A stretch of DNA of 64,000 nt, taken from assembly GCF_000013045.1 (NCBI RefSeq), contig NC_007677.1:2232001-2296000 (forward strand). Reading direction: 5' to 3'. Every line of letters starts with the position of its first letter. The first letter of the stretch is position 1. A program made the translations under genes and the position numbers. This document shows positions 1 to 64,000 of the stretch, piece by piece. The notes beneath the pieces were generated by a model. The model had not been told where the DNA came from and did not search any database. It saw nothing but the letters and a program-made list of their open reading frames with translations. The DNA comes from Salinibacter ruber DSM 13855 (GTDB lineage Bacteria > Bacteroidota > Rhodothermia > Rhodothermales > Salinibacteraceae).

Positions 1-878
1 TCGAAACGGCCCTCGAACGCACCGCCCAGGCCCACGCCTGTGCCCAGGAGCGTGCGATCCCTGGCGCGTCCGAGCAGGAAATCGTGGGCGCCATGACCGG
101 CCTCCTGACGACCGAGGGGAGCACCTTCTCGTTCACACCGACCTGTTCGGTGCGGGGCGAGGTGCTACACAACCACTCGTACCCGAACACCCTTGAGGAG
201 GGCGACCTTCTTCTGGTGGACGCCGGGGCCACCTCCCCATGTCACTACGCCGGCGACGTGACCCGCGTAACGCCGGTCGGAGGGGGCTTCACGCCGCAAC
301 AGCGGGCCATCTACGACGCCGTGCTGTCGGCCCAGACCGCCGCCATCAACGCCGTTGCCCCCGACGTCCCTTTCATCGAGATCCACAAGCACGCCGCCCG
401 CACCCTCACGGAGCACCTCATCGACCTGGGGCTCATGCAGGGCGCCGCCGACGAGGCGGTCGCGGCGGGGGCCCACGCCCTCTTCTTCCCGCACGGCCTG
501 GGGCACATGATGGGCCTCGACGTCCACGACATGGAAAGCCTGGGGGAGACGTTTGTGGGGTACGCCGAGGACCAGACGCGGCCGGACCAGTTCGGCCTCC
601 ACACCTTGCGCCTGGGGCGTCCCCTCCGGCCCGGATTTGTAATCACCGTGGAGCCGGGGTGTTACTTCATCCCGCCGCTCATCAAGCAGTGGCGGGAAGA
701 GCGACGACACGAGCGGTTCATCAACTACGAGCGGGTGGAGGACTTCCTCGGATTCGGTGGGATCCGCATTGAGGACGACATGCTGGTGACCGAAGATGGG
801 GCCCGGATCCTGGGGCCCGACATTCCGAAGGCGCCGGGCGAGGTGGCCGATCGGGCCGGTTCGTCCCGTGCCGCCTAG
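1..878 (+). CDS. M24 family metallopeptidase, Xaa-Pro aminopeptidase-like (5' end missing)
   Basis: Only the C-terminal catalytic part is present; the frame is open from base 3 back through the window edge, so the true start lies upstream. The visible residues carry the five metal ligands of the pita-bread fold in order: Asp in VDAGA, Asp in GDVTRVTP, His in HGLGHMMGLDVHD, Glu in VEPGCY and Glu in GIRIEDD. Enzymes of this family (PepP/PepQ) remove the N-terminal residue before proline, or split Xaa-Pro dipeptides, using two Mn2+ or Co2+ ions in the cytoplasm. The long stretch between the HGLGH motif and VEPG suits aminopeptidase P better than methionine aminopeptidase. The gene ends 35 bp before the convergent stop of the AddA-like gene. 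PepP and PepQ cannot be told apart without the N-terminus. Confidence 0.9.
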   Translation, partial: ETALERTAQAHACAQERAIPGASEQEIVGAMTGLLTTEGSTFSFTPTCSVRGEVLHNHSYPNTLEEGDLLLVDAGATSPCHYAGDVTRVTPVGGGFTPQQRAIYDAVLSAQTAAINAVAPDVPFIEIHKHAARTLTEHLIDLGLMQGAADEAVAAGAHALFFPHGLGHMMGLDVHDMESLGETFVGYAEDQTRPDQFGLHTLRLGRPLRPGFVITVEPGCYFIPPLIKQWREERRHERFINYERVEDFLGFGGIRIEDDMLVTEDGARILGPDIPKAPGEVADRAGSSRAA

Positions 879-913
879 CGTCGAGGGGAGGGCGTGTCCG
901 CGAGCACGGCCGA

Positions 914-3900
914 TCAGTCCGCAGCGCGACGGCCCAGGGACAGGGAGTGCTCCTCCCCCGTGGGTTCTCCGAACAGGTGCGTCCCGGCGTCCGCAAGCCA
1001 GAGCCCCACCTCCGCGACGGGCTCGTTGACCACGGCGGCCCAGGCCCGCGCGTACGCTTGGAGCTGTTGGACATAGGCATGGTCGGGGGACAGCGTCTCC
1101 GGCGGGCGCCCCTGGACACGATCGGTCTTGTGGTCGACGAGCGTCCAGCGGCCGTCCGCCCGCCAGGCCAGGTCGATCACCCCCCGACGCACCACGGGGG
1201 TCTCGCGCCGAACAGCGTGGGCGATCGGGTACTCGGCGTACACACGATCGGCGCCCTGCACCCGCCCCCACACACGGCTGTCCAAAAACCGCTGGACCAT
1301 CGTCGTGGCCCGCTCAACGGCGTCGGGCGTGTCCTCTGCTCCTGTGCGTTCGAGAACGGACGCCGCCACTGACTCGTCGGTCCACGGGGTGGGGCGGCCC
1401 GTGCGGACGCACTGCTCCAAGAGCTGGTGGATTGCTGAGCCAAACGCCTCTCCGTAGCCCTCCGACGCCAGAGACGAGCGCACGGGGGAGGCGCGGTCGC
1501 CGTCGGTGACGGACTCCGTCCGGTACGAAGGACGGGACTGCGCCTCAAGCTGAGCGTCTCGCCCGGCGCGCTGATCCGTCAGGGCAGGGGCGGGCGCCTC
1601 CGGCCGGTCGCTGGAGGGCTCCGCGTCCGGGCGCCCCAGTTCGGGAACGTCCGCCGCGTCCAGATGCGGGTAGAGGGGCGCCCAGGGGCCGTCGTCCGGT
1701 TTTTCCGGGTAGGTCGACACGACCAATAGATTCTGTGCCCGGGTGGCCGCCACGTACAGGAGGCGCCGCTCCTCGGCCGCCTCGTGGCGCTCTTCGCTCT
1801 CGCGGAAGCTCTCGTCCCGCCCGTCTACGGGCCTCTCCCACCCCAGCGGCGGGTGCGTCACCCGTTCGCGGTAGCCGCTTCCCTGCACGATTGGGGCGAC
1901 GAGCTCACCGGCCTCCCGGCGGAGGTGACGCCGCACCGACGGCCCGCCGCTCCGGCTGTACGGATCGGCCAGGAATACGACCGGCGCCTCCAGCCCCTTG
2001 GCCTGGTGCACGTTCATCACGCGCACCGCATCGTCGCCGCCCGTCTCCAGGGTCATGCCGTCCACCTCTTCCTCCCCGTCGACCACCCGCTGCAGCTCGT
2101 CCAGCACCTCGGCCCACCCGAGTCCCTGGGCGGCAAGATCCTGCACGTAGGTGATCGTGCGGAGCACGCGCCCGGCCCGGAGCGACCCCTCGGCCGCGTC
2201 CGGCGGGTGGGCGGCCCCCGCGAGCAGTCCCAGGTCGTCAATGAGTTGTTCGATCGCGACGCCCGGACGCTGCTCGTGGAGCCGGCGCCGCGCCGCACGC
2301 AGGTGTCCGAAGGCCTCTTCGAACCGTTGCGCCGTCTCGTGCGGAAGGGCCTCCAGCACAGACGCCGGCACCGGCTCGTGCATGCGACCAAACTCGCCAC
2401 CGGCCCGCGAAAACCGGTACAGGTCATCGTCGCTCGCCCCCACGAGGGGCCCTTTCAGGTACGCCACACACGCCACCTCGTCGTCCGGTCGGAGGGCGCA
2501 GGTGAGCAGGTCCACGAGGGCTTTCAGCTCGGCCGCCTCGCCCAGGTCTTCACTCCCGGTGACGGTGTACGGGATGCCGCGCTCGGCCAGGGCCTCGGCG
2601 TAGACGGAAAGGCGCGACTTGGTCCGCGTCAGAATGAGGAAGTCGGAATAGTCCGCCCCACCGGCGAAGAGCGCGCCGTGCCGGTCCGCCCCCCTCCCGC
2701 TGCGCCCGCCGTCCCGAGCGCCTTGAATGAAACGGGCAATGCGCCCGGCGTCCTGTGCGGCGATGTCGGTTCCCCAGTTCCCCCGCACCTTGTCGAGGTT
2801 GATCCGCCGCACCCCGTCCACGTCCCGCTCTGTCGTGCGCTGGGGATCGAACGGGGTGTACGTGGCCTGACGGTCCATCAGGTCCGCGTCGTCGAAGAGA
2901 GCCCCGAATGCCGCGTCGCACCAGTCACAGATGACGTCGAGCGAGCGGAAGTTCTTGGTCAGCATCACGGCCTCGCCCCCCGTGTCTTCGATGCGCTCGC
3001 CGACGGCCTCGAACACCTCCATGTCCGCCCGCCGGAATCGGTAGATGGACTGCTTGTCGTCCCCGACGATGAACAAGCTGCCCGGAAGCGGGCGGCAGTC
3101 GGTCCAGGTCGTCTCGGTCGGATTGCGGCTGGTGAGGTAGAAGAGCAGCTCCGCCTGCAGCGGATCGGTGTCCTGAAACTCGTCGACCAGCAGGCGGGGG
3201 TGGCGCTCCTGAATGGTCGTTCGGAGGCCGGGGTGGTCGCGCAGCAGGTCCCGGGTGCAGGCGAGCAGGTCGTGAAAGGTAAGCCGCCCCTCCGCCTGAC
3301 GGAGAGACGCGAACCGCTCCACGGCCGGGCGGACGAACGCCACGACCTCCTCGTGGACGTAGGCCCGCCACCGGCGCAGGGCCGGCTGCACCACGTCGCG
3401 CACCAGCGCGGGCAGGTGCTCGTCTCGCAGGGTCCGCGCCCAGTCGTAGGCGTCCGTGTGCGGGCCGCGCCAGCACTTTAGCGTCACGTCCGCCGACTCC
3501 TCGTCGGCCACGCCGGCGAACAGCTCAAGGAGCTCGGCGCGCTGTGCCGGGGTCTCCACCCCTGTCTGCGCAATCAGTTTCTCCGCCCTGTCGAACGCCT
3601 GCATTGCGTCGTCGCGGCCTTCGGGCAGCGCATCCGGACGGCGGGCCTGCCACGCGTCGAGCTCGGCCCGCACCGCCGCCGCGGCCTGCGTCAGGTCGGG
3701 GACGGTGTCCGGGGCGTTGACGTACGGGTCCAGCTCGGGGTGTTCGCACAGCCGTTCAAAGTAGGCGTCCAGGTCCTCCGGCTCCAGGCCCAGGCTCGTG
3801 AGCGCCTCCATGCGGGCCGGCCGGTCGGCCCGTACGGTCTGGAGGTAGTCCTGCCAGGCGCGGTCACGGAGCTCTCGTTCCTCGCGGTCCTCCAGGCCCG

Positions 3901-4339
3901 CGACGAAGCCGGGCGGCAGGTCTGCGGCGATCGGCCGCTCCCGCAGGAGGCGCGCGCAGAAGGCGTGGATGGTGCCGATGAAGGCCTGCTGCGCATCCCG
4001 GAGGGCGGCCGTGACCCGTCGTCGCTGCGGGCCTTCCGCCGGCAGTGCGGTCTGGGCGCGCCGGAGCTCCTCGTAGAACCGTTTGCTCATCTCCCCGGCC
4101 GCCTTCCGGGTAAAGGTGATGGCCGTAAGGTCCTCCACCGGCACCCCCGAGCGCACGAGGGCCACCATGCGGGCCACGAGGGCCGTCGTTTTGCCGGAGC
4201 CGGCCGCCGCCCGGACGAAGAAGTTCGTGTCCGGTTCAAAGGCCGAAAGGGTCGGCACGTCGTCTTCCTGCCACGGACCAATCCGCCGGCGGACGGCGGC
4301 GTCGTCGTACGTTGAGGAGGCCGAGTGGGGGGCGGACAT
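914..4339 (-). CDS. addA: AddA-like ATP-dependent helicase/nuclease (UvrD/RecB family)
   Basis: This 1141-residue protein should be the motor and nuclease subunit of an AddAB double-strand-break resection enzyme. The Walker A motif AAAGSGKTT is at about residues 44-52, and helicase motif II (LLVDEFQDTD) and a QAKGLEAPVVFL motif follow in the usual order. A C-terminal RecB-type nuclease domain is shown by GVIDLAW, LVDHKTD and QLQAYA, the pattern of PD-(D/E)XK active sites. The length is normal for AddA (about 1100-1250). The start is the ATG at 4339, 48 bp downstream of the AddB-like stop on the same strand, so the two are almost certainly one transcript ordered addB-addA. In this family AddAB replaces RecBCD and loads RecA after unwinding from a DNA end. 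Identification as a UvrD/RecB nuclease is very secure; the symbol rests on the paired gene. Confidence 0.92.
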   Translation of the reverse strand: MSAPHSASSTYDDAAVRRRIGPWQEDDVPTLSAFEPDTNFFVRAAAGSGKTTALVARMVALVRSGVPVEDLTAITFTRKAAGEMSKRFYEELRRAQTALPAEGPQRRRVTAALRDAQQAFIGTIHAFCARLLRERPIAADLPPGFVAGLEDREERELRDRAWQDYLQTVRADRPARMEALTSLGLEPEDLDAYFERLCEHPELDPYVNAPDTVPDLTQAAAAVRAELDAWQARRPDALPEGRDDAMQAFDRAEKLIAQTGVETPAQRAELLELFAGVADEESADVTLKCWRGPHTDAYDWARTLRDEHLPALVRDVVQPALRRWRAYVHEEVVAFVRPAVERFASLRQAEGRLTFHDLLACTRDLLRDHPGLRTTIQERHPRLLVDEFQDTDPLQAELLFYLTSRNPTETTWTDCRPLPGSLFIVGDDKQSIYRFRRADMEVFEAVGERIEDTGGEAVMLTKNFRSLDVICDWCDAAFGALFDDADLMDRQATYTPFDPQRTTERDVDGVRRINLDKVRGNWGTDIAAQDAGRIARFIQGARDGGRSGRGADRHGALFAGGADYSDFLILTRTKSRLSVYAEALAERGIPYTVTGSEDLGEAAELKALVDLLTCALRPDDEVACVAYLKGPLVGASDDDLYRFSRAGGEFGRMHEPVPASVLEALPHETAQRFEEAFGHLRAARRRLHEQRPGVAIEQLIDDLGLLAGAAHPPDAAEGSLRAGRVLRTITYVQDLAAQGLGWAEVLDELQRVVDGEEEVDGMTLETGGDDAVRVMNVHQAKGLEAPVVFLADPYSRSGGPSVRRHLRREAGELVAPIVQGSGYRERVTHPPLGWERPVDGRDESFRESEERHEAAEERRLLYVAATRAQNLLVVSTYPEKPDDGPWAPLYPHLDAADVPELGRPDAEPSSDRPEAPAPALTDQRAGRDAQLEAQSRPSYRTESVTDGDRASPVRSSLASEGYGEAFGSAIHQLLEQCVRTGRPTPWTDESVAASVLERTGAEDTPDAVERATTMVQRFLDSRVWGRVQGADRVYAEYPIAHAVRRETPVVRRGVIDLAWRADGRWTLVDHKTDRVQGRPPETLSPDHAYVQQLQAYARAWAAVVNEPVAEVGLWLADAGTHLFGEPTGEEHSLSLGRRAAD

Positions 4340-4387
4340 GGGCGCGGTTCAGTGTGGGTGAGAAACGACAGGTGAAACGGCCGGCGA

Positions 4388-7300
4388 CTATCCGAAGGAC
4401 GGTGGGGTGGGGCGCTCGTCGGGATACGCCTTCGCCTGAAGGGCCGTGCTCCGGGCCGCTAGATCGCGGAAGAGGCGGTCGTAGCCCCGGTACCGCCACG
4501 CGTTGAGGTACCGGGCGCGAGGGTGCATCGGGAAGCTTCCCGAGGCGGCGAGGGAGCTCAGCCGGTCGAGAAGCCGCTCCACCTCAGTCCGGTACCGGCC
4601 CGGGTCGAAGGCGAGCCGCGTGCCCCGCTCTCGGGTCGTTGGGAAGTAGTAGCCGGACGTCCCCACCGTCTCGTCCGTCAGTGTGGAGAGCGCATAGGCG
4701 TAGAGCGCCCACTGCAGTTGGGCGCCGTCGGCAACGGGGTCGCCCTCCTCGAATGAAGACGCACGCCCCGTCTTGTAATCCCAGACCGCCAGGGTCCCAT
4801 CCGGCCGGCGGTCCACCCGGTCGATCCGTCCTCGGAGCGACATCTCGCGCCCCTCGACCGGGATTGTAACCGCCCCGAAGTCTTCCTCCTGGCGTCGATA
4901 CGGGCCGTAGCCGAACCCGACCTCGTGGTACAGCGGCGCGTGGGTGCGACAGTGCGCCGTCTCGGCCCGCAAAAACACGAGCGCATCCGCCCGGAGCCGG
5001 CGAAACGCCGCCTCTTCGACGACGTCGCTCGGGGGCGCGACCTGTTCGGTTTCCGCTTTAAATGCGGCCTGGAGCGTGTCTTCGAGAAGCGGTTCGTGCT
5101 CGGCCGCGGGCCGCTCGTCCCCCTCCCGGAGGGTCGTCATGAACGCCTCAAAGGTGGCGTGGAGAATGCTGCCGCGGCGAAGGGCGTTGAGCCAGGGCTC
5201 GTCGTCCAGCGCGGGCTCGTCCAGGGGCTCGACGCCCAGGACGTATTTCAGAAAGTACAGATACGGGGTCTCGGCGAAGGTCTCCAGTCGACCCGCCGAC
5301 ATCGGCCCGCCGTTTTCGCGGTCCCGAAGAAAATCGAGCTCCGGATACGTGCCCGCCTCAAGCAGTCCGTCGTGCGCCGTGTACGCGTCGCTCTGGCGGG
5401 CCTGTCGCGCATCCTCCCCACGCCGGAGCCAGGGATAGCAGTCGGAGAGCGCGTCGCGGGCGGTGCCCGTCCCCCTGCCCTCACCGCCCCGGTTCCGAAA
5501 AGCCGTCAGCCACGCCTCCATGTCGTTGAGGCGGGTGCGCTCGCCGGTCGGCACGATGCCTTCGGTACGCTCGGACTCGACCGTGGGGGCCTCCGCCAGC
5601 CGCAGGAAGAGCGGGGAGGGATACCGCTCCTCCCCACTGTCGAGGTCGAAGATGCGGGTATACAGGGACAGGACCCCGGTGTGTCGCGCAAGGGCCTGTT
5701 CGTGGTGCCACTGCGCCTCGTCCGAGGCCGAGCGCCGCTCAGGGAGCTCACCGTCCATGGAGTCGCTGAGCGCACGGCGGTCCGGGTCGCGGAGCATGGC
5801 CCCCTCCACCGCCGCCGTGGAGAGCGTGTCGCTATCCATCCCGACGACGTACAGGTGCGAGCGGGCGCCATACCCCGCACTTTCGAGCGGCACGACGTGC
5901 GCGGTGCCGGGCCGCGGATGCTCGGCCCGCACGTACTGTCCCTCGAGCCAGCGCCGGAGGAGCGCGGCGAGTTGCGGGCCGGACGCCTCGTAGTCCACCG
6001 GAACGCGTACGAGGCGGTCGAGGCGCTGCCAAAGCACGGTACGGCCCGCCTCGTCGAGCGTCCGATCCGCCTCCGGTTTGTCCTCGGGGGGCGGGTCGAC
6101 GGGCCCGAACCGCTCGACGAACCGCTGTGCCCGCGCCGCCATCTCCTGCACGGAGGCCTCTCGCGGGACGAGGTCCAACAGGGCCTCCACGAGTCGGGCA
6201 ACGAACCGAAGTGCCCGTCGCCGCTCCCGATCCCGCTCCGGCTCGAGCCCCTGCTCCTCCAGCTCCGCGATGCGGTCCTCGAGTTCCCCAATTGCGGCCC
6301 CGAGGGCCTTGGCGTACCCGTCCCGCCCGGGCTCGTAGCGGCGTGCGGCCAGCAGGGTGGCAACCTCGTGGGCTTCGAGGGAACCCGCCCCCGTCTCGTT
6401 CTCCATCTCGGAACGCATCCGGTCGATGCGGAGATGCCCACTCCGCAGCATCCGGATCAGGACCGCCGGGTCGAAGTCCTCGGTCACCCACTCCAAGAAC
6501 GCGAGGAGGGCCGTGCCCGTGCGGGTCTGTCCCGCAGACACCCCGGTCGCGATGGACACCGGCAGGCCCACGCGCGCGGCCCGGTCGGCGATCAGGGAGA
6601 CGTAGGGCTGCTCCCCCGCCACGGCAATCTCCACCTCGTCGAACGGGACGTCGGCGTCGAGGAGATCGCGGACGAGCGCGTCCACCTCCTTGGCACTCCC
6701 GACCGCCCGCCGCACATGAACCTCCTGCACCGTCCCATTTGCCGTTTCACCGGGCGGCAGCGGGGCGTCCACAAAGCGCGCAGCGGCCGTCTGCGGAGGC
6801 GGGGCCTCCGGCTGCGGGCGGCCGATCCGGTAGAATGCCTCGGCCCCGGCCCGGACGGCCCGCACAAACTGCTGGGCCTCTTCCGGCAGGTCTACGGCGT
6901 CGCACACCGCCACCACGGAGGCCTCTACGGCTGGGGGCGTTGCCTCTCGCACAGATTCGGCAGCCCACCGGAGGACCTGCGCGTCGTCGTAGAGGCCGTG
7001 TGCGTCCAGCGCGTCCAGGTATCCCTCGTAGCAGTCCGCCACCACCCGAAACGTCGCCGACGCATCTTCCGTCTGGGCACGCGCCTGCACGTCTGCTAGC
7101 GGGGCGCCATTCCGCCGGAGTGTCTCGATGGCCTCGGCCACCGTGTCGGCCAGTTGACGGGGGCCCGGCAATCCGTCGAGCCGCCCTTGACGCTGCAGCT
7201 GCTTCAACAGGCGCGCCGCCAGGAACGACCGCCCGCCGACCGGCAGCTCGCGCCGCCCCGACGCCAGAATTCGAGGCTGGGCCACCTGTTCGGCGTGGTG

Positions 7301-7480
7301 ACGCACGATGCGGGTCGAGACCCCGGCCCATCCGTCTGCGTCCCGCGCAAGCGCATCCTCAAGGGCGCGCCCGATCTGCGTCCGGGGCACGAGAACGACC
7401 TTCGGCGCGTGGGGGTGGGCGCGGCAGAGGGCCCGGAGCTGGGCGCCCGGCGAGGCAGAAGAAGCAGACACAGCAGGCAT
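4388..7480 (-). CDS. addB: AddB-like PD-(D/E)XK nuclease subunit of the recombination complex
   Basis: The protein is 1030 residues from the ATG at 7480. The frame stays open upstream to 7609, but that extension looks non-coding. The C-terminus has a RecB-type nuclease: RGRIDRVD, then VWDYKTG at about residues 899-905, then QLQWALYAYAL. The position next to addA, and the size, fit AddB. Two features differ from the Bacillus subtilis type. There is no Walker A motif in the N-terminal region, as in AddB lineages whose helicase fold is inactive. No cysteine occurs after the nuclease motif, so the C-terminal three-Cys part of the AddB Fe-S staple is absent; the equivalent stretch near the end reads ARYLNAWRYRGYDRLF. 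The protein probably still forms a heterodimer in which AddA drives movement and each subunit cuts one strand. Another RecB-like nuclease name would also be defensible. Confidence 0.82.
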   Translation of the reverse strand: MPAVSASSASPGAQLRALCRAHPHAPKVVLVPRTQIGRALEDALARDADGWAGVSTRIVRHHAEQVAQPRILASGRRELPVGGRSFLAARLLKQLQRQGRLDGLPGPRQLADTVAEAIETLRRNGAPLADVQARAQTEDASATFRVVADCYEGYLDALDAHGLYDDAQVLRWAAESVREATPPAVEASVVAVCDAVDLPEEAQQFVRAVRAGAEAFYRIGRPQPEAPPPQTAAARFVDAPLPPGETANGTVQEVHVRRAVGSAKEVDALVRDLLDADVPFDEVEIAVAGEQPYVSLIADRAARVGLPVSIATGVSAGQTRTGTALLAFLEWVTEDFDPAVLIRMLRSGHLRIDRMRSEMENETGAGSLEAHEVATLLAARRYEPGRDGYAKALGAAIGELEDRIAELEEQGLEPERDRERRRALRFVARLVEALLDLVPREASVQEMAARAQRFVERFGPVDPPPEDKPEADRTLDEAGRTVLWQRLDRLVRVPVDYEASGPQLAALLRRWLEGQYVRAEHPRPGTAHVVPLESAGYGARSHLYVVGMDSDTLSTAAVEGAMLRDPDRRALSDSMDGELPERRSASDEAQWHHEQALARHTGVLSLYTRIFDLDSGEERYPSPLFLRLAEAPTVESERTEGIVPTGERTRLNDMEAWLTAFRNRGGEGRGTGTARDALSDCYPWLRRGEDARQARQSDAYTAHDGLLEAGTYPELDFLRDRENGGPMSAGRLETFAETPYLYFLKYVLGVEPLDEPALDDEPWLNALRRGSILHATFEAFMTTLREGDERPAAEHEPLLEDTLQAAFKAETEQVAPPSDVVEEAAFRRLRADALVFLRAETAHCRTHAPLYHEVGFGYGPYRRQEEDFGAVTIPVEGREMSLRGRIDRVDRRPDGTLAVWDYKTGRASSFEEGDPVADGAQLQWALYAYALSTLTDETVGTSGYYFPTTRERGTRLAFDPGRYRTEVERLLDRLSSLAASGSFPMHPRARYLNAWRYRGYDRLFRDLAARSTALQAKAYPDERPTPPSFG

Positions 7481-7615
7481 GGACGGGGGAGACGAACGCA
7501 GAAAATGGTGGGGGCGTCCGGCGAATGCGATGCCACGTACAACCTGCCGGTTGCACGGCACAAAGCAAAGCGGACGGACGGGCAATTCGTGAAACGTGTG
7601 GACTCGCATCCAGCA

Positions 7616-8161
7616 CTACCGGTGATCCCGTCCCCGCCACGTCCACGGCGGCACCGGGTCGGGCTGCGCCCAGAGCCCCCGCTCGTTCGCCCGGGCCCGC
7701 TGCTCCAGGCGGCGATACCGATCGGCGTGAGGGGCCTGCCGACGGTCCCACCACGCGAGCCCGCGTCGAAGCAGGTGCTCGTTCAGCACGCGATCGTCCA
7801 TGCGCACCACGAAAAGGGAGCGGCCGTCGGGGCCGTCCGTCTCCGCTCGGGCCCGCACGTCCGTCCGGAAGACGACCCGTCGCACGGCCCGGGCCGCCGC
7901 GTCGGCGAAGGGCTGCCCCCGCTCCGGCGCATCAATGCCGTACAGCTCAACCCGCACGATCTGTCCCGTCTCGCGGAGGAGGTAAATGGTGTCTCCGTCC
8001 AGCACCCTGTGCCCTTTGCCCACGTACGACTGCCCCCGAGCGAGGAGGGGGCCCCACAGAAGCAATGCGAGGCCCGCGAGCACGCCTCGCCACGCCCACG
8101 CGGACACGGACCGGCGGCCTCCAGAACCTACAGCGATAGGGATACGGGTGTGCACGGCCAT
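7616..8161 (-). CDS. Secreted thermonuclease-like (SNase family) protein
   Basis: This 181-residue protein has an N-terminal hydrophobic segment (residues about 24-41, ending near LLARGQS) consistent with a signal peptide or anchor. A staphylococcal-nuclease fold follows. VLDGDTIYL supplies the first catalytic Asp, VRVELYGIDAPE the Arg, Asp and Glu, and the later GRSLFVVR and LNEHLLRRGLAWW segments match the second half of the domain. Proteins of this family cut DNA and RNA with Ca2+, outside the cytoplasm. The gene lies just upstream of the addB start on the same strand, but the 135-bp gap gives no firm sign of co-transcription. Its role could be nutrient DNA turnover or processing of surface nucleic acid. 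Family assignment is secure; the substrate is not known. Confidence 0.85.
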   Translation of the reverse strand: MAVHTRIPIAVGSGGRRSVSAWAWRGVLAGLALLLWGPLLARGQSYVGKGHRVLDGDTIYLLRETGQIVRVELYGIDAPERGQPFADAAARAVRRVVFRTDVRARAETDGPDGRSLFVVRMDDRVLNEHLLRRGLAWWDRRQAPHADRYRRLEQRARANERGLWAQPDPVPPWTWRGRDHR

Positions 8162-8177
8162 CGAGCGGCGGGCCTTA

Positions 8178-8477
8178 TCAAAACAGCAGTCCTACGAGTC
8201 CGCCCAGGGCCGCCGCGAGCCACACCGCAAGGCTCAGTCGACGCAGCGTCTTCTGTCCCGGCCGGTTCCGGCGCGCCAGCCATCCCCCCACGGCCCGACA
8301 CGCCATGCCCAGCCCCACCCCTACGAGGACCCAGGTCTCGAACGCGCGGAACGGATCGGTCCAGTGGGGCGAAAGCGCAATCTCCAACGCCAGCGCCCCG
8401 AGCAGCAAAGCGACGATCACACTGAACACCCGCCACGACGCCAGGTCCGGGGGCCTCCAGCGGTTGGGCGTGTCCAT
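8178..8477 (-). CDS. Small hypothetical membrane protein
   Basis: I do not recognise a named family. From the ATG at 8477 (MDTPNRWRPPDL) the product is 99 residues with three likely membrane helices: one starting WRVFSVIVALLLGALAL, one around WVLVGVGLGMACRAVGG, and one at the C-terminus (LSLAVWLAAALGGLVGLLF). Basic residues (ARRNRPGQKTLRR) lie between helices two and three, which predicts that this loop is cytoplasmic. The reading frame is open further upstream, but that part is rich in Arg, Gly and Pro and lacks the hydrophobic pattern, so the internal start is preferred. It ends 16 bp before the thermonuclease-like gene starts and could share its transcript. Its first codon lies 151 bp from that of the divergent DUF2851 gene. 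Confidence 0.65.
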   Translation of the reverse strand: MDTPNRWRPPDLASWRVFSVIVALLLGALALEIALSPHWTDPFRAFETWVLVGVGLGMACRAVGGWLARRNRPGQKTLRRLSLAVWLAAALGGLVGLLF

Positions 8478-8628
8478 TCGAGGGTGGGTTGTCAGGAAAA
8501 TCGTCGGGACCGGAGGAGCACGGGAGGGGCCCTCTCGCCTCCCCATCCCAGCGACGTTATGATCGCATCGGGCAGGTGTCTGACACACAGAGACGCCAAA
8601 CGATCCCTGTCCCCGTTCAGCCTGCATC

Positions 8629-10020
8629 ATGCCGACGCTCGATGCTCCCCATCCCGGCTCTGGGACGCTGCACGAACCCGCCCCGGAGGCCGCTACGGTG
8701 CCGGAGGCACTCGTGCAGGACCTCTGGGCTCAGCAGCGCTTCGACACCGAGGGCCTCAAGACGACCGACGGGGAGCCCATCGCCATTCGCGATCCGGGGC
8801 GCCTCAACACCGACGCCGGGCCGGACTTTCAAAACGCCCACGTTCGCATCGGAGGGATGGACTGGCGCGGACAGGTCGAGGTCCATACGACCTCCGGCGG
8901 GTGGTTTCGTCACGACCACCACACCGACCCGCGCTTCAACAGCGTGGTGCTCCACGTGACCCTCCACGCAGACATGTGGACCGGGGGCCTTCTGCGGGCC
9001 GACGAGTCTGCGCTCCCCGAACTCGCGCTCTATCCGCGCCTCGACACGCCCCTCCGCGAATTGCTCTACTCCTTTCGGACACGGGCCGACGACGACACGC
9101 TGCCCTGTGCGTCGCGCTGGGACGAGGTGCCCTCTCCCATCCGCACATCGTGGATCCGCCGGCTCGCCCAGGATCGACTCACCGAAAAACGCGACCACCT
9201 GCCGGACCCTTCGGACACGTCCCCGGCCACGATTCTCCATGAACGCCTGTTCGCCGGGCTCGGCTACGCGAAGAACGACGCCCCCATGACGACGCTCGCC
9301 CGACGGACCCCGCCGGCCGTGCTCCGCCCCCTCGACACGCCTCCGGAACGCGAGGCGCTCCTCCTCGGAACGGCGGGCCTCCTTCCCGAGCCCGGTGACT
9401 TGCTGGAGGCCGACCGCCCCACGGCCGACTACACCATGGCCCTCCGGGACCACTTCCGGCGGCTCCAGGTCCGCCTCGACGTCCGGCCGATGGCCTCGAC
9501 GGCCTGGACCTTCTTCCGGCTCCGGCCCAACAACTTTCCGCCCCTTCGTATTGCACAGGCGGCGGCGTGGTACGCCGAGGGAGGACTGCTGCACGAGGCT
9601 CCGGTCTCGACGCTCCGCACGGCCCTGGGGCAAGACACCCCCGTCGCGACGCTCCGGGAGGCGCTTGCGGCCTCTCCCCCTGCCTTCTGGCGCACGCACT
9701 ATCACCTCACGAAGCGGGCCGCCGAGCACACCCCCAGTCTTGGCACGTCTCGCCGCGACACGCTCCTCGTCAACGCCGTGGTGCCGGTGCTTCTGCAGGA
9801 CGCCGATCAGCGCGGGAACGCGGCACAGGCCGACGCGGCACTGGACGTGCTCCGCGCCCTTCCGGCCTCCCAAGACCGCGTGGTCCGTCGCTTTCAGGAC
9901 CTCGGCACCGACCCCGAGTCGGCATACGACGCTCAGGGCCTCCACGAGCTCTACAAAAATTACTGTTCTGCGGGAGGGTGTCTCGACTGCCAGATTGGCC
10001 AGCATCTCCTCGGTGACTGA
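8629..10020 (+). CDS. DUF2851 family protein
   Basis: The 463-residue product has the sequence features of DUF2851, a family common in Bacteroidota with no assigned reaction. The N-terminal third contains the recognisable block LNTDAGPDFQNAHVRIGG, then DWRGQVEVH and a His-rich HDHHTDPRFNSVVLHV. The spaced Asp and His residues there look like a metal or nuclease-type site, but this is inference. The C-terminus ends in a small cysteine cluster (NYCSAGGCLDCQIGQHLL), which may bind metal. The ATG at 8629 has no Shine-Dalgarno sequence ahead of it. No signal peptide or membrane helix is visible, so it is probably cytoplasmic. The neighbours (a small membrane protein, a monooxygenase-like protein) give no functional hint. 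Confidence 0.85.
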   Translation: MPTLDAPHPGSGTLHEPAPEAATVPEALVQDLWAQQRFDTEGLKTTDGEPIAIRDPGRLNTDAGPDFQNAHVRIGGMDWRGQVEVHTTSGGWFRHDHHTDPRFNSVVLHVTLHADMWTGGLLRADESALPELALYPRLDTPLRELLYSFRTRADDDTLPCASRWDEVPSPIRTSWIRRLAQDRLTEKRDHLPDPSDTSPATILHERLFAGLGYAKNDAPMTTLARRTPPAVLRPLDTPPEREALLLGTAGLLPEPGDLLEADRPTADYTMALRDHFRRLQVRLDVRPMASTAWTFFRLRPNNFPPLRIAQAAAWYAEGGLLHEAPVSTLRTALGQDTPVATLREALAASPPAFWRTHYHLTKRAAEHTPSLGTSRRDTLLVNAVVPVLLQDADQRGNAAQADAALDVLRALPASQDRVVRRFQDLGTDPESAYDAQGLHELYKNYCSAGGCLDCQIGQHLLGD

Positions 10021-10092
10021 GACGCCTCCAACCTACTGCACCCCGATCCATAGAAGGCGACGCGCAAGGCTTTCCAAGACGTCCAGTCGCCC

Positions 10093-10434
10093 GTGCTCGT
10101 TCGCATCGTTCAGATGACGTTCGCTCCCGACAAGGTCGATCAGTTCCTGGCCCACTTCGACGAGGCCGCCCCGCACATCCGATCGGTTCCGGGCTGCCGG
10201 CACCTTGAGCTCTGGCAGGGCGCGGAGGCCCCCACCGTATGCACCACCTATAGCCAGTGGAAACGCGCGGAGGCACTCGACGAGTACAGGGACAGCGACC
10301 TGTTCCGGCGTACCTGGTCGACGGTAAAGCCCCTGTTCGCCGAGCGCCCTCGTGCCCGAAGCTATACCGTCGCCCGCCCGGCGGACGCGATTGATGCAGC
10401 CGCTCGGGACGCCACGGATCCGGGACAGCCCTGA
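10093..10434 (+). CDS. Antibiotic biosynthesis monooxygenase (ABM) domain protein
   Basis: This 113-residue protein matches the small ABM/dimeric alpha-beta-barrel family: MLVRIVQMTFAPDKVDQF opens with the usual first strand and helix, and VPGCRHLELWQGA and TTYSQWKRAEALDEY follow the typical 'E...F...W.s.eAl..y' pattern. Members form homodimers and include quinol monooxygenases, haem-degrading enzymes and many proteins of unknown substrate. It starts 72 bp after the DUF2851 stop in the same direction. The last 20 or so residues (PADAIDAAARDATDPGQP) are low-complexity and probably disordered. The family is likely; the reaction cannot be read from the sequence. Confidence 0.8.
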   Translation: MLVRIVQMTFAPDKVDQFLAHFDEAAPHIRSVPGCRHLELWQGAEAPTVCTTYSQWKRAEALDEYRDSDLFRRTWSTVKPLFAERPRARSYTVARPADAIDAAARDATDPGQP

Positions 10435-10508
10435 GCGCTCACCTTGGATGGAGGCGCCGAGCCCACCAAATCGACCCAAGCGCGCGATAAAGTCAGTGTA
10501 CAGGTCCC

Positions 10509-11036
10509 TCAACGGTCGCCGAGGGCCTGCTCCATGCTCAACCGCTCCTCGTCTCGGAGCGACGGGAAGTTGACGGGGCGGATGGTATATCGCCGCTCCG
10601 CGTCCGGGGCCGTGGGCCCCACCTGCGTCCCCTGAACGGTCGCGTGCACGGACCGCACCAGGTGTCGGTACTTCTTCATCATGATGTTCTTTTCTTTGAC
10701 GGTGGCCCCGTACCCGCGCTGAAGCGATCTGTAGGCGCTACTGGCCGAGAGGCGCTCAACGCGGCCTCGTTGGGTCTCCAGTAGGGCCTCATGTTCGTCC
10801 AACAGGGCCTGGTAGTCCTCCGCCAATGCCTGGAGGGTATCGGACGCCTCCGCGGCGTCCGCGAGGGTGCGAAAGTCGGCCTCGGCCCGGTCGAGCTCGT
10901 CGGCGAAGGCCTCCACCGACCGCTGCATCGCCTGATAGGTCTTCGGCTTGGTGTCGTACCCGCCGTACGTGCGGCACCCACTGGCCAACAGTCCCACGAG
11001 GGCGAGCAGGAGTACGAAACGATTTGCGCGTAGCAT
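10509..11036 (-). CDS. Coiled-coil lipoprotein
   Basis: No named family is recognised. The product (175 residues from the ATG at 11036) begins MLRANRFVLLLALVGLLASGC, a lipoprotein signal with a lipobox Cys at about residue 21, so it should be acylated and membrane-anchored. The mature part is strongly helical and charged (residues about 35-120, rich in Ala, Glu, Asp, Leu and Gln), which suggests a coiled coil. A short extended tail follows. The reading frame continues upstream to 11201 but lacks a lipoprotein signal there, which decides the start. The gene is divergent from the DUF4175 gene, with 361 bp between the two start codons. Both encode coiled-coil envelope proteins, but a functional link is only a guess. 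Confidence 0.75.
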   Translation of the reverse strand: MLRANRFVLLLALVGLLASGCRTYGGYDTKPKTYQAMQRSVEAFADELDRAEADFRTLADAAEASDTLQALAEDYQALLDEHEALLETQRGRVERLSASSAYRSLQRGYGATVKEKNIMMKKYRHLVRSVHATVQGTQVGPTAPDAERRYTIRPVNFPSLRDEERLSMEQALGDR

Positions 11037-11397
11037 AACGGAGACGAAGGAAATGTAACGGCACGCAAAGGGATCTACTGTAGGAACGCACGGAGGTGTC
11101 CGGCAAAGATGCTCCTTTCGTCGCGTAAACGCCAATTTGCGGCCATTTTCACGTTGGTTTCCCCCAAGCAGGTGCAAACCTGGTGGACCGATGGGGGCCA
11201 CTCAGGATGAACACTCAGAGAAACACCAAACGTCACGGGGAGGTACGCTGACACGGAACGATAAGATGAATGGCCCCACCACTCGACCGTCTCGCCCACG
11301 GGGGACTGCCTTTATCGCCCTCCCTCAGCGGCAGAGCCCGCAGGACGACCTTCCTTGTCCCGCCGGACATACGCTTTCCGATCAGCTTTTCCCGCCC
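11037..11397. other. Intergenic region between divergent envelope genes
   Basis: This 361-bp stretch separates the start codons of the lipoprotein (leftward) and the DUF4175 protein (rightward), so it must hold at least two promoters and their leaders. I could not identify a convincing TAnnTTTG-type Bacteroidota -7 element or a standard -10/-35 pair. A short inverted repeat around GGTTTCCCCC...GGTGCAAACC (about 11156-11181) is visible but weak. The DUF4175 frame is open from 11137, but that part has no membrane or coiled-coil character and is treated as leader. No RNA gene was recognised. Confidence 0.5.
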
Positions 11398-14300
11398 ATG
11401 AGCGAACAGACGGCCCGACTCGTCGAGCGCCTCCGCACCCGTCTTCGCCGGGCGACGCGACGCATGTCGTGGGCGCAACTCGCCTTTGGGGGCGCCCTTG
11501 CCGGGGGCACGGCGGCCGCCCTCTGGCTTCTCGCCGCCACGCTGGAGGCGGCGCTGTGGCTTCAGCCCAGCCTCCGAACCGGCCTGCTTCTTCTTGCCGG
11601 CGCCGTTCTGCTGGGCATCGGCGCGGCGTTCATTGCCCGTCCGGTGGGCCGCCTGCTTGGACTGCTCGACGGCCCGTCCGAGAAGGACGTCGCCCGGACG
11701 GTCGGCGAGCACCATCCAGTGGTGGCCGATCGGCTGGTAAACCTGCTGCAGCTGGCGGAGGGCCAGCGGTCGCACGCCCCCGCCCCGTACGTGGACCAGG
11801 CCGTCCAGCACCTCGCCGACCAAATCGACGAGGTGCAGTTCGACGAGGTGGCCGACTTCCAGCCAGCACGGCGGGCCGCCCGGTGGGCGTTGTTTCCGGC
11901 CCTGGCCGTCCTGACGTTTCTCCTCGCCGCCCCCTCCACGTTCCTCGACGCCTCGGAGCGCCTCCTCGCCCCCCGAACCGAATTCGAGCGCCCGGCCCCG
12001 TTTCAGTTTGACGTGCGCCCGGGGGACGCCCAGCTCGTCCGGGGCGACTCGCTCCGCGTCACCGTCCGGGCCACCGGCACCGTCCCCGAGACGGCCACCC
12101 TCCTCCTCCGCCCCGCCGAGAACGAATCGCCCCGGCGCGTCGCCATTGAGGCCGACTCGATGGGCACCTACCGCCACACCGTTCCGAACGTACGCCGTCC
12201 CCTGCGCTACCGCGTGGCCGCCTCACCGGTCCGCACGGAGTGGTACACGGTGGAGGTGGCCCGGCGTCCTGTCGTCCGACGGCTGCAGCTCCGCGTGAGT
12301 CCCCCCGCCTACACCGACCGCCCGGCCCGGGAGCTCGCCCCCAATGTGGGCGCCGTGACGGCCCTTCCCGGCACGGAGGTTACGGTGTCGGCGGCCCTCG
12401 GCGGGGCCCCGGTCACGAACGCGACGCTCGACTTCGAAAACGGCCCGGCGCAGTCGCTCACGGTCGCCGACGACTCGGCCACCGGTCGCTTCCGTCTTCG
12501 CCGGGAGGACACCTACGCCCTGCGCCTGGAGAGCGCAGGCGGCATTTCGAACCGCGATCCGATCCGCTACGAGGTCGACCTTCAGACCGACGCCCGGCCG
12601 TCGGTGTCCTTCCTCAATCCCGGCGATCCCACTGAACTGACGCCGGACCTCACGCAGCCGCTTCGGGTCCAGCTCAGCGACGACTACGGATTTCGGCGGG
12701 CGGCCTTGTTCTACCGCCGCACCGACGGAGGGGGTGCAGATTCGTCGTTTTCCTCCATCGACCTCCCTCTCCCCGACGGCCGGGCCGCGGACCAGGTCCT
12801 CTCGCACACCTGGCTCCTCGCCCAGGAGAGTGGGCTCGACCTGGAGCGCGGGGACGAGGTGGCCTACTACGTCAAGGCCTGGGACAACGACACCGTGAAC
12901 GGGCCCAAGGGCGGCCGCACCGCCACCCAGCGGCTCCGCTTTCCCTCCCTCTCCGAACAGTACGAGGAGCTCGACACCCTGCAGCAGAAAACCGGCGAGC
13001 AGATGCAGGAGCTCAACCGGCGGTCTAAAGACGTACAGCAGCAGTTTCAAGACCTTCGCCGGGAGGTTCGCCGCACGCGAGAGGCGGACTGGGAGGACCA
13101 ACGCCAGCTCGAACGGTTGCAGCAGAGGCAACAGTCGCTCTCCCAGAGCAAGTCGAGCCTCTCGCGCCAGGTGGACTCCCTAAACCGCGAGATGCAGCGC
13201 AACGACCTGTCGAGCCCGGAGACCAGCAAAAAGTTTCAGGAGCTCAAGCAGACCATCGACGAGATGGAGTCGAAGGACCTGCAGAAGGCGCTCGAAAACA
13301 TGCGCCAGTCGATGCAGGACCAGAGCTTCCGCCAGATGCAGTCGGCCATGGAGCAGGCCCAGTCGCGCCTCGAGCAGCAGGAACAGCAGCTGGAGCGCAC
13401 GCTCAACCTGTTCAAGCAGCTGAAGGCGCGGCAGAAGATGGAGGAGCTGAGTCGACGGGCGGAGGACATCCGGAAGCGGGAGGACCAGGTCGCCCAGGAG
13501 ACCTCCGAGCGCATGGACGCGTCTTCTGATGCCGACTCGACCGGCCAGTCTCAGGAGGACGCCCCCTCGTCGGAGTCGCCGTCCTCGGACTCCACTGCGC
13601 CCCCCACCACCGCCTCCGACTCGTCCCGGGCCGATGCCTCCTCGCCAAGTGCCTCGGACTCAACGGGCAGGGCCCGACCCGACTCGCTCGGCTCACAGCG
13701 GTCCCCAAACGCCGACTCGTCGGCCAACCCGGAGCTCGCCCGCGAACAGAAAGAGCTGGCGAAGGAGATGGAGACGCTCATGGAGGAGATGCAGGACGCC
13801 CAGCAGGACATGAAGGACGTCCCATCGGCCCCGAAGAAGGACCTTCAGCAAATGCGCAAGCAGATGCGAAAGCAGGACCTGCCGGAGCAGATGCGACAGA
13901 ACAGCCAACAGCTCCGGAAAAACCAGCTCCGGAAGGCCCGTCAGCAGCAGCGACGGCTGCAGAAACGCCTCCAGAGCATGCAGTCGCGGATGTCTCAGAT
14001 GCAGCAACAGATGAAGGGGCAGCAGCGCCGGATGAACATGACGGGGCTCCGCAGCGCCCTGGCAAACACCCTGCGCCTGTCCAACGACCAGGAAGGCCTG
14101 CGCACGACCCTTGAAGGACTGGAGGGGGAGGGCTCCGCCGTTCGTCGCTTTGCCCCTCAGCAGAAGGAACTACAGGACGGCCTCAACCACGTCGCCGACT
14201 CCCTGCAATCCATCGCGAACCGGCTTCCGCGAATGTCGAAGGCCGTTCAGGAGAAGACGGGCAACGCGCTGCGGGCCATGGAGGACGCGACCACCGCCCT

Positions 14301-14994
14301 GGACGCCCGCGAGGGAGACGAGGCCACCGGCTACCAGAAAACCTCGATGATGCACCTGAACGAGTTGGCCCGGCTGCTCTCCGATCTGCTGGACCAGATG
14401 AAGCAGCAGCAAAGCAGTGGCGGAAGCGGCAAGATGTCGATGCAGCAGGCCATGCAGCAGCTGCAGCAGACCTCCGGCCAGCAGCAGAAGCTCAACCAGA
14501 AGATCCAGAAGTTCCTGAACAAGGCTCAGGGCGAGCGCCTCTCGAAAGACATGCAGGCCCGGCGGAAGCAGCTCGCCAAGCAGCAGCGCCAGATCAAGCA
14601 GCAGCTCGACGAAATGAACATGGAGGAGGAGGCGAAACAGAAGTTGATGGGCGACCTGCAAAAGATTGCCGACCAGATGGAGCAGTCCGCCGACGACCTG
14701 CGGAGCGGCCGCCACAGCCGAGACCTCATCAACCGCCAGCAGCAAATTCTCAGCCGTCTTCTCAACGCCCAGCAGTCGCTTCGTACGCAGGGCAAGAAAC
14801 AGAAGCGACGGGGGCGCCAGGCAGACGACGACTTTGATCGGCAGCGTCCCGGCAACCGCCCCGACTCGGAGGCCCCCGACACGCTCCGGCGCGGCCTCAT
14901 TCGCGCCCTGGAAATGGGATACGACTCGGAGTACGAGGCGCTCATCAAGAAGTACTTTGAGCTCCTCGAACAGCGCGAAGGGGCGGCGAAATAG
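11398..14994 (+). CDS. DUF4175 family giant Gln-rich coiled-coil membrane protein
   Basis: The product is 1198 residues from the ATG at 11398 (MSEQTARLVERLRTRLRR). Three hydrophobic helices lie in the first 190 residues (beginning at about 23, 60 and 160). A long extracytoplasmic region of beta-sandwich-like segments with Arg/Pro-rich strands follows (residues about 195-510). From about residue 520 to near the C-terminus the sequence is almost continuous Gln/Lys/Glu/Met-rich coiled coil, broken by a Ser/Asp/Thr-rich disordered linker at about 705-780. This architecture matches the DUF4175 family of Bacteroidota, whose role is not established. The size and single anchor point to a structural or scaffolding job in the envelope, but that is inference. 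The reading frame is intact in spite of the low complexity. Confidence 0.85.
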   Translation: MSEQTARLVERLRTRLRRATRRMSWAQLAFGGALAGGTAAALWLLAATLEAALWLQPSLRTGLLLLAGAVLLGIGAAFIARPVGRLLGLLDGPSEKDVARTVGEHHPVVADRLVNLLQLAEGQRSHAPAPYVDQAVQHLADQIDEVQFDEVADFQPARRAARWALFPALAVLTFLLAAPSTFLDASERLLAPRTEFERPAPFQFDVRPGDAQLVRGDSLRVTVRATGTVPETATLLLRPAENESPRRVAIEADSMGTYRHTVPNVRRPLRYRVAASPVRTEWYTVEVARRPVVRRLQLRVSPPAYTDRPARELAPNVGAVTALPGTEVTVSAALGGAPVTNATLDFENGPAQSLTVADDSATGRFRLRREDTYALRLESAGGISNRDPIRYEVDLQTDARPSVSFLNPGDPTELTPDLTQPLRVQLSDDYGFRRAALFYRRTDGGGADSSFSSIDLPLPDGRAADQVLSHTWLLAQESGLDLERGDEVAYYVKAWDNDTVNGPKGGRTATQRLRFPSLSEQYEELDTLQQKTGEQMQELNRRSKDVQQQFQDLRREVRRTREADWEDQRQLERLQQRQQSLSQSKSSLSRQVDSLNREMQRNDLSSPETSKKFQELKQTIDEMESKDLQKALENMRQSMQDQSFRQMQSAMEQAQSRLEQQEQQLERTLNLFKQLKARQKMEELSRRAEDIRKREDQVAQETSERMDASSDADSTGQSQEDAPSSESPSSDSTAPPTTASDSSRADASSPSASDSTGRARPDSLGSQRSPNADSSANPELAREQKELAKEMETLMEEMQDAQQDMKDVPSAPKKDLQQMRKQMRKQDLPEQMRQNSQQLRKNQLRKARQQQRRLQKRLQSMQSRMSQMQQQMKGQQRRMNMTGLRSALANTLRLSNDQEGLRTTLEGLEGEGSAVRRFAPQQKELQDGLNHVADSLQSIANRLPRMSKAVQEKTGNALRAMEDATTALDAREGDEATGYQKTSMMHLNELARLLSDLLDQMKQQQSSGGSGKMSMQQAMQQLQQTSGQQQKLNQKIQKFLNKAQGERLSKDMQARRKQLAKQQRQIKQQLDEMNMEEEAKQKLMGDLQKIADQMEQSADDLRSGRHSRDLINRQQQILSRLLNAQQSLRTQGKKQKRRGRQADDDFDRQRPGNRPDSEAPDTLRRGLIRALEMGYDSEYEALIKKYFELLEQREGAAK

Positions 14995-15255
14995 ACGGCG
15001 GCCGTTCACCTCGGTCCCTTCCGGAAACTGAGACCCTCAGCTCGCCGACCTCCATCCTGCTCCTCGCGCCGGTGCACCTGGTGGCTCAGCGTCTAGCACC
15101 CGCCCCACGGGAGACAAAAACGACGTAGGAGAGGCGAACGAAAATCCACATCGGTGGGCCGCGGGGCTATAGCCCAACCCCCTTCGGTCGTTGGGCACTC
15201 AATAGATCCCCCGACCTCACGTCAACGACGACGCCCATCCCCGTCCAACTACAAA
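14995..15255. other. Non-coding stretch before the tRNA operon
   Basis: No gene is supported between the DUF4175 stop and the tRNA terminator. A hairpin GCCCAAC...GTTGGGC (15172-15178 with 15190-15196) is present without a T-rich tail. It could help end the rightward DUF4175 transcript, but that is weak. Further upstream the sequence is unremarkable. Confidence 0.4.
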
Positions 15256-15283
15256 AACGGCTCCGTCGACTGACGGAGCCGTT
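15256..15283 (-). terminator. Rho-independent terminator of the tRNA operon
   Basis: A perfect 12-bp stem (AACGGCTCCGTC paired with GACGGAGCCGTT) closes a 4-nt loop. On the minus strand it is followed directly by TTTTTGTAGTT. It lies 21 bp past the 3' end of the initiator tRNA, where the leftward Tyr-Gly-Thr-Met transcript should end. Confidence 0.88.
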
Positions 15284-15304
15284 CAGGACAGGTGCTAAAG
15301 TCAG

Positions 15305-15376
<72 letters not shown>

Positions 15377-15494
15377 GTGTAAAGCACGATCTGGTATTAG
15401 CCAAATTCCTTCGGGTTCCGCCGCTTGTCAGTTTCACGGCGATCTAAAATCAGCTCCACCTCGTCTCGAAATCCGACCGGTACCAGATGCTCGG

Positions 15495-15566
15495 AGCCGC
15501 CTCCCGGACTCGAACCGGGGACTTCATCCTTACCATGGATGTGCTCTACCACTGAGCTAAGGCGGC
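15495..15566 (-). tRNA. tRNA-Thr (GGT)
   Basis: A 72-nt cloverleaf on the minus strand has acceptor stem GCCGCCT/AGGCGGC, anticodon stem CATCC/GGATG and loop ATGGTAA, giving anticodon GGT (reads ACC and ACU). The T arm contains GGTTCGAGTCC. CCA is not encoded. It sits 118 bp upstream of the initiator tRNA in the same transcript. Confidence 0.95.
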
Positions 15567-15583
15567 GACTGCAACCTGTGGGA

Positions 15584-15657
<74 letters not shown>

Positions 15658-15721
15658 AGGGCATTCTCAAGCGGGTGCACCCAAGCATGTCTCGCCCGGG
15701 GCATTCCGCTCGCGATCAAGG

Positions 15722-15804
15722 TGGGCCGGGGAGGATTCGAACCTCCGAAGGCATAAGCCGGCAGATTTACAGTCTGCTGCGTTTGGCCACTTCGCTACCG
15801 ACCC
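15722..15804 (-). tRNA. tRNA-Tyr (GTA)
   Basis: This 83-nt class II tRNA has a long variable arm. Acceptor GGGTCGG pairs with CCGGCCC (one G-U pair), the anticodon stem is GCAGA/TCTGC and the loop is CTGTAAA, giving anticodon GTA. It is the first gene of the leftward Tyr-Gly-Thr-Met cluster. No promoter could be called with confidence in the 248 bp between it and the exchanger gene. Confidence 0.95.
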
Positions 15805-16052
15805 GGGCAGGGCGTCCGGCACTCATCCAGCCAGTTGGTCAGCCCGGCGTTGCGATTTCTCTTCTAGGTTTTGACGGCGGAAAAGTTGCCCGGGAGGGGG
15901 GCGAATTTCAAATGAAGAGGGCAGCCGGTTCATCGTACGGATCGTCGGGGCCGGTGTCCGCGATCCCTCTGCCGGTGAACTCCGCCTCCGATGAGTGGTT
16001 GGAGGGGCCAACTTAGTACGTTGATGTTCTCGATCCGTCTCCCCCTCCACGC

Positions 16053-17105
16053 ATGAGCGTCATCGCGACGATTCTGGCCTACGCGGGCCTCGCGATCGTA
16101 TCCACCGTCGTCGTCTGGAAAGGCAGCGAGCTTCTCGAATCGTCTACCGAGAAGCTGTCGGGGTACTATCAGCTTCCCCCTCTCGTGCAGGGGTCCATCG
16201 TACTGGCGGTCGGGTCGAGCTTCCCTGAACTCTCGACTGCCGTATTGTCCGCCGCCCTGCATGGCGATTTTGAGCTCGGGGTGGCGGCCGTCGTGGGCTC
16301 TGCCCTCTTCAACATCTTGATGATTCCGGCCCTTGCCGGCCTGTGGGCGGAGGAGCGGCTGGAGTCGACCCGCGACCTGATCTACAAGGAGACCCAGTTC
16401 TACCTCATCTCGATCGTGGTGCTCCTGCTGATGTTTTCCTTCGCCGTCATCTACAACCCCCTCGCGGGTGGAACGGACGCCCAAGTTGGCGGCGTGACTC
16501 GGGGACTGGCCCTGCTCCCCCTCGCGCTCTATGCCGTCTACGTATACCTGCAGTACCAGGACACGCGAGACCATCAGCCCGAGGCCCCGCCCGAAGACAT
16601 CCATCTTCCGAAGCAGGGGACACGCCTCGTGGGATCGCTACTGATCATCCTCATCGGGGTGGAGGGGCTCATCCGGTCGGCCGTGGCGTTCGGCGACATC
16701 TTCGGCACGCCGAGCTTCCTGTGGGGCATCACGGTGGTTGCGGCCGGCACCTCGGTCCCGGATGCCTTCGTGAGCATCCGGGCATCCCGGGCCGGCAATC
16801 CCGTGACGAGCGTGGCGAACGTGTTGGGCAGCAACATCTTCGACCTTCTCGTCTGCATCCCTGCCGCGGCCCTCGTCGCCGGCACAGTCGCCATCAACTA
16901 CTCTGTGGGGATGCCCATGATGGGGGTGCTTTCGCTCGCCACCCTGATTGTCCTCCTTACGATGCGATCCGAGATGGTTCTAACCACCCCTGAGGCCTGG
17001 GGGCTCATCGCCCTGTACCTGGCGTTCGTGGTGTGGATGGGGGCCGAGACGGTGGGGACGGTTGATCTCATTCCCCACCTTCCCCCGCCGGCCCACACCC
17101 CGTGA
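16053..17105 (+). CDS. Sodium/calcium exchanger family (CaCA) integral membrane protein
   Basis: This 350-residue protein has about ten hydrophobic helices in two homologous halves. The two alpha repeats that form the ion site are clear: GSSFPELSTAVLSAAL followed by GSALFNILMIPA in the first half, and AAGTSVPDAFVSIRAS followed by VLGSNIFDLL in the second. The acidic residues in SFPE and SVPD are the expected cation ligands. Family members exchange Na+ (or K+, or H+) for Ca2+ across the inner membrane, as in E. coli YrbG. In a salt-adapted organism such an exchanger could use the steep Na+ gradient to expel Ca2+. Ion preference cannot be read here. It is convergent with msrB; no operon partner is evident. 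Confidence 0.9.
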   Translation: MSVIATILAYAGLAIVSTVVVWKGSELLESSTEKLSGYYQLPPLVQGSIVLAVGSSFPELSTAVLSAALHGDFELGVAAVVGSALFNILMIPALAGLWAEERLESTRDLIYKETQFYLISIVVLLLMFSFAVIYNPLAGGTDAQVGGVTRGLALLPLALYAVYVYLQYQDTRDHQPEAPPEDIHLPKQGTRLVGSLLIILIGVEGLIRSAVAFGDIFGTPSFLWGITVVAAGTSVPDAFVSIRASRAGNPVTSVANVLGSNIFDLLVCIPAAALVAGTVAINYSVGMPMMGVLSLATLIVLLTMRSEMVLTTPEAWGLIALYLAFVVWMGAETVGTVDLIPHLPPPAHTP

Positions 17106-17146
17106 CGCCCCAGGCGAGCGGTCGTGCCGGCGGGAACCGGCGCCTG

Positions 17147-17551
17147 CTACTCGTCCCCGTCAAAGGCGAGGGCTGCAGAGTTGATGCAGTACCGCTGTCC
17201 GGTGGGCTCCGGGCCGTCGTCGAAGAGGTGCCCCAGATGGGCCCCGCACTCGTCACACACCACCTCGGTCCGGCGCATCCCGAGGCTGTGGTCGGACGTC
17301 AGATGAACGTTTCCATCCTCCACCACGTCGTAGAAGCTGGGCCAGCCGCTGCCGGATTCAAACTTGGTGTCGGAGTCGAAGAGGGGCGTCTCGCAGACCA
17401 CACAGCGATACAGCCCATCGCCCTTGTGGTCCCAGTACTGTCCACTGAAGGGCTTCTCCGTGCCCGCCTCCTGGGTCACGTGGTACTGCTCCTCGGTCAG
17501 CTCGTCGCGGAGCGTATCGTTCGACGGGCGGGATGAGTCAATTTCGGCCAT
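17147..17551 (-). CDS. msrB: Peptide-methionine (R)-S-oxide reductase
   Basis: The 134-residue product is a complete MsrB, which reduces the R form of oxidised methionine in proteins. The catalytic Cys is in GQRYCINSAAL near the C-terminus. Four zinc-binding cysteines occur as two CxxC pairs (CVVCETP and CDECGAHLGH). The family signature FESGSGWPSFYD is present. There is no signal peptide, so it acts in the cytoplasm. The gene lies 48 bp downstream of the ftsH stop on the same strand and may be read through from ftsH. No MsrA partner is in the window. Confidence 0.95.
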   Translation of the reverse strand: MAEIDSSRPSNDTLRDELTEEQYHVTQEAGTEKPFSGQYWDHKGDGLYRCVVCETPLFDSDTKFESGSGWPSFYDVVEDGNVHLTSDHSLGMRRTEVVCDECGAHLGHLFDDGPEPTGQRYCINSAALAFDGDE

Positions 17552-17599
17552 ATCGGCAATGCGGGTTTGAAACGTGATCAGTTCAATGGGGGGCGGGCG

Positions 17600-19651
17600 C
17601 TACGATCCGGAGGCGTCGGCCGACCCGGATGCCCGGCCCTCCCCTGACTCTCCGTCCTCTTCGATCACCGTAGCCTCGTCCGGCTCGTGATCGTCGGCAG
17701 ATCCATTTTCCTCAGACGCGGCTGCGCCGTTGGTCGTGGGCATGTGGCCAATCTCGTCGGTGTCGCCGTTGACCAGGTTGAGCACATCTTTGCCGGACAC
17801 CTCTTCCTGCTCGATGAGCATATCGGCCAGCTGGTCGAAGGCCTCATGATGCTCATTCAGCGTGTCGACAGCGCGCTGGAAAGCGTCCTCCGAGATGCGG
17901 CGGATCTCCTCGTCAACTTCTCGGGCCGTGTCGTCACTGTACTCGCGTCCCTTCGCAATCTCGTCCCCAAGGAACACGTTACCCTGATCCTCGCCCAGGG
18001 AGATGTGCTTGAACTGATCGCCCATTCCCCAGTCGAGGACCATCTTCCGTGCCATCTTGCGGACCTGCTTGAGGTCGTTCTCGGCACCGCTGGTCGCGGT
18101 GTCGAAGATGAGTTCCTCCGCCGCGCGACCGCCCATGATGACGGCCAACCGGTCCAGAATGTAGTCGTGCCGGTAGAGATACTGATCCTTTTCGGGCAGC
18201 TGCTGGGTCACCCCCATAGCCTTCCCCCGGGGCACGATGGTCACCTTGTGCACCGGGTCGGCGTTGGGAAGCACCGCCCCGACGATGGCGTGGCCCGCTT
18301 CGTGGTAGGCCAGCAGCTTTTTTTCTTCATCGTCCAGCACCATGCCGTCGCGCTTGAGGCCCATCATCACCTTGTCTCGGGCTTGCTCAATGTCGCTGTA
18401 CTGGATGGCGTCGTGTCCGTGTCGACCGGCCAGAAGGGCCGCCTCGTTGAGGAGGTTTTCGAGGTCCGCCCCGCTGAATCCAGGCGTGCTGCGCGCAATC
18501 TCCTCCAGGTCTACATCGTCGCTCAGCGGTTTCTCCCGTGCGTGGATCTTCAGGATCTCGTGGCGGGACTGCTTCGTGGGCAGGTCCACCGTGATCTGAC
18601 GGTCGAAGCGGCCGGGCCGCGTGAGGGCCGAGTCGAGGATGTCGGGCCGGTTGGTCGCCGCCATTACGATCACGCCTTCGTTTTCCTCGAAGCCGTCGAG
18701 CTCCGACAGCAACTGGTTCAGGGTCTGTTCCCGCTCGTCGTTGCCGCCGCCGAGGCCGGCCCCCCGCTTGCGTCCGATGGAGTCGAGCTCGTCGATGAAG
18801 ATGATGGCCGGAGACGTTTCCTTCGCCTCGCTGAACATGTCCCGGACCCGAGAGGCCCCCACGCCCACGAACATCTCCATGAAGTCGGATCCCGATACGC
18901 TAAAGAACGGGGCGTTCGCCTCCCCGGCCACGGCTCGGGCGAGCAGGGTCTTGCCGGTGCCCGGCGGGCCCACCAGAAGCACGCCCTTCGGCACCTTGCC
19001 CCCAAGCCCCTCAAACCGCTTCGGGTTCTTCAGGAACTTGATGATCTCGCGCAGCTCCTCCTTCGCGCTGTCGGCCCCGGCCACGTCGTCGAACGTGGTG
19101 TCCTCTTCGTCCTTGTCGTAGAGCTCCGCCTTGCTCTGGCGGACGGAGAAAAGCCCCTGGCCCTGCGACTGCATGCGACGGAGGAAGATGTATCCCACCC
19201 CGAACAGAAGCAGGACGGGCAACAGCCCCATGATGACCAGTCCCCAAGGAAAGCTGCTCTCGGGCTTTGTCACCACGTTCACACCCTGCGATTCGAGCAG
19301 GTCCATGAGCTGCTCGTCCCCGAACGAAGGGAGATAGGTCACAAAGTTTTGGTACTCGATCGTATTCCCCTGCTCGGACCGGGTGGCCTGCGACTTGAGC
19401 GAGCCGTTGATGGCGTTGCCCTTCACCTCCACACGCTCCACATTCTCCTGCTGCAGTTGCGTGCGGAACTCGCTGTAGCTAATGCGCTCGCCGCCCGACG
19501 CCCCCATGCCCCAGTAGCTGTACGCCCACAGGGCAAGCAACGTCCCGGCGATGACCCAGATGATGAGACGGCCTCGGCCGGTTCCCGAGGGCCCTCCCCC
19601 GGGCAGCCCGGATCCGTTCTGATTGTCATTCTGAGAAGTTTGGTCAGCCAC
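17600..19651 (-). CDS. ftsH: ATP-dependent zinc metalloprotease FtsH
   Basis: This 683-residue membrane-bound AAA+ protease degrades unassembled or misfolded membrane proteins and short-lived regulators. Two membrane helices (about residues 29-46 and 136-157) flank a periplasmic domain. The AAA module has Walker A GPPGTGKT at 228-235, Walker B IIFIDELD at about 283-290, and an SRH region with TNRPDILD and RPGRFD. The zinc site is HEAGH at 450-454. The C-terminal 50 residues are acidic and low in complexity (rich in Glu, Asp, Gly and Ser), a halophile-like tail. The start appears to be GTG at 19651. The gene is divergent from the acetyl-CoA synthetase-like gene, and 289 bp separate the two starts. 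Confidence 0.97.
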
Positions 19652-19940
19652 GTCGACTCAGTCAGTTAGGAATGATCATCGAGGGCTCCCCGGCATGAGG
19701 ACGTTGCCCGAAGCGCGGAGGTGGGCCCAGAACACTAAGCAGTCCCTCATACACCCGTGGACACGGATTGTGTCCCACCACGGGCCTGTGGGGAATGTTC
19801 TTTCATACAAAGAATGTACGTTACACAGACGTTTCGGCGATGGGTCCAGAGATCTCGGTTGCTTCTATTCCTCGGTGTGGATTATTGTGTAAGCCCTTCC
19901 ATCCCCACCTCTTTCCTGCTCACTGATTGCTCCTCCCCTG

Positions 19941-21920
19941 ATGTCCACCGACATGTCGCCCTCCCCCAACTCCTTCCCATTCGGCCAGGACGTGGTATGG
20001 ACCCCCGATCCGGACGTCGTCGCCGACTCAAACCTGCGACGGTTCATGGACCGGCACGACCTGGCGGACCTCTCGGCCCTCCGCACACGGGCCGCCTCGG
20101 ACGTGGCCTGGTTCTGGGAGGCGGTGCTCGACGACCTGGACATCGAGTTTTACGACCCGTACGACCAGATCGTCGATCTCTCGGGGGGCATCGAGCGACC
20201 CGCCTGGTGCGTGAACGGGAGCATGAACATCGTCCACAACCTGCTCGACAAGTGGCAGGGCACGCCCGCGGAGGACCGCGCGGCACTGCGTTGGGAGGGG
20301 GAAGACGGGGCCACGCGAACCCTGACGTACGGCGAGCTCCACCAGCGCGTCTGTCGCTGTGCAAACGCGCTGCGGGACCTGGGGCTCGGAAGGGGCGACC
20401 GGATTGGGCTCTTTATGCCCATGACTCCGGAGATCGTCATCGCGTTCCTGGCGATCGCAAAAATCGGAGGGGTGTTGCTGCCCCTCTTCAGTGGGTACGG
20501 GGTCGGCGCACTGGTCACCCGGCTCCAGGGGGCCGAGGCGGACGCCCTCTTCACGGCCGACGGCTTTGCGCGCCGGGGGCGCCCCATCGACATGAAAGAG
20601 ACCGCGGACGAGGCGGTCGCCCAGTGCCCGACGGTCGAACACGTCATTGTTCACCGGCATCTCGGGCGCGATGACACGCCCATGACGACCGGCCGCGACC
20701 GCTTCTGGGCGGATTTCGTGGCGGGGCACGACCCGGAGGCCCGCACGGCCCGCACCGGGGCCGACGACCCGGTCATGGTCATCTACACCAGTGGCACCAC
20801 CGGGCCGCCGAAAGGGACCGTACACACCCACTGCGGCTTCCCCATCAAGGGCGCGCAGGACATGTACCATCCGATGGACCTGAAGCCGGGGGAGACGATG
20901 TACTGGATGAGCGACATGGGCTGGATGATGGGGCCATGGCTCGTCTTCGGCACGCTCACGGTGGGGGCGACCATGGTGCTCTACGACGGGGCCCCCGACC
21001 ATCCGGACGCCGGACGCCTCTGGCGACTAGTGGACGACCACGAGGTGACGCACCTCGGCGTGTCCCCCACCCTCATCCGCGCCCTCAAGACGCACGGCGA
21101 CGCGCCCGTAAGGGCGTCCGACCGGTCGAGCCTTCGCGCGATCGGGTCGACCGGCAGTCCCTGGGACCCCGAGTCCTGGTCGTGGTGCTTCGAAACGGTC
21201 CTCGACGGCGAGAAGCCGATTCTCAACTACTCCGGCGGCACCGAGATCGCCGGCGGCATCCTCTGTGGCAACTTCCTGGAGCCCCTCAAGCCCGCCGCGT
21301 TCTCCGGCCCGGTCCCCGGCATGGACGCCGACGTGGTGGACGAGGACGGCACGCCAGTTCGGGAAGAGGTCGGCGAGCTCGTCCTGCGGGCGCCCTGGAT
21401 CGGCATGACGCGAGGCTTCTGGGGCGACGACGACCGCTACCACGACGCCTACTGGGACCGACTCGACGACGTGTGGGTGCATGGCGACTTCGCGGCCGTC
21501 GACGAGGACGGGCTCTGGTACATCCTGGGCCGCTCGGACGACACGATCAACGTGGCCGGCAAGCGCCTGGGCCCGGCGGAGATTGAGGCGCTCCTCAACG
21601 CCCACGGGGCGGTCGCCGAGAGCGCGGCCATCGGCGTGCCCCACGACGTGAAGGGCTCCGAGATCGTCGCGTTCGTGGTGCTGGAGCCGGACTACGACGA
21701 AACCGCGGCCCTCCGCGAGGAGCTGATGCAGGGGGTCGTGGACGAGATGGGCAAGCCCCTGAAACCGCGCGAGATTCGTTTCGCCGACGCCCTGCCCAAG
21801 ACGCGCAACGCCAAGGTCATGCGGCGCGTCATCCGGGCGGCGTACCTCGGCGAAGAGCTCGGCGATACGTCGAGCCTGGAAGACCCGGGCACCGTCGACG
21901 CCATCCAGGAGGCGCGGTAG
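19941..21920 (+). CDS. AMP-forming acyl-CoA synthetase, acetyl-CoA synthetase-like
   Basis: This 659-residue cytoplasmic enzyme should activate a short carboxylic acid, probably acetate or propionate, through an acyl-AMP intermediate. The adenylate-binding loop is IYTSGTTGPPKGTVHTH. The NYSGGTEI motif, the hinge region (YILGRSDDTINVAGKRLGP) and the A10 lysine segment (LPKTRNAKVMRRVIR) are all in place. An N-terminal ACAS-type cap precedes the AMP-binding domain. The length fits acetyl-CoA synthetases (about 650). Substrate choice among acetate, propionate and other short acids cannot be fixed by eye, so no symbol is given. It shares a divergent 289-bp region with ftsH; no operator-like palindrome was seen there. 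Confidence 0.88.
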   Translation: MSTDMSPSPNSFPFGQDVVWTPDPDVVADSNLRRFMDRHDLADLSALRTRAASDVAWFWEAVLDDLDIEFYDPYDQIVDLSGGIERPAWCVNGSMNIVHNLLDKWQGTPAEDRAALRWEGEDGATRTLTYGELHQRVCRCANALRDLGLGRGDRIGLFMPMTPEIVIAFLAIAKIGGVLLPLFSGYGVGALVTRLQGAEADALFTADGFARRGRPIDMKETADEAVAQCPTVEHVIVHRHLGRDDTPMTTGRDRFWADFVAGHDPEARTARTGADDPVMVIYTSGTTGPPKGTVHTHCGFPIKGAQDMYHPMDLKPGETMYWMSDMGWMMGPWLVFGTLTVGATMVLYDGAPDHPDAGRLWRLVDDHEVTHLGVSPTLIRALKTHGDAPVRASDRSSLRAIGSTGSPWDPESWSWCFETVLDGEKPILNYSGGTEIAGGILCGNFLEPLKPAAFSGPVPGMDADVVDEDGTPVREEVGELVLRAPWIGMTRGFWGDDDRYHDAYWDRLDDVWVHGDFAAVDEDGLWYILGRSDDTINVAGKRLGPAEIEALLNAHGAVAESAAIGVPHDVKGSEIVAFVVLEPDYDETAALREELMQGVVDEMGKPLKPREIRFADALPKTRNAKVMRRVIRAAYLGEELGDTSSLEDPGTVDAIQEAR

Positions 21921-22027
21921 AGCGCCTCCCCTCCGTTCGGTGCCTCACCGGTTCCGGAGACGAACATCCCCCCTTCCCCGCCATATATTCGGATGGGCGC
22001 GTTAAGGAATAGTGAACCCGACACGCC

Positions 22028-23128
22028 ATGTGGGTGCGTCTCGTTGCGGTTCTGTTCGTCGCGGCGTGTGGGCCCGGCCCCGCGACCGGGCAGTCCACCG
22101 GCGTCATCGAGGGGCGCGTGCTCGACGCCGACTCGAACGCGCCGCTGCCCCGCACCCACGTCTTTGTGGTGGAGTCGATGCACGGGGCCGTGACCGATTC
22201 GAGCGGGCGGTTTCGGCTGGAGGGGGTCCGCCCGGGCCCGAAGCGGCTGTACGTGTCGCGGGTCGGACACGAGCGGCGTGCGCTTGCCCTTCGTCCCGCC
22301 CCCGACCGTCCCGTGACCGTGACCGTGCGCCTCGACGCCAAGGTGCTTAACTCGCCGCCGATCACGGTCTCCGCGGAACGCGACGAGGAGTGGTACGAGC
22401 GCCTGGACCGCTTTAGGCGTCTGTTCATCGGGCGCTCGGACCTGGCCGAGGACTGCACGCTCGTGAACCCCGAAGTCCTCCGCTTCGACGACAAGTGGTG
22501 GGGGCGGTTCGAGGCGTGGGCCGAAAAGCCGGTCATCATCGAAAACCGGGCCCTGGGCTACCGCCTGACCTACTTCCTGAAGGAATTCGAGGAGCGCGGA
22601 TCCGTGGTGCGGTGGGACGGAGAGCCGCTCTTCGAGCCCCTCGCGCCGACGGACTCTGCGGAGGCCGCCCGGTGGCGACGGAACCGGCTGGAGGCCTACA
22701 GGGGGTCCCTCCGCCACTTCCTCCGTGCCCTCATAGACGACCGGCTCGACGAGGCGCAATTCGACCTCTACCGCCTGCCTCGCGCCTCCGCCTTCCGCCA
22801 CGCCGCACGTGCCGACCGCTTCCCCGCGGAGCGCGATAATATTCTGGAGGCCGGCCCCGACTCCACCTATCTCCTTACCGCTCACGACCGGCTCGAAGTG
22901 GTCTACCACGGCATGCCGGAACGGCGAGCGTACCTCGAGTGGGCCGACCTTCGTCGACGCACGCCCCGGGACCACCAGACCTCCCAGATCGAGCTCAACG
23001 AGCAGCCCCTCCACATCGACCCGTCCGGCGAAATTGTGGAGCCCTACGGGGCCACCCTCTACCAGTACTTTGCCTTTACCGCCCGAATGGCCAAGCGCCT
23101 GCCCCGCGAGTATGAGCCGCCCAAGTAG
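22028..23128 (+). CDS. Secreted protein with CarboxypepD-reg-like domain
   Basis: The 366-residue product starts with a hydrophobic signal sequence (MWVRLVAVLFVAACGPGPATGQ). A carboxypeptidase regulatory-like beta domain (about residues 25-100) follows: STGVIEGRVLDADSNAPLP, then VTDSSGRFRLEGV and the Pro-rich RPGPKRLYVSRVG. This is the same kind of domain that opens many Bacteroidota surface and TonB-linked proteins. The remaining 260 residues contain no motif I recognise. They are rich in Arg, Glu and aromatic residues and probably form a beta-rich outer-membrane-associated domain. It is convergent with the UPF0102 gene, 13 bp apart. The function is unknown. Confidence 0.75.
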   Translation: MWVRLVAVLFVAACGPGPATGQSTGVIEGRVLDADSNAPLPRTHVFVVESMHGAVTDSSGRFRLEGVRPGPKRLYVSRVGHERRALALRPAPDRPVTVTVRLDAKVLNSPPITVSAERDEEWYERLDRFRRLFIGRSDLAEDCTLVNPEVLRFDDKWWGRFEAWAEKPVIIENRALGYRLTYFLKEFEERGSVVRWDGEPLFEPLAPTDSAEAARWRRNRLEAYRGSLRHFLRALIDDRLDEAQFDLYRLPRASAFRHAARADRFPAERDNILEAGPDSTYLLTAHDRLEVVYHGMPERRAYLEWADLRRRTPRDHQTSQIELNEQPLHIDPSGEIVEPYGATLYQYFAFTARMAKRLPREYEPPK

Positions 23129-23141
23129 CACGGCCCGGCCC

Positions 23142-23510
23142 TCAGTCCGCCCAGAAGGCATTCTCGTAGTGTTGCACCTCCGGGGGCCCACCGGTGAGCA
23201 TGACCGCCACGACGTCGAAACGGGCCGGAGCCCCTTCGGCCCCATGCTCGTGGAGGTAGCCCCGGGCCGCATGTTGTAGGGCCGCTCGTTTCTTGGCGGT
23301 GATCGACGCTTCCGGCGCCCCAAACCCCGTCCCGCTCCGGGTCTTCACCTCCACGAAAACGTACTCCCCCGCGTCGGTTTCTCGACACACCAAGTCCACC
23401 TCGTTGCGACTGTGGCGGTAGTTGCGGGCCAGAATCTCATAGCCCGCCCCGTCGAGATGAGCGGCGGCGATCTCCTCCCCACGGTCTCCGATGTCGTTGG
23501 TCGTTGCCAT
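23142..23510 (-). CDS. UPF0102 (YraN-like) endonuclease-fold protein
   Basis: The 122-residue product matches the UPF0102/YraN family. The N-terminal [12 protein letters not shown] helix, then [19 protein letters not shown] and [11 protein letters not shown], give the predicted PD-(D/E)XK-like active site (Glu and Asp in the strand pair, then ExK). The family is widespread, often near DNA-processing genes, and is suspected to be a nuclease, but its biological role is not settled. The start codon lies 21 bp downstream of the GbsR/MarR-type regulator stop on the same strand, so co-transcription is likely. Confidence 0.9.
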
Positions 23511-23531
23511 GGCAGACAGGGAGACGTTCCG

Positions 23532-24161
23532 TCAGGATGGGTCGGAAGAGGAGGGCGTGCTCTCGGACTCGCCCCGCCGGAGCGCCACGGCGAGGAGCTG
23601 CTCGATCTGATCGATGTCTTTGTTGCGGACGAGCGGAAGCAGGGCCTCGGAGACGCCTTCGAGCACCTTCAGAAGGTCGATGAGGCTGGTCAGGCGCTGG
23701 TGGAGGGCCCGTTCGGGCTCCGGATGGTCCGCCCCCGACGCGCCGTCCTGGACCAGCAGATCGGCACACTCCTGAAGGCGCGACCGGACGGGATGGACCT
23801 CCCGGCGCTGACGCTCTTCAATGATGCGGGCGGTGATCTGCCATACGTCGGTCTCCGCCCGGTAGTAGTCTTTGCGCGAGCCGGAACGATGCGTTTTGTC
23901 TGCGAGGTTCCAGTCGACGAGCGACCGGAGGTTCATGCTGGCGTTGCCCCGACTCACCTCCAGGCACTCCATGACCTCGTCGGTGCTGAGGGGCCGCCCT
24001 GCGCAGTAGAGCAGCGCGTGAATTCTCGCCATGGTGCGGTTGATCCCCCACGTCGATGCCATCTCCCCCCACAGGGAGACAAACCGGTCGACCGCGACCC
24101 GGGCCTGCGAGCCGCGGTCGAGGTTCAAGAGATCCAGTCCGGAAGGCTCGGAGGATGGCAT
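23532..24161 (-). CDS. GbsR/MarR-type winged-helix transcriptional regulator
   Basis: The product is 209 residues from the ATG at 24161 (MPSSEPSGLDLLNLDRG). The winged helix is in the N-terminal half: WGINRTMARIHALLYCAGR, then LSTDEVMECLEVSRGNASMNL as the recognition helix-turn-helix, and a wing through WNLADKTHRSGSRKDYY. This spacing is the GbsR type within the MarR superfamily, which in Bacillus senses choline and represses glycine-betaine genes. No betaine gene is next to it here. It is divergent from the SAM hydroxide adenosyltransferase gene, with 209 bp between starts, and upstream of the UPF0102 gene. Autoregulation, or control of the divergent neighbour, is plausible but unproven. Confidence 0.85.
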   Translation of the reverse strand: MPSSEPSGLDLLNLDRGSQARVAVDRFVSLWGEMASTWGINRTMARIHALLYCAGRPLSTDEVMECLEVSRGNASMNLRSLVDWNLADKTHRSGSRKDYYRAETDVWQITARIIEERQRREVHPVRSRLQECADLLVQDGASGADHPEPERALHQRLTSLIDLLKVLEGVSEALLPLVRNKDIDQIEQLLAVALRRGESESTPSSSDPS

Positions 24162-24370
24162 GGGGGGACTCACGCTGTTGGCAGCCGGTCTCTTGGGGGA
24201 AGCCCGCCGGGGCGGTAGGCCCAACTCCTAAATCCCTCCGAATTGTTTCTCTCAGGCGGAACGGGCCTACACATCGCGGTCCGCGGTTCGTATGCTCATA
24301 TCCAATCACCAAGGCAGACTGTCTCTGCCGTCGCCTTCCCGGAGCCCTCTTTTCACATCCTTCGAGGTCC

Positions 24371-25225
24371 ATGCCCGCTCCCGCCCCTTCTTCGCCCCCC
24401 ATCGTCACCCTCACGACGGACTTCGGCACGGAGGATGCGTACGTGCCGGCGATGAAGGGAACGATGCTCTCCATCTGCTCGGACGCACGACTCGTGGACG
24501 TAACCCACGAGATCAGCCCCCAGGACGTGATGGAGGCGGCCTTCGTGTTGCAGTCGGCCCGCCCCTACTTTCCGGACGGCGCCGTGCACCTGGTGGTGGT
24601 GGATCCGGGGGTGGGCACCGAGCGGCGCGCCGTGGCCCTGCGCGCCGAGGGGCAGTGGTTTGTGGGGCCCGACAACGGCGTCTTTCCACTCGTGCTGGAC
24701 CAGGCGTCGCCAGACGCCATCGTGGAGCTCGACGATCCGACGTTCTGGCGGGACGACTCGCCAAGCACGACGTTTCACGGCCGCGACATTTTTGCCCCCG
24801 CCGCGGCCCACCTCGCCGACGGCCGGTCCGTGGAGGCCCTCGGCACGTCAATCGACACGCTCGAACCGCTCCGGTGGGCCCAACCGTCGACCGGGGCCCA
24901 GACGGTGCAGGGCTGGGTGGTGCACGTGGATCACTTCGGCAACTGCATCACGAACATCCGGCGCCCGGCAATGGCCGAGGCCGCCGGCCTGGAAAATTCG
25001 ACCCCGCCCCTTGACGCCTTTCCGCCCCTCAAAACCTACGCGGGCAACACCACCCTGCAGGCCCTCCACCCGACGTATGGGGCCGTACCCGAGGGCGACC
25101 CGCTCCTGCTGTTCGGAAGCACGGGCTACCTGGAGATCGCCGCCAACGGGGGGAACGGCGCCGAACTGCTGGACATACGAAAGGGCGATTCCGTAAAAAT
25201 CGTCTTCGAGGAGCCGTCCGAATAG
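24371..25225 (+). CDS. SAM hydroxide adenosyltransferase / SAM-dependent halogenase family (DUF62)
   Basis: The product is 284 residues from the ATG at 24371 (MPAPAPSSPPIVTLTTDFG). It belongs to the family that attacks S-adenosylmethionine at C5' with water (SAM hydrolase, giving adenosine and methionine) or with a halide (chlorinase and fluorinase). The family blocks are visible in order: LTTDFGTEDAYVPAMKG, VVDPGVGTERRAVAL, GPDNGVFPLVL, FHGRDIFAPAAAHLA, and a C-terminal beta domain beginning near VVHVDHFGNCITNI. The frame opens upstream of 24371, but that part lacks family similarity. Most bacterial members use water, and the sequence alone does not decide between water and chloride. It is divergent from a GbsR-type regulator. 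Confidence 0.88.
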   Translation: MPAPAPSSPPIVTLTTDFGTEDAYVPAMKGTMLSICSDARLVDVTHEISPQDVMEAAFVLQSARPYFPDGAVHLVVVDPGVGTERRAVALRAEGQWFVGPDNGVFPLVLDQASPDAIVELDDPTFWRDDSPSTTFHGRDIFAPAAAHLADGRSVEALGTSIDTLEPLRWAQPSTGAQTVQGWVVHVDHFGNCITNIRRPAMAEAAGLENSTPPLDAFPPLKTYAGNTTLQALHPTYGAVPEGDPLLLFGSTGYLEIAANGGNGAELLDIRKGDSVKIVFEEPSE

Positions 25226-25270
25226 TCCTGGTCCTCGGCCGCGTCCTCAACGCTCCAGGTGCTCTTTCCT

Positions 25271-26542
25271 ATGGCCCTCGCGTCCACGTCGCCCGACCCC
25301 CCCTCTCCCCTGAAGAACCTGGATGCCCTCTACCCGCTCGCCTGCACACTGGTGGGCGACGAGGCCGCCCCCTCCCTCCTCGTCCGGGTGTACGAACGGG
25401 TGGCCGATGCCCCCCCGAACGAACGCCCCGAGGCCCCGGAGGACTGGCTCGACCTGCTCCTCCGGGAGGCCCCGGAGCAGGGACAAGCGCCAAGCGACCC
25501 GGACGCCCCCGACGCCTCTTCCACTCCTGATGCGGGCTCCCTTCGACGCGATACCGCGGAGCGCCTCGCCCGCAACACCCTGCCCGTTGCTTTCGCAACC
25601 TGCTCGACCGCGGAGCGATTTGTTCTCGCCCTCAGCGCGTCCCGACTGTCTGAGGCGCCCCAACCTGCCCGGCTTGCCGACCTCTTCGAAGCCCCCCTTC
25701 CATCCTCTCCCTCCGCACTGTTGCGGGAGAAACTTCGGGCGGTACTGTCGGCCCCCGAGGCCGACCTGATCGACGAGACCCTCTCCGACACGGAGCTCCA
25801 CGGGGTGCTGCGCGACGTGCTCCGGGATCGATTCGCCCCGGTGCCCAGCTCGCTCCGCGCCCGCCTCCGAGCCGTCCGGCGGTCGTCTTCTCCCGCGGCG
25901 GGCACGAACGAGGAGGACGAGAAGGATCCCGAGGGATCTGCGTCGGGCGACACGTCGGGCGGCCTGCTCGACCGGCTTCCGTCACGCCCGAAGCCCCGCA
26001 CTCTGCTGTTCGTCCTGCTGCTGGGGGGCCTCGTCCTGGGGGGCGGGCTCGGGGTGTCGTACCTGACCGGGTCCTCGTCGTCGACCTCCGCCCCAAGCCC
26101 CCCCACCCTTACGGCCTTCTCCGCCGAGCAGGCCGGGGCCGTAACGACCGAGCGCGCGACCACGCAACCGGCCGAGGCGGAGGCCTATCTGGACTCGACG
26201 TGGGGCCGCCGGGTGCGGCTGCCATCCATCGAGAGCGCACAGCTGCGGGGCGTCGGGCGGCTCCGGGCGGCCGGCAATACCGAGATCCCCGTCGTGCTAT
26301 ACACCGGCGAGGAGGAGGCCCGCATCGCGGCGTTTGTGTACAGCTACGCCCTCATCGACCGGCTCGACGACACCGCCACCCTGAACACGCAGGTCCGATC
26401 TCAACTGGCCCAGCGCAACCGGCTCGTCGCCGACGGGCAGGCCGCCGGGCCCGGCCTCTTGTGGCGCAACCGGGCCAACATCTTTGTCGTCGTCTCCCCC
26501 TCTCTGTCCCCCGACGCACTCCGGGCACGAGTGCAGCCGTAG
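25271..26542 (+). CDS. Membrane protein with sigma-70-like N-terminus (hypothetical)
   Basis: No named family is recognised. The product is 423 residues from the ATG at 25271. The N-terminal part resembles a degenerate ECF sigma factor. LDALYPLACTLVGDEAAP at about 17-34 and VRVYERVADAP behind it read like sigma region 2, and ERFVLALSASRLSEAPQPAR at 115-134 like the start of region 4. A Ser/Asp/Glu-rich linker, one membrane helix (about 243-264) and a roughly 155-residue extracytoplasmic domain with no motif I know then follow. The layout of cytoplasmic regulator, single helix and outer sensor is that of anti-sigma factors. The gene ends only 3 bp before the convergent histidine kinase stop. 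The sigma resemblance is my reading of patterns and could be chance. Confidence 0.6.
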   Translation: MALASTSPDPPSPLKNLDALYPLACTLVGDEAAPSLLVRVYERVADAPPNERPEAPEDWLDLLLREAPEQGQAPSDPDAPDASSTPDAGSLRRDTAERLARNTLPVAFATCSTAERFVLALSASRLSEAPQPARLADLFEAPLPSSPSALLREKLRAVLSAPEADLIDETLSDTELHGVLRDVLRDRFAPVPSSLRARLRAVRRSSSPAAGTNEEDEKDPEGSASGDTSGGLLDRLPSRPKPRTLLFVLLLGGLVLGGGLGVSYLTGSSSSTSAPSPPTLTAFSAEQAGAVTTERATTQPAEAEAYLDSTWGRRVRLPSIESAQLRGVGRLRAAGNTEIPVVLYTGEEEARIAAFVYSYALIDRLDDTATLNTQVRSQLAQRNRLVADGQAAGPGLLWRNRANIFVVVSPSLSPDALRARVQP

Positions 26543-26545
26543 GGA

Positions 26546-27946
26546 CTACTCCGCCCTCGCCGCCGGAATCTCGATGCGGAAGGTCGACCCCTCTCCGACC
26601 GTCGACGACACGAGCTCGAGGCGTCCGCCGTGGTAGCTCTCGATCACGCGACGGGCAAGGCTCAGGCCGAGTCCCCAGCCGCGTTTCTTGGTGCTGTAGC
26701 CCGGCCGGAAAATGTTATTCCACTGCTGCCCCTCGATTCCGCGCCCGGTATCCTCGACCTCGATGAAGACCTGCCCCTCTTCCTTCCAGGCCGTCACCGT
26801 GATGCGGCCCTCCTCGTCCTCGATCGCGTCGAGGGCGTTTTTGAGAAGGTTCTCGAGCACCCACGCGAACAGCTCCTCATTCGCCTCGGCGTGGAGCTGC
26901 TCGGGCAGGTCCGCGGCCAGGGCAATGGACTGGCCCTGCTGCGGGATGCGCCGGCGGAGGTAGCGCGCCGTCTGCTCGATGATTGGCACCAAGTTACAGC
27001 GCTCCAGCTTCGGCTGTGAACCGATGTCCGAGAACCGATCCGCCACGCGCTGCAGCCGCTCCACGTCGTTCTCGATCTCCGTCAGGGCCCGCTCGCGCTT
27101 GTCCGCCGCCAGGTCGGGCGTGCGTAGCATCTGAATCCAGCCCATGAGGCTCGACAGGGGCGTCCCGAGCTGGTGGGCCGCCTCCCGGGCCATTCCCATC
27201 CAGAGGCTGCTCTGCTCGCTGCGGCGGATGTAGGAGAACCCGAAGTAGCCCACCATCACGAACAGCCCGACGAACACCAGCTGCACCCACGGAAACACGC
27301 GGAGCTCCGTAATGAGGGCCGACTCGTCGTAAAACACGTACTGGGTGAGCCGGTCCGACGATGCGCCGGGGTCCTGCCCTGGCGTCTCGGACAGATCGAT
27401 CCGAACCGGGATCGGCTCGAAGGCCGACCGCATGTCGTCCAGTTCGTCCCGCAGCTCTTGCCGCACCCCCGCGGCGTCGCCCATGGCGGGCACCGCAGCG
27501 GTGTCCGGCACCCCCACGTTCTGCCAGCTCAGCGGCCGGCGGCGCGTCGAGTCGGTGATGATGGCCGGGACCTCGAACTGATCCGGCTGCAGGATTTCGT
27601 TTAGGATGAAGTTAAACTCCCGTGTGGGCGGCATGGCCTGGGCCCAGTCGACCGCCTCCTGCAGGGCGGCCACCCGTTCGGCGGAGAGGGTGTCGCCGGC
27701 GGGACGGGCCTCCAAGGCCTGCAGAAGCGAGTCGAGCCGACGGAACTCCTCCCGATGCGGGTTCGACGCCTGCTGGGTCTGCACGACCTGCTCCAGCGCG
27801 TCGGCCCAGAGCTGGATGACCGCCTGCTCACGCTCCTGCAACCGATCGACGAGCCGCTGGGTGTACCAGAGCGACGCCAGGGCTATGCCGACGGCAAAGA
27901 CGATGAGGCCGAGCTTGAGCTGGACCGACCACCGATAGGCGTCCAT
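26546..27946 (-). CDS. Sensor histidine kinase
   Basis: This 466-residue inner-membrane kinase has two membrane helices (about residues 10-28 and 220-240) around a periplasmic sensor region. The H box is MAREAAHQLGTPLSSLMGWI, the N box NLLKNALDAIEDE, the G1 box VEDTGRGIE, and the G2 region GWGLGLSLARRVIESYHGG. The phospho-acceptor is the His in AAHQLGTPL. No HAMP or receiver domain is visible. The same H-box wording is common in orphan kinases of Bacteroidota. It lies 90 bp downstream of purA on the same strand. No response regulator is in the window, so its partner is unknown. Confidence 0.93.
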   Translation of the reverse strand: MDAYRWSVQLKLGLIVFAVGIALASLWYTQRLVDRLQEREQAVIQLWADALEQVVQTQQASNPHREEFRRLDSLLQALEARPAGDTLSAERVAALQEAVDWAQAMPPTREFNFILNEILQPDQFEVPAIITDSTRRRPLSWQNVGVPDTAAVPAMGDAAGVRQELRDELDDMRSAFEPIPVRIDLSETPGQDPGASSDRLTQYVFYDESALITELRVFPWVQLVFVGLFVMVGYFGFSYIRRSEQSSLWMGMAREAAHQLGTPLSSLMGWIQMLRTPDLAADKRERALTEIENDVERLQRVADRFSDIGSQPKLERCNLVPIIEQTARYLRRRIPQQGQSIALAADLPEQLHAEANEELFAWVLENLLKNALDAIEDEEGRITVTAWKEEGQVFIEVEDTGRGIEGQQWNNIFRPGYSTKKRGWGLGLSLARRVIESYHGGRLELVSSTVGEGSTFRIEIPAARAE

Positions 27947-28036
27947 GGCACCGCGGGGTTGTACACATATGGGGCCACCACGAGGAACAGGCGTACGAAC
28001 CGAGCCTCCTACGACACGTGCGCCCCGCTCTCCGGC

Positions 28037-29356
28037 TCAGGCCGCGGCCATCGGCTGCACGTCCGTGATGATCTGGCTGCGGCGCGGCCCGTTCGAGACC
28101 AATCCGATCTCTACGTCGAGGTAGTTCTCGATGAAGGCGAGGTAGTCTTGGGCCGCCCGGGGCAGGTCGTCGACGTGGCGGACCGCCGAAATGTCGGCCT
28201 CCCACCCGGGCAGGGTTTCGTACTGCGGCTCCACGCGGGTGAGATTCTGCGGCTCACTCGGGAAGCGCCGGGTCGTCTTGCCGTCGTACCGGTACTCCGT
28301 GCACACCTTCAGCTCGTCGATCCCGGAGAGGATGTCGAGCTTGGTCAGGGCCAGCTCGTTGAAGCCGTTCACCATGCAGGTGTAGCGCAGGGCCACCAGG
28401 TCAAGCCAGCCGCACCGACGGGGACGGCCCGTCGTGGCCCCAAACTCACCGCCCTTCTCCCGCAGCGCCTGCCCGACCTCGCCGTCGAGCTCCGTGGGGA
28501 AAGGTCCGTTGCCGACACGCGTGCAGTACGCCTTTGCGATGCCCAGGACGCGGTCGATCTCGGTGGGCGAGACGCCGAGCCCGGTGCAGCATCCGCCGGC
28601 CGTGGGGTGACTGGAGGTCACGTACGGATAGCTGCCAAAGTCGACGTCAAGGAGCGACCCCTGCGCGCCCTCGGCCAGCACGCGGGCCCCGTCGTCGAGG
28701 GCACGCGAGAGGTACGCCGAGGTGTCGGTGACGTAGTCGTCAATTTTCTGATCGAACTCGACGTACTCCTCCACGATGCGGTCGACGTCCAGCGCCTCCG
28801 CGTCGTAGACGTCCCGGAGGATGGCGTTTTTCTCCTCGATGGAGCGCCGGAGCTTCCGGCGCAGCACGTCCTCGTCGAGCAGGTCCACCACCCGGATGCC
28901 GGTGCGGGCGAACTTGTCGGTGTACGCGGGCCCGATGCCGCGTCCCGTGGTCCCGATTTCGTCGTCGTCGGACGCGGAGGCCCGATCCTCCTCCTGTGCC
29001 GCCTCGATCGCCTTGTGGTACGGCATGATGAGGTGGGCGTTGTGGGAGATCTTCAGCCGCCCCTCCACGTCGATGCCCAGGGACTCAATCTTCTCGATCT
29101 CTTCCAGAATGGCCTTCGGGTCCAGCACCACCCCGTTCCCGATGACGCAGGTGACCCCTTCGTGAAAGATTCCGCTCGGCACGAGGTGGAGAACGAACTC
29201 TTCGGTCTCCCCCTCCTCGTCCCACACAATGGTGTGTCCGGCGTTGGCGCCGCCCTGGTAGCGGGCCACGATGTCGACGTCCGGGCTCAGGAGGTCTACA
29301 ATTTTCCCCTTCCCCTCATCGCCCCACTGGCTTCCAATTACGATAGAGACTGGCAT
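28037..29356 (-). CDS. purA: Adenylosuccinate synthetase
   Basis: The product is 439 residues from the ATG at 29356 (MPVSIVIGSQWGDEGKGK). It joins IMP and aspartate with GTP to make adenylosuccinate, the first committed step to AMP, in the cytoplasm. The P-loop GDEGKGKIVD, the NAGHTIV motif, the IMP-binding GTTGRGIGPAY and the C-terminal GRPRRCGWLDLVALRY are all present, and the length is normal for the family. The frame stays open into the secF gene upstream, but that part is not coding for this protein. It follows secF by 53 bp on the same strand, so the secD-secF-purA order suggests one transcript, a grouping with no obvious functional logic. Confidence 0.97.
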   Translation of the reverse strand: MPVSIVIGSQWGDEGKGKIVDLLSPDVDIVARYQGGANAGHTIVWDEEGETEEFVLHLVPSGIFHEGVTCVIGNGVVLDPKAILEEIEKIESLGIDVEGRLKISHNAHLIMPYHKAIEAAQEEDRASASDDDEIGTTGRGIGPAYTDKFARTGIRVVDLLDEDVLRRKLRRSIEEKNAILRDVYDAEALDVDRIVEEYVEFDQKIDDYVTDTSAYLSRALDDGARVLAEGAQGSLLDVDFGSYPYVTSSHPTAGGCCTGLGVSPTEIDRVLGIAKAYCTRVGNGPFPTELDGEVGQALREKGGEFGATTGRPRRCGWLDLVALRYTCMVNGFNELALTKLDILSGIDELKVCTEYRYDGKTTRRFPSEPQNLTRVEPQYETLPGWEADISAVRHVDDLPRAAQDYLAFIENYLDVEIGLVSNGPRRSQIITDVQPMAAA

Positions 29357-29409
29357 AGCACACGGTATCGATTCAACAAGCAGGTCGGTGTCGTCGTCCG
29401 CGCCGCCCC

Positions 29410-30321
29410 TTAGGCCGCGCTCTTTTCGAGACGACGGTTCAATTCCACAATCGTGGGGGAGGCGACGAAGATCGACGAGTACGTTCCGATCACGACCCCG
29501 ACGATGAGCGCAAACGAGAAGCCCCGCAGCACCTCGCCCCCGAAGACAAACAGAATCGTGACCACGATGAGGGTCGTCAGCGAGGTCACGACGGTTCGGC
29601 TCAGCGTCGCGTTGATCGACCGGTTGACGATCTCGTCGAAGGCCTCGGTCTTGAACAGATTGACGTACTCCCGCACGCGGTCGAAGACCACGACCGTGTC
29701 GTTCAGCGAATATCCCACAATCGTGAGGAACGCGGCGATGAGGGACTGGTCGATCTGGACGGAAAACGGCGCGATGCCGGCCAGGACCGAGAAGATGCCG
29801 AGCGTAATCGTCACGTCGTGCACCAGGGCCGCCACGGCCCCGAGACTGTAGCGCCACTCAAAGCGCACCATAATGTAGAGGAACACGACGAGCAGGGCCC
29901 CCAGCACGGCGTAGATGGCCCCCCGCTTCAGGTCCTCCGCGAAGCGCGGCCCCACCACGTTGGTGCTTTCGATCGCAATGTCGCGCCCCGAGAACTGCGC
30001 ATTGAGCGCCGACACCACCTGATTCTCCATCGTCGTGATGTCCCCCTTCTTCGAAATGCGGACCAGGTGGCCGACGTCCCCAAATCGCTTCACCTCCGGT
30101 TCCTCCTCAAACGATTCGGTGAGGGCGGACCGGACGTCGACGGTGTTGAGGTCCGTCGTGTTGCCCACGACGAACTCCATCCCCCCGCGGAAGTCGATGC
30201 CCAGGGCGAGCCCCTTGGTGAGCAACGAAAGGATGCTGATCGCAAGCAGCGTCCCCGAGATGATGTAGCCGATGCGGCGGTTCGGGATGAGACTGTAGTC
30301 GGCGTTTTCGAAAAGACGCAT
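29410..30321 (-). CDS. secF: Protein translocase subunit SecF
   Basis: The 303-residue product has six membrane helices and a periplasmic P1-type domain after the first. The diagnostic GIDFRGGMEF is at residues about 43-52, and the second half has the conserved GYSLNDTVVVFDRVRE, whose Asp and Arg are part of the proton path shared by SecD and SecF. SecDF uses the ion-motive force to pull exported proteins through SecYEG on the periplasmic side. In a halophile the coupling ion could be Na+, which the sequence does not settle. The start ATG follows the secD stop by 60 bp. Confidence 0.96.
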   Translation of the reverse strand: MRLFENADYSLIPNRRIGYIISGTLLAISILSLLTKGLALGIDFRGGMEFVVGNTTDLNTVDVRSALTESFEEEPEVKRFGDVGHLVRISKKGDITTMENQVVSALNAQFSGRDIAIESTNVVGPRFAEDLKRGAIYAVLGALLVVFLYIMVRFEWRYSLGAVAALVHDVTITLGIFSVLAGIAPFSVQIDQSLIAAFLTIVGYSLNDTVVVFDRVREYVNLFKTEAFDEIVNRSINATLSRTVVTSLTTLIVVTILFVFGGEVLRGFSFALIVGVVIGTYSSIFVASPTIVELNRRLEKSAA

Positions 30322-30381
30322 GGTAATCCGTCGTTGAAGAAAAATCCCGTCGTGATGACAGCCTGGGGTGGGGGCGGCGCC

Positions 30382-32346
30382 CTACCCGTAGCTCACCTGC
30401 ATGCGGCGGTCCTCGACCATGTAGTCGAAGATGATGCGGGTGACGATGATGGCCGTGAAGAGCGAGGCGAGGATGCCCGCCATGAGCGTGACGGCAAAGC
30501 CCTTAATCGGGCCGACGCCGAAGGAGTACAGAATGACGCCGACGAAGAAGGTCGTGATGTTGGCGTCGAGGATGGCGCTCAGGGACTGCTCGTAGCCGGC
30601 ATTGATCGCGGCGCGGAGGGTCTTGCCGGTGGCCTGCTCCTCGCGCACCCGGTCGTAGACCAGCACGTTGGCGTCCACGGCCATACCAATCGTGAGGACG
30701 ATCCCGGCGATGCCGGGCAGGGTCAGGGTGGCGCCGAACCCGGCGAGGATGCCCATGATGAGAATCAGGTTCAGCAGCAGCGCAATGTCGGCCACGACCC
30801 CGGCCGTGCGGTAGTACATGATCATAAAGAGCACGACCAGCAGAAACCCAGCCACGACGGAGATGAAGCCGGCCCGCGTCGACTCTTCCCCAAGGCTAGG
30901 TCCGACGGTCCGCTCCGAAATGATGTTCAGGTCCGTTTGGAGCCGCCCGGACTGCAGGACCGTGACGATGTCTGAGGCCTCCTGCCGCGACTCAAGCCCC
31001 GTAATCTCGGTCCGTCCCCCAGAAATTCGGCTCTGGATGTTCGGGCTCGAGTAGACGATGTCGTCGAGAACGATCGACACCCGGTTCCCGATGTTCGCCG
31101 CGGTAATTCGGTCCCAGCGCCGCGCACCGTCCGAGTTCATCGTGATGGAGACCTTCGGCTCGTTTGTCTGCCGGTCGAATTGGACCGACGCCTCCGTAAC
31201 CACCTCGCCGGTGAGCTCCGGCTCCGCCCGGACGGCCAGAAGGTGAAATGCCTCCCGCCCGTCCTCGGTGGTCAACACGGGACTGGCCGTCCACATCGGC
31301 TCGATCCCCGGGGGCAGCATGTTCTGAACCGACGGGTCCTGAAGAAGCTCGTTCACCCGCGACGTATCGGACGCGAAGGCCCGCCCGATGATCGGCTGCT
31401 CCTGGCCCGGCATCGGCTGCATCGCGGCCAGAAGCGAATTCTGGGGCCCCGTCTGCGCGCTCTCTCCGGGTTCCGTAAGGGCCGTTCCCTGCTGCTGGCC
31501 GCCGGATGCCTCCTGTCCCGACGACGCCGCGAGCTCGGTGCCCTCCGTCACGCCGGACGTGTCGGTCGAGGCCTCCGTCGCGGCCGTGTCGGCGGCCTGG
31601 GCCTCCGCAATGCGGGCGGAGTCCTCCGCGGTCGGCTCGTAGTACTCAATCATGCGCTGTACCGACTCCCCCAGCTGCTGGGGATTCGCCATCAGGTGAA
31701 AGGTGAGCTGCGACGCGCTCTCCAACAGGTCGCGGACGCGCTCCCGGTCACTCACCCCCGGCAGCTCCACCACAATCCGCTCGTCGCCCTGCCGCTGGAT
31801 GGACGGCTCCGTCACCCCGTACTGGTTGACGCGGTTGCGGACGACCTGAATGCCATTCTGAACCGCCGTGTCCGCCTGGCCCTGGAGGTACTCCTGCACC
31901 TCGTCGTTCGAGGAGCGTCGCGTGATGTCCTCGCCCTGGTTGCGGAAGTACCGGGACAAGCGGCCGTCCGGGTTTTCGGCCTCAAACTCCTCGACGAACG
32001 CCTCCACGACCGACACATTCTCTTCCTCCGCGCGCTGCTCGGCCGTCCGGAGGGCCTGCTGGAAGGCCTCGTCCTTGTTGACCGCCAACTGATTGAGGAG
32101 ATTCCCGATTTCCACCTCCAGCGTCACGTGCATGCCGCCCTGCAGGTCGAGCCCCAGGTTGAGGGAGCTTGCGTCGACCTGCTGAAGCCACTGGCGGTTG
32201 TCCTCCCGGTACTCCACCCGCTCCTCCTCGGACATGTTGTTCATTTTGTAGCTGACGTACAGGTTCTGCACCGAGGGAAAGAGGTAGAACCCGCACAGCC
32301 CGACGAAGAAGATCGTAAGTCCAACTTTAAAGCCGTTCCCCTGCAT
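30382..32346 (-). CDS. secD: Protein translocase subunit SecD
   Basis: The product is 654 residues from the ATG at 32346; a GTG three codons earlier is an alternative. LGLDLQGGMHVTLEVE near residue 68 is the SecD signature. The C-terminal membrane half has GIAGIVLTIGMAVDANVLVYDRVREE, which carries the conserved Asp and Arg for ion-driven pulling. The periplasmic head is enlarged by a low-complexity Ala/Thr/Ser/Glu/Gln-rich stretch at about residues 245-305, between the P1 base and a segment that resumes QPIIGRAF. The protein works with the adjacent SecF in export. No promoter could be called in the gap upstream. Confidence 0.96.
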   Translation of the reverse strand: MQGNGFKVGLTIFFVGLCGFYLFPSVQNLYVSYKMNNMSEEERVEYREDNRQWLQQVDASSLNLGLDLQGGMHVTLEVEIGNLLNQLAVNKDEAFQQALRTAEQRAEEENVSVVEAFVEEFEAENPDGRLSRYFRNQGEDITRRSSNDEVQEYLQGQADTAVQNGIQVVRNRVNQYGVTEPSIQRQGDERIVVELPGVSDRERVRDLLESASQLTFHLMANPQQLGESVQRMIEYYEPTAEDSARIAEAQAADTAATEASTDTSGVTEGTELAASSGQEASGGQQQGTALTEPGESAQTGPQNSLLAAMQPMPGQEQPIIGRAFASDTSRVNELLQDPSVQNMLPPGIEPMWTASPVLTTEDGREAFHLLAVRAEPELTGEVVTEASVQFDRQTNEPKVSITMNSDGARRWDRITAANIGNRVSIVLDDIVYSSPNIQSRISGGRTEITGLESRQEASDIVTVLQSGRLQTDLNIISERTVGPSLGEESTRAGFISVVAGFLLVVLFMIMYYRTAGVVADIALLLNLILIMGILAGFGATLTLPGIAGIVLTIGMAVDANVLVYDRVREEQATGKTLRAAINAGYEQSLSAILDANITTFFVGVILYSFGVGPIKGFAVTLMAGILASLFTAIIVTRIIFDYMVEDRRMQVSYG

Positions 32347-32498
32347 AGAAGACACTCGTTCAATTCAAGGTAGAACCAAATTCAGAGACGGGCCCATTCG
32401 CCAAGCCGTTGCAACGGTCCACGGGGAGGGCCGACACGGGCCTCTCCCGGGACGTCCCGTCGTAGCGGGCCCACGGGACGAGAGGTGGAGGAACGACC

Positions 32499-32762
32499 CT
32501 ACGGACCCAGCGGGCGGGACGCAACCAGCACGCGGGCCAATCGCCGTGCCTGAAGGGGAAGGAGAACGGCCCGCTCCGCAGGTGGGTCTTTGAGGATCCG
32601 AGACTGGGGACGGAGCGTGTCCCAGATGGGCCGCTGCTCTCGTCGCACACTGCGGCCCTTGGACACCGCCCACTGTGAGAACTGCTGGACGAGGCGGACG
32701 AGCCTCCGGAACGGCAGCGCAACGAGCGCCGGGCAGGTCCAGAACAAAAGGAAGAGACGCAT
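32499..32762 (-). CDS. Small hypothetical protein
   Basis: This 87-residue product has no recognised family. It opens MRLFLLFWTCPALVALPF, a likely signal anchor or single membrane helix, followed by an Arg-rich, basic tail. Third codon positions are strongly G/C in line with the neighbours, which supports a real gene in a stretch that would otherwise be 620 bp of non-coding DNA between secD and the hydrolase. It lies 152 bp upstream of secD in the same direction. The rest of the gap holds nothing I could identify. Chance opening of a GC-rich frame remains possible. Confidence 0.5.
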   Translation of the reverse strand: MRLFLLFWTCPALVALPFRRLVRLVQQFSQWAVSKGRSVRREQRPIWDTLRPQSRILKDPPAERAVLLPLQARRLARVLVASRPLGP

Positions 32763-32975
32763 GAAGAGGGCTCGCCGTCCAGTTTAGAGTCGACGGTTAC
32801 CAGAAATAACAGGGTCGATGTAATTGTTTCCCCGGCGGCGGCCCCGCCTTCTTCTCGACTCCAAATTGTTGGGGGTTTCACCCGCCGGAGTCCCGCTTTT
32901 TTGTTGCTTCTCCGCCGGGCCTGTCCCTTTATGGAGCATCCCCATCCGGTTCTCTTCTCCGTCCCCTCGTCCCCC

Positions 32976-33830
32976 ATGCCTCCTTCCGGCGAAACGGGCA
33001 CGTTCCGCACCCACGACGGCCTCTCGCTCGCGACGCGACGATGGACGCCAAGTGCGGCCCCCGAAGCACACGTCCTTCTGGTGCACGGCTACGCCGAGCA
33101 CTGTGGGCGGTACGACCATGTCGCGACCGCCCTCACGGAGCAGGGAGCCGCCGTCCACGCCTACGACCAGCGGGGCCACGGGCGCTCGGACGGACGGCGG
33201 GCCTACGTGGACCGCTTCGAGCAGTACCTCGCAGACCTCGATGCGTTTCGGCTCCACGTCGCGCCTCTAGAGGACAAGCCGGTGTTCCTCTTCGGCCACA
33301 GCATGGGCGGGCTCGTCACGGTGCTCTATGTCCTGAACCGCCGCCCCCACGTCGATGGCCTTTTGCTCAGCGCCCCCGCCATTGAAGTCAACCCCGACCT
33401 CGCCCCGGTCCTGCGCCGCATGGCACAGGCCCTGGGCCGCGTCGCCCCCACCCTGCCGACCGTGCGCTCCCCACAGGGATCGATCTCTCGGGACCCGGCG
33501 GTCCTGGAGGACGCGCGGAACGACCCGCTCAACTACCACGGGCGCACCCTCGCCCGCACCGGCGCCGAGCTCCTACGGGCCGGAAACGACGCCCAATGCC
33601 GCCTCCACGAGCTGACGATCCCGTTTCTGGTGTTCCACGGCACGGCGGATCCCCTGGTCTCTCCCGCCGGAAGCCGGCACCTCCACGAGCGGGCCGCCGC
33701 TCCCGACAAGACCCTCAAGCTCTACGACGGGCTCTACCACGAGACCTTCAACGAACCGGAGCGGGAGCGCGTCCTTGGTGACGTGAGCACCTGGCTCGCG
33801 GAGCGCTTGCCTACCGATCCGGCCCGGTGA
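32976..33830 (+). CDS. Alpha/beta hydrolase, monoacylglycerol lipase-like
   Basis: The product is 284 residues from the ATG at 32976 (MPPSGETGTFRTHDGLSL); an ATG at 32931 is an alternative. The catalytic triad is visible: Ser in FGHSMGGLV, Asp in VFHGTADPLV and His in GLYHETFNEPE. The HGYAEHCGRY block supplies the oxyanion hole, and AYDQRGHGRSDG is typical of the lysophospholipase/monoacylglycerol lipase (Hydrolase_4) group. It probably cleaves monoglyceride or lysolipid esters in the cytoplasm. No signal peptide is evident. Its last 20 bp overlap the end of the convergent SIMPL gene. Confidence 0.9.
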   Translation: MPPSGETGTFRTHDGLSLATRRWTPSAAPEAHVLLVHGYAEHCGRYDHVATALTEQGAAVHAYDQRGHGRSDGRRAYVDRFEQYLADLDAFRLHVAPLEDKPVFLFGHSMGGLVTVLYVLNRRPHVDGLLLSAPAIEVNPDLAPVLRRMAQALGRVAPTLPTVRSPQGSISRDPAVLEDARNDPLNYHGRTLARTGAELLRAGNDAQCRLHELTIPFLVFHGTADPLVSPAGSRHLHERAAAPDKTLKLYDGLYHETFNEPERERVLGDVSTWLAERLPTDPAR

Positions 33831-34554
33831 GGAGGTCAAACGTCACCTGCACCTGGGCCGAGACTTCAATTTCCCCAGCGGCATATGCCTCCGGCTCGCC
33901 CTGACTGGTGCTGGTGGTCTTGGCCATCTCCACACGAGCCCTCTGCGGCTGGGGGCGCACGAAGTCGAAGCTCTGTTCGTTGATGGTCCGCACGGACCCG
34001 AGCTGCGCGTCGAGCGTCGCGGCCAGGAGACGGGCCTTCTCACGTGCCGCCCGGGCCGCCTCGCGCAGTGCCTCGTTGCGAAACTGCGTCCGATCGCTGA
34101 GCCGGTAGTCGATGCCGTCGAGCTCGTTCGCCCCGCCCTCCACGACATCGGCCACGAGCTGGGGCAACACGTCCAGGCGATCGAGCTCGACCACCACCTG
34201 ACGGGTCGCCTCGTAGCCCACGAGCTCGCGCCGGTTTTCCTCGTCGTTGTACTCGTACTGCGGCTGGAGGCGGAGGCTCTCCATCTGCAGTTTTTCCTCG
34301 GGGACGTCCAGGCCGCGCACCGCATTCATCGCAGTCTTGGCCGCCGTCGCGTTTTGGGTCCGGGCCGCCCCGGCGGTCTCGGCCCGCGTGACCACCCCGA
34401 AGCGCACGAGGGCCTGATCGGGCTGTGCGGTGACGGTCCCCTCCCCGCTCACGGACACCGTCGACCGGTCGTCGTCCTGCGCGGCGGCGGGGCCTACCGC
34501 AGTAAAAAGGGCCGCAACGACGACGAGCCAGAGGGGAAAAAGACGATAAAACAT
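33811..34554 (-). CDS. Exported SIMPL (DUF541) domain protein
   Basis: The product is 247 residues from the ATG at 34554 (MFYRLFPLWLVVVAALFTAV), with a cleavable signal peptide ending near AAAQ. The mature part is a SIMPL domain: VSVSGEGTVTAQPDQALVRF at its start, then YEATRQVVVELDRLDVLPQLV and the YRLSDRT motif, ending in a repeated strand pattern. Proteins of this family sit in the periplasm or outer membrane; some are linked to oxidative stress or signalling complexes, but no general function is known. An ATG at 34569 is also possible. The gene is convergent with, and overlaps, the lipase-like gene by 20 bp. Confidence 0.85.
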   Translation of the reverse strand: MFYRLFPLWLVVVAALFTAVGPAAAQDDDRSTVSVSGEGTVTAQPDQALVRFGVVTRAETAGAARTQNATAAKTAMNAVRGLDVPEEKLQMESLRLQPQYEYNDEENRRELVGYEATRQVVVELDRLDVLPQLVADVVEGGANELDGIDYRLSDRTQFRNEALREAARAAREKARLLAATLDAQLGSVRTINEQSFDFVRPQPQRARVEMAKTTSTSQGEPEAYAAGEIEVSAQVQVTFDLLTGPDR

Positions 34555-34700
34555 CGGGAGGCAGGGCATTGAATAGGCGTGACACACGCAGCATTCGGGC
34601 CTTCAAAACGGATCGTCGGACAGAATTCGTACCGTTACCGCTGCCCGTTCATCTGTTCAGATCCGGCAGCCCGCGGGCAATCTGACCCCGCTCCTTTCCG

Positions 34701-36263
34701 TTACGGATGCAGCCGCGCGATCGTGCGGGGGAAGGGAATGGTCTCGCGGACGTGATCGCGGCCGGTGATCCAGGAGACGGTCCGCTCCAGTCCCAGCCCG
34801 AAGCCGCTGTGGGGGACCGAGCCGAACTTGCGCAGGTCGAGGTACCAGTCGAAGACGTCCTCCGGCAGGTCGTGCGCCTCAATCTGCTCCTTCAGGAAGT
34901 CGAGGTCCGTCGCCCGCTCGCCGCCGCCGATGATCTCGCCGTAGCCCTCCGGCGCGAGCACATCGATCCCCATCGCGAGGCGGTCGTCGTCGGGGTCCCG
35001 CTTCATGTAGAACGCCTTGATCTCGGCGGGGAAGCGGTGCACGATGACCGGACGGTCGAAGTGCCACGTGAGCACCGTCTCGTCGTCGCCGCCAAAGTCG
35101 GAGCCCCACTCGAAGGTTTGGGCCGACTCCTTCCAGTCCGGCAGGTTGCGGAGGGCCTCCTCGATCTCGTCGACGCGCTTGTTGATCTCAATCTCGCGGG
35201 CGTCGATCTTGCGCTTCACGTGCTTCTTCGCCTGCCCGCGGCGTGTCTGGTTCTCCTCCTTTTCCTCCAGGAGTTCGGCCTTCTCTTCGTTCAGGGCTTC
35301 GATGCGCTCGTCAATCATCTCGGCCGTCTCGTCGCTGCGGAGCAGCTCCACCGCCTCGTCGTAGCTGATGCGGGGGAATGGCGTCTCCACCTGTTCGAGG
35401 GCGGACGTGTCCCGATCCAGCGCCTCCAGCTCCTCCTCGCAGTCCTCCAGGACGGCCTGGACGATGTGGGCCACGAAGTCCTCCGCGAGCTGGGCATTCA
35501 TCTCCAGATCGTAGAACGCCATCTCCGGCTCGATCATCCAGAACTCGGTAAGATGGCGCCGGGTGGCCGACTTCTCGGCGCGGAACGTGGGGCCGAACGT
35601 GTAGACCTTGCCGTAGGCCATCGCCATCGCCTCCCCGTGCAGCTGCCCACTCTGGGTGAGGTAGGCACTCTCGTCGTCGAAGTAGTCCAGGTCAAACAGC
35701 GTAGACGTCCCCTCCACGGCGTTCCCCGTCAGGATGGGCGCGTCGGTCTGGAGAAAGCCCCGCTCCTGGAAGAACTCGTGGATGGCCGTCTCGATGCGGT
35801 TGCGAATGCGCATGACCGCCCATTGGCTCTCGCTCCGGAGCCACAGGTGGCGGTGCTCCATCAGAAAGTCGATGCCGTGCTCCTTCGGCGTGACGGGATA
35901 GTCGCCGGACTCCCCGATCCGCTCGACGGCGTCGACCTGCAGCTCATACCCCCCTGGCGCCCGCTCGTCCGCACTCACGGAGCCGGTAATCTCGAGCGCG
36001 GCCTCCTGCCGCACGTCATCGGCCACGGCCCAGCTGTCCGCGTCCACCGCGTCCTGCGGCACCACGCACTGCACGAAGCCGGAGCCGTCGCGCAGGATCA
36101 AAAACTTGATCCCCCCGGAGCCGCGCTGGTTGTGGAGCCAGCCCTTCAGGGTGACCGTCTCGTCGACGTGATCGGCGAGGTCCTCGATGCGGGTAAAGTC
36201 CTCGATGGTCCCATCCTCGCGGTCGGGACTGAGCATCGGGGCGGGGGAGTCGGCGTCGGACAT
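34701..36263 (-). CDS. asnS: Asparaginyl-tRNA synthetase with helical insertion
   Basis: The product is 520 residues from the ATG at 36263. It charges tRNA-Asn in the cytoplasm. The OB-fold anticodon domain (about residues 30-120) is followed by the class II core: motif 2 at [20 protein letters not shown] (about 228-247) and motif 3 at [15 protein letters not shown] near the C-terminus. Usual AsnRS proteins have about 430-470 residues. The extra length lies mainly at about 311-382, a Glu/Lys/Arg-rich segment predicted to be coiled coil, placed between the motif 2 region and the conserved [17 protein letters not shown] block. Start upstream of MSDADS was rejected because that part is not conserved-looking. 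It is downstream of the UbiA-like gene, with 118 bp between. Confidence 0.95.
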
Positions 36264-36381
36264 GCGTCGGAGGGGACTGGGTGAGAACGAGTGACGGACG
36301 AAATAGGGGGCCGTGCGGACGTGCGCACCGTCCACGTGATACACCGGCGCGGGCTGAGGTTCCTCCCCGCGACGGCCTTCG

Positions 36382-37245
36382 TCAGACGATCATCCATGCC
36401 GCGAGCCCAGGGACCACGGGCCACGCCACGACCAGGTCGGCGAGGAAGGCGTCGCGGGGCCGCGTCGGGTCCATCCCCCAGACCGTCCCTCCCATGAGCA
36501 GGAGGCCCACGGCGTCAATCCCCACGAGCACCGGGGCCCTCGCAACAACGGCCCATCCCAGGGCCCCGAGGGCCGCAGCGGCGAGCCCCCCCGTCGCCGC
36601 CCATCGCACCCGTCGCAGCGTCCACCGCGGCGCCCAGGGCGCCAAGCCGGCCTTGATGTCGCCCCGGCGGTCGCCCCAGTCTGCAAGCAGCAGGTTGGGC
36701 AGGATGAACAGCGTGCGGGCCCCGAAGAACAGGAGCGCCCCGATCCCGACCGGGGCCCCCGCTTCCACAAAGGGAAGCAGTGCCCCTCCGGCGGCCCAGG
36801 TCGTGGCAATCGCCCCCGGCTTTGCGAGCCCCACGAGCACCGGTCGCCCCCCCGCCCCCCACCGAACATGGAGGACCGCGACACTCCCCAGCACCGCCGT
36901 CCACAGAAGGGTGGGCCACGCCAGGTACGGCAGCAGGGCCCCGCCCACCGCGAAGAGGCCCATCGTCTCGACCGCCAGCCATCCCTGATGCGCCCGAACC
37001 CACGCCACCCGATCCGGGCGGTTGACCCGATCTTCGGGGGCGGAGCCCCACACCCGATCCGCCGCGTAGATCAGCGTGACGCCGCAGAAGCCCACGACCA
37101 GCAGCGGAAGGTCCACGGGCAGGCCGAAGAGCCCGTACGTGCCCGTCAACAACGCCACGGCGACGCCGCCCACCGGCGCCGGGTCGTGGTATAGCGCGTC
37201 GACCAGTCGGAATTTCGACGGACCAACGGAACGTGGTGATGACAT
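36382..37245 (-). CDS. UbiA-like prenyltransferase family membrane protein (putative)
   Basis: The 287-residue product has about eight hydrophobic helices and no signal peptide. Two Asp-rich loops are in positions typical of UbiA-type prenyltransferases: [20 protein letters not shown] after helix two and [17 protein letters not shown] after helix five. In the classical family these are NDxxDxxxD and DxxxD motifs that bind Mg2+-diphosphate. Here the first lacks the Asn and has altered spacing, so activity is uncertain. If active it would join a prenyl chain to an aromatic or sugar acceptor. It precedes asnS on the same strand. I would call it a member of the fold, not a named enzyme. Confidence 0.55.
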
Positions 37246-37413
37246 ACAGCGAGGAGCGCGTCGTGGAGGCCGCCCTGTGCCCGGCGCGGGATTTTCAACG
37301 AAAGCGTAAAGTCGTACTCCAATTTCCCCACACCCTTCCGCCCGGTCGGGGCCCCAACGAATTGTTCATGGCAATTCTCCGTCGAAACGATTAGGATAAA
37401 TGCTGACCGACAC

Positions 37414-37425
37414 GGAAGCGCTTCC
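37414..37425. promoter_or_regulatory. Palindromic operator-like site upstream of pckA
   Basis: GGAAGCGCTTCC is a perfect 12-bp palindrome whose 3' end lies 50 bp before the pckA start codon. A site with one base changed (GGAAGCGGTTCC) lies upstream of fbp at 61629-61640. The shared GAAnCGnTTC core is what LacI-family regulators such as E. coli Cra recognise. This is inferred from sequence only; no such regulator is in the window. Confidence 0.55.
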
Positions 37426-37475
37426 AAAAGCCGCCTCGTCTCCTGCCGGTCCCTCCGGGGGGAGGCGCTTCTCGC

Positions 37476-39113
<1,638 letters not shown>

Positions 39114-39195
39114 CGGCGCAGGGAGCATCCGCGGGGAAGGTGCGTATGCCCCAGACTTACCAAAAGACAAAGGCTCTTGGGACTTCGATCGCGCA

Positions 39196-39351
39196 ATGAG
39201 TGGGTGCCCCATACATTCCAACGACGAGTCGCCCTCCGCCAACCGCCCCTCCTCCAACCGGCCCGCCTCCGTTCGGTGGGACCTCATCTTCCTGGGGCTG
39301 GCCGCGGGAATGTTGACGCTGGTTCTGGCCGTGGCCCTACAACTGCCCTAG
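39196..39351 (+). CDS. Small single-helix membrane protein (putative)
   Basis: A 51-residue product starts at the ATG at 39196 (MSGCPIHSNDESPSA). A Ser/Pro/Asn-rich head is followed by one strong hydrophobic helix (residues about 31-49, LIFLGLAAGMLTLVLAVAL) that ends the protein. It starts 82 bp after pckA in the same direction, with no terminator visible between, so it could be read from the pckA transcript. No family is recognised. The GC-rich codon pattern is compatible with coding. The short length leaves real doubt. Confidence 0.45.
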   Translation: MSGCPIHSNDESPSANRPSSNRPASVRWDLIFLGLAAGMLTLVLAVALQLP

Positions 39352-39447
39352 CGGCGGACGCCCCTTACCGGCCCACGGCCCACACTGGGGGACCTGCAGT
39401 CCCCGATGGATACAGGGACCGGCCTGGATGCCGCGATAAAAATAGAA

Positions 39448-39480
39448 AACGCCCCGCTCTCGGTGAGAGGGCGGGGCGTT
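39448..39480 (-). terminator. Rho-independent terminator after tRNA-Gly(GCC)
   Basis: A 10-bp stem (AACGCCCCGC paired with GCGGGGCGTT), extended by a TCTC/GAGA pair, forms a strong hairpin. On the minus strand it is followed by TTTTCTATTTTT. It lies 20 bp past the 3' end of the tRNA and should end the leftward transcript from asd, the GNAT gene and the tRNA. On the plus strand the tail is weaker. Confidence 0.85.
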
Positions 39481-39499
39481 GCGGTTTGTCTGTATGCGG

Positions 39500-39572
39500 A
39501 GCGGGCGATGGGATTCGAACCCACGACCTTCTGCATGGCAAGCAGATGCTCTAGCCGCTGAGCTACGCCCGC
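39500..39572 (-). tRNA. tRNA-Gly (GCC)
   Basis: The minus strand folds as a 73-nt cloverleaf: acceptor GCGGGCG/CGCCCGC, anticodon stem TCTGC/GCAGA and loop TTGCCAT, giving anticodon GCC (reads GGC and GGU, the frequent Gly codons in a GC-rich genome). CCA is not encoded. It lies 45 bp downstream of the GNAT gene on the same strand. Confidence 0.95.
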
Positions 39573-39617
39573 ATCATAATGCAATTTCTAAGACGAGGCC
39601 GTCTGGGGTGCGTTCCG

Positions 39618-40142
39618 CTAAAAGCCAATCTTTTTGGATCCTTCGTCGTCCGTCGCGTCCTCGGCGCCCTCGTGCTCGACCGCCAGCGTCACGGTGAGCG
39701 GACGCGCCTCCTGCGCGGCCCAGAAGGCGCGGGCCTCCTCATTGGCGGCAAGGACATTGAGGCGGAGGCGCTGCGCCCCAATTCGGCCCGTCCAGTCGCG
39801 CACCGCCTGCACGAGTTGGCTCCCCAGGCCCTGCCGCCGGTCGTCCGGCCGAACGTACAGCTCGTCGATGAAAACCTCTGAGCTCTCCGCGTAGATGGGC
39901 GGCGGGCCCCACCGATGGGCCGTGGCGAAGCCCACGACCTCGCCGTCCACCTCCGCCACGTATACGCGGTACGTCTCGTCGTCGAGCCACTGCGGGAAAT
40001 CATTCTCCCACCGGTCCCGGGCGTCCTCCGCGACGCCGAAGCGCTCCTCCATCGCCTCCTGCTCCTCGAGAAGCTGTGCCCACAGGTCCCCCACCGCAGT
40101 TTGGTGATCGGGCTGGGCGCGTCGCACGTCGGGGTAAGCCAT
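39618..40142 (-). CDS. GNAT family N-acetyltransferase
   Basis: The 174-residue product has the GNAT fold. The acetyl-CoA pyrophosphate loop is the RRQGLGSQL segment in motif A, preceded by the strand FIDELYVRPDD, and motif B continues through AVRDWTGRIGAQRLRLNVLAAN. Such enzymes move an acetyl group from acetyl-CoA to an amine on a small molecule, antibiotic or protein. The acceptor cannot be predicted here. It starts 77 bp after the asd stop in the same direction, so it may be co-transcribed with asd and the tRNA. The family assignment is secure. Confidence 0.88.
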   Translation of the reverse strand: MAYPDVRRAQPDHQTAVGDLWAQLLEEQEAMEERFGVAEDARDRWENDFPQWLDDETYRVYVAEVDGEVVGFATAHRWGPPPIYAESSEVFIDELYVRPDDRRQGLGSQLVQAVRDWTGRIGAQRLRLNVLAANEEARAFWAAQEARPLTVTLAVEHEGAEDATDDEGSKKIGF

Positions 40143-40219
40143 GGGAAAGGGTGTGAGGGTAGAGGGTGCAGGAATGGGGTGTGGAGGGGGAACGGCCGTG
40201 GGCCGACCGACAGGCCCCG

Positions 40220-41311
40220 CTACCCTGCGGCGGGCTCTGTAGCGGCGTCGGCACGGGCGCGGTCCAGGTAGCCCTCCGACGCCAGCAGCTCGGCGTTGAG
40301 CAGGGCCCCGCCGGCCGCCCCGCGCACGGTGTTGTGCGAGAGGAGAACGAACTTGACGTCGTTGACGGGACAGTCCTGCACCCGCCCCACGGACACGGTC
40401 ATTCCGCCCCCGGCCTCCACGTGCCGCTGCGGCTGGGGCGCATCGGGCGCGTCCAGCACCTGCACAAATGGGTCGGGGCGGCTCGGCAGCGACTCGGTCA
40501 CGGCGGGCGCCCGGAAGGTGCGGAGCGCATCGGCGACGGCCTCGGCCTCAATGTCATCGCGGAACCGCACGGAGGCACAGGCCAGGTGCCCGTTTCGGAC
40601 CGGCACGCGCGTGCACTGCGCACTCAGGGTCAGGGCCGCCGGCTCGATGCGGTCGCCGTCGAGCGTACCCAGGATCTTGCGGGGCTCCGTCGCCAGCTTC
40701 TCCTCCTCCCCGCCAATGTGGGGAATGACGTTGCCCACCGCGTCGAGCGACGGCACGCCCGGATAGCCGGCCCCGGACAACGCCTGCAGCATCGTCACCT
40801 GCACCGCCTCCAGGTCGAACGCGTCCATCAGGGGATGGAGCCCGCAGATGAGCCCCGTCGTGGAGCAGTTTGGGTTGGTGACGATGAAGCCCCCGTCCCC
40901 CCACGACTGCTCATCGATCAGGGCAAGGTGGCCGGGGTTCACCTCCGGGATGAGAAGGGGCACCCGGTCGTGCTGCCGGTAGTTTTTGGCGTTGGAGACG
41001 ACCGGGACGCCCGCCCTCGCAAAGGCCTCCTCAATCTCGCCCGCCACGGAGGAGTCGAGCGCAGAAAACACGACGTCGCAGTCCATGGCCTCCGGCTCCG
41101 TCGACTGCACCTCGAGGGACGCGACGGACGGCGGAATCGGCTGTCCGCTCAGCCAGTTTGCCGCCTCGCGGTACGGACGCCCCGCCGAGCGCTCGGACGC
41201 CGCCACGGACGTGACCGTAAACCACGGATGGTCGTCGAGCAGGCGAATGAACGTCTGCCCCACGGCGCCCGTCGCCCCGAGAATGCCGACGCGGTAGTCG
41301 TGTTCGTCCAT
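40220..41311 (-). CDS. asd: Aspartate-semialdehyde dehydrogenase
   Basis: The product is 363 residues from the ATG at 41311 (MDEHDYRVGILGATGAVGQ). It reduces aspartyl phosphate to aspartate semialdehyde with NADPH, the shared step to lysine, threonine and methionine. The NADP-binding GILGATGAVGQ is at the N-terminus and the catalytic Cys is in NPNCSTTGL. The sequence around NPNCST and the overall length suit the archaeal/fungal-type subgroup better than the E. coli type. It is divergent from folD (229 bp between the two start codons). The lysC and hom partners are not in the window. Confidence 0.94.
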   Translation of the reverse strand: MDEHDYRVGILGATGAVGQTFIRLLDDHPWFTVTSVAASERSAGRPYREAANWLSGQPIPPSVASLEVQSTEPEAMDCDVVFSALDSSVAGEIEEAFARAGVPVVSNAKNYRQHDRVPLLIPEVNPGHLALIDEQSWGDGGFIVTNPNCSTTGLICGLHPLMDAFDLEAVQVTMLQALSGAGYPGVPSLDAVGNVIPHIGGEEEKLATEPRKILGTLDGDRIEPAALTLSAQCTRVPVRNGHLACASVRFRDDIEAEAVADALRTFRAPAVTESLPSRPDPFVQVLDAPDAPQPQRHVEAGGGMTVSVGRVQDCPVNDVKFVLLSHNTVRGAAGGALLNAELLASEGYLDRARADAATEPAAG

Positions 41312-41540
41312 GATCTTGCAAGCCGCTCGGAGGAAGGTACGATTGATCGCTGGAGCCAACAGAGCCCTCGCGCAACTACCTGCCTGCTACCGCACGTTTT
41401 TCGAGCATGTTCCCCTGCCGGAATCCGGCCCCGCAATCGTCCCCAATTCTTCGTGTGCGGCGGTTTGCGCGTGCCCGGTCGTTTTGTAGATTGAAAGGGC
41501 CACTCCACCTTGTTCTCGCAACCCGCCTTCCCGTTCTTCC

Positions 41541-42434
41541 ATGCCCGACGCTTCCGACGCCGACCTGCTCGACGGACAAGCCCTTTCGCAGGCCGTTCGC
41601 GACGAGGTCAAGGCCGACATCCAGGCCTGGACCGACGACCACCGTCCCCCGTTTCTCTCCGCCGTCCTCGTCGGGGACAACCCGGCGTCGAAGGCCTACG
41701 TGCGCGGCAAGGAAAAAGACGCCGCGGAGGTGGGCATCGAGACCGAAACGCACCACCTCGACGCCGACACGTCGCAGAGTGAGCTCCTCGACCTGGTGCA
41801 CGACCTGAACGCCGACGCCTCGGTCGACGGCATCCTCGTACAGCTTCCCCTTCCCGACCACGTCGACGAGCGAACCGTGATCGACGCCGTGGACCCGTCG
41901 AAGGACGTGGACGGCTTCCATCCCGAAAACCTGGGCCGCTTGATGCGCGGCACCCCGCGGTACATCCCCGCCACGCCGTACGGCATCATGGAGATGCTGT
42001 CCCGCTCCGACATCGATCCGGAAAGCATGGACGCGGTGATCGTGGGGCGGTCCAACATCGTGGGCAAGCCCCTCGCCAATTTGCTCCTGCGCCGCACGGC
42101 CAACGCCACGGTGACCGTTTGCCACAGCCGAACGAAGGACCTCGCCGCCCACACCCGCCGGGCCGACCTGCTGGTCGCCGCCGCCGGCCAGGCCGCCTTC
42201 ATCGACGCCGACATGGTCAAGGAGGATGCCGTCGTGATCGACGTGGGCATCAACCGGGTCGACGACCCGTCCACCGACCGCGGCTACCGGCTCGTCGGCG
42301 ACGTCGACTTCGAAGGGGTCCGGCCGAAGGCCCGCCGGATCACGCCGGTGCCGGGGGGCGTCGGGCTCATGACGCGGGCGATGCTTCTGAAGAACACCCT
42401 CAAGGCGGCGCGACTGCGGGCCACGTCGGCGTAG
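41541..42434 (+). CDS. folD: Bifunctional methylene-THF dehydrogenase/methenyl-THF cyclohydrolase
   Basis: The 297-residue product interconverts 5,10-methylene- and 10-formyl-tetrahydrofolate in the cytoplasm, feeding purine and formyl-methionyl-tRNA synthesis. Family marks are present: KAYVRGKEKDAAEVGI with the catalytic Lys, QLPLPDHVDE, VIVGRSNIVGKPLANLLL for NADP binding, and VPGGVGLMTRAML near the end. In most FolD proteins the loop reads PCTPxG. Here it is PATPYG, so the Cys is replaced by Ala, a tolerated change in other species as far as I know. mscS follows 36 bp downstream in the same direction. Confidence 0.95.
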   Translation: MPDASDADLLDGQALSQAVRDEVKADIQAWTDDHRPPFLSAVLVGDNPASKAYVRGKEKDAAEVGIETETHHLDADTSQSELLDLVHDLNADASVDGILVQLPLPDHVDERTVIDAVDPSKDVDGFHPENLGRLMRGTPRYIPATPYGIMEMLSRSDIDPESMDAVIVGRSNIVGKPLANLLLRRTANATVTVCHSRTKDLAAHTRRADLLVAAAGQAAFIDADMVKEDAVVIDVGINRVDDPSTDRGYRLVGDVDFEGVRPKARRITPVPGGVGLMTRAMLLKNTLKAARLRATSA

Positions 42435-42470
42435 CGCCCGCTGTTCTCTTCCATCCTGCCCTCCGGCGTC

Positions 42471-43505
42471 ATGGTGGCTCCCCAGTCTATTCCCCAGCGG
42501 CTCCAAACACGGACGGACACCACGGCCCAGTCCGGGCCCGTCGGTGAGGCCGCCAACAGGTTCAACAACGCATTTAGTGACGGCCTCCGGCTCTTTCTGG
42601 ATGGCAACTGGGAGGGACTCTACGACCACCTCACATCGGGGGCCCTGTACCTCCTGGGGCTGCTTACCGAGCGGGGCCTTCAGTCCCTCGCGGCGTTTCT
42701 GCTGTTGTACATCATCTACCGGGCGCTGTACCTCGCGTCCGAGCGCGCCCTGGATCGCAGCGACAGCATCGAGCCGGGCCTCCAGAGCCTCCTGCTGAAA
42801 ACCTTCCGGGTGGCGTCGTTCTTCTTCATCGGCACGGTGGTCCTCGACCAGCTCGGGGTCAACGTCGCGGTGCTGGTCGGCGGTCTGGGCATTGCGGGAA
42901 TCGTCGCCGGATTCGCGGCGCGGGACTCGCTGGAGAATTTCATCGCGGGCGTCACGGTCCTCGTCGACAAGCCGTTCCAGGTGGGCGACTACATCGAGAT
43001 TGGCGACCAGTACGGACAGGTCGACGAGATTACGCTCCGCTCCACGCGCCTCCGCACGGTCCGGAACCGGACCATGGTGCTGCCCAACACGCACATGATC
43101 ACGCAGGAGCTGATGAACCACACCAAGCGGAATGTGCTGCGGATCGATGTCTCCTTCGGCATCGCCTACAAGGAGGTCCCCGACGAGGCGCGGGCGGCGC
43201 TCCTCTCTCTGTTCGAAGGCGACGACCGCGTCCTAACCGAGCCGGCCCCCAGCGTGGTCGTGACGGAGATGGCGGACTCCAGCGTCAACATGGCCCTCCG
43301 CTTTTACACCCGCAACCCGGATCAGGAGGTGCCGCTGCGCTGGGAGTACACGGAGAAGGTCCGCGAAAAACTGCGCGAGGCGGACATCGAGATCCCCTTT
43401 CCCCACCGTCAACTCTTCCTCGACGAGGCGAAGACCCTCCAGGGGTCGGATCTTCTCGCCCCCGCGGACGACCCCGCAAACGGAGAGGGGCCATCGGCAG
43501 AGTGA
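42471..43505 (+). CDS. Small-conductance mechanosensitive channel, MscS family
   Basis: The 344-residue protein should form a homoheptameric inner-membrane channel that opens on hypo-osmotic shock. An N-terminal amphipathic region is followed by helices starting near residues 60 and 120. The pore helix TM3 is VGGLGIAGIVAGFAARDSLE, rich in Gly and Ala as expected, then the conserved NFIAGVTVLVDKPFQVGDYI joins it to the cytoplasmic beta domain. It is not a large K+-dependent MscK type, since it lacks the long periplasmic part. In a hypersaline organism sudden dilution makes such a valve important. It may share a transcript with folD. Confidence 0.92.
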   Translation: MVAPQSIPQRLQTRTDTTAQSGPVGEAANRFNNAFSDGLRLFLDGNWEGLYDHLTSGALYLLGLLTERGLQSLAAFLLLYIIYRALYLASERALDRSDSIEPGLQSLLLKTFRVASFFFIGTVVLDQLGVNVAVLVGGLGIAGIVAGFAARDSLENFIAGVTVLVDKPFQVGDYIEIGDQYGQVDEITLRSTRLRTVRNRTMVLPNTHMITQELMNHTKRNVLRIDVSFGIAYKEVPDEARAALLSLFEGDDRVLTEPAPSVVVTEMADSSVNMALRFYTRNPDQEVPLRWEYTEKVREKLREADIEIPFPHRQLFLDEAKTLQGSDLLAPADDPANGEGPSAE

Positions 43506-43513
43506 GGGTCGAC

Positions 43514-43933
43514 TCAGTCCCCCCGCACCGTTACCACGACGGTCCGCTCGCGGGGCTTGACGTCGCATTCGAGGTGGAAGATCTGCTGCCAGGTGCCGAG
43601 GATCGGCGCGCCGTCCCCGACCGGCACGGTGATCGACGGACTCAGCGTGGTGGCCTGGAGGTGCGAGTGGCCGTTGCCGTCGTGCCAGCGCTGCTCGTGG
43701 GCGTAGGTCTCCTCGGGCGGGAACAGCGCGTCGAGTTGTTCGGGCAGGTCCTGCTGAAGGCCCGGCTCGAACTCGATGGTGCCGACGGCCCCGGTGCTGC
43801 CGACGTTGTGCACGTGCACGAGTCCTGCGTCAATGCCGGACGCGCGGACGACCTCCGTCACCGAGGCCGTCAGGTCGTGCATATCCCGGTGCCCGTCGGT
43901 CGACAGCTCGATGCGGTCCTGGTGCGTGGCCAT
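43514..43933 (-). CDS. YjbQ/UPF0047 family protein
   Basis: The 139-residue product matches the secondary thiamine-phosphate synthase enzyme family YjbQ/UPF0047. Conserved blocks are VHVHNVGSTGAVGTIE and HEQRWHDGNGHSHLQATT, followed by ILGTWQQIFHLECD near the C-terminus. The His residues in HDGNGHSH are the likely metal site. In E. coli YjbQ complements thiamine-phosphate synthase mutants weakly, but the true role is unclear. The gene lies 33 bp after surE on the same strand and ends 8 bp from the convergent mscS stop. Confidence 0.92.
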   Translation of the reverse strand: MATHQDRIELSTDGHRDMHDLTASVTEVVRASGIDAGLVHVHNVGSTGAVGTIEFEPGLQQDLPEQLDALFPPEETYAHEQRWHDGNGHSHLQATTLSPSITVPVGDGAPILGTWQQIFHLECDVKPRERTVVVTVRGD

Positions 43934-43966
43934 GAACGGGCTGAAGACGGTCCGTAGGAAACAGCA

Positions 43967-44785
43967 CTACTCGGAGCCATCGGGGCCGGCCGACTCGTCC
44001 CAGTCCCACGTCCCGAAGGCCTCGAAGGCGTCGTGGGCCGTCATGTCGTGCTGAATCGGGGTGACGGACACGTAGCCCCGCTCGATGGCGGACAGGTCCG
44101 TCTCCGGCCCGTCGTCGAGGTTCACGAAGGTCCCGGCGAGCCAGTAGTAGGGCCGGTCGGCCGGGTCCGTCCGGCGTTCGAAGCCCTCCTCCCATCGCGA
44201 CCGGGCCTGCCGGGTGAGCGCAACCCCTTCGATCTGCTCCGCCGACAGCGCCGGAACGTTCACGTTCAGGAGCACGCCCTGCGGCAGCCCCCGATCGAGC
44301 GCCCACTCCACGATGCGCCGGGCCCACTGCCCCGCCACCTCAAACTGCGGCTTCGACCATTCGCACAAGGAAATGGCCAGGGAATCCAGCCCCAGGATCG
44401 AGGCCTCGGTGGCGGCGCTCACGGTGCCCGAGTAGAGCACATTTACGGCCGTATTCGGGCCCTGGTTGATGCCACTTACCACCAGGTCGGGCGGCGCGTC
44501 GAGCAGTTCGTGGCAGGCAAGCTTGACGCTGTCGGCGGGCGTTCCGGTGACGCCCCAGGCGGGAATCGGGCCGGACGGCACCTCAAACTCCTCCCGGTGC
44601 GCACGAACCGGATCGCGGACTGTGATGGCGTGCCCCACGGCGCTCTGCTCGGTGGTGGGGGCCACGACAAACAGCTCGCCCAGCCCGTCGAGGGCCGACG
44701 CGAGCGACTGGATGCCGGGGGCGTGGATGCCGTCGTCGTTGCAGAGAAGGATGCGGGGCTCGTCGCCCGACGCAGGGCTGCTCAT
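43967..44785 (-). CDS. surE: 5'/3'-nucleotidase SurE
   Basis: The product is 272 residues from the ATG at 44785 ([19 protein letters not shown]). SurE removes phosphate from nucleoside monophosphates and is linked to stationary-phase and stress survival. The signature [13 protein letters not shown] carries the metal-binding Asp pair. [16 protein letters not shown] and [14 protein letters not shown] are the other two conserved blocks, with the Asn and Ser ligands. The protein is cytoplasmic. panB lies 73 bp upstream on the same strand, and yjbQ follows. Confidence 0.96.
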
Positions 44786-44858
44786 GGGGGTGGGGAACTT
44801 CGACTTGAAGAAGAACAGACGCCCCGCCGTCAACGCAGTTCAGCGGCACGCGCAGGGA

Positions 44859-45692
44859 TCAGTAGCTTTCGTCCTCGTCGGGGAACGACCGGTCCCGCAC
44901 GTCCGACACGTACGCGCCGATCGCGTCGATGATCGTCTCGTCGAGGCGGGCGTAGCGGCGCACGAACCGGGGCTCAAAGTCCGTCGACAGCCCGAGGGCG
45001 TCGTGGGACACCAGGACCTGCCCGTCCGTCTGGTCGCCCGCCCCGATTCCAATCGTCGGGATGGAGAGGGACGCGGTCACCTCCGCCGCCAGTTCGGCGG
45101 GGATCTTTTCCAGCACGACGGCGAAGCACCCGGCCTCTTCGAGCCGTTTGGCGTCGGCGCGAAGCTCATCGGCTTCCTCCTCGTCGCGGGCCCGCACCTG
45201 GTAGGTGCCATAGTCGTAGATGCTCTGCGGCGTCAGGCCCAGGTGGCCCATCACCGGGATGCCTGCCGTCACCATCCGCTCCACGGCCTCGACCACCGGC
45301 GCGCCCCCCTCCAGCTTCACCGCGTGGGCCCCGGCCTCCTTCATCACCCGGATGGCCGAGTCGAGGGCCTCCGTCGGGTCCCCCTGGTACGCGCCGAACG
45401 GAAGGTCGACGACCACGAGCGACCGGTCGATGCCCCGCACCACGCACTGCGCGTGGTAGATCATCTGATCGAGGGTCATCGGGAGGGTGGTCTCGTGCCC
45501 CGCCATCACGTTCGCCGCGGAGTCGCCGACAAGCAACACGTCCGCGCCGGCCCGGTCCAGGAGCCGGGCCGAGGTGTAGTCGTACGCCGTCAGTGCGGCG
45601 ATCGGCACCCCTTCCTCTTTCATCTCCTGAACGGTCTTGGTGGTCACGCGCGGCACGTCCGCAACGTCCGGGGGGGAAGAGTCGGCACCCAT
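44859..45692 (-). CDS. panB: 3-methyl-2-oxobutanoate hydroxymethyltransferase
   Basis: The 277-residue product transfers a hydroxymethyl group from methylene-THF to alpha-ketoisovalerate, giving ketopantoate for CoA synthesis. [20 protein letters not shown] opens the family core. [27 protein letters not shown] contains the conserved Asp and Met/Thr region, followed by [14 protein letters not shown], and [15 protein letters not shown] carries the C-terminal substrate motif. It precedes surE on the same strand. folD, which makes the one-carbon donor pool, lies nearby but is not in the same transcript. Confidence 0.95.
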
Positions 45693-45837
45693 AAGGTCAT
45701 GGTGTCAAGTAGACGAGACGGTCCGCCCCGACGGCACAACGCGTCGGAGGGCCTCCGCCCGGGGCCAGACCGGTTCGCTTCACCAATCCGGCCCGCCCGG
45801 AGGGAGGGGCGCTTCGTTGAGGACCCGGGCCCTAGGG

Positions 45838-46443
45838 CTACTGGCCGCTCCCGCTTCCCCCAGCCGGCGGCGCATTTTGGTCCAGGGTCGGGGACGGCTC
45901 GCCGGGCGACTGCGTGAGCGAAATGCCAAGCTCCCCCGCGACGTCGCGCGTGATGTCGGCGACGCGCTCACTGGTCTCGTCCTCGTAGAGAAGGACCTGT
46001 CGACGCAGAACCATGTCGAGCTCCTGCTGGGCCGCCACCTTGTCGATCGCCCCCTGGAGCTTCTCCAGAAGGGGCTGCATCATTTTGCGACGCTTCTTCT
46101 GCATCTGCTGCTGGCGCTGCTGGGCCGCTCGCCGGAGCTCCTGCGAACGCTTCTGCAGCTCGCGCTCGCGCTCGGCGCGCGCCGAATCGTCGAGCAGCGA
46201 CTGCTGCTGCTGAAACTGCTTGACCCGCTTCTGAAACTGCTGCCGCTGCTGCTGGAGTTCGCGCTGCTGCTGCTTCATTTCCTGCTGCACCTGCTGCTGT
46301 ACCTCTTGCATCTCCGGCATGCTCACCAGGACGGCCTGCTGGTCGACGTACCCGATCTTCTGGGCCTGCACCGGCATCGCGGCCATCGCCACGAGGAGAA
46401 GAAGAAGTGAGAGGGACTTTGTAACTCGATTTGACATGGCCAT
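45838..46443 (-). CDS. Skp/OmpH family periplasmic chaperone, second copy
   Basis: The 201-residue product has a signal peptide (residues about 1-28, ending MPVQAQ) and then KIGYVDQQAVLVSMPEM, the conserved start of Skp/OmpH proteins. The rest is a long Gln/Lys/Arg-rich coiled coil, which would form the tentacles that hold unfolded outer-membrane proteins. Much of it is low complexity (runs of Gln with Lys/Arg). The C-terminal end is Pro/Gly/Ser-rich. It follows another skp-like gene by 63 bp. The duplicate arrangement next to bamA is common in Bacteroidota. It is distinct from the first copy in sequence, so the two may hold different clients. Confidence 0.88.
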   Translation of the reverse strand: MAMSNRVTKSLSLLLLLVAMAAMPVQAQKIGYVDQQAVLVSMPEMQEVQQQVQQEMKQQQRELQQQRQQFQKRVKQFQQQQSLLDDSARAERERELQKRSQELRRAAQQRQQQMQKKRRKMMQPLLEKLQGAIDKVAAQQELDMVLRRQVLLYEDETSERVADITRDVAGELGISLTQSPGEPSPTLDQNAPPAGGSGSGQ

Positions 46444-46506
46444 AGGATCTGTTCCGAAAGCTTGTTTTCTGATGAATGCAACGTGTTCGTGCGAATGGGG
46501 GCTCGG

Positions 46507-47115
46507 TCATTGCCCCTCCGTCTGTTGCCCGGGGGTGATCCCGAGTGCCCGGAGCACCCGACGATTCAAGTTGTGGTCCTGCCGGGCGTACATGAAGAGC
46601 ACCTTCTCGCTCTTGTCAAAGACGTAGTCGTACCCTTCCTCCGTGGCAACCTCCTCCGTAGCGTCGAGGATGCGCTCCTGGATGGGGCGCATGAGCTCCT
46701 GCTGCCGGGTGTAGAGCCGGCCGTCCGGCCCGAAGTATCGCTGGCGTAGCCGGTCGACCTTTTCCCGGGCCTTCTGGATGGCCGCCTGCTTCTGCCGACG
46801 CTCCTCGTCGGTGTAGAGCAGCTCCCACGCCCGGTACTCGTCCCGCAGGGCCTGTACCTGTTCCTCCTGGGCCTCGATTTCGGCGCGCCACTCGTCCTCC
46901 AACTGGTCGAGTTTCTGCTCCACGCTCGCGTATTCCGGAAGCTTCTCCAGAATGGCCTGCGAGTCGATGTACCCAATCTTCTGCTGGGCGCGTGCCTCGC
47001 CCCCCCACAGCACGCACAGCGCGGCGGCCATCACGACAACGCGGGCCAGATGCCGCGTAGGGGGGGCAAGAGCGTTCCGGACCGTGCCGCCTCCACCGCA
47101 TCGCTGATCCTGCAT
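46507..47115 (-). CDS. Skp/OmpH family periplasmic chaperone
   Basis: The product is 202 residues from the ATG at 47115 (MQDQRCGGGGTVRNALA). The signal sequence ends near EARAQ. QKIGYIDSQAILEKLPEY is the Skp/OmpH start signature, then a charged coiled coil runs to about residue 140. The C-terminal part (PIQERILDATEEVATEEGYDYVFDKSE) matches the family's closing motif, where a Tyr/Phe pair seals the trimer. It prevents aggregation of outer-membrane proteins before BamA takes them. It lies 57 bp downstream of bamA on the same strand, as in many Gram-negative genomes. The frame upstream of the chosen start is not hydrophobic. Confidence 0.9.
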   Translation of the reverse strand: MQDQRCGGGGTVRNALAPPTRHLARVVVMAAALCVLWGGEARAQQKIGYIDSQAILEKLPEYASVEQKLDQLEDEWRAEIEAQEEQVQALRDEYRAWELLYTDEERRQKQAAIQKAREKVDRLRQRYFGPDGRLYTRQQELMRPIQERILDATEEVATEEGYDYVFDKSEKVLFMYARQDHNLNRRVLRALGITPGQQTEGQ

Positions 47116-47172
47116 GGCACTCGGGTCGGCAACCGGCTCTGTGTACGCGAGCGATCGTCCCTCCTCCATCCA

Positions 47173-49707
47173 CTAGCGTCCGCCCCCGCCGAAGCCCTGC
47201 CCCAGCGAGAACTGGAAGGACCAGCCCGGGGACTCGATGTTGCTCGTTTCGAGCGAGCGGTAGGATTCAAAGTTGTATCCGTAGTTAAACTCGATCATGC
47301 CCACAATGGGAAGGAACAGCTTCACGCCCACCCCGGCCGACCGGTACAGGTCGTTGGGGGTGTACGCGTTCAGGCTGTTCCACGCATTGGCCGCGTCGAG
47401 GAACACATACGGACGCGCCTGCAGCTGCTGCGACTCGACCGCCTTCCACCGAAACTCGGAGGTGTACTTGTTCATCACCTGACCGCCCTGTGGCTGCAGG
47501 TTGCCCCCACGAGTGCGGTTGAGCGGACCGATCACGCCGCGCGGGTATCCGCGCATGAAGACCGGGTCCGTCCCGAACGTGCCGCCCTGGTAGTCGAACG
47601 GCGTCCCGCCCACCTCGAAGGTCTCGAACCGGACCGGATCGCCGGTGATGGAGCCAATGTAGCCGAAGTTGGTCCCGACGCCGAACGAGAAGTTCTCCCC
47701 AATCGGGACGTTCCAGCTCGAATTGAGCCGCCACTTGTGGTACTGAACCAGGTCGCCGATCGGCGGGGCCACCTCCACCGAGAGCGACACCTTCGACCCG
47801 GTGCGGGGGAAGGTGGGGTTGTCGACGGAATTGCGGCTCAGCGACTGCCGGAACGTGATGGACTGGTTGGTGCCGTACGGGACGCTGCCGAAGAGGGGAC
47901 GCCGATTTCCGGTACTCGCGTCGCGGCCCCGATTGTCGTAAAGCTGAAATCCCACGCGCGACCCAACCATGAACTTGTCGTCGGGCCAGTTTAGCCGCTG
48001 GCGGACGAACAGGTTGGCCGAGATGTTCTGGAACCGGCCGTCGCGGATGCCACGAGAGGCGCTGCGCCCCCCGAAGACCGAGCGGGTGTACTTCGAGTAC
48101 GACACCGAGCCCCCGACCGGCGTCGGGCTGCCCCCGAACCAGGGCTCCGTGAAGGAGAGCGAATAGTTCTGGTAGTAGGTGCCGTTGGTCCGCACGTTCA
48201 CGCTCAGCTTCTGGCCATCGCCGGACGGAAGCGGGCGCCAGGCGTCGCCCTCGAACAGGTTCTGGGCCGAGAAATTGTTGAACTGAAATCCAAGCTGGAG
48301 GACGAGCCCGAACTGCCCGAACGTTCCGGAGAGCTGGAGCTGGTCGCTCCCCACCTCCTCGACGCTGTAGCTGACGTCCGCCTCTTTTTCTTCCTGGTCG
48401 ACACTGATGTCGGGCCCGCCGGACAGGGATTCCTGACTGAAGTAGTCCAGCTGATTGAGGCGGCGAATCGACTCCTGAATCGCGCTCCGGCTGAACCGAT
48501 CGCCGGGCACCGTGTACAGCTCCCGACGAATGACGTAGTCTTTGGTCTTCGTGTTGCCGGTGATGTTGACGTCGCCGAAGTTGTAGATCTCTCCCTCCCG
48601 CACGTCCATCGTAATGTCGAGCGAGTCCCCCTCTGCGACCCGTACCGTTGGCTGCACGTCCGCCCGCATGTAGCCGCGGTCCATGTAGAGGCCCAGCACC
48701 CCGCTCTGCCGCCCGCTGCCGTATAGGTTCTCGTCGAGGGCCTTGCCGTTGTACACCTCGCCCTCCGTGAGCCCCAACTGCTCGGACAGGACCCGGTCCG
48801 GATAGACGCTGTTGCCCTTCCAGTCGACCTCGCGCACATAGTACTGGTCGCCCTCCCGCACCTTCACGTCGATCCCGAGCCCGCCGTCTCCCATGTAGTA
48901 TACCGAGTCCCGGACGATCTGGGCGTCGTAGTAGCCGTGCTCGCGGTACAGATCGATGACGAGATCAAGGTCGTCCTCGTAGGCGTCCCGCTTGAACTGC
49001 TCGCCCTTCCAGATGCGCCACCAGCGGTTTTCGCGCGTCTCCTCCATCGCCCCCCGCAGGTCCCCATCGTCAAATCGTTCGTTGCCGAGGAAGCGGATGC
49101 GCTCGACCTCGATCTCCTCCTTCCGATCTACGTTGAAGACCAGTCGGACGCGGTTGTCCTGGGTGCTCGTGCGCTGCACGCTGACGTCCGTCCGCAGATA
49201 GCCCTCGTCCTTGTAGAAGTTTTTGATGATCTGCTTGGCCCGCTCCACGTCGGAGGGACGAGCGGGGCTTCCCTTCAGGAGGGGAATCTGCTTCTTCAGG
49301 TCCTCACGATCCCCATCGTCGATGCCCTGTAGCTTGTAGGCGGTAAGGGTGGGCTCGGGCGTCACGTCGATGACGAGCGTCACGTTGCCCCCCGATTGGT
49401 CGGTCCGGTGGATGGAGACGTCCGAGAACGTTCGGAGGTCGTAGATGGCGCGGATGGCCTGGCTGATGGCCTGGCCGGACGGGAGCGTCACTTCCTGGCC
49501 CGCCGCCAGGCCGCTCGACTGGATGACGAACTGGCGCGTCTGCGCATCTTCCACCCCACGCACCTGGATGTCTTCAACCACGAACGTGGGGCGTGGCGCA
49601 GCCGCACTTCCCGATCCGGACGCGGGACTCGTCGTCTGTGCAGCCCCGGCAAGGGGCGCACCGACAAAGAGCACAGCGAGAACAAAAGCGGGCAGCCGTA
49701 GGCGCAT
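47173..49707 (-). CDS. bamA: Outer membrane protein assembly factor BamA
   Basis: The 844-residue product has a signal peptide (ending near GAAQ), about five POTRA domains in residues about 40-430 (marks include VRGVEDAQTRQF, IRFLGNERFDDGDL, VDWKGNSVYPDRVL and VNITGNTKTKDYVIRREL) and a C-terminal 16-strand barrel. The barrel loop motif is seen as MRGYPRG, the equivalent of the VRGF/Y tip that is essential in the family. BamA inserts barrel proteins into the outer membrane. It sits in a block with dxr, rseP, uppS upstream and two skp genes downstream. The C-terminus ends FSLGQGFGGGGR, so a Gly-rich tail follows the last aromatic residue. Confidence 0.97.
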   Translation of the reverse strand: MRLRLPAFVLAVLFVGAPLAGAAQTTSPASGSGSAAAPRPTFVVEDIQVRGVEDAQTRQFVIQSSGLAAGQEVTLPSGQAISQAIRAIYDLRTFSDVSIHRTDQSGGNVTLVIDVTPEPTLTAYKLQGIDDGDREDLKKQIPLLKGSPARPSDVERAKQIIKNFYKDEGYLRTDVSVQRTSTQDNRVRLVFNVDRKEEIEVERIRFLGNERFDDGDLRGAMEETRENRWWRIWKGEQFKRDAYEDDLDLVIDLYREHGYYDAQIVRDSVYYMGDGGLGIDVKVREGDQYYVREVDWKGNSVYPDRVLSEQLGLTEGEVYNGKALDENLYGSGRQSGVLGLYMDRGYMRADVQPTVRVAEGDSLDITMDVREGEIYNFGDVNITGNTKTKDYVIRRELYTVPGDRFSRSAIQESIRRLNQLDYFSQESLSGGPDISVDQEEKEADVSYSVEEVGSDQLQLSGTFGQFGLVLQLGFQFNNFSAQNLFEGDAWRPLPSGDGQKLSVNVRTNGTYYQNYSLSFTEPWFGGSPTPVGGSVSYSKYTRSVFGGRSASRGIRDGRFQNISANLFVRQRLNWPDDKFMVGSRVGFQLYDNRGRDASTGNRRPLFGSVPYGTNQSITFRQSLSRNSVDNPTFPRTGSKVSLSVEVAPPIGDLVQYHKWRLNSSWNVPIGENFSFGVGTNFGYIGSITGDPVRFETFEVGGTPFDYQGGTFGTDPVFMRGYPRGVIGPLNRTRGGNLQPQGGQVMNKYTSEFRWKAVESQQLQARPYVFLDAANAWNSLNAYTPNDLYRSAGVGVKLFLPIVGMIEFNYGYNFESYRSLETSNIESPGWSFQFSLGQGFGGGGR

Positions 49708-49876
49708 GCTGATTGGGTGCTCGTTGAAGGACGTCGTTGTATGGCAATCAGCCCGGTAAAACAGGAGTCCACGCGGGCGGTTTCGGGGGAACGGATGTGC
49801 GCACTTCCTTTAACGCGCCTTCCCCGGGAATTATTCTCTCCCCCGACTAAAGACCGTCCAGGCCGGTCGCCTCCCG

Positions 49877-50707
49877 CTACGTCCCAGGGCCGGGATCGTC
49901 GGCGGAGGCGCACTCGATGCGGCCGAACCGTCGGTCTCGGTCCTGGTAGCTGCGAATGGACGCGTACAGCTGGGGCCGCCGAAACGCCGGCCAGAACTCG
50001 TCGGTGATGTAAAACTCCGTGTAGGCGCTCTGCCAGAGCAGGAAATTGGAGAGACGGAACTCGCCCCCCGTCCGAACCAGAAGGTCCGGGTCCGGCATGC
50101 CCGACGTGTCGAGCTGCTCCTCGAACAGGGCCGCGTCGATGTCGTCCGGCGAACACTCTCCCTCTTCGACCTTGGTGGCAAGGTCTCGGGCAGCCCGCAC
50201 GATTTCCCAGCGCCCGCTGTAGGAGAGCGCGAGGGTGAGCGTCATGCGGTCGTTCTCGGCCGTGTCCCGCTTGGTCTGACGGAGGGCGTCCTGGCACGAC
50301 CCGGGGAGCTCCGACAGGTCGCCGATGGTCTGCAGCCGCACCCCATTCTCCATCAGCGTGTCCCGCTCCTCCTTCACGGTCTGTACCAGGAGTTCCATCA
50401 GCGCATTGATCTCCGCGTCGGGCCGCTCCCAGTTTTCGGTGCTAAACGTGTAGAGGGTGAGGTAGTCGATGCCGAGCTCCGCGCAGGCCTCCGTCACGTC
50501 GCGGACGGACGTCACGCCCTCGTGGTGCCCCACGACCCGGGCCTCGCCCCGCTCCTGGGCCCAGCGGCCGTTCCCGTCCATGATACAGGCCACGTGGGCC
50601 GGGAGCTCTCCCCGATCCCGGAGGGCACGCTGCCGCTGCTCGTCACTGAGCTCGGCCGCTTCACACTGGGCGGATCCGTTCGCTGAGGGATGCCGAGACG
50701 ATGCCAT
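49877..50707 (-). CDS. uppS: Isoprenyl transferase (undecaprenyl diphosphate synthase)
   Basis: The product is 276 residues from the ATG at 50707 (MASSRHPSANGSAQ). It builds cis-polyprenyl diphosphate, the lipid carrier for peptidoglycan and surface polysaccharide, from farnesyl and isopentenyl diphosphates. The family marks are IMDGNGRWAQERG with the catalytic Asp, YTFSTENWERP, and LLVRTGGEFRLSNFLLWQSAYTEFYI near the C-terminus. An N-terminal extension of about 38 residues before HVACIMDG is longer than usual. It lies between rseP and bamA on the same strand, coupling carrier supply to envelope assembly. Confidence 0.95.
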   Translation of the reverse strand: MASSRHPSANGSAQCEAAELSDEQRQRALRDRGELPAHVACIMDGNGRWAQERGEARVVGHHEGVTSVRDVTEACAELGIDYLTLYTFSTENWERPDAEINALMELLVQTVKEERDTLMENGVRLQTIGDLSELPGSCQDALRQTKRDTAENDRMTLTLALSYSGRWEIVRAARDLATKVEEGECSPDDIDAALFEEQLDTSGMPDPDLLVRTGGEFRLSNFLLWQSAYTEFYITDEFWPAFRRPQLYASIRSYQDRDRRFGRIECASADDPGPGT

Positions 50708-50873
50708 GGGACTACGTCGCTCCGTCCGAATGTACGCACGATGGGGGACGCACTCTCCCCGGTTTTGCGAAGTGCAACAGGGTGGTAACCTACGAGGCGC
50801 CATCTCGAAGGTCAACGGCCCCGCCTACGCATTTTGTGTCAACCGCCCTCCCGGAGCCCCCCCGGCCCCTGGA

Positions 50874-52316
50874 CTACAGCCGTAGAATGTCGTTAAAGAT
50901 GAGGAACGCCATGAACCCAATCAGCAAAATCATCCCCACCTGCTGGGCCACGAGCCGCACCCGCACGGAGGGGCGGCGGCGCGTGACCGCCTCGTAGAGC
51001 AGGAACAACAGCTGCCCGCCGTCCAGCGCCGGGATGGGGAGGATGTTCATGATGGCCAGCGTGATCGAGAGCGCCGCGATGAGCCGCCAGTACGCAGTGG
51101 CCCCCGCCGCCGCTGCCTCGCTGGTCACGTCCGCGATCATCACCGGCCCACCGAGGCTGTCGGTCAGGCTGTCGCGCCCCTCGGCAATCCGCTTCAGGGT
51201 AACGACGATGTTGCGGCCGTAGGTCCAGGTGTCCACGGCCCCTGCCTTCAGCGCGGCCAGGGGGCCGTACGTCACGGTCCGGATCCCAAACTCGTCGAAC
51301 AGGGCCTGCCGCGTCACCGAGCTCGCCCTGGGACTCCGAACCCCGAGGAGGTACCGCTCCCGCTTCGAATCGTAGCGGGCGGCGACCGAGTCCGCAAACA
51401 CGACGCCTTGACTGGTGCGCCGAACGACTCGTGGCGACCGCGACCGGTCCGACTCCCCAACGAGGGAGTCTGGACGAAACCACCGCATCGCCACCCGCGC
51501 CCCCTCTGCCTGCTGCAGACGTGCACTCATTTCCCGCCAGAACCGCACCGTATCGCTCTGGAGGGCATAGATCCGGTCTCCCGTCTGCAGCCCCACCGAG
51601 TCGGCCGGGCTGCCGGCCTCCACGGCCCCAATGAGCGCAGGCTGAAACCCGAGCCCAAAGCCCTGCTCGTTGCTTCGGGCGCGGCTCAACCGCGAGATGA
51701 AGTTGGGGGGGCCGGTGATGGTCTGTCGCTCTCCGTCCCGGACGACGGTGATGGTCAGCGTGTCCGCCGCAATGAGCGACGACGGCTCCACCTGCCGGAA
51801 GCGCTCAAAATCGCTGCCGTTCACCCGGACGATGCGGTCCCCCGTTCGCAGTCCCAAATCGTGGGCGACCGATCCCTCTTCCACGTACACCTGCTCCACG
51901 TTCTCCGCGGGGATGTAGGTATCGCCCTCGCTCCAGCTTAGCCCACCGAAGATCACGATGGCCAGGATGGCGTTGAATATCACCCCAGCACTGATCACAA
52001 TGATGCGCTGCCAGACGGGCTTTCCCCGAAACTCCCACGGCTCGGGGTCGGTCTCCACGTGGTCGGTGTCGAGGCTCTCGTCGATCATGCCGCTGATTTT
52101 CACGTAGCCGCCCAGCGGCGTGGCCCCCACTGCGTACTCGGTGTCTCCGTACGTCCGCCCGAACAGCGTCGGCGGAAACCCGATCGAGAAGCGCTCGACC
52201 CGCATGTCGAAGTACTTGGCCGTCAGGAAGTGGCCCAGCTCGTGGACGAACACCAGGATGGTGAGTGCGAGGAGCACCCAGAGGGTGGACGTGAGAACGC
52301 TGACTACAAGCTCCAT
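50874..52316 (-). CDS. rseP: Site-2 protease RseP-like (M50 zinc metalloprotease)
   Basis: This 480-residue inner-membrane protease has the zinc motif HELGHFLTAKYF in the first helix and the second metal ligand region near PALDGGQL (about residue 424) in the third. Two PDZ-like domains lie between them (EEGSVAHDLGLRTGDRIV and EAGSPADSVGLQTGDRIY). Such enzymes cut membrane helices, for example of anti-sigma factors, to release sigma factors during envelope stress. Length is a little over E. coli RseP (450). It is preceded by dxr and followed by uppS on the same strand. No RseA/RpoE pair is in the window. Confidence 0.93.
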   Translation of the reverse strand: MELVVSVLTSTLWVLLALTILVFVHELGHFLTAKYFDMRVERFSIGFPPTLFGRTYGDTEYAVGATPLGGYVKISGMIDESLDTDHVETDPEPWEFRGKPVWQRIIVISAGVIFNAILAIVIFGGLSWSEGDTYIPAENVEQVYVEEGSVAHDLGLRTGDRIVRVNGSDFERFRQVEPSSLIAADTLTITVVRDGERQTITGPPNFISRLSRARSNEQGFGLGFQPALIGAVEAGSPADSVGLQTGDRIYALQSDTVRFWREMSARLQQAEGARVAMRWFRPDSLVGESDRSRSPRVVRRTSQGVVFADSVAARYDSKRERYLLGVRSPRASSVTRQALFDEFGIRTVTYGPLAALKAGAVDTWTYGRNIVVTLKRIAEGRDSLTDSLGGPVMIADVTSEAAAAGATAYWRLIAALSITLAIMNILPIPALDGGQLLFLLYEAVTRRRPSVRVRLVAQQVGMILLIGFMAFLIFNDILRL

Positions 52317-52385
52317 ACAGCAGCAGTGAGGACCGGGAGGCCAGTACGCCTCAGTGGAAAGGCAGCGACGGATTCATCCTGTCGT

Positions 52386-53591
52386 TCAATTTGATGTCGG
52401 TAAGGGGAGTTCCTCGACCCGCCGGCGGGCCTCCGTGTCCGCCGCCACCAGATCGTCCAGGGTGGGACTGGCCTGCACGGGGAGCTGCTCAAGCACCCGT
52501 TCAACGGCACGGGGAATGTCCAGGAAGCCCAGTTGGCCCTCCAGAAAGCGCCCCACGGCCGCCTCGTTGGCGGCGTTCAGGAGGGCCGGGGCCGTGCCCC
52601 CCGCCTCCAGGGCGTCGTAGGCGAGCCGCAGGCACGGAAATTTCTCCAGGTCCGGCCGCTCGAAGTCGAGGCGCGAGAGTTCGTCCCAGTCCAGTCGCTC
52701 GTGGGACGCGGGCCAGCGGGACGGGTAGCTCAGCGCGTACTGAATGGGCACCTTCATGTCCGGGACGCCGAGCTGCGCCTTCACGGCCCCGTCGGCAAAC
52801 GACACCATCGAGTGCACGATGGACTGCGGGTGGACGAGCACCTGAATGCGGTCGACCGGCACGTCGAACAGCCACTTCGCCTCAATCACCTCCAGCCCCT
52901 TGTTCATCATGGTGGCGGAGTCGACCGTGATTTTCGCCCCCATCGACCAGTTCGGATGGTCGAGGGCCTCCTCCACCGTAATGTCGCCGAAGGTGTCGGC
53001 CGGGCGGTCCCAGAACGGCCCGCCGGACGCGGTCAGCACGAGCTCCTCGACCGCCCGCTCGGACTCGCCCGCCAGGCACTGAAAAATTGCCGAGTGCTCG
53101 CTGTCGACGGGCAGTAGCTGCCCGCCTCCGTCCGCCACGGCCTGCGTGACCAGCGCGCCCCCCACGACCAACGTTTCTTTGTTGGCGAGGGCGACCTGCT
53201 TCCCCGCCCGCACCGCCCTCAGGATGGGCCGGAGCCCCGCAAAGCCGACCACCGCCCCCAGCACCACGTCCACGTCCGACCGCGTGGCCGCCTCGCAGAG
53301 CCCCTCCGTCCCCACGAGGACCCGCACGTCCGGCGCGTCCGCCGGCAGCGTTTTCTTGAACGCCTCGGCGCTCTCGGCGGACCCGACGGCCACGCACTCG
53401 GGACGGAACTCTTGAACCTGCGCGGCAAGGCGCTCCACATTCTGGCGACAGGTGAGCACCCGCACGTCGAACCGGTCCGGAAAGAGCCGGACGACCTCAA
53501 GTGTCTGGGTGCCAATCGATCCGGTCGCCCCGAGCAGGGCGAGCCGTCGCGGCTCCGAGGCCGACGTTCCGTTCTGGGAGACTGCGTCCAT
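52386..53591 (-). CDS. dxr: 1-deoxy-D-xylulose 5-phosphate reductoisomerase
   Basis: The product is 401 residues from the ATG at 53591 (MDAVSQNGTSASEPRR). It makes methylerythritol phosphate, the committed step of the MEP isoprenoid pathway, using NADPH and a divalent metal. LLGATGSIGTQTLEVV is the dinucleotide site. VALANKETLVVGG, LLPVDSEHSAIFQCL and TASGGPFWD carry the substrate and metal ligands, and NWSMGAKITVDSATMMNKGLE follows. It is the first gene of the leftward envelope block dxr-rseP-uppS-bamA-skp-skp. Upstream frame extension is Arg-rich and not conserved, so it is rejected. It is divergent from the TPR gene. Confidence 0.96.
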   Translation of the reverse strand: MDAVSQNGTSASEPRRLALLGATGSIGTQTLEVVRLFPDRFDVRVLTCRQNVERLAAQVQEFRPECVAVGSAESAEAFKKTLPADAPDVRVLVGTEGLCEAATRSDVDVVLGAVVGFAGLRPILRAVRAGKQVALANKETLVVGGALVTQAVADGGGQLLPVDSEHSAIFQCLAGESERAVEELVLTASGGPFWDRPADTFGDITVEEALDHPNWSMGAKITVDSATMMNKGLEVIEAKWLFDVPVDRIQVLVHPQSIVHSMVSFADGAVKAQLGVPDMKVPIQYALSYPSRWPASHERLDWDELSRLDFERPDLEKFPCLRLAYDALEAGGTAPALLNAANEAAVGRFLEGQLGFLDIPRAVERVLEQLPVQASPTLDDLVAADTEARRRVEELPLPTSN

Positions 53592-53774
53592 GAGATTGTG
53601 CCACACTAAACGAGCAAAAAGTCGAACCTGCCGCGTCGCCGGTCGCCGCGTCGCGAGGTCAGCCCGGGCACGGAAACGTCCGTCTCGGGCGCGCCGTAGG
53701 GTACCACTGTCTACCAACGGGACGCCCCCGTCCGCTGGACGTACCGGATTTCCCCGCACGCCTTCTCCCCCGCC

Positions 53775-55658
53775 GTGACCCGTCCCCTACTGCCACGGTC
53801 CCTTTCCGCCGAAGGCATGCGCTGCCTGCCGATCGTGCTCGCCCTCGGGCTCCTGCTCGGGCCCGTGGCCGGCCCCGCCCACGCCCAGCGGTCCGACAGC
53901 ACGCAACTGAGGAAATTCCAGCGGGCCAACGAGTTCCTCCGTGCCGACCGGCCCGAACGCGCCCTTCCCCTGCTGGAGTCACTTTACTCCAACGCCCCGG
54001 AGAACGCGGCGTTCTACCGAAAGCTGAAGCAGGCCTACGAGAGCCTCAAGCGCTACCGCGACGCCCTCCGGCTGGTGGAGGAGCGCATCGGCTCCCCCCC
54101 GACCGTTTCCCGCCTCGCCGAGAAAGCCCGTCTTCAGTACCAGAAGGGCGAGGGGGAGGCCGCCGATGCCACGTGGGATCGGGCGCTCGCACTCGCCCCC
54201 AACGAGCCCCAGACGTACCGAACCGTCTACAACACCCTGGCCGAGCTTCGCCAGTTCCGCAAGGCCATCGCGGTCCTCCAGGAGGGGCGCGCCGCCCTCG
54301 ACCAGCCCGACGCGTTCCGGACCGAGCTCGCCCACCTGTACGGCCTGGACGGCCAGTTTGAGGCCGCCATGCAGGAGTACGTCGCGTTTCTCGCCGAGGC
54401 CCCCAACCGCCTCAACTACGTTCGGAGCCGCCTTCGGACGTTTGTCGAACAGGGGCAGGGCATTGCGGCCAGCATCCAGGTGCTCCAGCAGACGGTTCAG
54501 GAGAATCCCCTGAACGAGGCCTACCGGACGCTCCTCGCGTGGCTGCACACGGAGCAGGACGACTACGCGGCGGCGTTCGACGAGTACCGGGCCCTGGACC
54601 GTCTCGGGGACCGCCAGGGGCAGATCCTCTTCGGGTTCGCCCGCCGGGCCGCCGACGCGCAACGCTACGGCGTGGCCACTCGGGCCTGCGAGGCCATCCA
54701 GGAGCAGTATCCGCGGTCGGGCGTCGCCCCGGAGGCGCAGAAGCTCCGGGGCGACCTCTACCGCCGCTGGGCCGACCAGGGGGCCGACTCCACCACGGCC
54801 GCCCAAGACTCTGTCCGGTACGCCCGAGCCCGGACGGCCTACAAAACGTTCCTTCGCGAGAACCCGGGGCACGCGGATTATCCGGCAGCCCTTCTCCGGC
54901 TCGGGACGCTCCAGATCGACGCCTACCGCAACCTGGACGATGCCCAGGAGACCCTCAGCCAGCTCGTCTCGAATCACCCAGAAACCACGGCCGCCGAGGA
55001 GGGCCAGTATCAACGGGGCCGCATTGCGGTCCTTCGGGACTCGCTGGACCGCGCCCGTCTTCTCTTTTCCCGCCTGGCCGCCAACGCGCAGTCGAGCGAC
55101 CTCGCCGACCAGGCCCAGTACGAACTGGCGCTCCTGCACTTTTACCAGGGGGAGTTCGACGCTACGGCGGCCCGGGCCGCCTCCATCAGCGAAAACCCAT
55201 CGGCGGACGTGGCCAACGACGCCATTGCGCTGAAAACCCTCTTGCAGGAGGCCCGCGGCCCCGACTCGCTCGACACGCCCCTTCGTACCTTCGCTCGCGT
55301 TCGGCTCCACGAGCGGCAGCACGCCTACGGCCGCGCGCTCGACTCGCTCGATGCCCTCCTGCGGCGGCACCCGCGGCACCCGCTCGCCGACGACGCTCGG
55401 TTCCGGCGGGCCAACATCCACCTCGCCCGCCACGACACCTCGGCGGCCCTTACGGCGTTTCGGGCCGTGCCGGAGCGGCACCCGCGCAGTCCCTTCGCCG
55501 ACCGCAGTCTGTTCCGGAGCGCGTCGCTCCTCGAGGCAAATGGCCGCCCCGCGGCGGCCGTCGAGACCTACGACCGCCTCTTGTCGGAATACCCCACGTC
55601 CCTCCTCGCGGGGGATGCCCGGAGCCGCCTTCGTGTCCTCCGCCGGTCCCAGGGCTGA
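53775..55658 (+). CDS. Secreted tetratricopeptide repeat protein
   Basis: The 627-residue product begins with GTG at 53775, or is 613 residues from the ATG at 53817 (MRCLPIVLALGLLLGPVAG), which opens the signal peptide. After cleavage near AHAQ, it is a chain of helical hairpins of TPR and Sel1-like spacing, for example RANEFLRADRPERALPLLES, YRKLKQAYESLKRYRDAL and YRTLLAWLHTEQDDYAAAF. Later repeats look like Tol-Pal YbgF-type tetratricopeptides (YELALLHFYQGEFDA, and FAD-RSLF...YDRLLSEYPTS). TPR proteins act as scaffolds, so it is probably a periplasmic or outer-membrane adaptor. It is followed by the amidotransferase-fold protein, 51 bp away in the same direction. Confidence 0.85.
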   Translation: MTRPLLPRSLSAEGMRCLPIVLALGLLLGPVAGPAHAQRSDSTQLRKFQRANEFLRADRPERALPLLESLYSNAPENAAFYRKLKQAYESLKRYRDALRLVEERIGSPPTVSRLAEKARLQYQKGEGEAADATWDRALALAPNEPQTYRTVYNTLAELRQFRKAIAVLQEGRAALDQPDAFRTELAHLYGLDGQFEAAMQEYVAFLAEAPNRLNYVRSRLRTFVEQGQGIAASIQVLQQTVQENPLNEAYRTLLAWLHTEQDDYAAAFDEYRALDRLGDRQGQILFGFARRAADAQRYGVATRACEAIQEQYPRSGVAPEAQKLRGDLYRRWADQGADSTTAAQDSVRYARARTAYKTFLRENPGHADYPAALLRLGTLQIDAYRNLDDAQETLSQLVSNHPETTAAEEGQYQRGRIAVLRDSLDRARLLFSRLAANAQSSDLADQAQYELALLHFYQGEFDATAARAASISENPSADVANDAIALKTLLQEARGPDSLDTPLRTFARVRLHERQHAYGRALDSLDALLRRHPRHPLADDARFRRANIHLARHDTSAALTAFRAVPERHPRSPFADRSLFRSASLLEANGRPAAAVETYDRLLSEYPTSLLAGDARSRLRVLRRSQG

Positions 55659-55709
55659 CGCCTCGCCCGTTGCTCCCGAAACGCCTTTGCCCAACCCGCT
55701 TCCTCTACG

Positions 55710-56987
55710 ATGCGCCTCCGGTCCGTTTTTGCCCTTGCCGCTGCGTTCGTGGTCTGCGTCGTCACCACGCCCCTGGCCGCGGCGCAGGACCTGCTCATCC
55801 CGATGGACGACCAGCAGGAGAACCACCTGAAGGCCTACGGGGCCGTCTACGCGGCGCTCCAGGACGGCCGGACGGTCGACTGGCTCCTCAATCACCGCGG
55901 CGGGGCGTTCCTCGCCGAGGCCAGCGACGCCGTTCGTCAGGAGCTGCAGGTCCGCGGCGTCACCTTCACGCCCGTGAGCGCCGGGCGGGCGTCGAAGATT
56001 ATCGCGGAGGTGGAGGCCGACGGCAGCAACAAGTCCGTCGTGCCCCTCGAGAAGGCCCCCGAGATTGCCGTGTACGCGCCGGACGGGGCCGTGCCGTGGG
56101 ACGACGCCGTGCGCCTGGCCCTGGAGTACGCCGAGGTGCCCCACGACGTGATCTACGACGAGGAGGTGCTCAACGGCGACCTCGCGTCCTACGACTGGTT
56201 GCACCTCCACCACGAGGACTTCACCGGCCAGTTCGGCAAGTTCATCCGCTACCGCAACGAGCCCTGGTACATCCAAAAACAGAACAGGGCCGAAGCGGCG
56301 GCCGAGGAGTTTGGGTTCCGCAAGGTGAGCCAGCTGAAGCTGGCCGTGGCCGAGCGCCTCAAGCAGTACGTCGCACAGGGCGGCTTCCTGTTCTCGATGT
56401 GCTCCGGCACCGAGACCTTCGACATCGCTCTCGCCGCCCACCAGACCGACATCGTGCCCGAGGAGTACGACGGGGACCCGGTGGACCCGAACGCGCTGGA
56501 CCAGCTCGACTTCAGCAACACGCTCGCCTTCCGCGATTTCACCCCCAACCTCAACGCCCGCGAGTACGAGCACTCCACCATTGACGTGGGCCCGCCGCCC
56601 CCGGAGATGCGGGACCCCTCGCTGGACTACTTTACCCTCTTTGAGTTCAGCGCCAAGTGGGACCCGGTCCCCAGCATGCTCACGCAGAATCACGTGGCGA
56701 CCGTCAAGGGGTTCGTGGGGCAGGCCACGGCCTTCAACGAGGACGTGTTGAAGGAGGACGTGGTGGTTCTCGGGGAGGCCCCCGACCGCCCACAGGTGCG
56801 GTACATTCACGGCACGCACGGGCAGGGCACGTTCACCTTCTACAGCGGCCACGACCCGGAAGACTACCAGCACTTCGTGGGGGACCCGCCCACCGATTTG
56901 TCGCTGCACCCCAAGTCGCCCGGCTACCGGCTTATTCTGAACAACATCCTCTTCCCCGCCGCCAAGAAAAAGAAACAGAAGACCTGA
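55710..56987 (+). CDS. Periplasmic glutamine-amidotransferase-fold protein, often labelled 'asparagine synthetase B'
   Basis: The 425-residue product has a signal peptide (ending near LAAAQ), then LLIPMDDQQENHLKAYGAVY, a start shared by many Bacteroidota proteins annotated asparagine synthetase B. True AsnB has an N-terminal catalytic Cys and a C-terminal PP-loop (SGGxDS), and neither is present. Instead the fold resembles class I amidotransferase/PfpI-type Rossmann proteins. A Cys at about residue 231 in LFSMCSGTETF is in nucleophile-elbow position, and YDWLHLHHEDFTG precedes it. The export signal also argues against an asparagine synthetase. Possible roles include hydrolysis of an amide or peptide in the envelope. 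The name in databases should be treated with caution. Confidence 0.8.
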   Translation: MRLRSVFALAAAFVVCVVTTPLAAAQDLLIPMDDQQENHLKAYGAVYAALQDGRTVDWLLNHRGGAFLAEASDAVRQELQVRGVTFTPVSAGRASKIIAEVEADGSNKSVVPLEKAPEIAVYAPDGAVPWDDAVRLALEYAEVPHDVIYDEEVLNGDLASYDWLHLHHEDFTGQFGKFIRYRNEPWYIQKQNRAEAAAEEFGFRKVSQLKLAVAERLKQYVAQGGFLFSMCSGTETFDIALAAHQTDIVPEEYDGDPVDPNALDQLDFSNTLAFRDFTPNLNAREYEHSTIDVGPPPPEMRDPSLDYFTLFEFSAKWDPVPSMLTQNHVATVKGFVGQATAFNEDVLKEDVVVLGEAPDRPQVRYIHGTHGQGTFTFYSGHDPEDYQHFVGDPPTDLSLHPKSPGYRLILNNILFPAAKKKKQKT

Positions 56988-57038
56988 CGTCCGCGGCGCG
57001 TCGCCTCCGTTCGCCGTTTCTCCTTCGCCTCCCCCTCT

Positions 57039-57593
57039 ATGAGTTCGCCCCGTTCCCCCAAACCGGTCTCGGCCTCCAAGTGCAAGATGACCGAGATCGT
57101 CCTCCCCAACGACACGAATGGCCTCGGCAACATGATGGGCGGCCGACTGCTGCACCTGATGGACAAGTGTGCGGCCATCTCCGCCCAGCGACACGCCAAT
57201 CGCGTCTGCGTGACCGCCGCCGTGGATAGCGTCGAGTTTCAGTCGGCCATCCAGGAGGGCGAGGTGGTCGTGATTGAGAGCCACGTCAATCGGGCCTTCC
57301 GGACGTCGATGGAGGTGGAGCTTAACGTCTGGGCCGAAAACCCGCTCGAAGAGACGCACCGGACGTGCAACCGCGCCTTCTACACGTACGTGGCCCTGGA
57401 CGAGGACGGCGGCACGGTGCCCGTCCCGGACGTGTCCCCCAGCACGGAGCAGGAGCAGGACCGCTACGAGGCCGCCGCCAAGCGCCGCGACATTCGCCTC
57501 GTGCTCGCCGGGCGCAAGGACCTCGAGGACGCGGCGAGCCTCAAGGAAGACATGCTGACGGCACTACAGCACTCGACGGATGCCCCTGCGTGA
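57039..57593 (+). CDS. Acyl-CoA thioesterase, hotdog fold (YciA/BFIT-like)
   Basis: The 184-residue product has the acyl-CoA hydrolase signature: MTEIVLPNDTNGLGNMMGG followed by LLHLMDKCAAISAQRHAN, where the Asp and the NxxG loop form the active site of the hotdog dimer. The second strand set is VDSVEFQSAIQEGEVVVIES and then NRAFYTYVALDED. It cleaves acyl-CoA to free acid and CoA in the cytoplasm. Substrate length is not predictable. It starts 51 bp after the amidotransferase-fold gene and overlaps the start of the next gene by 14 bp. Confidence 0.9.
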   Translation: MSSPRSPKPVSASKCKMTEIVLPNDTNGLGNMMGGRLLHLMDKCAAISAQRHANRVCVTAAVDSVEFQSAIQEGEVVVIESHVNRAFRTSMEVELNVWAENPLEETHRTCNRAFYTYVALDEDGGTVPVPDVSPSTEQEQDRYEAAAKRRDIRLVLAGRKDLEDAASLKEDMLTALQHSTDAPA

Positions 57594-58086
57594 ACCGACC
57601 GGCGCTGCAACGGGGCCCCGTCCGGCCCGAGCACTGGCCCTCATGCTTGTCCTGGCCCTGTTGATTGCCACCGCTTCTCCGGCCGTGGCCCAGCGACAGC
57701 CCGGGGCCCTGGGCGCCGGGTTCCAGGTCGGTCGCCCCGGCGGGCTGGCCCTCAAGTGGTACCGCTCGTCCCCCGTCGCGTACGACGGGATCGTCAGCAC
57801 CGACGGCGACGACTTCGTCGTCGGCCACGTGCACCGGCTCTGGGAGCGCCCCCTTCCCGGTTCCCCCCTTCACCTCTTCGCGGGCCCCGGCGTGGTCGTC
57901 GGCCCGTCCCGGCTCGCACAATCCCCCCGTCTGCGCCTCGGCCTGAGTGGGGAGGTTGGACTCAATTTTTACGCCGAACGCTTCGAGGTCTTCTTGCATG
58001 TGACGCCCGTCCTCCGGTTTTTGCCCAGTACCCAGGCGTCGATTGACGCCAATGCCGGCCTCCGCTACTACCTCCGCTCCCCTTGA
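57580..58086 (+). CDS. Small exported beta-rich protein (putative outer membrane barrel)
   Basis: The 168-residue product begins inside the end of the thioesterase gene (14-bp overlap), so the two are translationally close. Residues about 17-38 form a signal peptide (LALMLVLALLIATASPAVAQ). The mature part is a run of amphipathic strands with Gly and aromatic residues, such as GALGAGFQVGRPGGLALKWY, HLFAGPGVVVG, GLSGEVGLNFYAERFEVFLHV and a C-terminal AGLRYYLRSP. This looks like a small eight-strand barrel. No named family was recognised. It is next to the RmlD-like gene, 27 bp ahead in the same direction. Confidence 0.7.
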   Translation: MPLREPTGAATGPRPARALALMLVLALLIATASPAVAQRQPGALGAGFQVGRPGGLALKWYRSSPVAYDGIVSTDGDDFVVGHVHRLWERPLPGSPLHLFAGPGVVVGPSRLAQSPRLRLGLSGEVGLNFYAERFEVFLHVTPVLRFLPSTQASIDANAGLRYYLRSP

Positions 58087-58113
58087 TCCCCCGGCGTCCC
58101 GCAACTGCCCCCT

Positions 58114-59037
58114 ATGCTGTTCAACCGCGTTCTCATTACCGGCGCCAACGGACTGCTCGGGCAGGCCCTGGTCCATCGCCTCAGCCAAAACCGCGAGTAC
58201 GACGTGCTCGCGACCGCTCGGGACGACGCCCCCCGGTTCGAAGACGGGTCGTGTGGCTACGCCCCGCTCGACGTGACGCAGCCGGACGACGTGGCCCAAA
58301 TCTTCGAGGACTTTACCCCCAACGTGGTCGTAAACTGCGCCGCGATGACCGACGTGGGCCGGTGCGACGAGCACCGAAGCGAGGCGTGGGCCGTCAATGC
58401 GCGTGCCGTCAAAACACTGGCGAAGCACTGCCGCACCAGCGGAGCCCGCCTCGTGCAGGTCTCTACCGACTTCGTCTTTAACGGCAAACGCGGCCCCTAC
58501 GACGAACAGGCCCGCCCCGACCCCGTCAACTACTACGGGCGCACCAAGCTGGCGGGCGAAAACGCCGTGCGGGAGGCCGGGCGCGCCAACTGGGCCATCG
58601 TGCGCACCGTCCTGCTCTACGGCACGGGCCGGGACCTCCGCCGCTCGAACATCGTCCTCTGGGTTGCCGACCAGCTGTCTCAGGGGGAGTCCCTCCACAT
58701 CGTCGACGACCAGCATCGCACCCCTACGCACGTCGACGACCTGGCCGACGGCATCGAGCGCCTGCTTCACCACGAGGCGACCGGCATCTACCACGTGTCC
58801 GGGGCCGACATGGTCTCGGTCTACGAGCTGGCCGGTGCCGTGGCGCAGGAATTTGGGCTCGACGCCTCCCTGGTCGAGCCCGTGCCGAGCAGCTTCTTCG
58901 AGGACGCCGTGGAACGCCCCCCGCGCACCGGCTTCGTCATCGACAAGGCCCGGGACGAACTCGACTACGACCCACGCCCGCTCGACGCCGGCCTCCGCGA
59001 CGTGCAGGAGTCCCTGCAGGGCTTCTCCGGCTCGTAA
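58114..59037 (+). CDS. SDR family reductase, RmlD-like (dTDP-4-dehydrorhamnose reductase family)
   Basis: The 307-residue product is an extended short-chain dehydrogenase. The dinucleotide site is LITGANGLLGQALVHRL, and the catalytic Tyr and Lys are in YYGRTKLAGE, with the Ser of the triad in VQVSTDFVFNG. The VNCAAMTDVGRCDEH and DDQHRTPTHVDDLAD segments are those of RmlD and related methionine adenosyltransferase beta-like proteins. RmlD makes dTDP-rhamnose for surface polysaccharide, but no other rml gene lies here, so another sugar-nucleotide substrate is possible. serS follows 46 bp downstream. Confidence 0.85.
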   Translation: MLFNRVLITGANGLLGQALVHRLSQNREYDVLATARDDAPRFEDGSCGYAPLDVTQPDDVAQIFEDFTPNVVVNCAAMTDVGRCDEHRSEAWAVNARAVKTLAKHCRTSGARLVQVSTDFVFNGKRGPYDEQARPDPVNYYGRTKLAGENAVREAGRANWAIVRTVLLYGTGRDLRRSNIVLWVADQLSQGESLHIVDDQHRTPTHVDDLADGIERLLHHEATGIYHVSGADMVSVYELAGAVAQEFGLDASLVEPVPSSFFEDAVERPPRTGFVIDKARDELDYDPRPLDAGLRDVQESLQGFSGS

Positions 59038-59083
59038 CCTGTATCGTTTCCCTCGTCCGTTCCACTCTGGACCCCGCACTCTC

Positions 59084-60370
59084 ATGCTCGACCTCGACAC
59101 CGTCCGCAACGATCCCCGCCGCGTCAAGGAGGCCCTCCGGGCCAAAGGCATCGGCTCGCCCGACCTCGTCGACACGCTCCTCGAGATCGACGAGACGCGC
59201 CGGTCTGCCATCACGGAGCTGCAAGACGTGCAGTCTCGTCAGAACGAGCTCTCGCAGCAAATCGGGGCCTTGAAGCGAGAGGGCAAGGACGAGGAGGCGG
59301 AGGCGATTATTGAAAAGACCGGCCGGATGAAGGAGAAGATCAATCGCCTGAAGGAGGAGGTGCAGGAGGCGGAGGCCCGGCAGGAGGAGCTCGTGCTGGA
59401 GCTTCCCAACATTCCGCACCCGAGCGTTCCGGTCGGGGCGGACGAGGACGACAACGAGGTCGAGGCGACGGTCGGCGAGATGCCCGCGTTCGACTTCGAC
59501 CCGGCGCCGCACTGGGAGCTGGCCGACCGGCATAATCTCGTGGACCTGGAGCGGGGCGCCAAGGTGGCGGGAAGCGGGTTCCCGTTTTACCTCGGCAAGG
59601 GGGCTCGGCTCCAGCGGGCCCTCCTCAACTTCTTCCTGGACCGCGCCCGGGAGCGCGGATACACCGAAATGCAGGCCCCGCTCTTCGTCAACCCGGAGAG
59701 CGCAAAGGGCACCGGTCAGATTCCGGACAAGGACGCTCTGATGTACGAGATTCCGCGCGACGACTTTTACCCCATCCCCACCGCCGAGGTGCCCGTCACC
59801 AACTTTCACCGGGACGAGATCCTCGCGGCCGACGACCTGCCCCGTCGGTACTGCACCTACTCGCCCTGCTGGCGGCGCGAGGCCGGCAGCTACGGCTCGG
59901 ACGTGCGCGGCCTCAACCGCCTGCACCAGTTCGACAAGGTCGAGCTCGTGCGGATCGTGCCCCCCGACGAGAGCTACCGCGCGCTCGACGCGCTTCTGGA
60001 GGACGCCGAAAGCGCCCTCGACGCCCTCGACCTTCCCTACCGCCGCCTCCTCATGTGCACCGGCGACATGGGCTTCACGCAGGCCAAGGTATACGACCTG
60101 GAGGTGTGGAGCGCGGCGCAAGAACGCTGGCTGGAAGTGTCCTCCGTCTCCAACTTCGAGGCCTTTCAGGCCCGCCGCGCACAGATCCGCTACCGGCTCG
60201 AGCCGGAGGCCAAGCCCGAACTCGTCCACACCCTCAACGGAAGCGGCCTCGCCTTTCCCCGCATCGTAGCGGCCCTCCTCGAAAACAACCAGCAGCCCGA
60301 CGGCTCCATCGAACTGCCGGAGGCGCTCCACCCCTACACCGGGTTTGCCCGAATCGGGGCAGAAGCGTGA
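59084..60370 (+). CDS. serS: Seryl-tRNA synthetase
   Basis: The product is 428 residues from the ATG at 59084 (MLDLDTVRNDPRRVKEALRA). It charges tRNA-Ser in the cytoplasm. The N-terminal two-helix coiled-coil arm (about residues 25-105) binds the tRNA variable arm. Class II motif 2 is CTYSPCWRREAGSYG with RGLNRLHQF, and motif 3 is NGSGLAFPRIVAALLENNQ. The length matches the family. The frame is open far upstream but only through the RmlD-like gene in another frame, so the chosen ATG is clear. It is convergent with fbp, with 99 bp between stops. Confidence 0.97.
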   Translation: MLDLDTVRNDPRRVKEALRAKGIGSPDLVDTLLEIDETRRSAITELQDVQSRQNELSQQIGALKREGKDEEAEAIIEKTGRMKEKINRLKEEVQEAEARQEELVLELPNIPHPSVPVGADEDDNEVEATVGEMPAFDFDPAPHWELADRHNLVDLERGAKVAGSGFPFYLGKGARLQRALLNFFLDRARERGYTEMQAPLFVNPESAKGTGQIPDKDALMYEIPRDDFYPIPTAEVPVTNFHRDEILAADDLPRRYCTYSPCWRREAGSYGSDVRGLNRLHQFDKVELVRIVPPDESYRALDALLEDAESALDALDLPYRRLLMCTGDMGFTQAKVYDLEVWSAAQERWLEVSSVSNFEAFQARRAQIRYRLEPEAKPELVHTLNGSGLAFPRIVAALLENNQQPDGSIELPEALHPYTGFARIGAEA

Positions 60371-60476
60371 TGCGGGACGCGTGTCTCGTGATGCGTGATG
60401 CGTGACGGGGCCCCGAGGACCAACTCCCGCTCTCCGTTCACGCCCTCAAGGGTCACGCTTTTCCACGCATCATGCC
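60366..60476. repeat. Short CGTGATGCG repeats between serS and fbp
   Basis: CGTGATGCG occurs three times (60366-60374, 60387-60395, 60394-60402; the last two overlap by two bases). A near-inverse (CGCATCATG) lies at 60467-60475, next to the fbp stop. The two arms could pair in a transcript running through the convergent gap, though there is no T-rich tail, so termination is not shown. Confidence 0.4.
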
Positions 60477-61555
60477 GACAACGCCCGCTCCGGCTCGCCC
60501 TGCAGAAACGCCTCGGCCCGACGAACCATCTCTTCGCTGCCGATGAAGAGCGGCGTGCGCTGGTGAAGCTTGTCCGGCTCCTTTTCCAGAATGCGCCGGT
60601 GCCCGTCCGACGCCGCCCCGCCGGCCTGCTCGGCAATGAAGCCCATCGGATTGGCCTCGTACATCAGGCGAAGCTTCCCCGCCGGACTGCTCTCGGTGGC
60701 CGGGTACATGTAGATCCCCCCCTTCAAAAGATTCCGGTGGAAGTCCGACACGAACGAGCCGATGTACCGCGTCTTCGCGGGGCGGTTGGTCTCGGGGTCC
60801 TTCTGCTGAAGCCAGTCGAGATAGTCCCGCAGCCCCTCCTCGAAGGAGTGGTAGTAGCCGCTGTTGATCGAGGAGAGCCGCCCTCGGGACGGCGTCTGGA
60901 TGTCGGGGTGCGACAGCAAAAACTCCCCGATCGACGGATCGAGCGTGAAGCCGTTCACGCCATTTCCGGTCGTGTAGACCAGCATCGTCGAGGAGCCGTA
61001 GACGACGTAGCCCGCGGCCACCTGCTCGGTCCCCGGCTGGAGGGCCGCCGCCGGATCCGGCTCCTCCTCTTCGTAGCCGTCCGGCAGCCGGTAGATGCTG
61101 AAGATGGTGCCCACCGACACGTTCACGTCAATGTTGGAGGAGCCGTCGAGGGGATCCAGAAGAACGATGTACTTTCCGTCGCCCTCCTTCGAAACGGTGC
61201 TCAGGGGAATCGCCTCCGCGTGCTCCTCGGAGCCGATGAGGCAGCACTCCCCGCCCCGCCGCAGCGCCTGCACGAACTCGCGGTGGGCAAGGGCATCCAT
61301 CTTCTGCTGGACCTCCCCCTGCACGTTGCGCTCGCCGGTGCTGCCGTACACGTCGAGAAGCCCGGCGCGGCGCATGTCGCGGTTCACGATCTTGGCCGCC
61401 AGGCTGATGTCGCGCAGCAGCCGCGAGAACGCCCCGGTGGAGTGCGGGAACGAGTCTTGTCGATCAAGAATGAATTGCTCCAGGGTCTGAAACGTGCCCA
61501 GGTCGTCTTCGGGCGCGCCGTCGCCGGCGTGGGACGTGCGATGGGATCCGGTCAT
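60470..61555 (-). CDS. fbp: Fructose-1,6-bisphosphatase class 1
   Basis: The product is 361 residues from the ATG at 61555 (MTGSHRTSHAGDGAPEDDLG). It removes the 1-phosphate from fructose 1,6-bisphosphate, the irreversible gluconeogenic step. The metal site is IVLLDPLDGSSNIDVN with the DPLDGSSN signature. GSTGERNVQGEVQQKMD and the SEEHAE loop precede it, and KTRYIGSFVSDFHRNLLKGGIYMYP holds the substrate-binding end. It is a class 1 enzyme of normal length. A GGAAGCGGTTCC site 74 bp upstream of its ATG nearly matches the palindrome before pckA. A TIGR04282-type gene ends 115 bp upstream in the same direction. Confidence 0.96.
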   Translation of the reverse strand: MTGSHRTSHAGDGAPEDDLGTFQTLEQFILDRQDSFPHSTGAFSRLLRDISLAAKIVNRDMRRAGLLDVYGSTGERNVQGEVQQKMDALAHREFVQALRRGGECCLIGSEEHAEAIPLSTVSKEGDGKYIVLLDPLDGSSNIDVNVSVGTIFSIYRLPDGYEEEEPDPAAALQPGTEQVAAGYVVYGSSTMLVYTTGNGVNGFTLDPSIGEFLLSHPDIQTPSRGRLSSINSGYYHSFEEGLRDYLDWLQQKDPETNRPAKTRYIGSFVSDFHRNLLKGGIYMYPATESSPAGKLRLMYEANPMGFIAEQAGGAASDGHRRILEKEPDKLHQRTPLFIGSEEMVRRAEAFLQGEPERALSA

Positions 61556-61628
61556 GACGTGCGTCGATGGGATGTGAGAGGAAACGTGCGGGAAGCAGGG
61601 CTTCTTTGCCCCTAAGATACAAGATTTC

Positions 61629-61640
61629 GGAAGCGGTTCC
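61629..61640. promoter_or_regulatory. Palindromic operator-like site upstream of fbp
   Basis: GGAAGCGGTTCC differs from the pckA-upstream palindrome GGAAGCGCTTCC by one base, and both contain the symmetrical GGAAnCGnTTCC core. It lies 73 bp upstream of the fbp ATG. Together with the pckA site it suggests one LacI/Cra-type regulator acting on gluconeogenesis. No regulator gene is seen here. Confidence 0.55.
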
Positions 61641-61670
61641 AAATGCAAGCGGCGCCCCACGTCTCTTCCG

Positions 61671-62339
61671 CTAGGCGAGCGCCTCAAGCCCGAGCCGATC
61701 CGCGACGCGCCGGGTGTTCGGGGCGTCCGCGGGCCGGTCGTCCAGGTCCGTCAGCAGGCGGTCCAGATCGCGGGGGCGATCCACGTCGTACCACTGCGGG
61801 AGCACCGTCACGTCCGCCCCGGTGCCCTCTGCCCGCGACAGGGTCTCCGCAAACACCTGACCGTGACTGTAGCTCATCTCGTCGAACAGCTGTGGGTAGA
61901 AGGCGCTCATGCCCAGCAGGTAGAACCCCCCGTCCTCGGTGGGGCCGATGCAGAGCGATCCCGACTCCTGAAGGGCCTGGTCCGCCCGTTGCAGGAACGA
62001 ACGAGGGAGGGTCGGATGGTCGCTCCCCATCACGAGGACCTGCCCGTAGCCGTCCCCCAGCGTCTCCCGGAAGGCCTGCTCCATGCGCCCCCCGAGCCCG
62101 TCCCCCGTCTGCACGTGCACGTCCACCCCGGACGGCACCGCGTCGAGCTCCCCGTCGGGCAGCGGCGGGGCCAGGTAGAGCCGCACGTCGGCGTTCAGCC
62201 GCAGGACCTGCCGCAGCGTGTCCCGCAGGAACGCCGTGTAGAGGCGGGCCGCCCCGGCGGCGCTGAGAGCCGGCGTAAGGCGTGTTTTGACCTCCCCCGG
62301 ACGCGGGACCTTGGCAAAGACGAGAAGGGCAGTGTCCAT
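61671..62339 (-). CDS. TIGR04282/DUF2064 family nucleotidyltransferase-fold protein
   Basis: The product is 222 residues from the ATG at 62339 (MDTALLVFAKVPRPGEVKTR). The family core is visible: LVFAKVPRPGEVKTRLTPAL, a GT-A-type nucleotide site; then VLVMGSDHPTLPRSFLQRA with the DxD-like metal region, and IGPTEDGGFYLLGM, which is typical of DUF2064. Some relatives work in arsenosugar or cofactor F420 pathways, but none of those partners is here. It probably acts in the cytoplasm on a nucleotide-sugar or small substrate. It is followed by fbp and preceded by a cysteine desulfurase 51 bp upstream, both in the same direction. Confidence 0.85.
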   Translation of the reverse strand: MDTALLVFAKVPRPGEVKTRLTPALSAAGAARLYTAFLRDTLRQVLRLNADVRLYLAPPLPDGELDAVPSGVDVHVQTGDGLGGRMEQAFRETLGDGYGQVLVMGSDHPTLPRSFLQRADQALQESGSLCIGPTEDGGFYLLGMSAFYPQLFDEMSYSHGQVFAETLSRAEGTGADVTVLPQWYDVDRPRDLDRLLTDLDDRPADAPNTRRVADRLGLEALA

Positions 62340-62390
62340 GGAACGGGGAAGCGGATCGTGGGACGCGACGGGAGGCCACACAGCCCGGCG

Positions 62391-63560
62391 TCAGCGCATG
62401 CGCTGCAATGTAGAGTGGAGGGCGTCGAGGGCCTCATCGATGTCCTCCTCGGTCGTCTTCGCCCCCAGCGAGAACCGAACGGCGGCGGAGGCCGTCGGGC
62501 GGTCGAGGCCAAGGGCCGTCAGGACGTGACTCGGTTCCAGTGCGCCGCTGGTGCAGGCCGACCCGGCCGAGACGAGTATGCCCTGCATGTCCAGATTCAG
62601 AATCAACATCTCCCCGTCGAGGGGCTCGTCCCCGACCGGCGGAAAGGCCACGTTCACGACGTGGGGCGCAACGGGGGCCTCGTCCAGCGGCGTGTTGCAG
62701 ACGTACGGCCCGGGCACCGCCTCATCGAGCCCCACCACGAGCCGCCGCTGGAGCCGGGTCAACCGCTCCGCCCGTTCCTCCGCCTCCGTCACGGCCCGCT
62801 CCAGCGCCTCCGCCAGCCCGATGGCCCCGGCCACGTTCTGGGTGCCGCCCCGGCGGTCGCGCTCCTGGGAGCCCCCCTCCACGAGCGGGCCGAGGTCCAC
62901 GCCGTTCCGGACGTACAGCACGCCGATCCCCTTCGGCCCGTAGAACTTGTGGCCGGACAGGGAGAGCAGGTCCACGCCGAGCGCCTCCACGTCGAGCGGC
63001 TGCAGGCCCGCCGCCTGCACGGCGTCGCAGTGCAACAGCACGTCGTGCTTGTCACAGACCGCCGCCACGGCCGGAATGTCGGTCTGCACCCCAATTTCGT
63101 TGTTCGTGTGCATGAGGGACACGAGGGCGGTGTCCTCGTCGAGCGCCGCCTCCACCTGTTCGGGCGTGACGGCGCCGTGGGCGTCCGGCGACAGCAGGGT
63201 CACGGGCCGCCCCTGCTCCATCATGCGCCGGGCCGGTTCCACGACGGCCTTGTGCTCGGCGGTGGAGGTGACCAGGCCGGCCTCCGACCCCGCCTCGGTC
63301 GACGCCGCCCCCAGTACCCCCTTCAGGGCCAGGTTGTCGGCCTCCGTCCCCCCGCTGGTGAAGACAATCTCGCTCGACTCGGCCCACAAACAGTCCGCGA
63401 CGCGCTCTCGGGCCCCCTCCATCGCGACCCGGGCCTGCCGCCCCAGCTGATGCACCGACGACGCGTTCCCGTATTCCTCCAGCAGGTACGGTTTCATCAC
63501 CTCAAAGACCTCGGGGTCGAGGGGCGTGGTGGCGGCATGATCGAGGTAGACGCGCTCCAT
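62391..63560 (-). CDS. Cysteine desulfurase (NifS/IscS family)
   Basis: The product is 389 residues from the ATG at 63560 (MERVYLDHAATTPLDPEVFE). It takes sulfur from cysteine with PLP for Fe-S cluster and tRNA thiolation. FTSGGTEADNLALKG binds the cofactor, the internal aldimine Lys is in LSLSGHKFYGPKGIG, and the persulfide Cys is in SAGSACTSGALEPSHV. The loop before the Cys is short, which suits the IscS/NifS class I. No iscU or sufU scaffold is adjacent, so the exact role (Fe-S assembly or thiolation) is open. The upstream frame is not conserved-looking. It is divergent from murA. Confidence 0.93.
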   Translation of the reverse strand: MERVYLDHAATTPLDPEVFEVMKPYLLEEYGNASSVHQLGRQARVAMEGARERVADCLWAESSEIVFTSGGTEADNLALKGVLGAASTEAGSEAGLVTSTAEHKAVVEPARRMMEQGRPVTLLSPDAHGAVTPEQVEAALDEDTALVSLMHTNNEIGVQTDIPAVAAVCDKHDVLLHCDAVQAAGLQPLDVEALGVDLLSLSGHKFYGPKGIGVLYVRNGVDLGPLVEGGSQERDRRGGTQNVAGAIGLAEALERAVTEAEERAERLTRLQRRLVVGLDEAVPGPYVCNTPLDEAPVAPHVVNVAFPPVGDEPLDGEMLILNLDMQGILVSAGSACTSGALEPSHVLTALGLDRPTASAAVRFSLGAKTTEEDIDEALDALHSTLQRMR

Positions 63561-63786
63561 CGACGGAGAAGGGCGGGACGTTGAGAAACAATGAGGCGGG
63601 CGGGGACGCTTCGGAAATGTATCCAACGGAGCAGCGGGTCGGCTGATTCGGACGCGACACAGTCGAATCCGATGCATTTTGTCGCCCCTGCCGACGAACA
63701 ATTTCACGCATCGGCGTTTTCATCCGGCACCATTTTTGATTTCACACTCGGTCCAGCCCCCTTCCTCCCACCAGCATTGCTGCCCC

Positions 63787-64000
63787 ATGGATAAACTCGT
63801 CGTCCGCGGAGAGTCGTCGCTCCAAGGCCCCCTTACCGTGAGCGGATCGAAAAACACGGCCCTTCCGCTCATGGCCGCCACCCTTCTGGCGAAAGGCCCC
63901 TCGACCATCACCAACGTACCGGACCTGCGGGACGTGCGCACCTTTTCGAAGGTCATTCGGCACGGGGGGCCGGCGGTCGCCTTCGATGCCGACGCCCACA
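63787..64000 (+). CDS. murA: UDP-N-acetylglucosamine 1-carboxyvinyltransferase (3' end missing)
   Basis: The first 71 codons of murA run off the window edge. The ATG at 63787 opens MDKLVVRGESSLQGPLTVSG, and the family motif SGSKNTALPLMAATLLA follows at residues about 19-35. Its Lys is the one that binds the substrate phosphate. MurA adds enolpyruvate to UDP-GlcNAc, the first step of peptidoglycan synthesis, in the cytoplasm. There is no Shine-Dalgarno sequence (the leader reads CATTGCTGCCCC). The start codon is 227 bp from that of the divergent cysteine desulfurase. Confidence 0.93.
   Translation, partial: MDKLVVRGESSLQGPLTVSGSKNTALPLMAATLLAKGPSTITNVPDLRDVRTFSKVIRHGGPAVAFDADAH

Follow-up and report, generated by a model that had tools for sequence, protein, structure and literature searches.

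Introduction

Chains in which an ECF sigma factor is fused to a membrane anti-sigma factor are described, according to PMC8999054, for the groups ECF48, ECF52 and ECF53, for some members of ECF36 and for IutY (ECF243), the last being switched on by Prc and RseP; a further fused sigma factor, SCO4117, is treated in PMC5826349. The sigma scaffold has another known fate in PhyR, whose sigma-like domain, in the account of PMC8103513, has kept the ECF structure with degenerated polymerase and promoter regions, and which titrates the anti-sigma factor NepR (PMC8103513, PMC8999054). As to how sigma factors and their inhibitors meet, the coevolution work reported in PMC7406223 places helix 4 of the anti-sigma factor against sigma region 2.2.

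Here we analyse a stretch of 64,000 nucleotides (hereafter the window; contig NC_007677.1, positions 2,232,001 to 2,296,000) from the 3.59 Mb genome of Salinibacter ruber DSM 13855, one gene of which, judging from sequence profiles, appears to encode a degenerate fusion of an ECF sigma factor with a membrane anti-sigma factor in a single chain. Fusions (ECF52, IutY) and mimics (PhyR) are each known, and their combination appears to be new: a literature search of open-licence papers returned no description of a degenerate membrane-bound sigma mimic in the order (Rhodothermales) and no titles on an anti-sigma system in Salinibacter and its relatives. A sequence-only reading of the locus had suggested a single-chain regulator, sigma-like or anti-sigma-like and tethered to the membrane; this interpretation is supported, since profiles and hhalign comparisons speak for both halves.

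The protein resembles ECF52, ECF53, ECF48 and IutY, as far as the cited sources describe them, in that one chain carries a sigma domain, an anti-sigma-derived part, a membrane helix and an outer domain; sigma and membrane anti-sigma are thus joined here as in the fused ECF groups, in degenerate form in both halves. It differs from them in that the sigma hallmarks are lost in its family, whereas their sigma half is functional or presumed to be, and also in its RseB/DUF4367-like outer domain and the lack of a zinc-finger bundle. As in PhyR (PF22029/PF22233; PDB 2lfw), on the description cited above, the ECF fold is retained and the polymerase and promoter contacts are degenerate; the likeness goes as far as one relative (L029) that exceeds the cut-offs of PF22029 and PF22233, the window copy itself having no match. 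Unlike PhyR, the protein is membrane-bound rather than soluble, has a membrane helix and an outer domain where no receiver domain was found (Pfam, window protein), is of probable SigR/SigH-type origin and comes from a genome in which no NepR was found. SigR/SigH (TIGR02947) and RsrA (TIGR03988) are matched, below their curated cut-offs, by a sigma and an anti-sigma factor of outgroup lineages; unlike in that pair, the outgroup anti-sigma factor is membrane-bound and has an outer domain, and within the order the two have become one degenerate chain. Finally, the outer domain may resemble the C-terminal domain of RseB/MucB (at a Z under 8, which is not proof) and DUF4367, the window protein as such having no Pfam match.

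Results

The gene and the parts of the chain it encodes are as follows.

25271..26542, plus strand: whole gene, one-chain sigma-like/anti-sigma-like membrane protein, 423 residues, ATG start
25307..25480, plus strand: sigma region 2-like part, residues 13-70 (helices 13-28, 33-46 and 56-70)
25535..25744, plus strand: sigma region 4-like part, residues 89-158
25751..25888, plus strand: helices after region 4 (residues 161-170, 173-188 and 193-206)
25895..25996, plus strand: Ser/Glu/Asp-rich linker, fast-evolving, mostly of low pLDDT
25997..26062, plus strand: single membrane helix, residues 243-264, from sequence and model
26108..26533, plus strand: outer alpha/beta domain, residues 280-421

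An alternative GTG start at 25259 would add 4 residues at the N-terminus. The full-length model, with a mean pLDDT of 81.5, places a helix at residues 243-257, inside the hydrophobic stretch 243-264 where a single membrane helix had been read from the sequence, and a low-confidence segment (257-271) after it; the N-terminus is probably inside the cell, since basic residues flank the helix on its N side. The outer domain that had been expected beyond the helix is there, at about residues 280-421, with mean pLDDT values of 86-98 per block from residue 281 onward. Searched alone, the window protein matched 0 Pfam families at E ≤ 10 and nothing relevant among the NCBIfam models, and family-level profiles were therefore needed.

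Homologues were detected by sequence in 82 of the 114 genomes of the order (E ≤ 0.01), and a single full-length chain in 61 of the 114, as counted by hand from a search of 244 genomes of the class with a family profile (full-length meaning one open frame with a model start ≤ 12 and an end ≥ 399 of 412). The link between helix and N-terminus, which the earlier reading had singled out as a check, thus holds in these 61 genomes and breaks in some families, where the sigma-like part is absent (see below). A contig search for related loci gave one close relative only, in Salinibacter altiplanensis. From the 82 matching genomes, 70 were fetched and 12 left out (G009, G027, G051, G068, G069, G079, G084, G085, G087, G099, G102 and G103). 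Our alignment A1 holds 46 hand-chosen members, to which the N-terminal part of L040 was later added (47 members); it omits near-duplicates (L001, L009, L014, L017, L026, L032, L036, L050), truncated or frameshifted copies (L005, L034, L040, L062, L063) and the 13 loci of families f9, f12 and f15 that have no sigma-like part. In L005 a C run that differs in length by one base puts the two halves into separate frames, and in L040 the frame changes across the C-rich linker; both splits are taken as sequencing errors or strain mutations, not as programmed frameshifting.

The N-terminal half is sigma-derived, as judged at the level of the family. Profile A1 retrieved, among PDB sequences, SigE (1.1e-11), SigH (4.4e-11), SigL (2.9e-9) and the sigma-like domain of PhyR (5.5e-6), the best rows covering profile positions of about 7-160, and hhalign aligned residues 1-172 with nine ECF factors of the same genome (probability 97.3, E 1.9e-11). 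The resemblance of the aligned sequences to ECF regions 2 and 4 is therefore significant for the family, and the region 2 plus region 4 scaffold of an ECF sigma factor is present by both methods. At E ≤ 1, Sigma70_r4_2 was found in 12 and sigma70-ECF in 15 of the 46 aligned members. When ten members were scanned singly, L029 exceeded the Pfam cut-offs for PhyR_sigma2, Sigma70_r4_2 and PhyR_sigma-like and L040 the one for Sigma70_r4_2; for the N-terminal part of L029 the best PDB match was the PhyR sigma-like domain (1.6e-6), with SigE next (1.2e-5). The region 2 likeness proposed at about residues 17-47 is real (residues 13-46, followed by another helix at 56-70), and so is that to region 4, although it spans about residues 89-158 and not just 115-134 as first proposed. 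In the window copy the helix-turn-helix is strongly diverged and mostly lost; it is clearer in L040, L029 and L033.

Structure comparison adds modest evidence. The AlphaFold model of residues 1-208 (pLDDT 85.5, pTM 0.78) has as its best VIA row the ECF sigma factor CnrH, from a complex with its anti-sigma factor CnrY (Z 5.7, rmsd 4.4, 125 of 154 residues), the sole row with Z of 5 or more among 767 chains aligned; in helical proteins, a Z below about 13 may reflect a common arrangement. Residues 8-163 of the full model were aligned to the ECF sigma factor AlgU with Z 6.0 (136 residues, rmsd 17.3). The fold unrelated to sigma or anti-sigma domains that would have spoken against the earlier reading was not seen; at the same time, Foldseek with the N-domain model gave nothing at E ≤ 0.001 and no sigma factor among the best 50 matches listed, and the sigma claim is therefore carried by the sequence profiles.

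That both sigma regions are eroded, as the sequence-only reading had it, is borne out by the residues usually conserved in ECF factors. We compared the 47 members with 12 sigma factors, 9 from the same genome and 3 from the outgroup, at positions whose region labels (2.2, 2.3/2.4) are those we assume to apply and which presumably contact polymerase and promoter. The Asp of region 2.2 is kept in 4 of 47 members (11 of 12 ECFs), the Gln of region 2.2 in 4 (12 of 12), the Asn of region 2.3/2.4 in 0 (10 of 12) and an Arg further along in 14 (11 of 12); in region 4 the counts are 9 for Glu (11 of 12), 8 for Arg (11 of 12) and 0 for Lys (8 of 12). Asp/Glu, Gln and Asn occur together in 0/47 members, as against 10/12 ECFs, and 36 members have none of the three; in the window copy the Asp, Gln and Asn are all substituted. 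The stretch of regions 2.3-2.4 is also shorter, with a mean of about 41 residues vs 52. Scaffold residues are retained (Ala 43/47, Leu 42/47, Leu 38/47). The net charge of the region 4-like part, considered as a sign of lost DNA binding, showed no clear difference.

The sigma-like part evolves with dN/dS of 0.10-0.33 (estimate finite in 6 of 7 pairs), a value that argues for purifying selection and against free decay. The outer domain gave 0.03-0.29 (7 of 7 pairs, some near saturation) and the linker, the Ser/Glu segment of the earlier reading, is real and the fastest-evolving part tested (0.57-0.95, finite in 4 of 7 pairs). On this pattern of substitutions, the domain looks like a retained sigma mimic, not a working sigma factor.

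The C-terminal half leads to anti-sigma factors. By hhalign, residues 159-423 align with ten outgroup proteins (L120-L129) with a probability of 99.7 and E 9.4e-26, which makes the membrane helix and outer domain members of the same family as the outgroup membrane anti-sigma factors; by these alignments, the linker, the helix and the outer domain share a common origin with the membrane anti-sigma factors found in other lineages. The alignment starts at about residue 177, at the end of the outgroup anti-sigma domain, and the zinc-finger bundle of the outgroup proteins is missing from the window protein, in which a class I anti-sigma domain (three-helix bundle plus helix 4) was accordingly not found. 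Because segment 159-208 alone was not significant against the outgroup anti-sigma domains (probability 4.3), the claim of an anti-sigma remnant rests on the longer alignment. At E ≤ 1, the anti-sigma model NF052375 found 4 of the 46 members, the best match having E 2.8e-6.

Of 296 genomes from the phylum, 36 matched a profile of the outer domain; 14 of these lie outside the order, and there the open frames are of about 284-335 residues. Foldseek aligned residues 305-423 with the C-terminal domain of RseB (residues 218-311) at E 0.027; VIA gave Z 6.7 for RseB (rmsd 3.6 over 91 residues), a range (under 8) in which a common arrangement can be the cause, and 6.0 for MucB, followed, another MucB entry aside, by unrelated rows at 4.6 and below. 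Foldseek with the full model returned 0 matches at E ≤ 0.001, and when PDB sequences were searched with the outer-domain profile, the best match (0.34) was not significant. The predicted RseB-like fold is thus a lead, which fits the weak DUF4367 match (E 0.0083) of the outgroup member L137, the relative from genome G357. A second copy of the outer domain was sought in the same genome and none was convincing (next match E 0.13).

Where the two halves come from is suggested by the outgroup. In genomes G179 and G128, outer-domain proteins carry zf-HC2 (2.3e-12 and 6.2e-9, in loci L130 and L131) and a membrane helix, and their genes adjoin or slightly overlap an intact ECF sigma gene; in G357, of another class, a sigma gene is followed by a similar protein with weak matches to RseA_N (0.016) and DUF4367. 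A sigma gene adjoins the outer-domain anti-sigma gene in 3 of 7 outgroup loci and is absent from that position in the other four. We ranked the sigma factors of the S. ruber genome and of G357, G179 and G128 against the family's sigma-like profile, as a stand-in for a tree of that domain, choosing these three outgroup genomes since sigma and outer-domain genes adjoin there. The ranking took in 30 of 34 sigma places (the remaining 4 had no locus). The top scorer of each of the three genomes was the sigma factor beside the outer-domain gene (62.8, 61.2 and 52.5 bits); the next best of any genome scored 47.1 bits and the best of the S. ruber genome 42.2. G179 and G128 being one genus, these are two independent cases, not three. 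The sigma copies of G128 and G357, which belong to two different classes, share 54% identity (217 bits).

The outgroup sigma factor (L131) has SigH_actino (TIGR02947) as its best match, at 2.4e-57, and the outgroup anti-sigma factor matches NF052375 (7.6e-12) and then RsrA (TIGR03988, 3.5e-9), all below the curated cut-offs. No close orthologue of the outgroup sigma factor was found in the 114 genomes of the order at E ≤ 1e-20 (at most 88.9 bits, 31-37% identity, less than the G128 and G357 copies share across classes), nor any match in the S. ruber genome at that threshold. Since the adjoining sigma factor ranks first, descent from a SigR/RsrA-like pair is probable: on these comparisons the gene very probably descends from an operon of a SigR/SigH-type ECF sigma factor and a membrane anti-sigma factor, their fusion dating to the order's radiation or earlier. 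Fusion of the pair first, then degeneration of the sigma function, would be the simplest account.

The surroundings of the gene include the following.

23532-24224, minus strand: MarR-like regulator, transcribed divergently from the DUF62 gene (PF12802 slightly below the cut-off)
24371..25225, plus strand: SAM hydroxide adenosyltransferase (DUF62), upstream and co-directional (Pfam)
26546..27946, minus strand: sensor histidine kinase, convergent (Pfam)
50874-52316, minus strand: RseP-type protease (Peptidase_M50, 6e-62, with PDZ)

In 40 loci of the order (L033-L072, read by script), the DUF62 gene lies beside the family gene in 38, the two exceptions being cut off where the contig ends. The fetched piece includes a histidine kinase homologue in 36 loci, in 34 of which we read it as the immediate neighbour, and a MarR-like gene in 16. 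No DUF62 gene was found in seven loci outside the order. The RseP-type protease noted earlier in the window is indeed encoded there; its neighbours, read by eye, are what we take to be the usual uppS/dxr/bamA neighbourhood, and it is therefore probably a housekeeping copy.

The loci that have the membrane helix and outer domain and no sigma-like part belong to f15 (4), f9 (3) and f12 (6) (L024, L031, L037, L039, L041, L042, L043, L046, L048, L049, L060, L066 and L067); a short or proline-rich tail, long and proline-rich in f9, precedes the helix. The absence does not track zf-HC2 proteins (f12 9/9 genomes, f9 2/3, f15 none). Family f14 has, at the same gene position and with the same neighbours, a protein of about 320 residues (L135:1032-1997, L136:4808-5770) whose N-terminus shows, by eye, a short helix-turn-helix-like stretch that gave no match to such a family.

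Discussion

Selection has retained a sigma scaffold here that lacks the polymerase and promoter hallmarks, as in PhyR, and a membrane-held mimic is therefore favoured. We tentatively propose a whole chain of steps, with a confidence that stops somewhat short of even. At rest, the sigma-like domain would be held against the chain's own anti-sigma-derived helices. The RseB/DUF4367-like outer domain would sense a condition of the envelope, upon which the sigma-like domain would be exposed or cut loose; in that state it could bind a sigma-binding protein, most simply a candidate anti-sigma factor encoded elsewhere in the genome, and titration of the latter would release a genuine ECF sigma factor, in the manner of PhyR in Alphaproteobacteria. 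The data suggest that the switching half is now a decoy or a relay for signals from outside the cell. Candidate partners in the S. ruber genome are seven weak matches to NF052375, four of them just downstream of ECF genes and none over the cut-off; the genome has no NepR (best E 0.87, below the cut-off) and no zf-HC2 match at E ≤ 0.001. The likeness to PhyR is probably convergent, because the family profile is nearer to SigE/SigH than to PhyR. Autoinhibition by the chain's own helices is what we infer by analogy with the placement of helix 4 against region 2.2; its fold basis is the predicted match to CnrH, at a Z (5.7) below what is convincing for helical proteins. That the operon, fused in the order's radiation or earlier, became a PhyR-like partner switch, which senses the envelope directly through its RseB-like outer domain and frees genuine sigma factors by binding their anti-sigma factors, is a more doubtful proposition.

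Could the helix and outer domain be the working part, possibly serving the histidine kinase or DUF62, with the sigma-like domain only structural or dimerising? Such a role would fit the constancy of the neighbours (DUF62 in 38/40 loci, the kinase in 36/40) and the f9, f12 and f15 loci, from which it follows that the core role may not need the sigma-like part. The sigma-like domain is nevertheless constrained about as strongly as the outer domain, which argues for a separate function in the lineages that carry it, and we consider this explanation unlikely. Improbable, too, is a functional ECF fusion of the ECF52/ECF53 or IutY type, whose N-domain, set free through regulated intramembrane proteolysis by an RseP-type protease, would direct RNA polymerase through unusual contact residues: the domain order is like that of the fused groups as given in PMC8999054, an RseP-type protease gene lies within the window and in L040 and L029 region 4 scores at or above its Pfam cut-off, but the three hallmarks never occur together in the family and are all missing in 36 members, where 10 of 12 ECFs have all three, the region 2.3-2.4 stretch is some 41 residues long vs 52, and the window copy has lost most of its helix-turn-helix. 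An ordinary membrane-bound one-component transcription regulator that binds DNA through the region 4-like part, to which the f14 proteins with their helix-turn-helix-like N-terminus and same neighbours might lend some colour, is the least likely of all, the region 4.2 hallmarks being mostly gone (Glu 9/47, Arg 8/47, Lys 0/47).

If the membrane-held mimic is confirmed, it would be a second mimic, bound to the membrane and made from a sigma factor together with its own inhibitor, and would show how such mimics evolve. It would also provide a testable envelope input for Salinibacter and its relatives, and tests could draw on a natural series made up of the two-gene outgroup pair, the fused chain and those lineages that have no sigma-like part.
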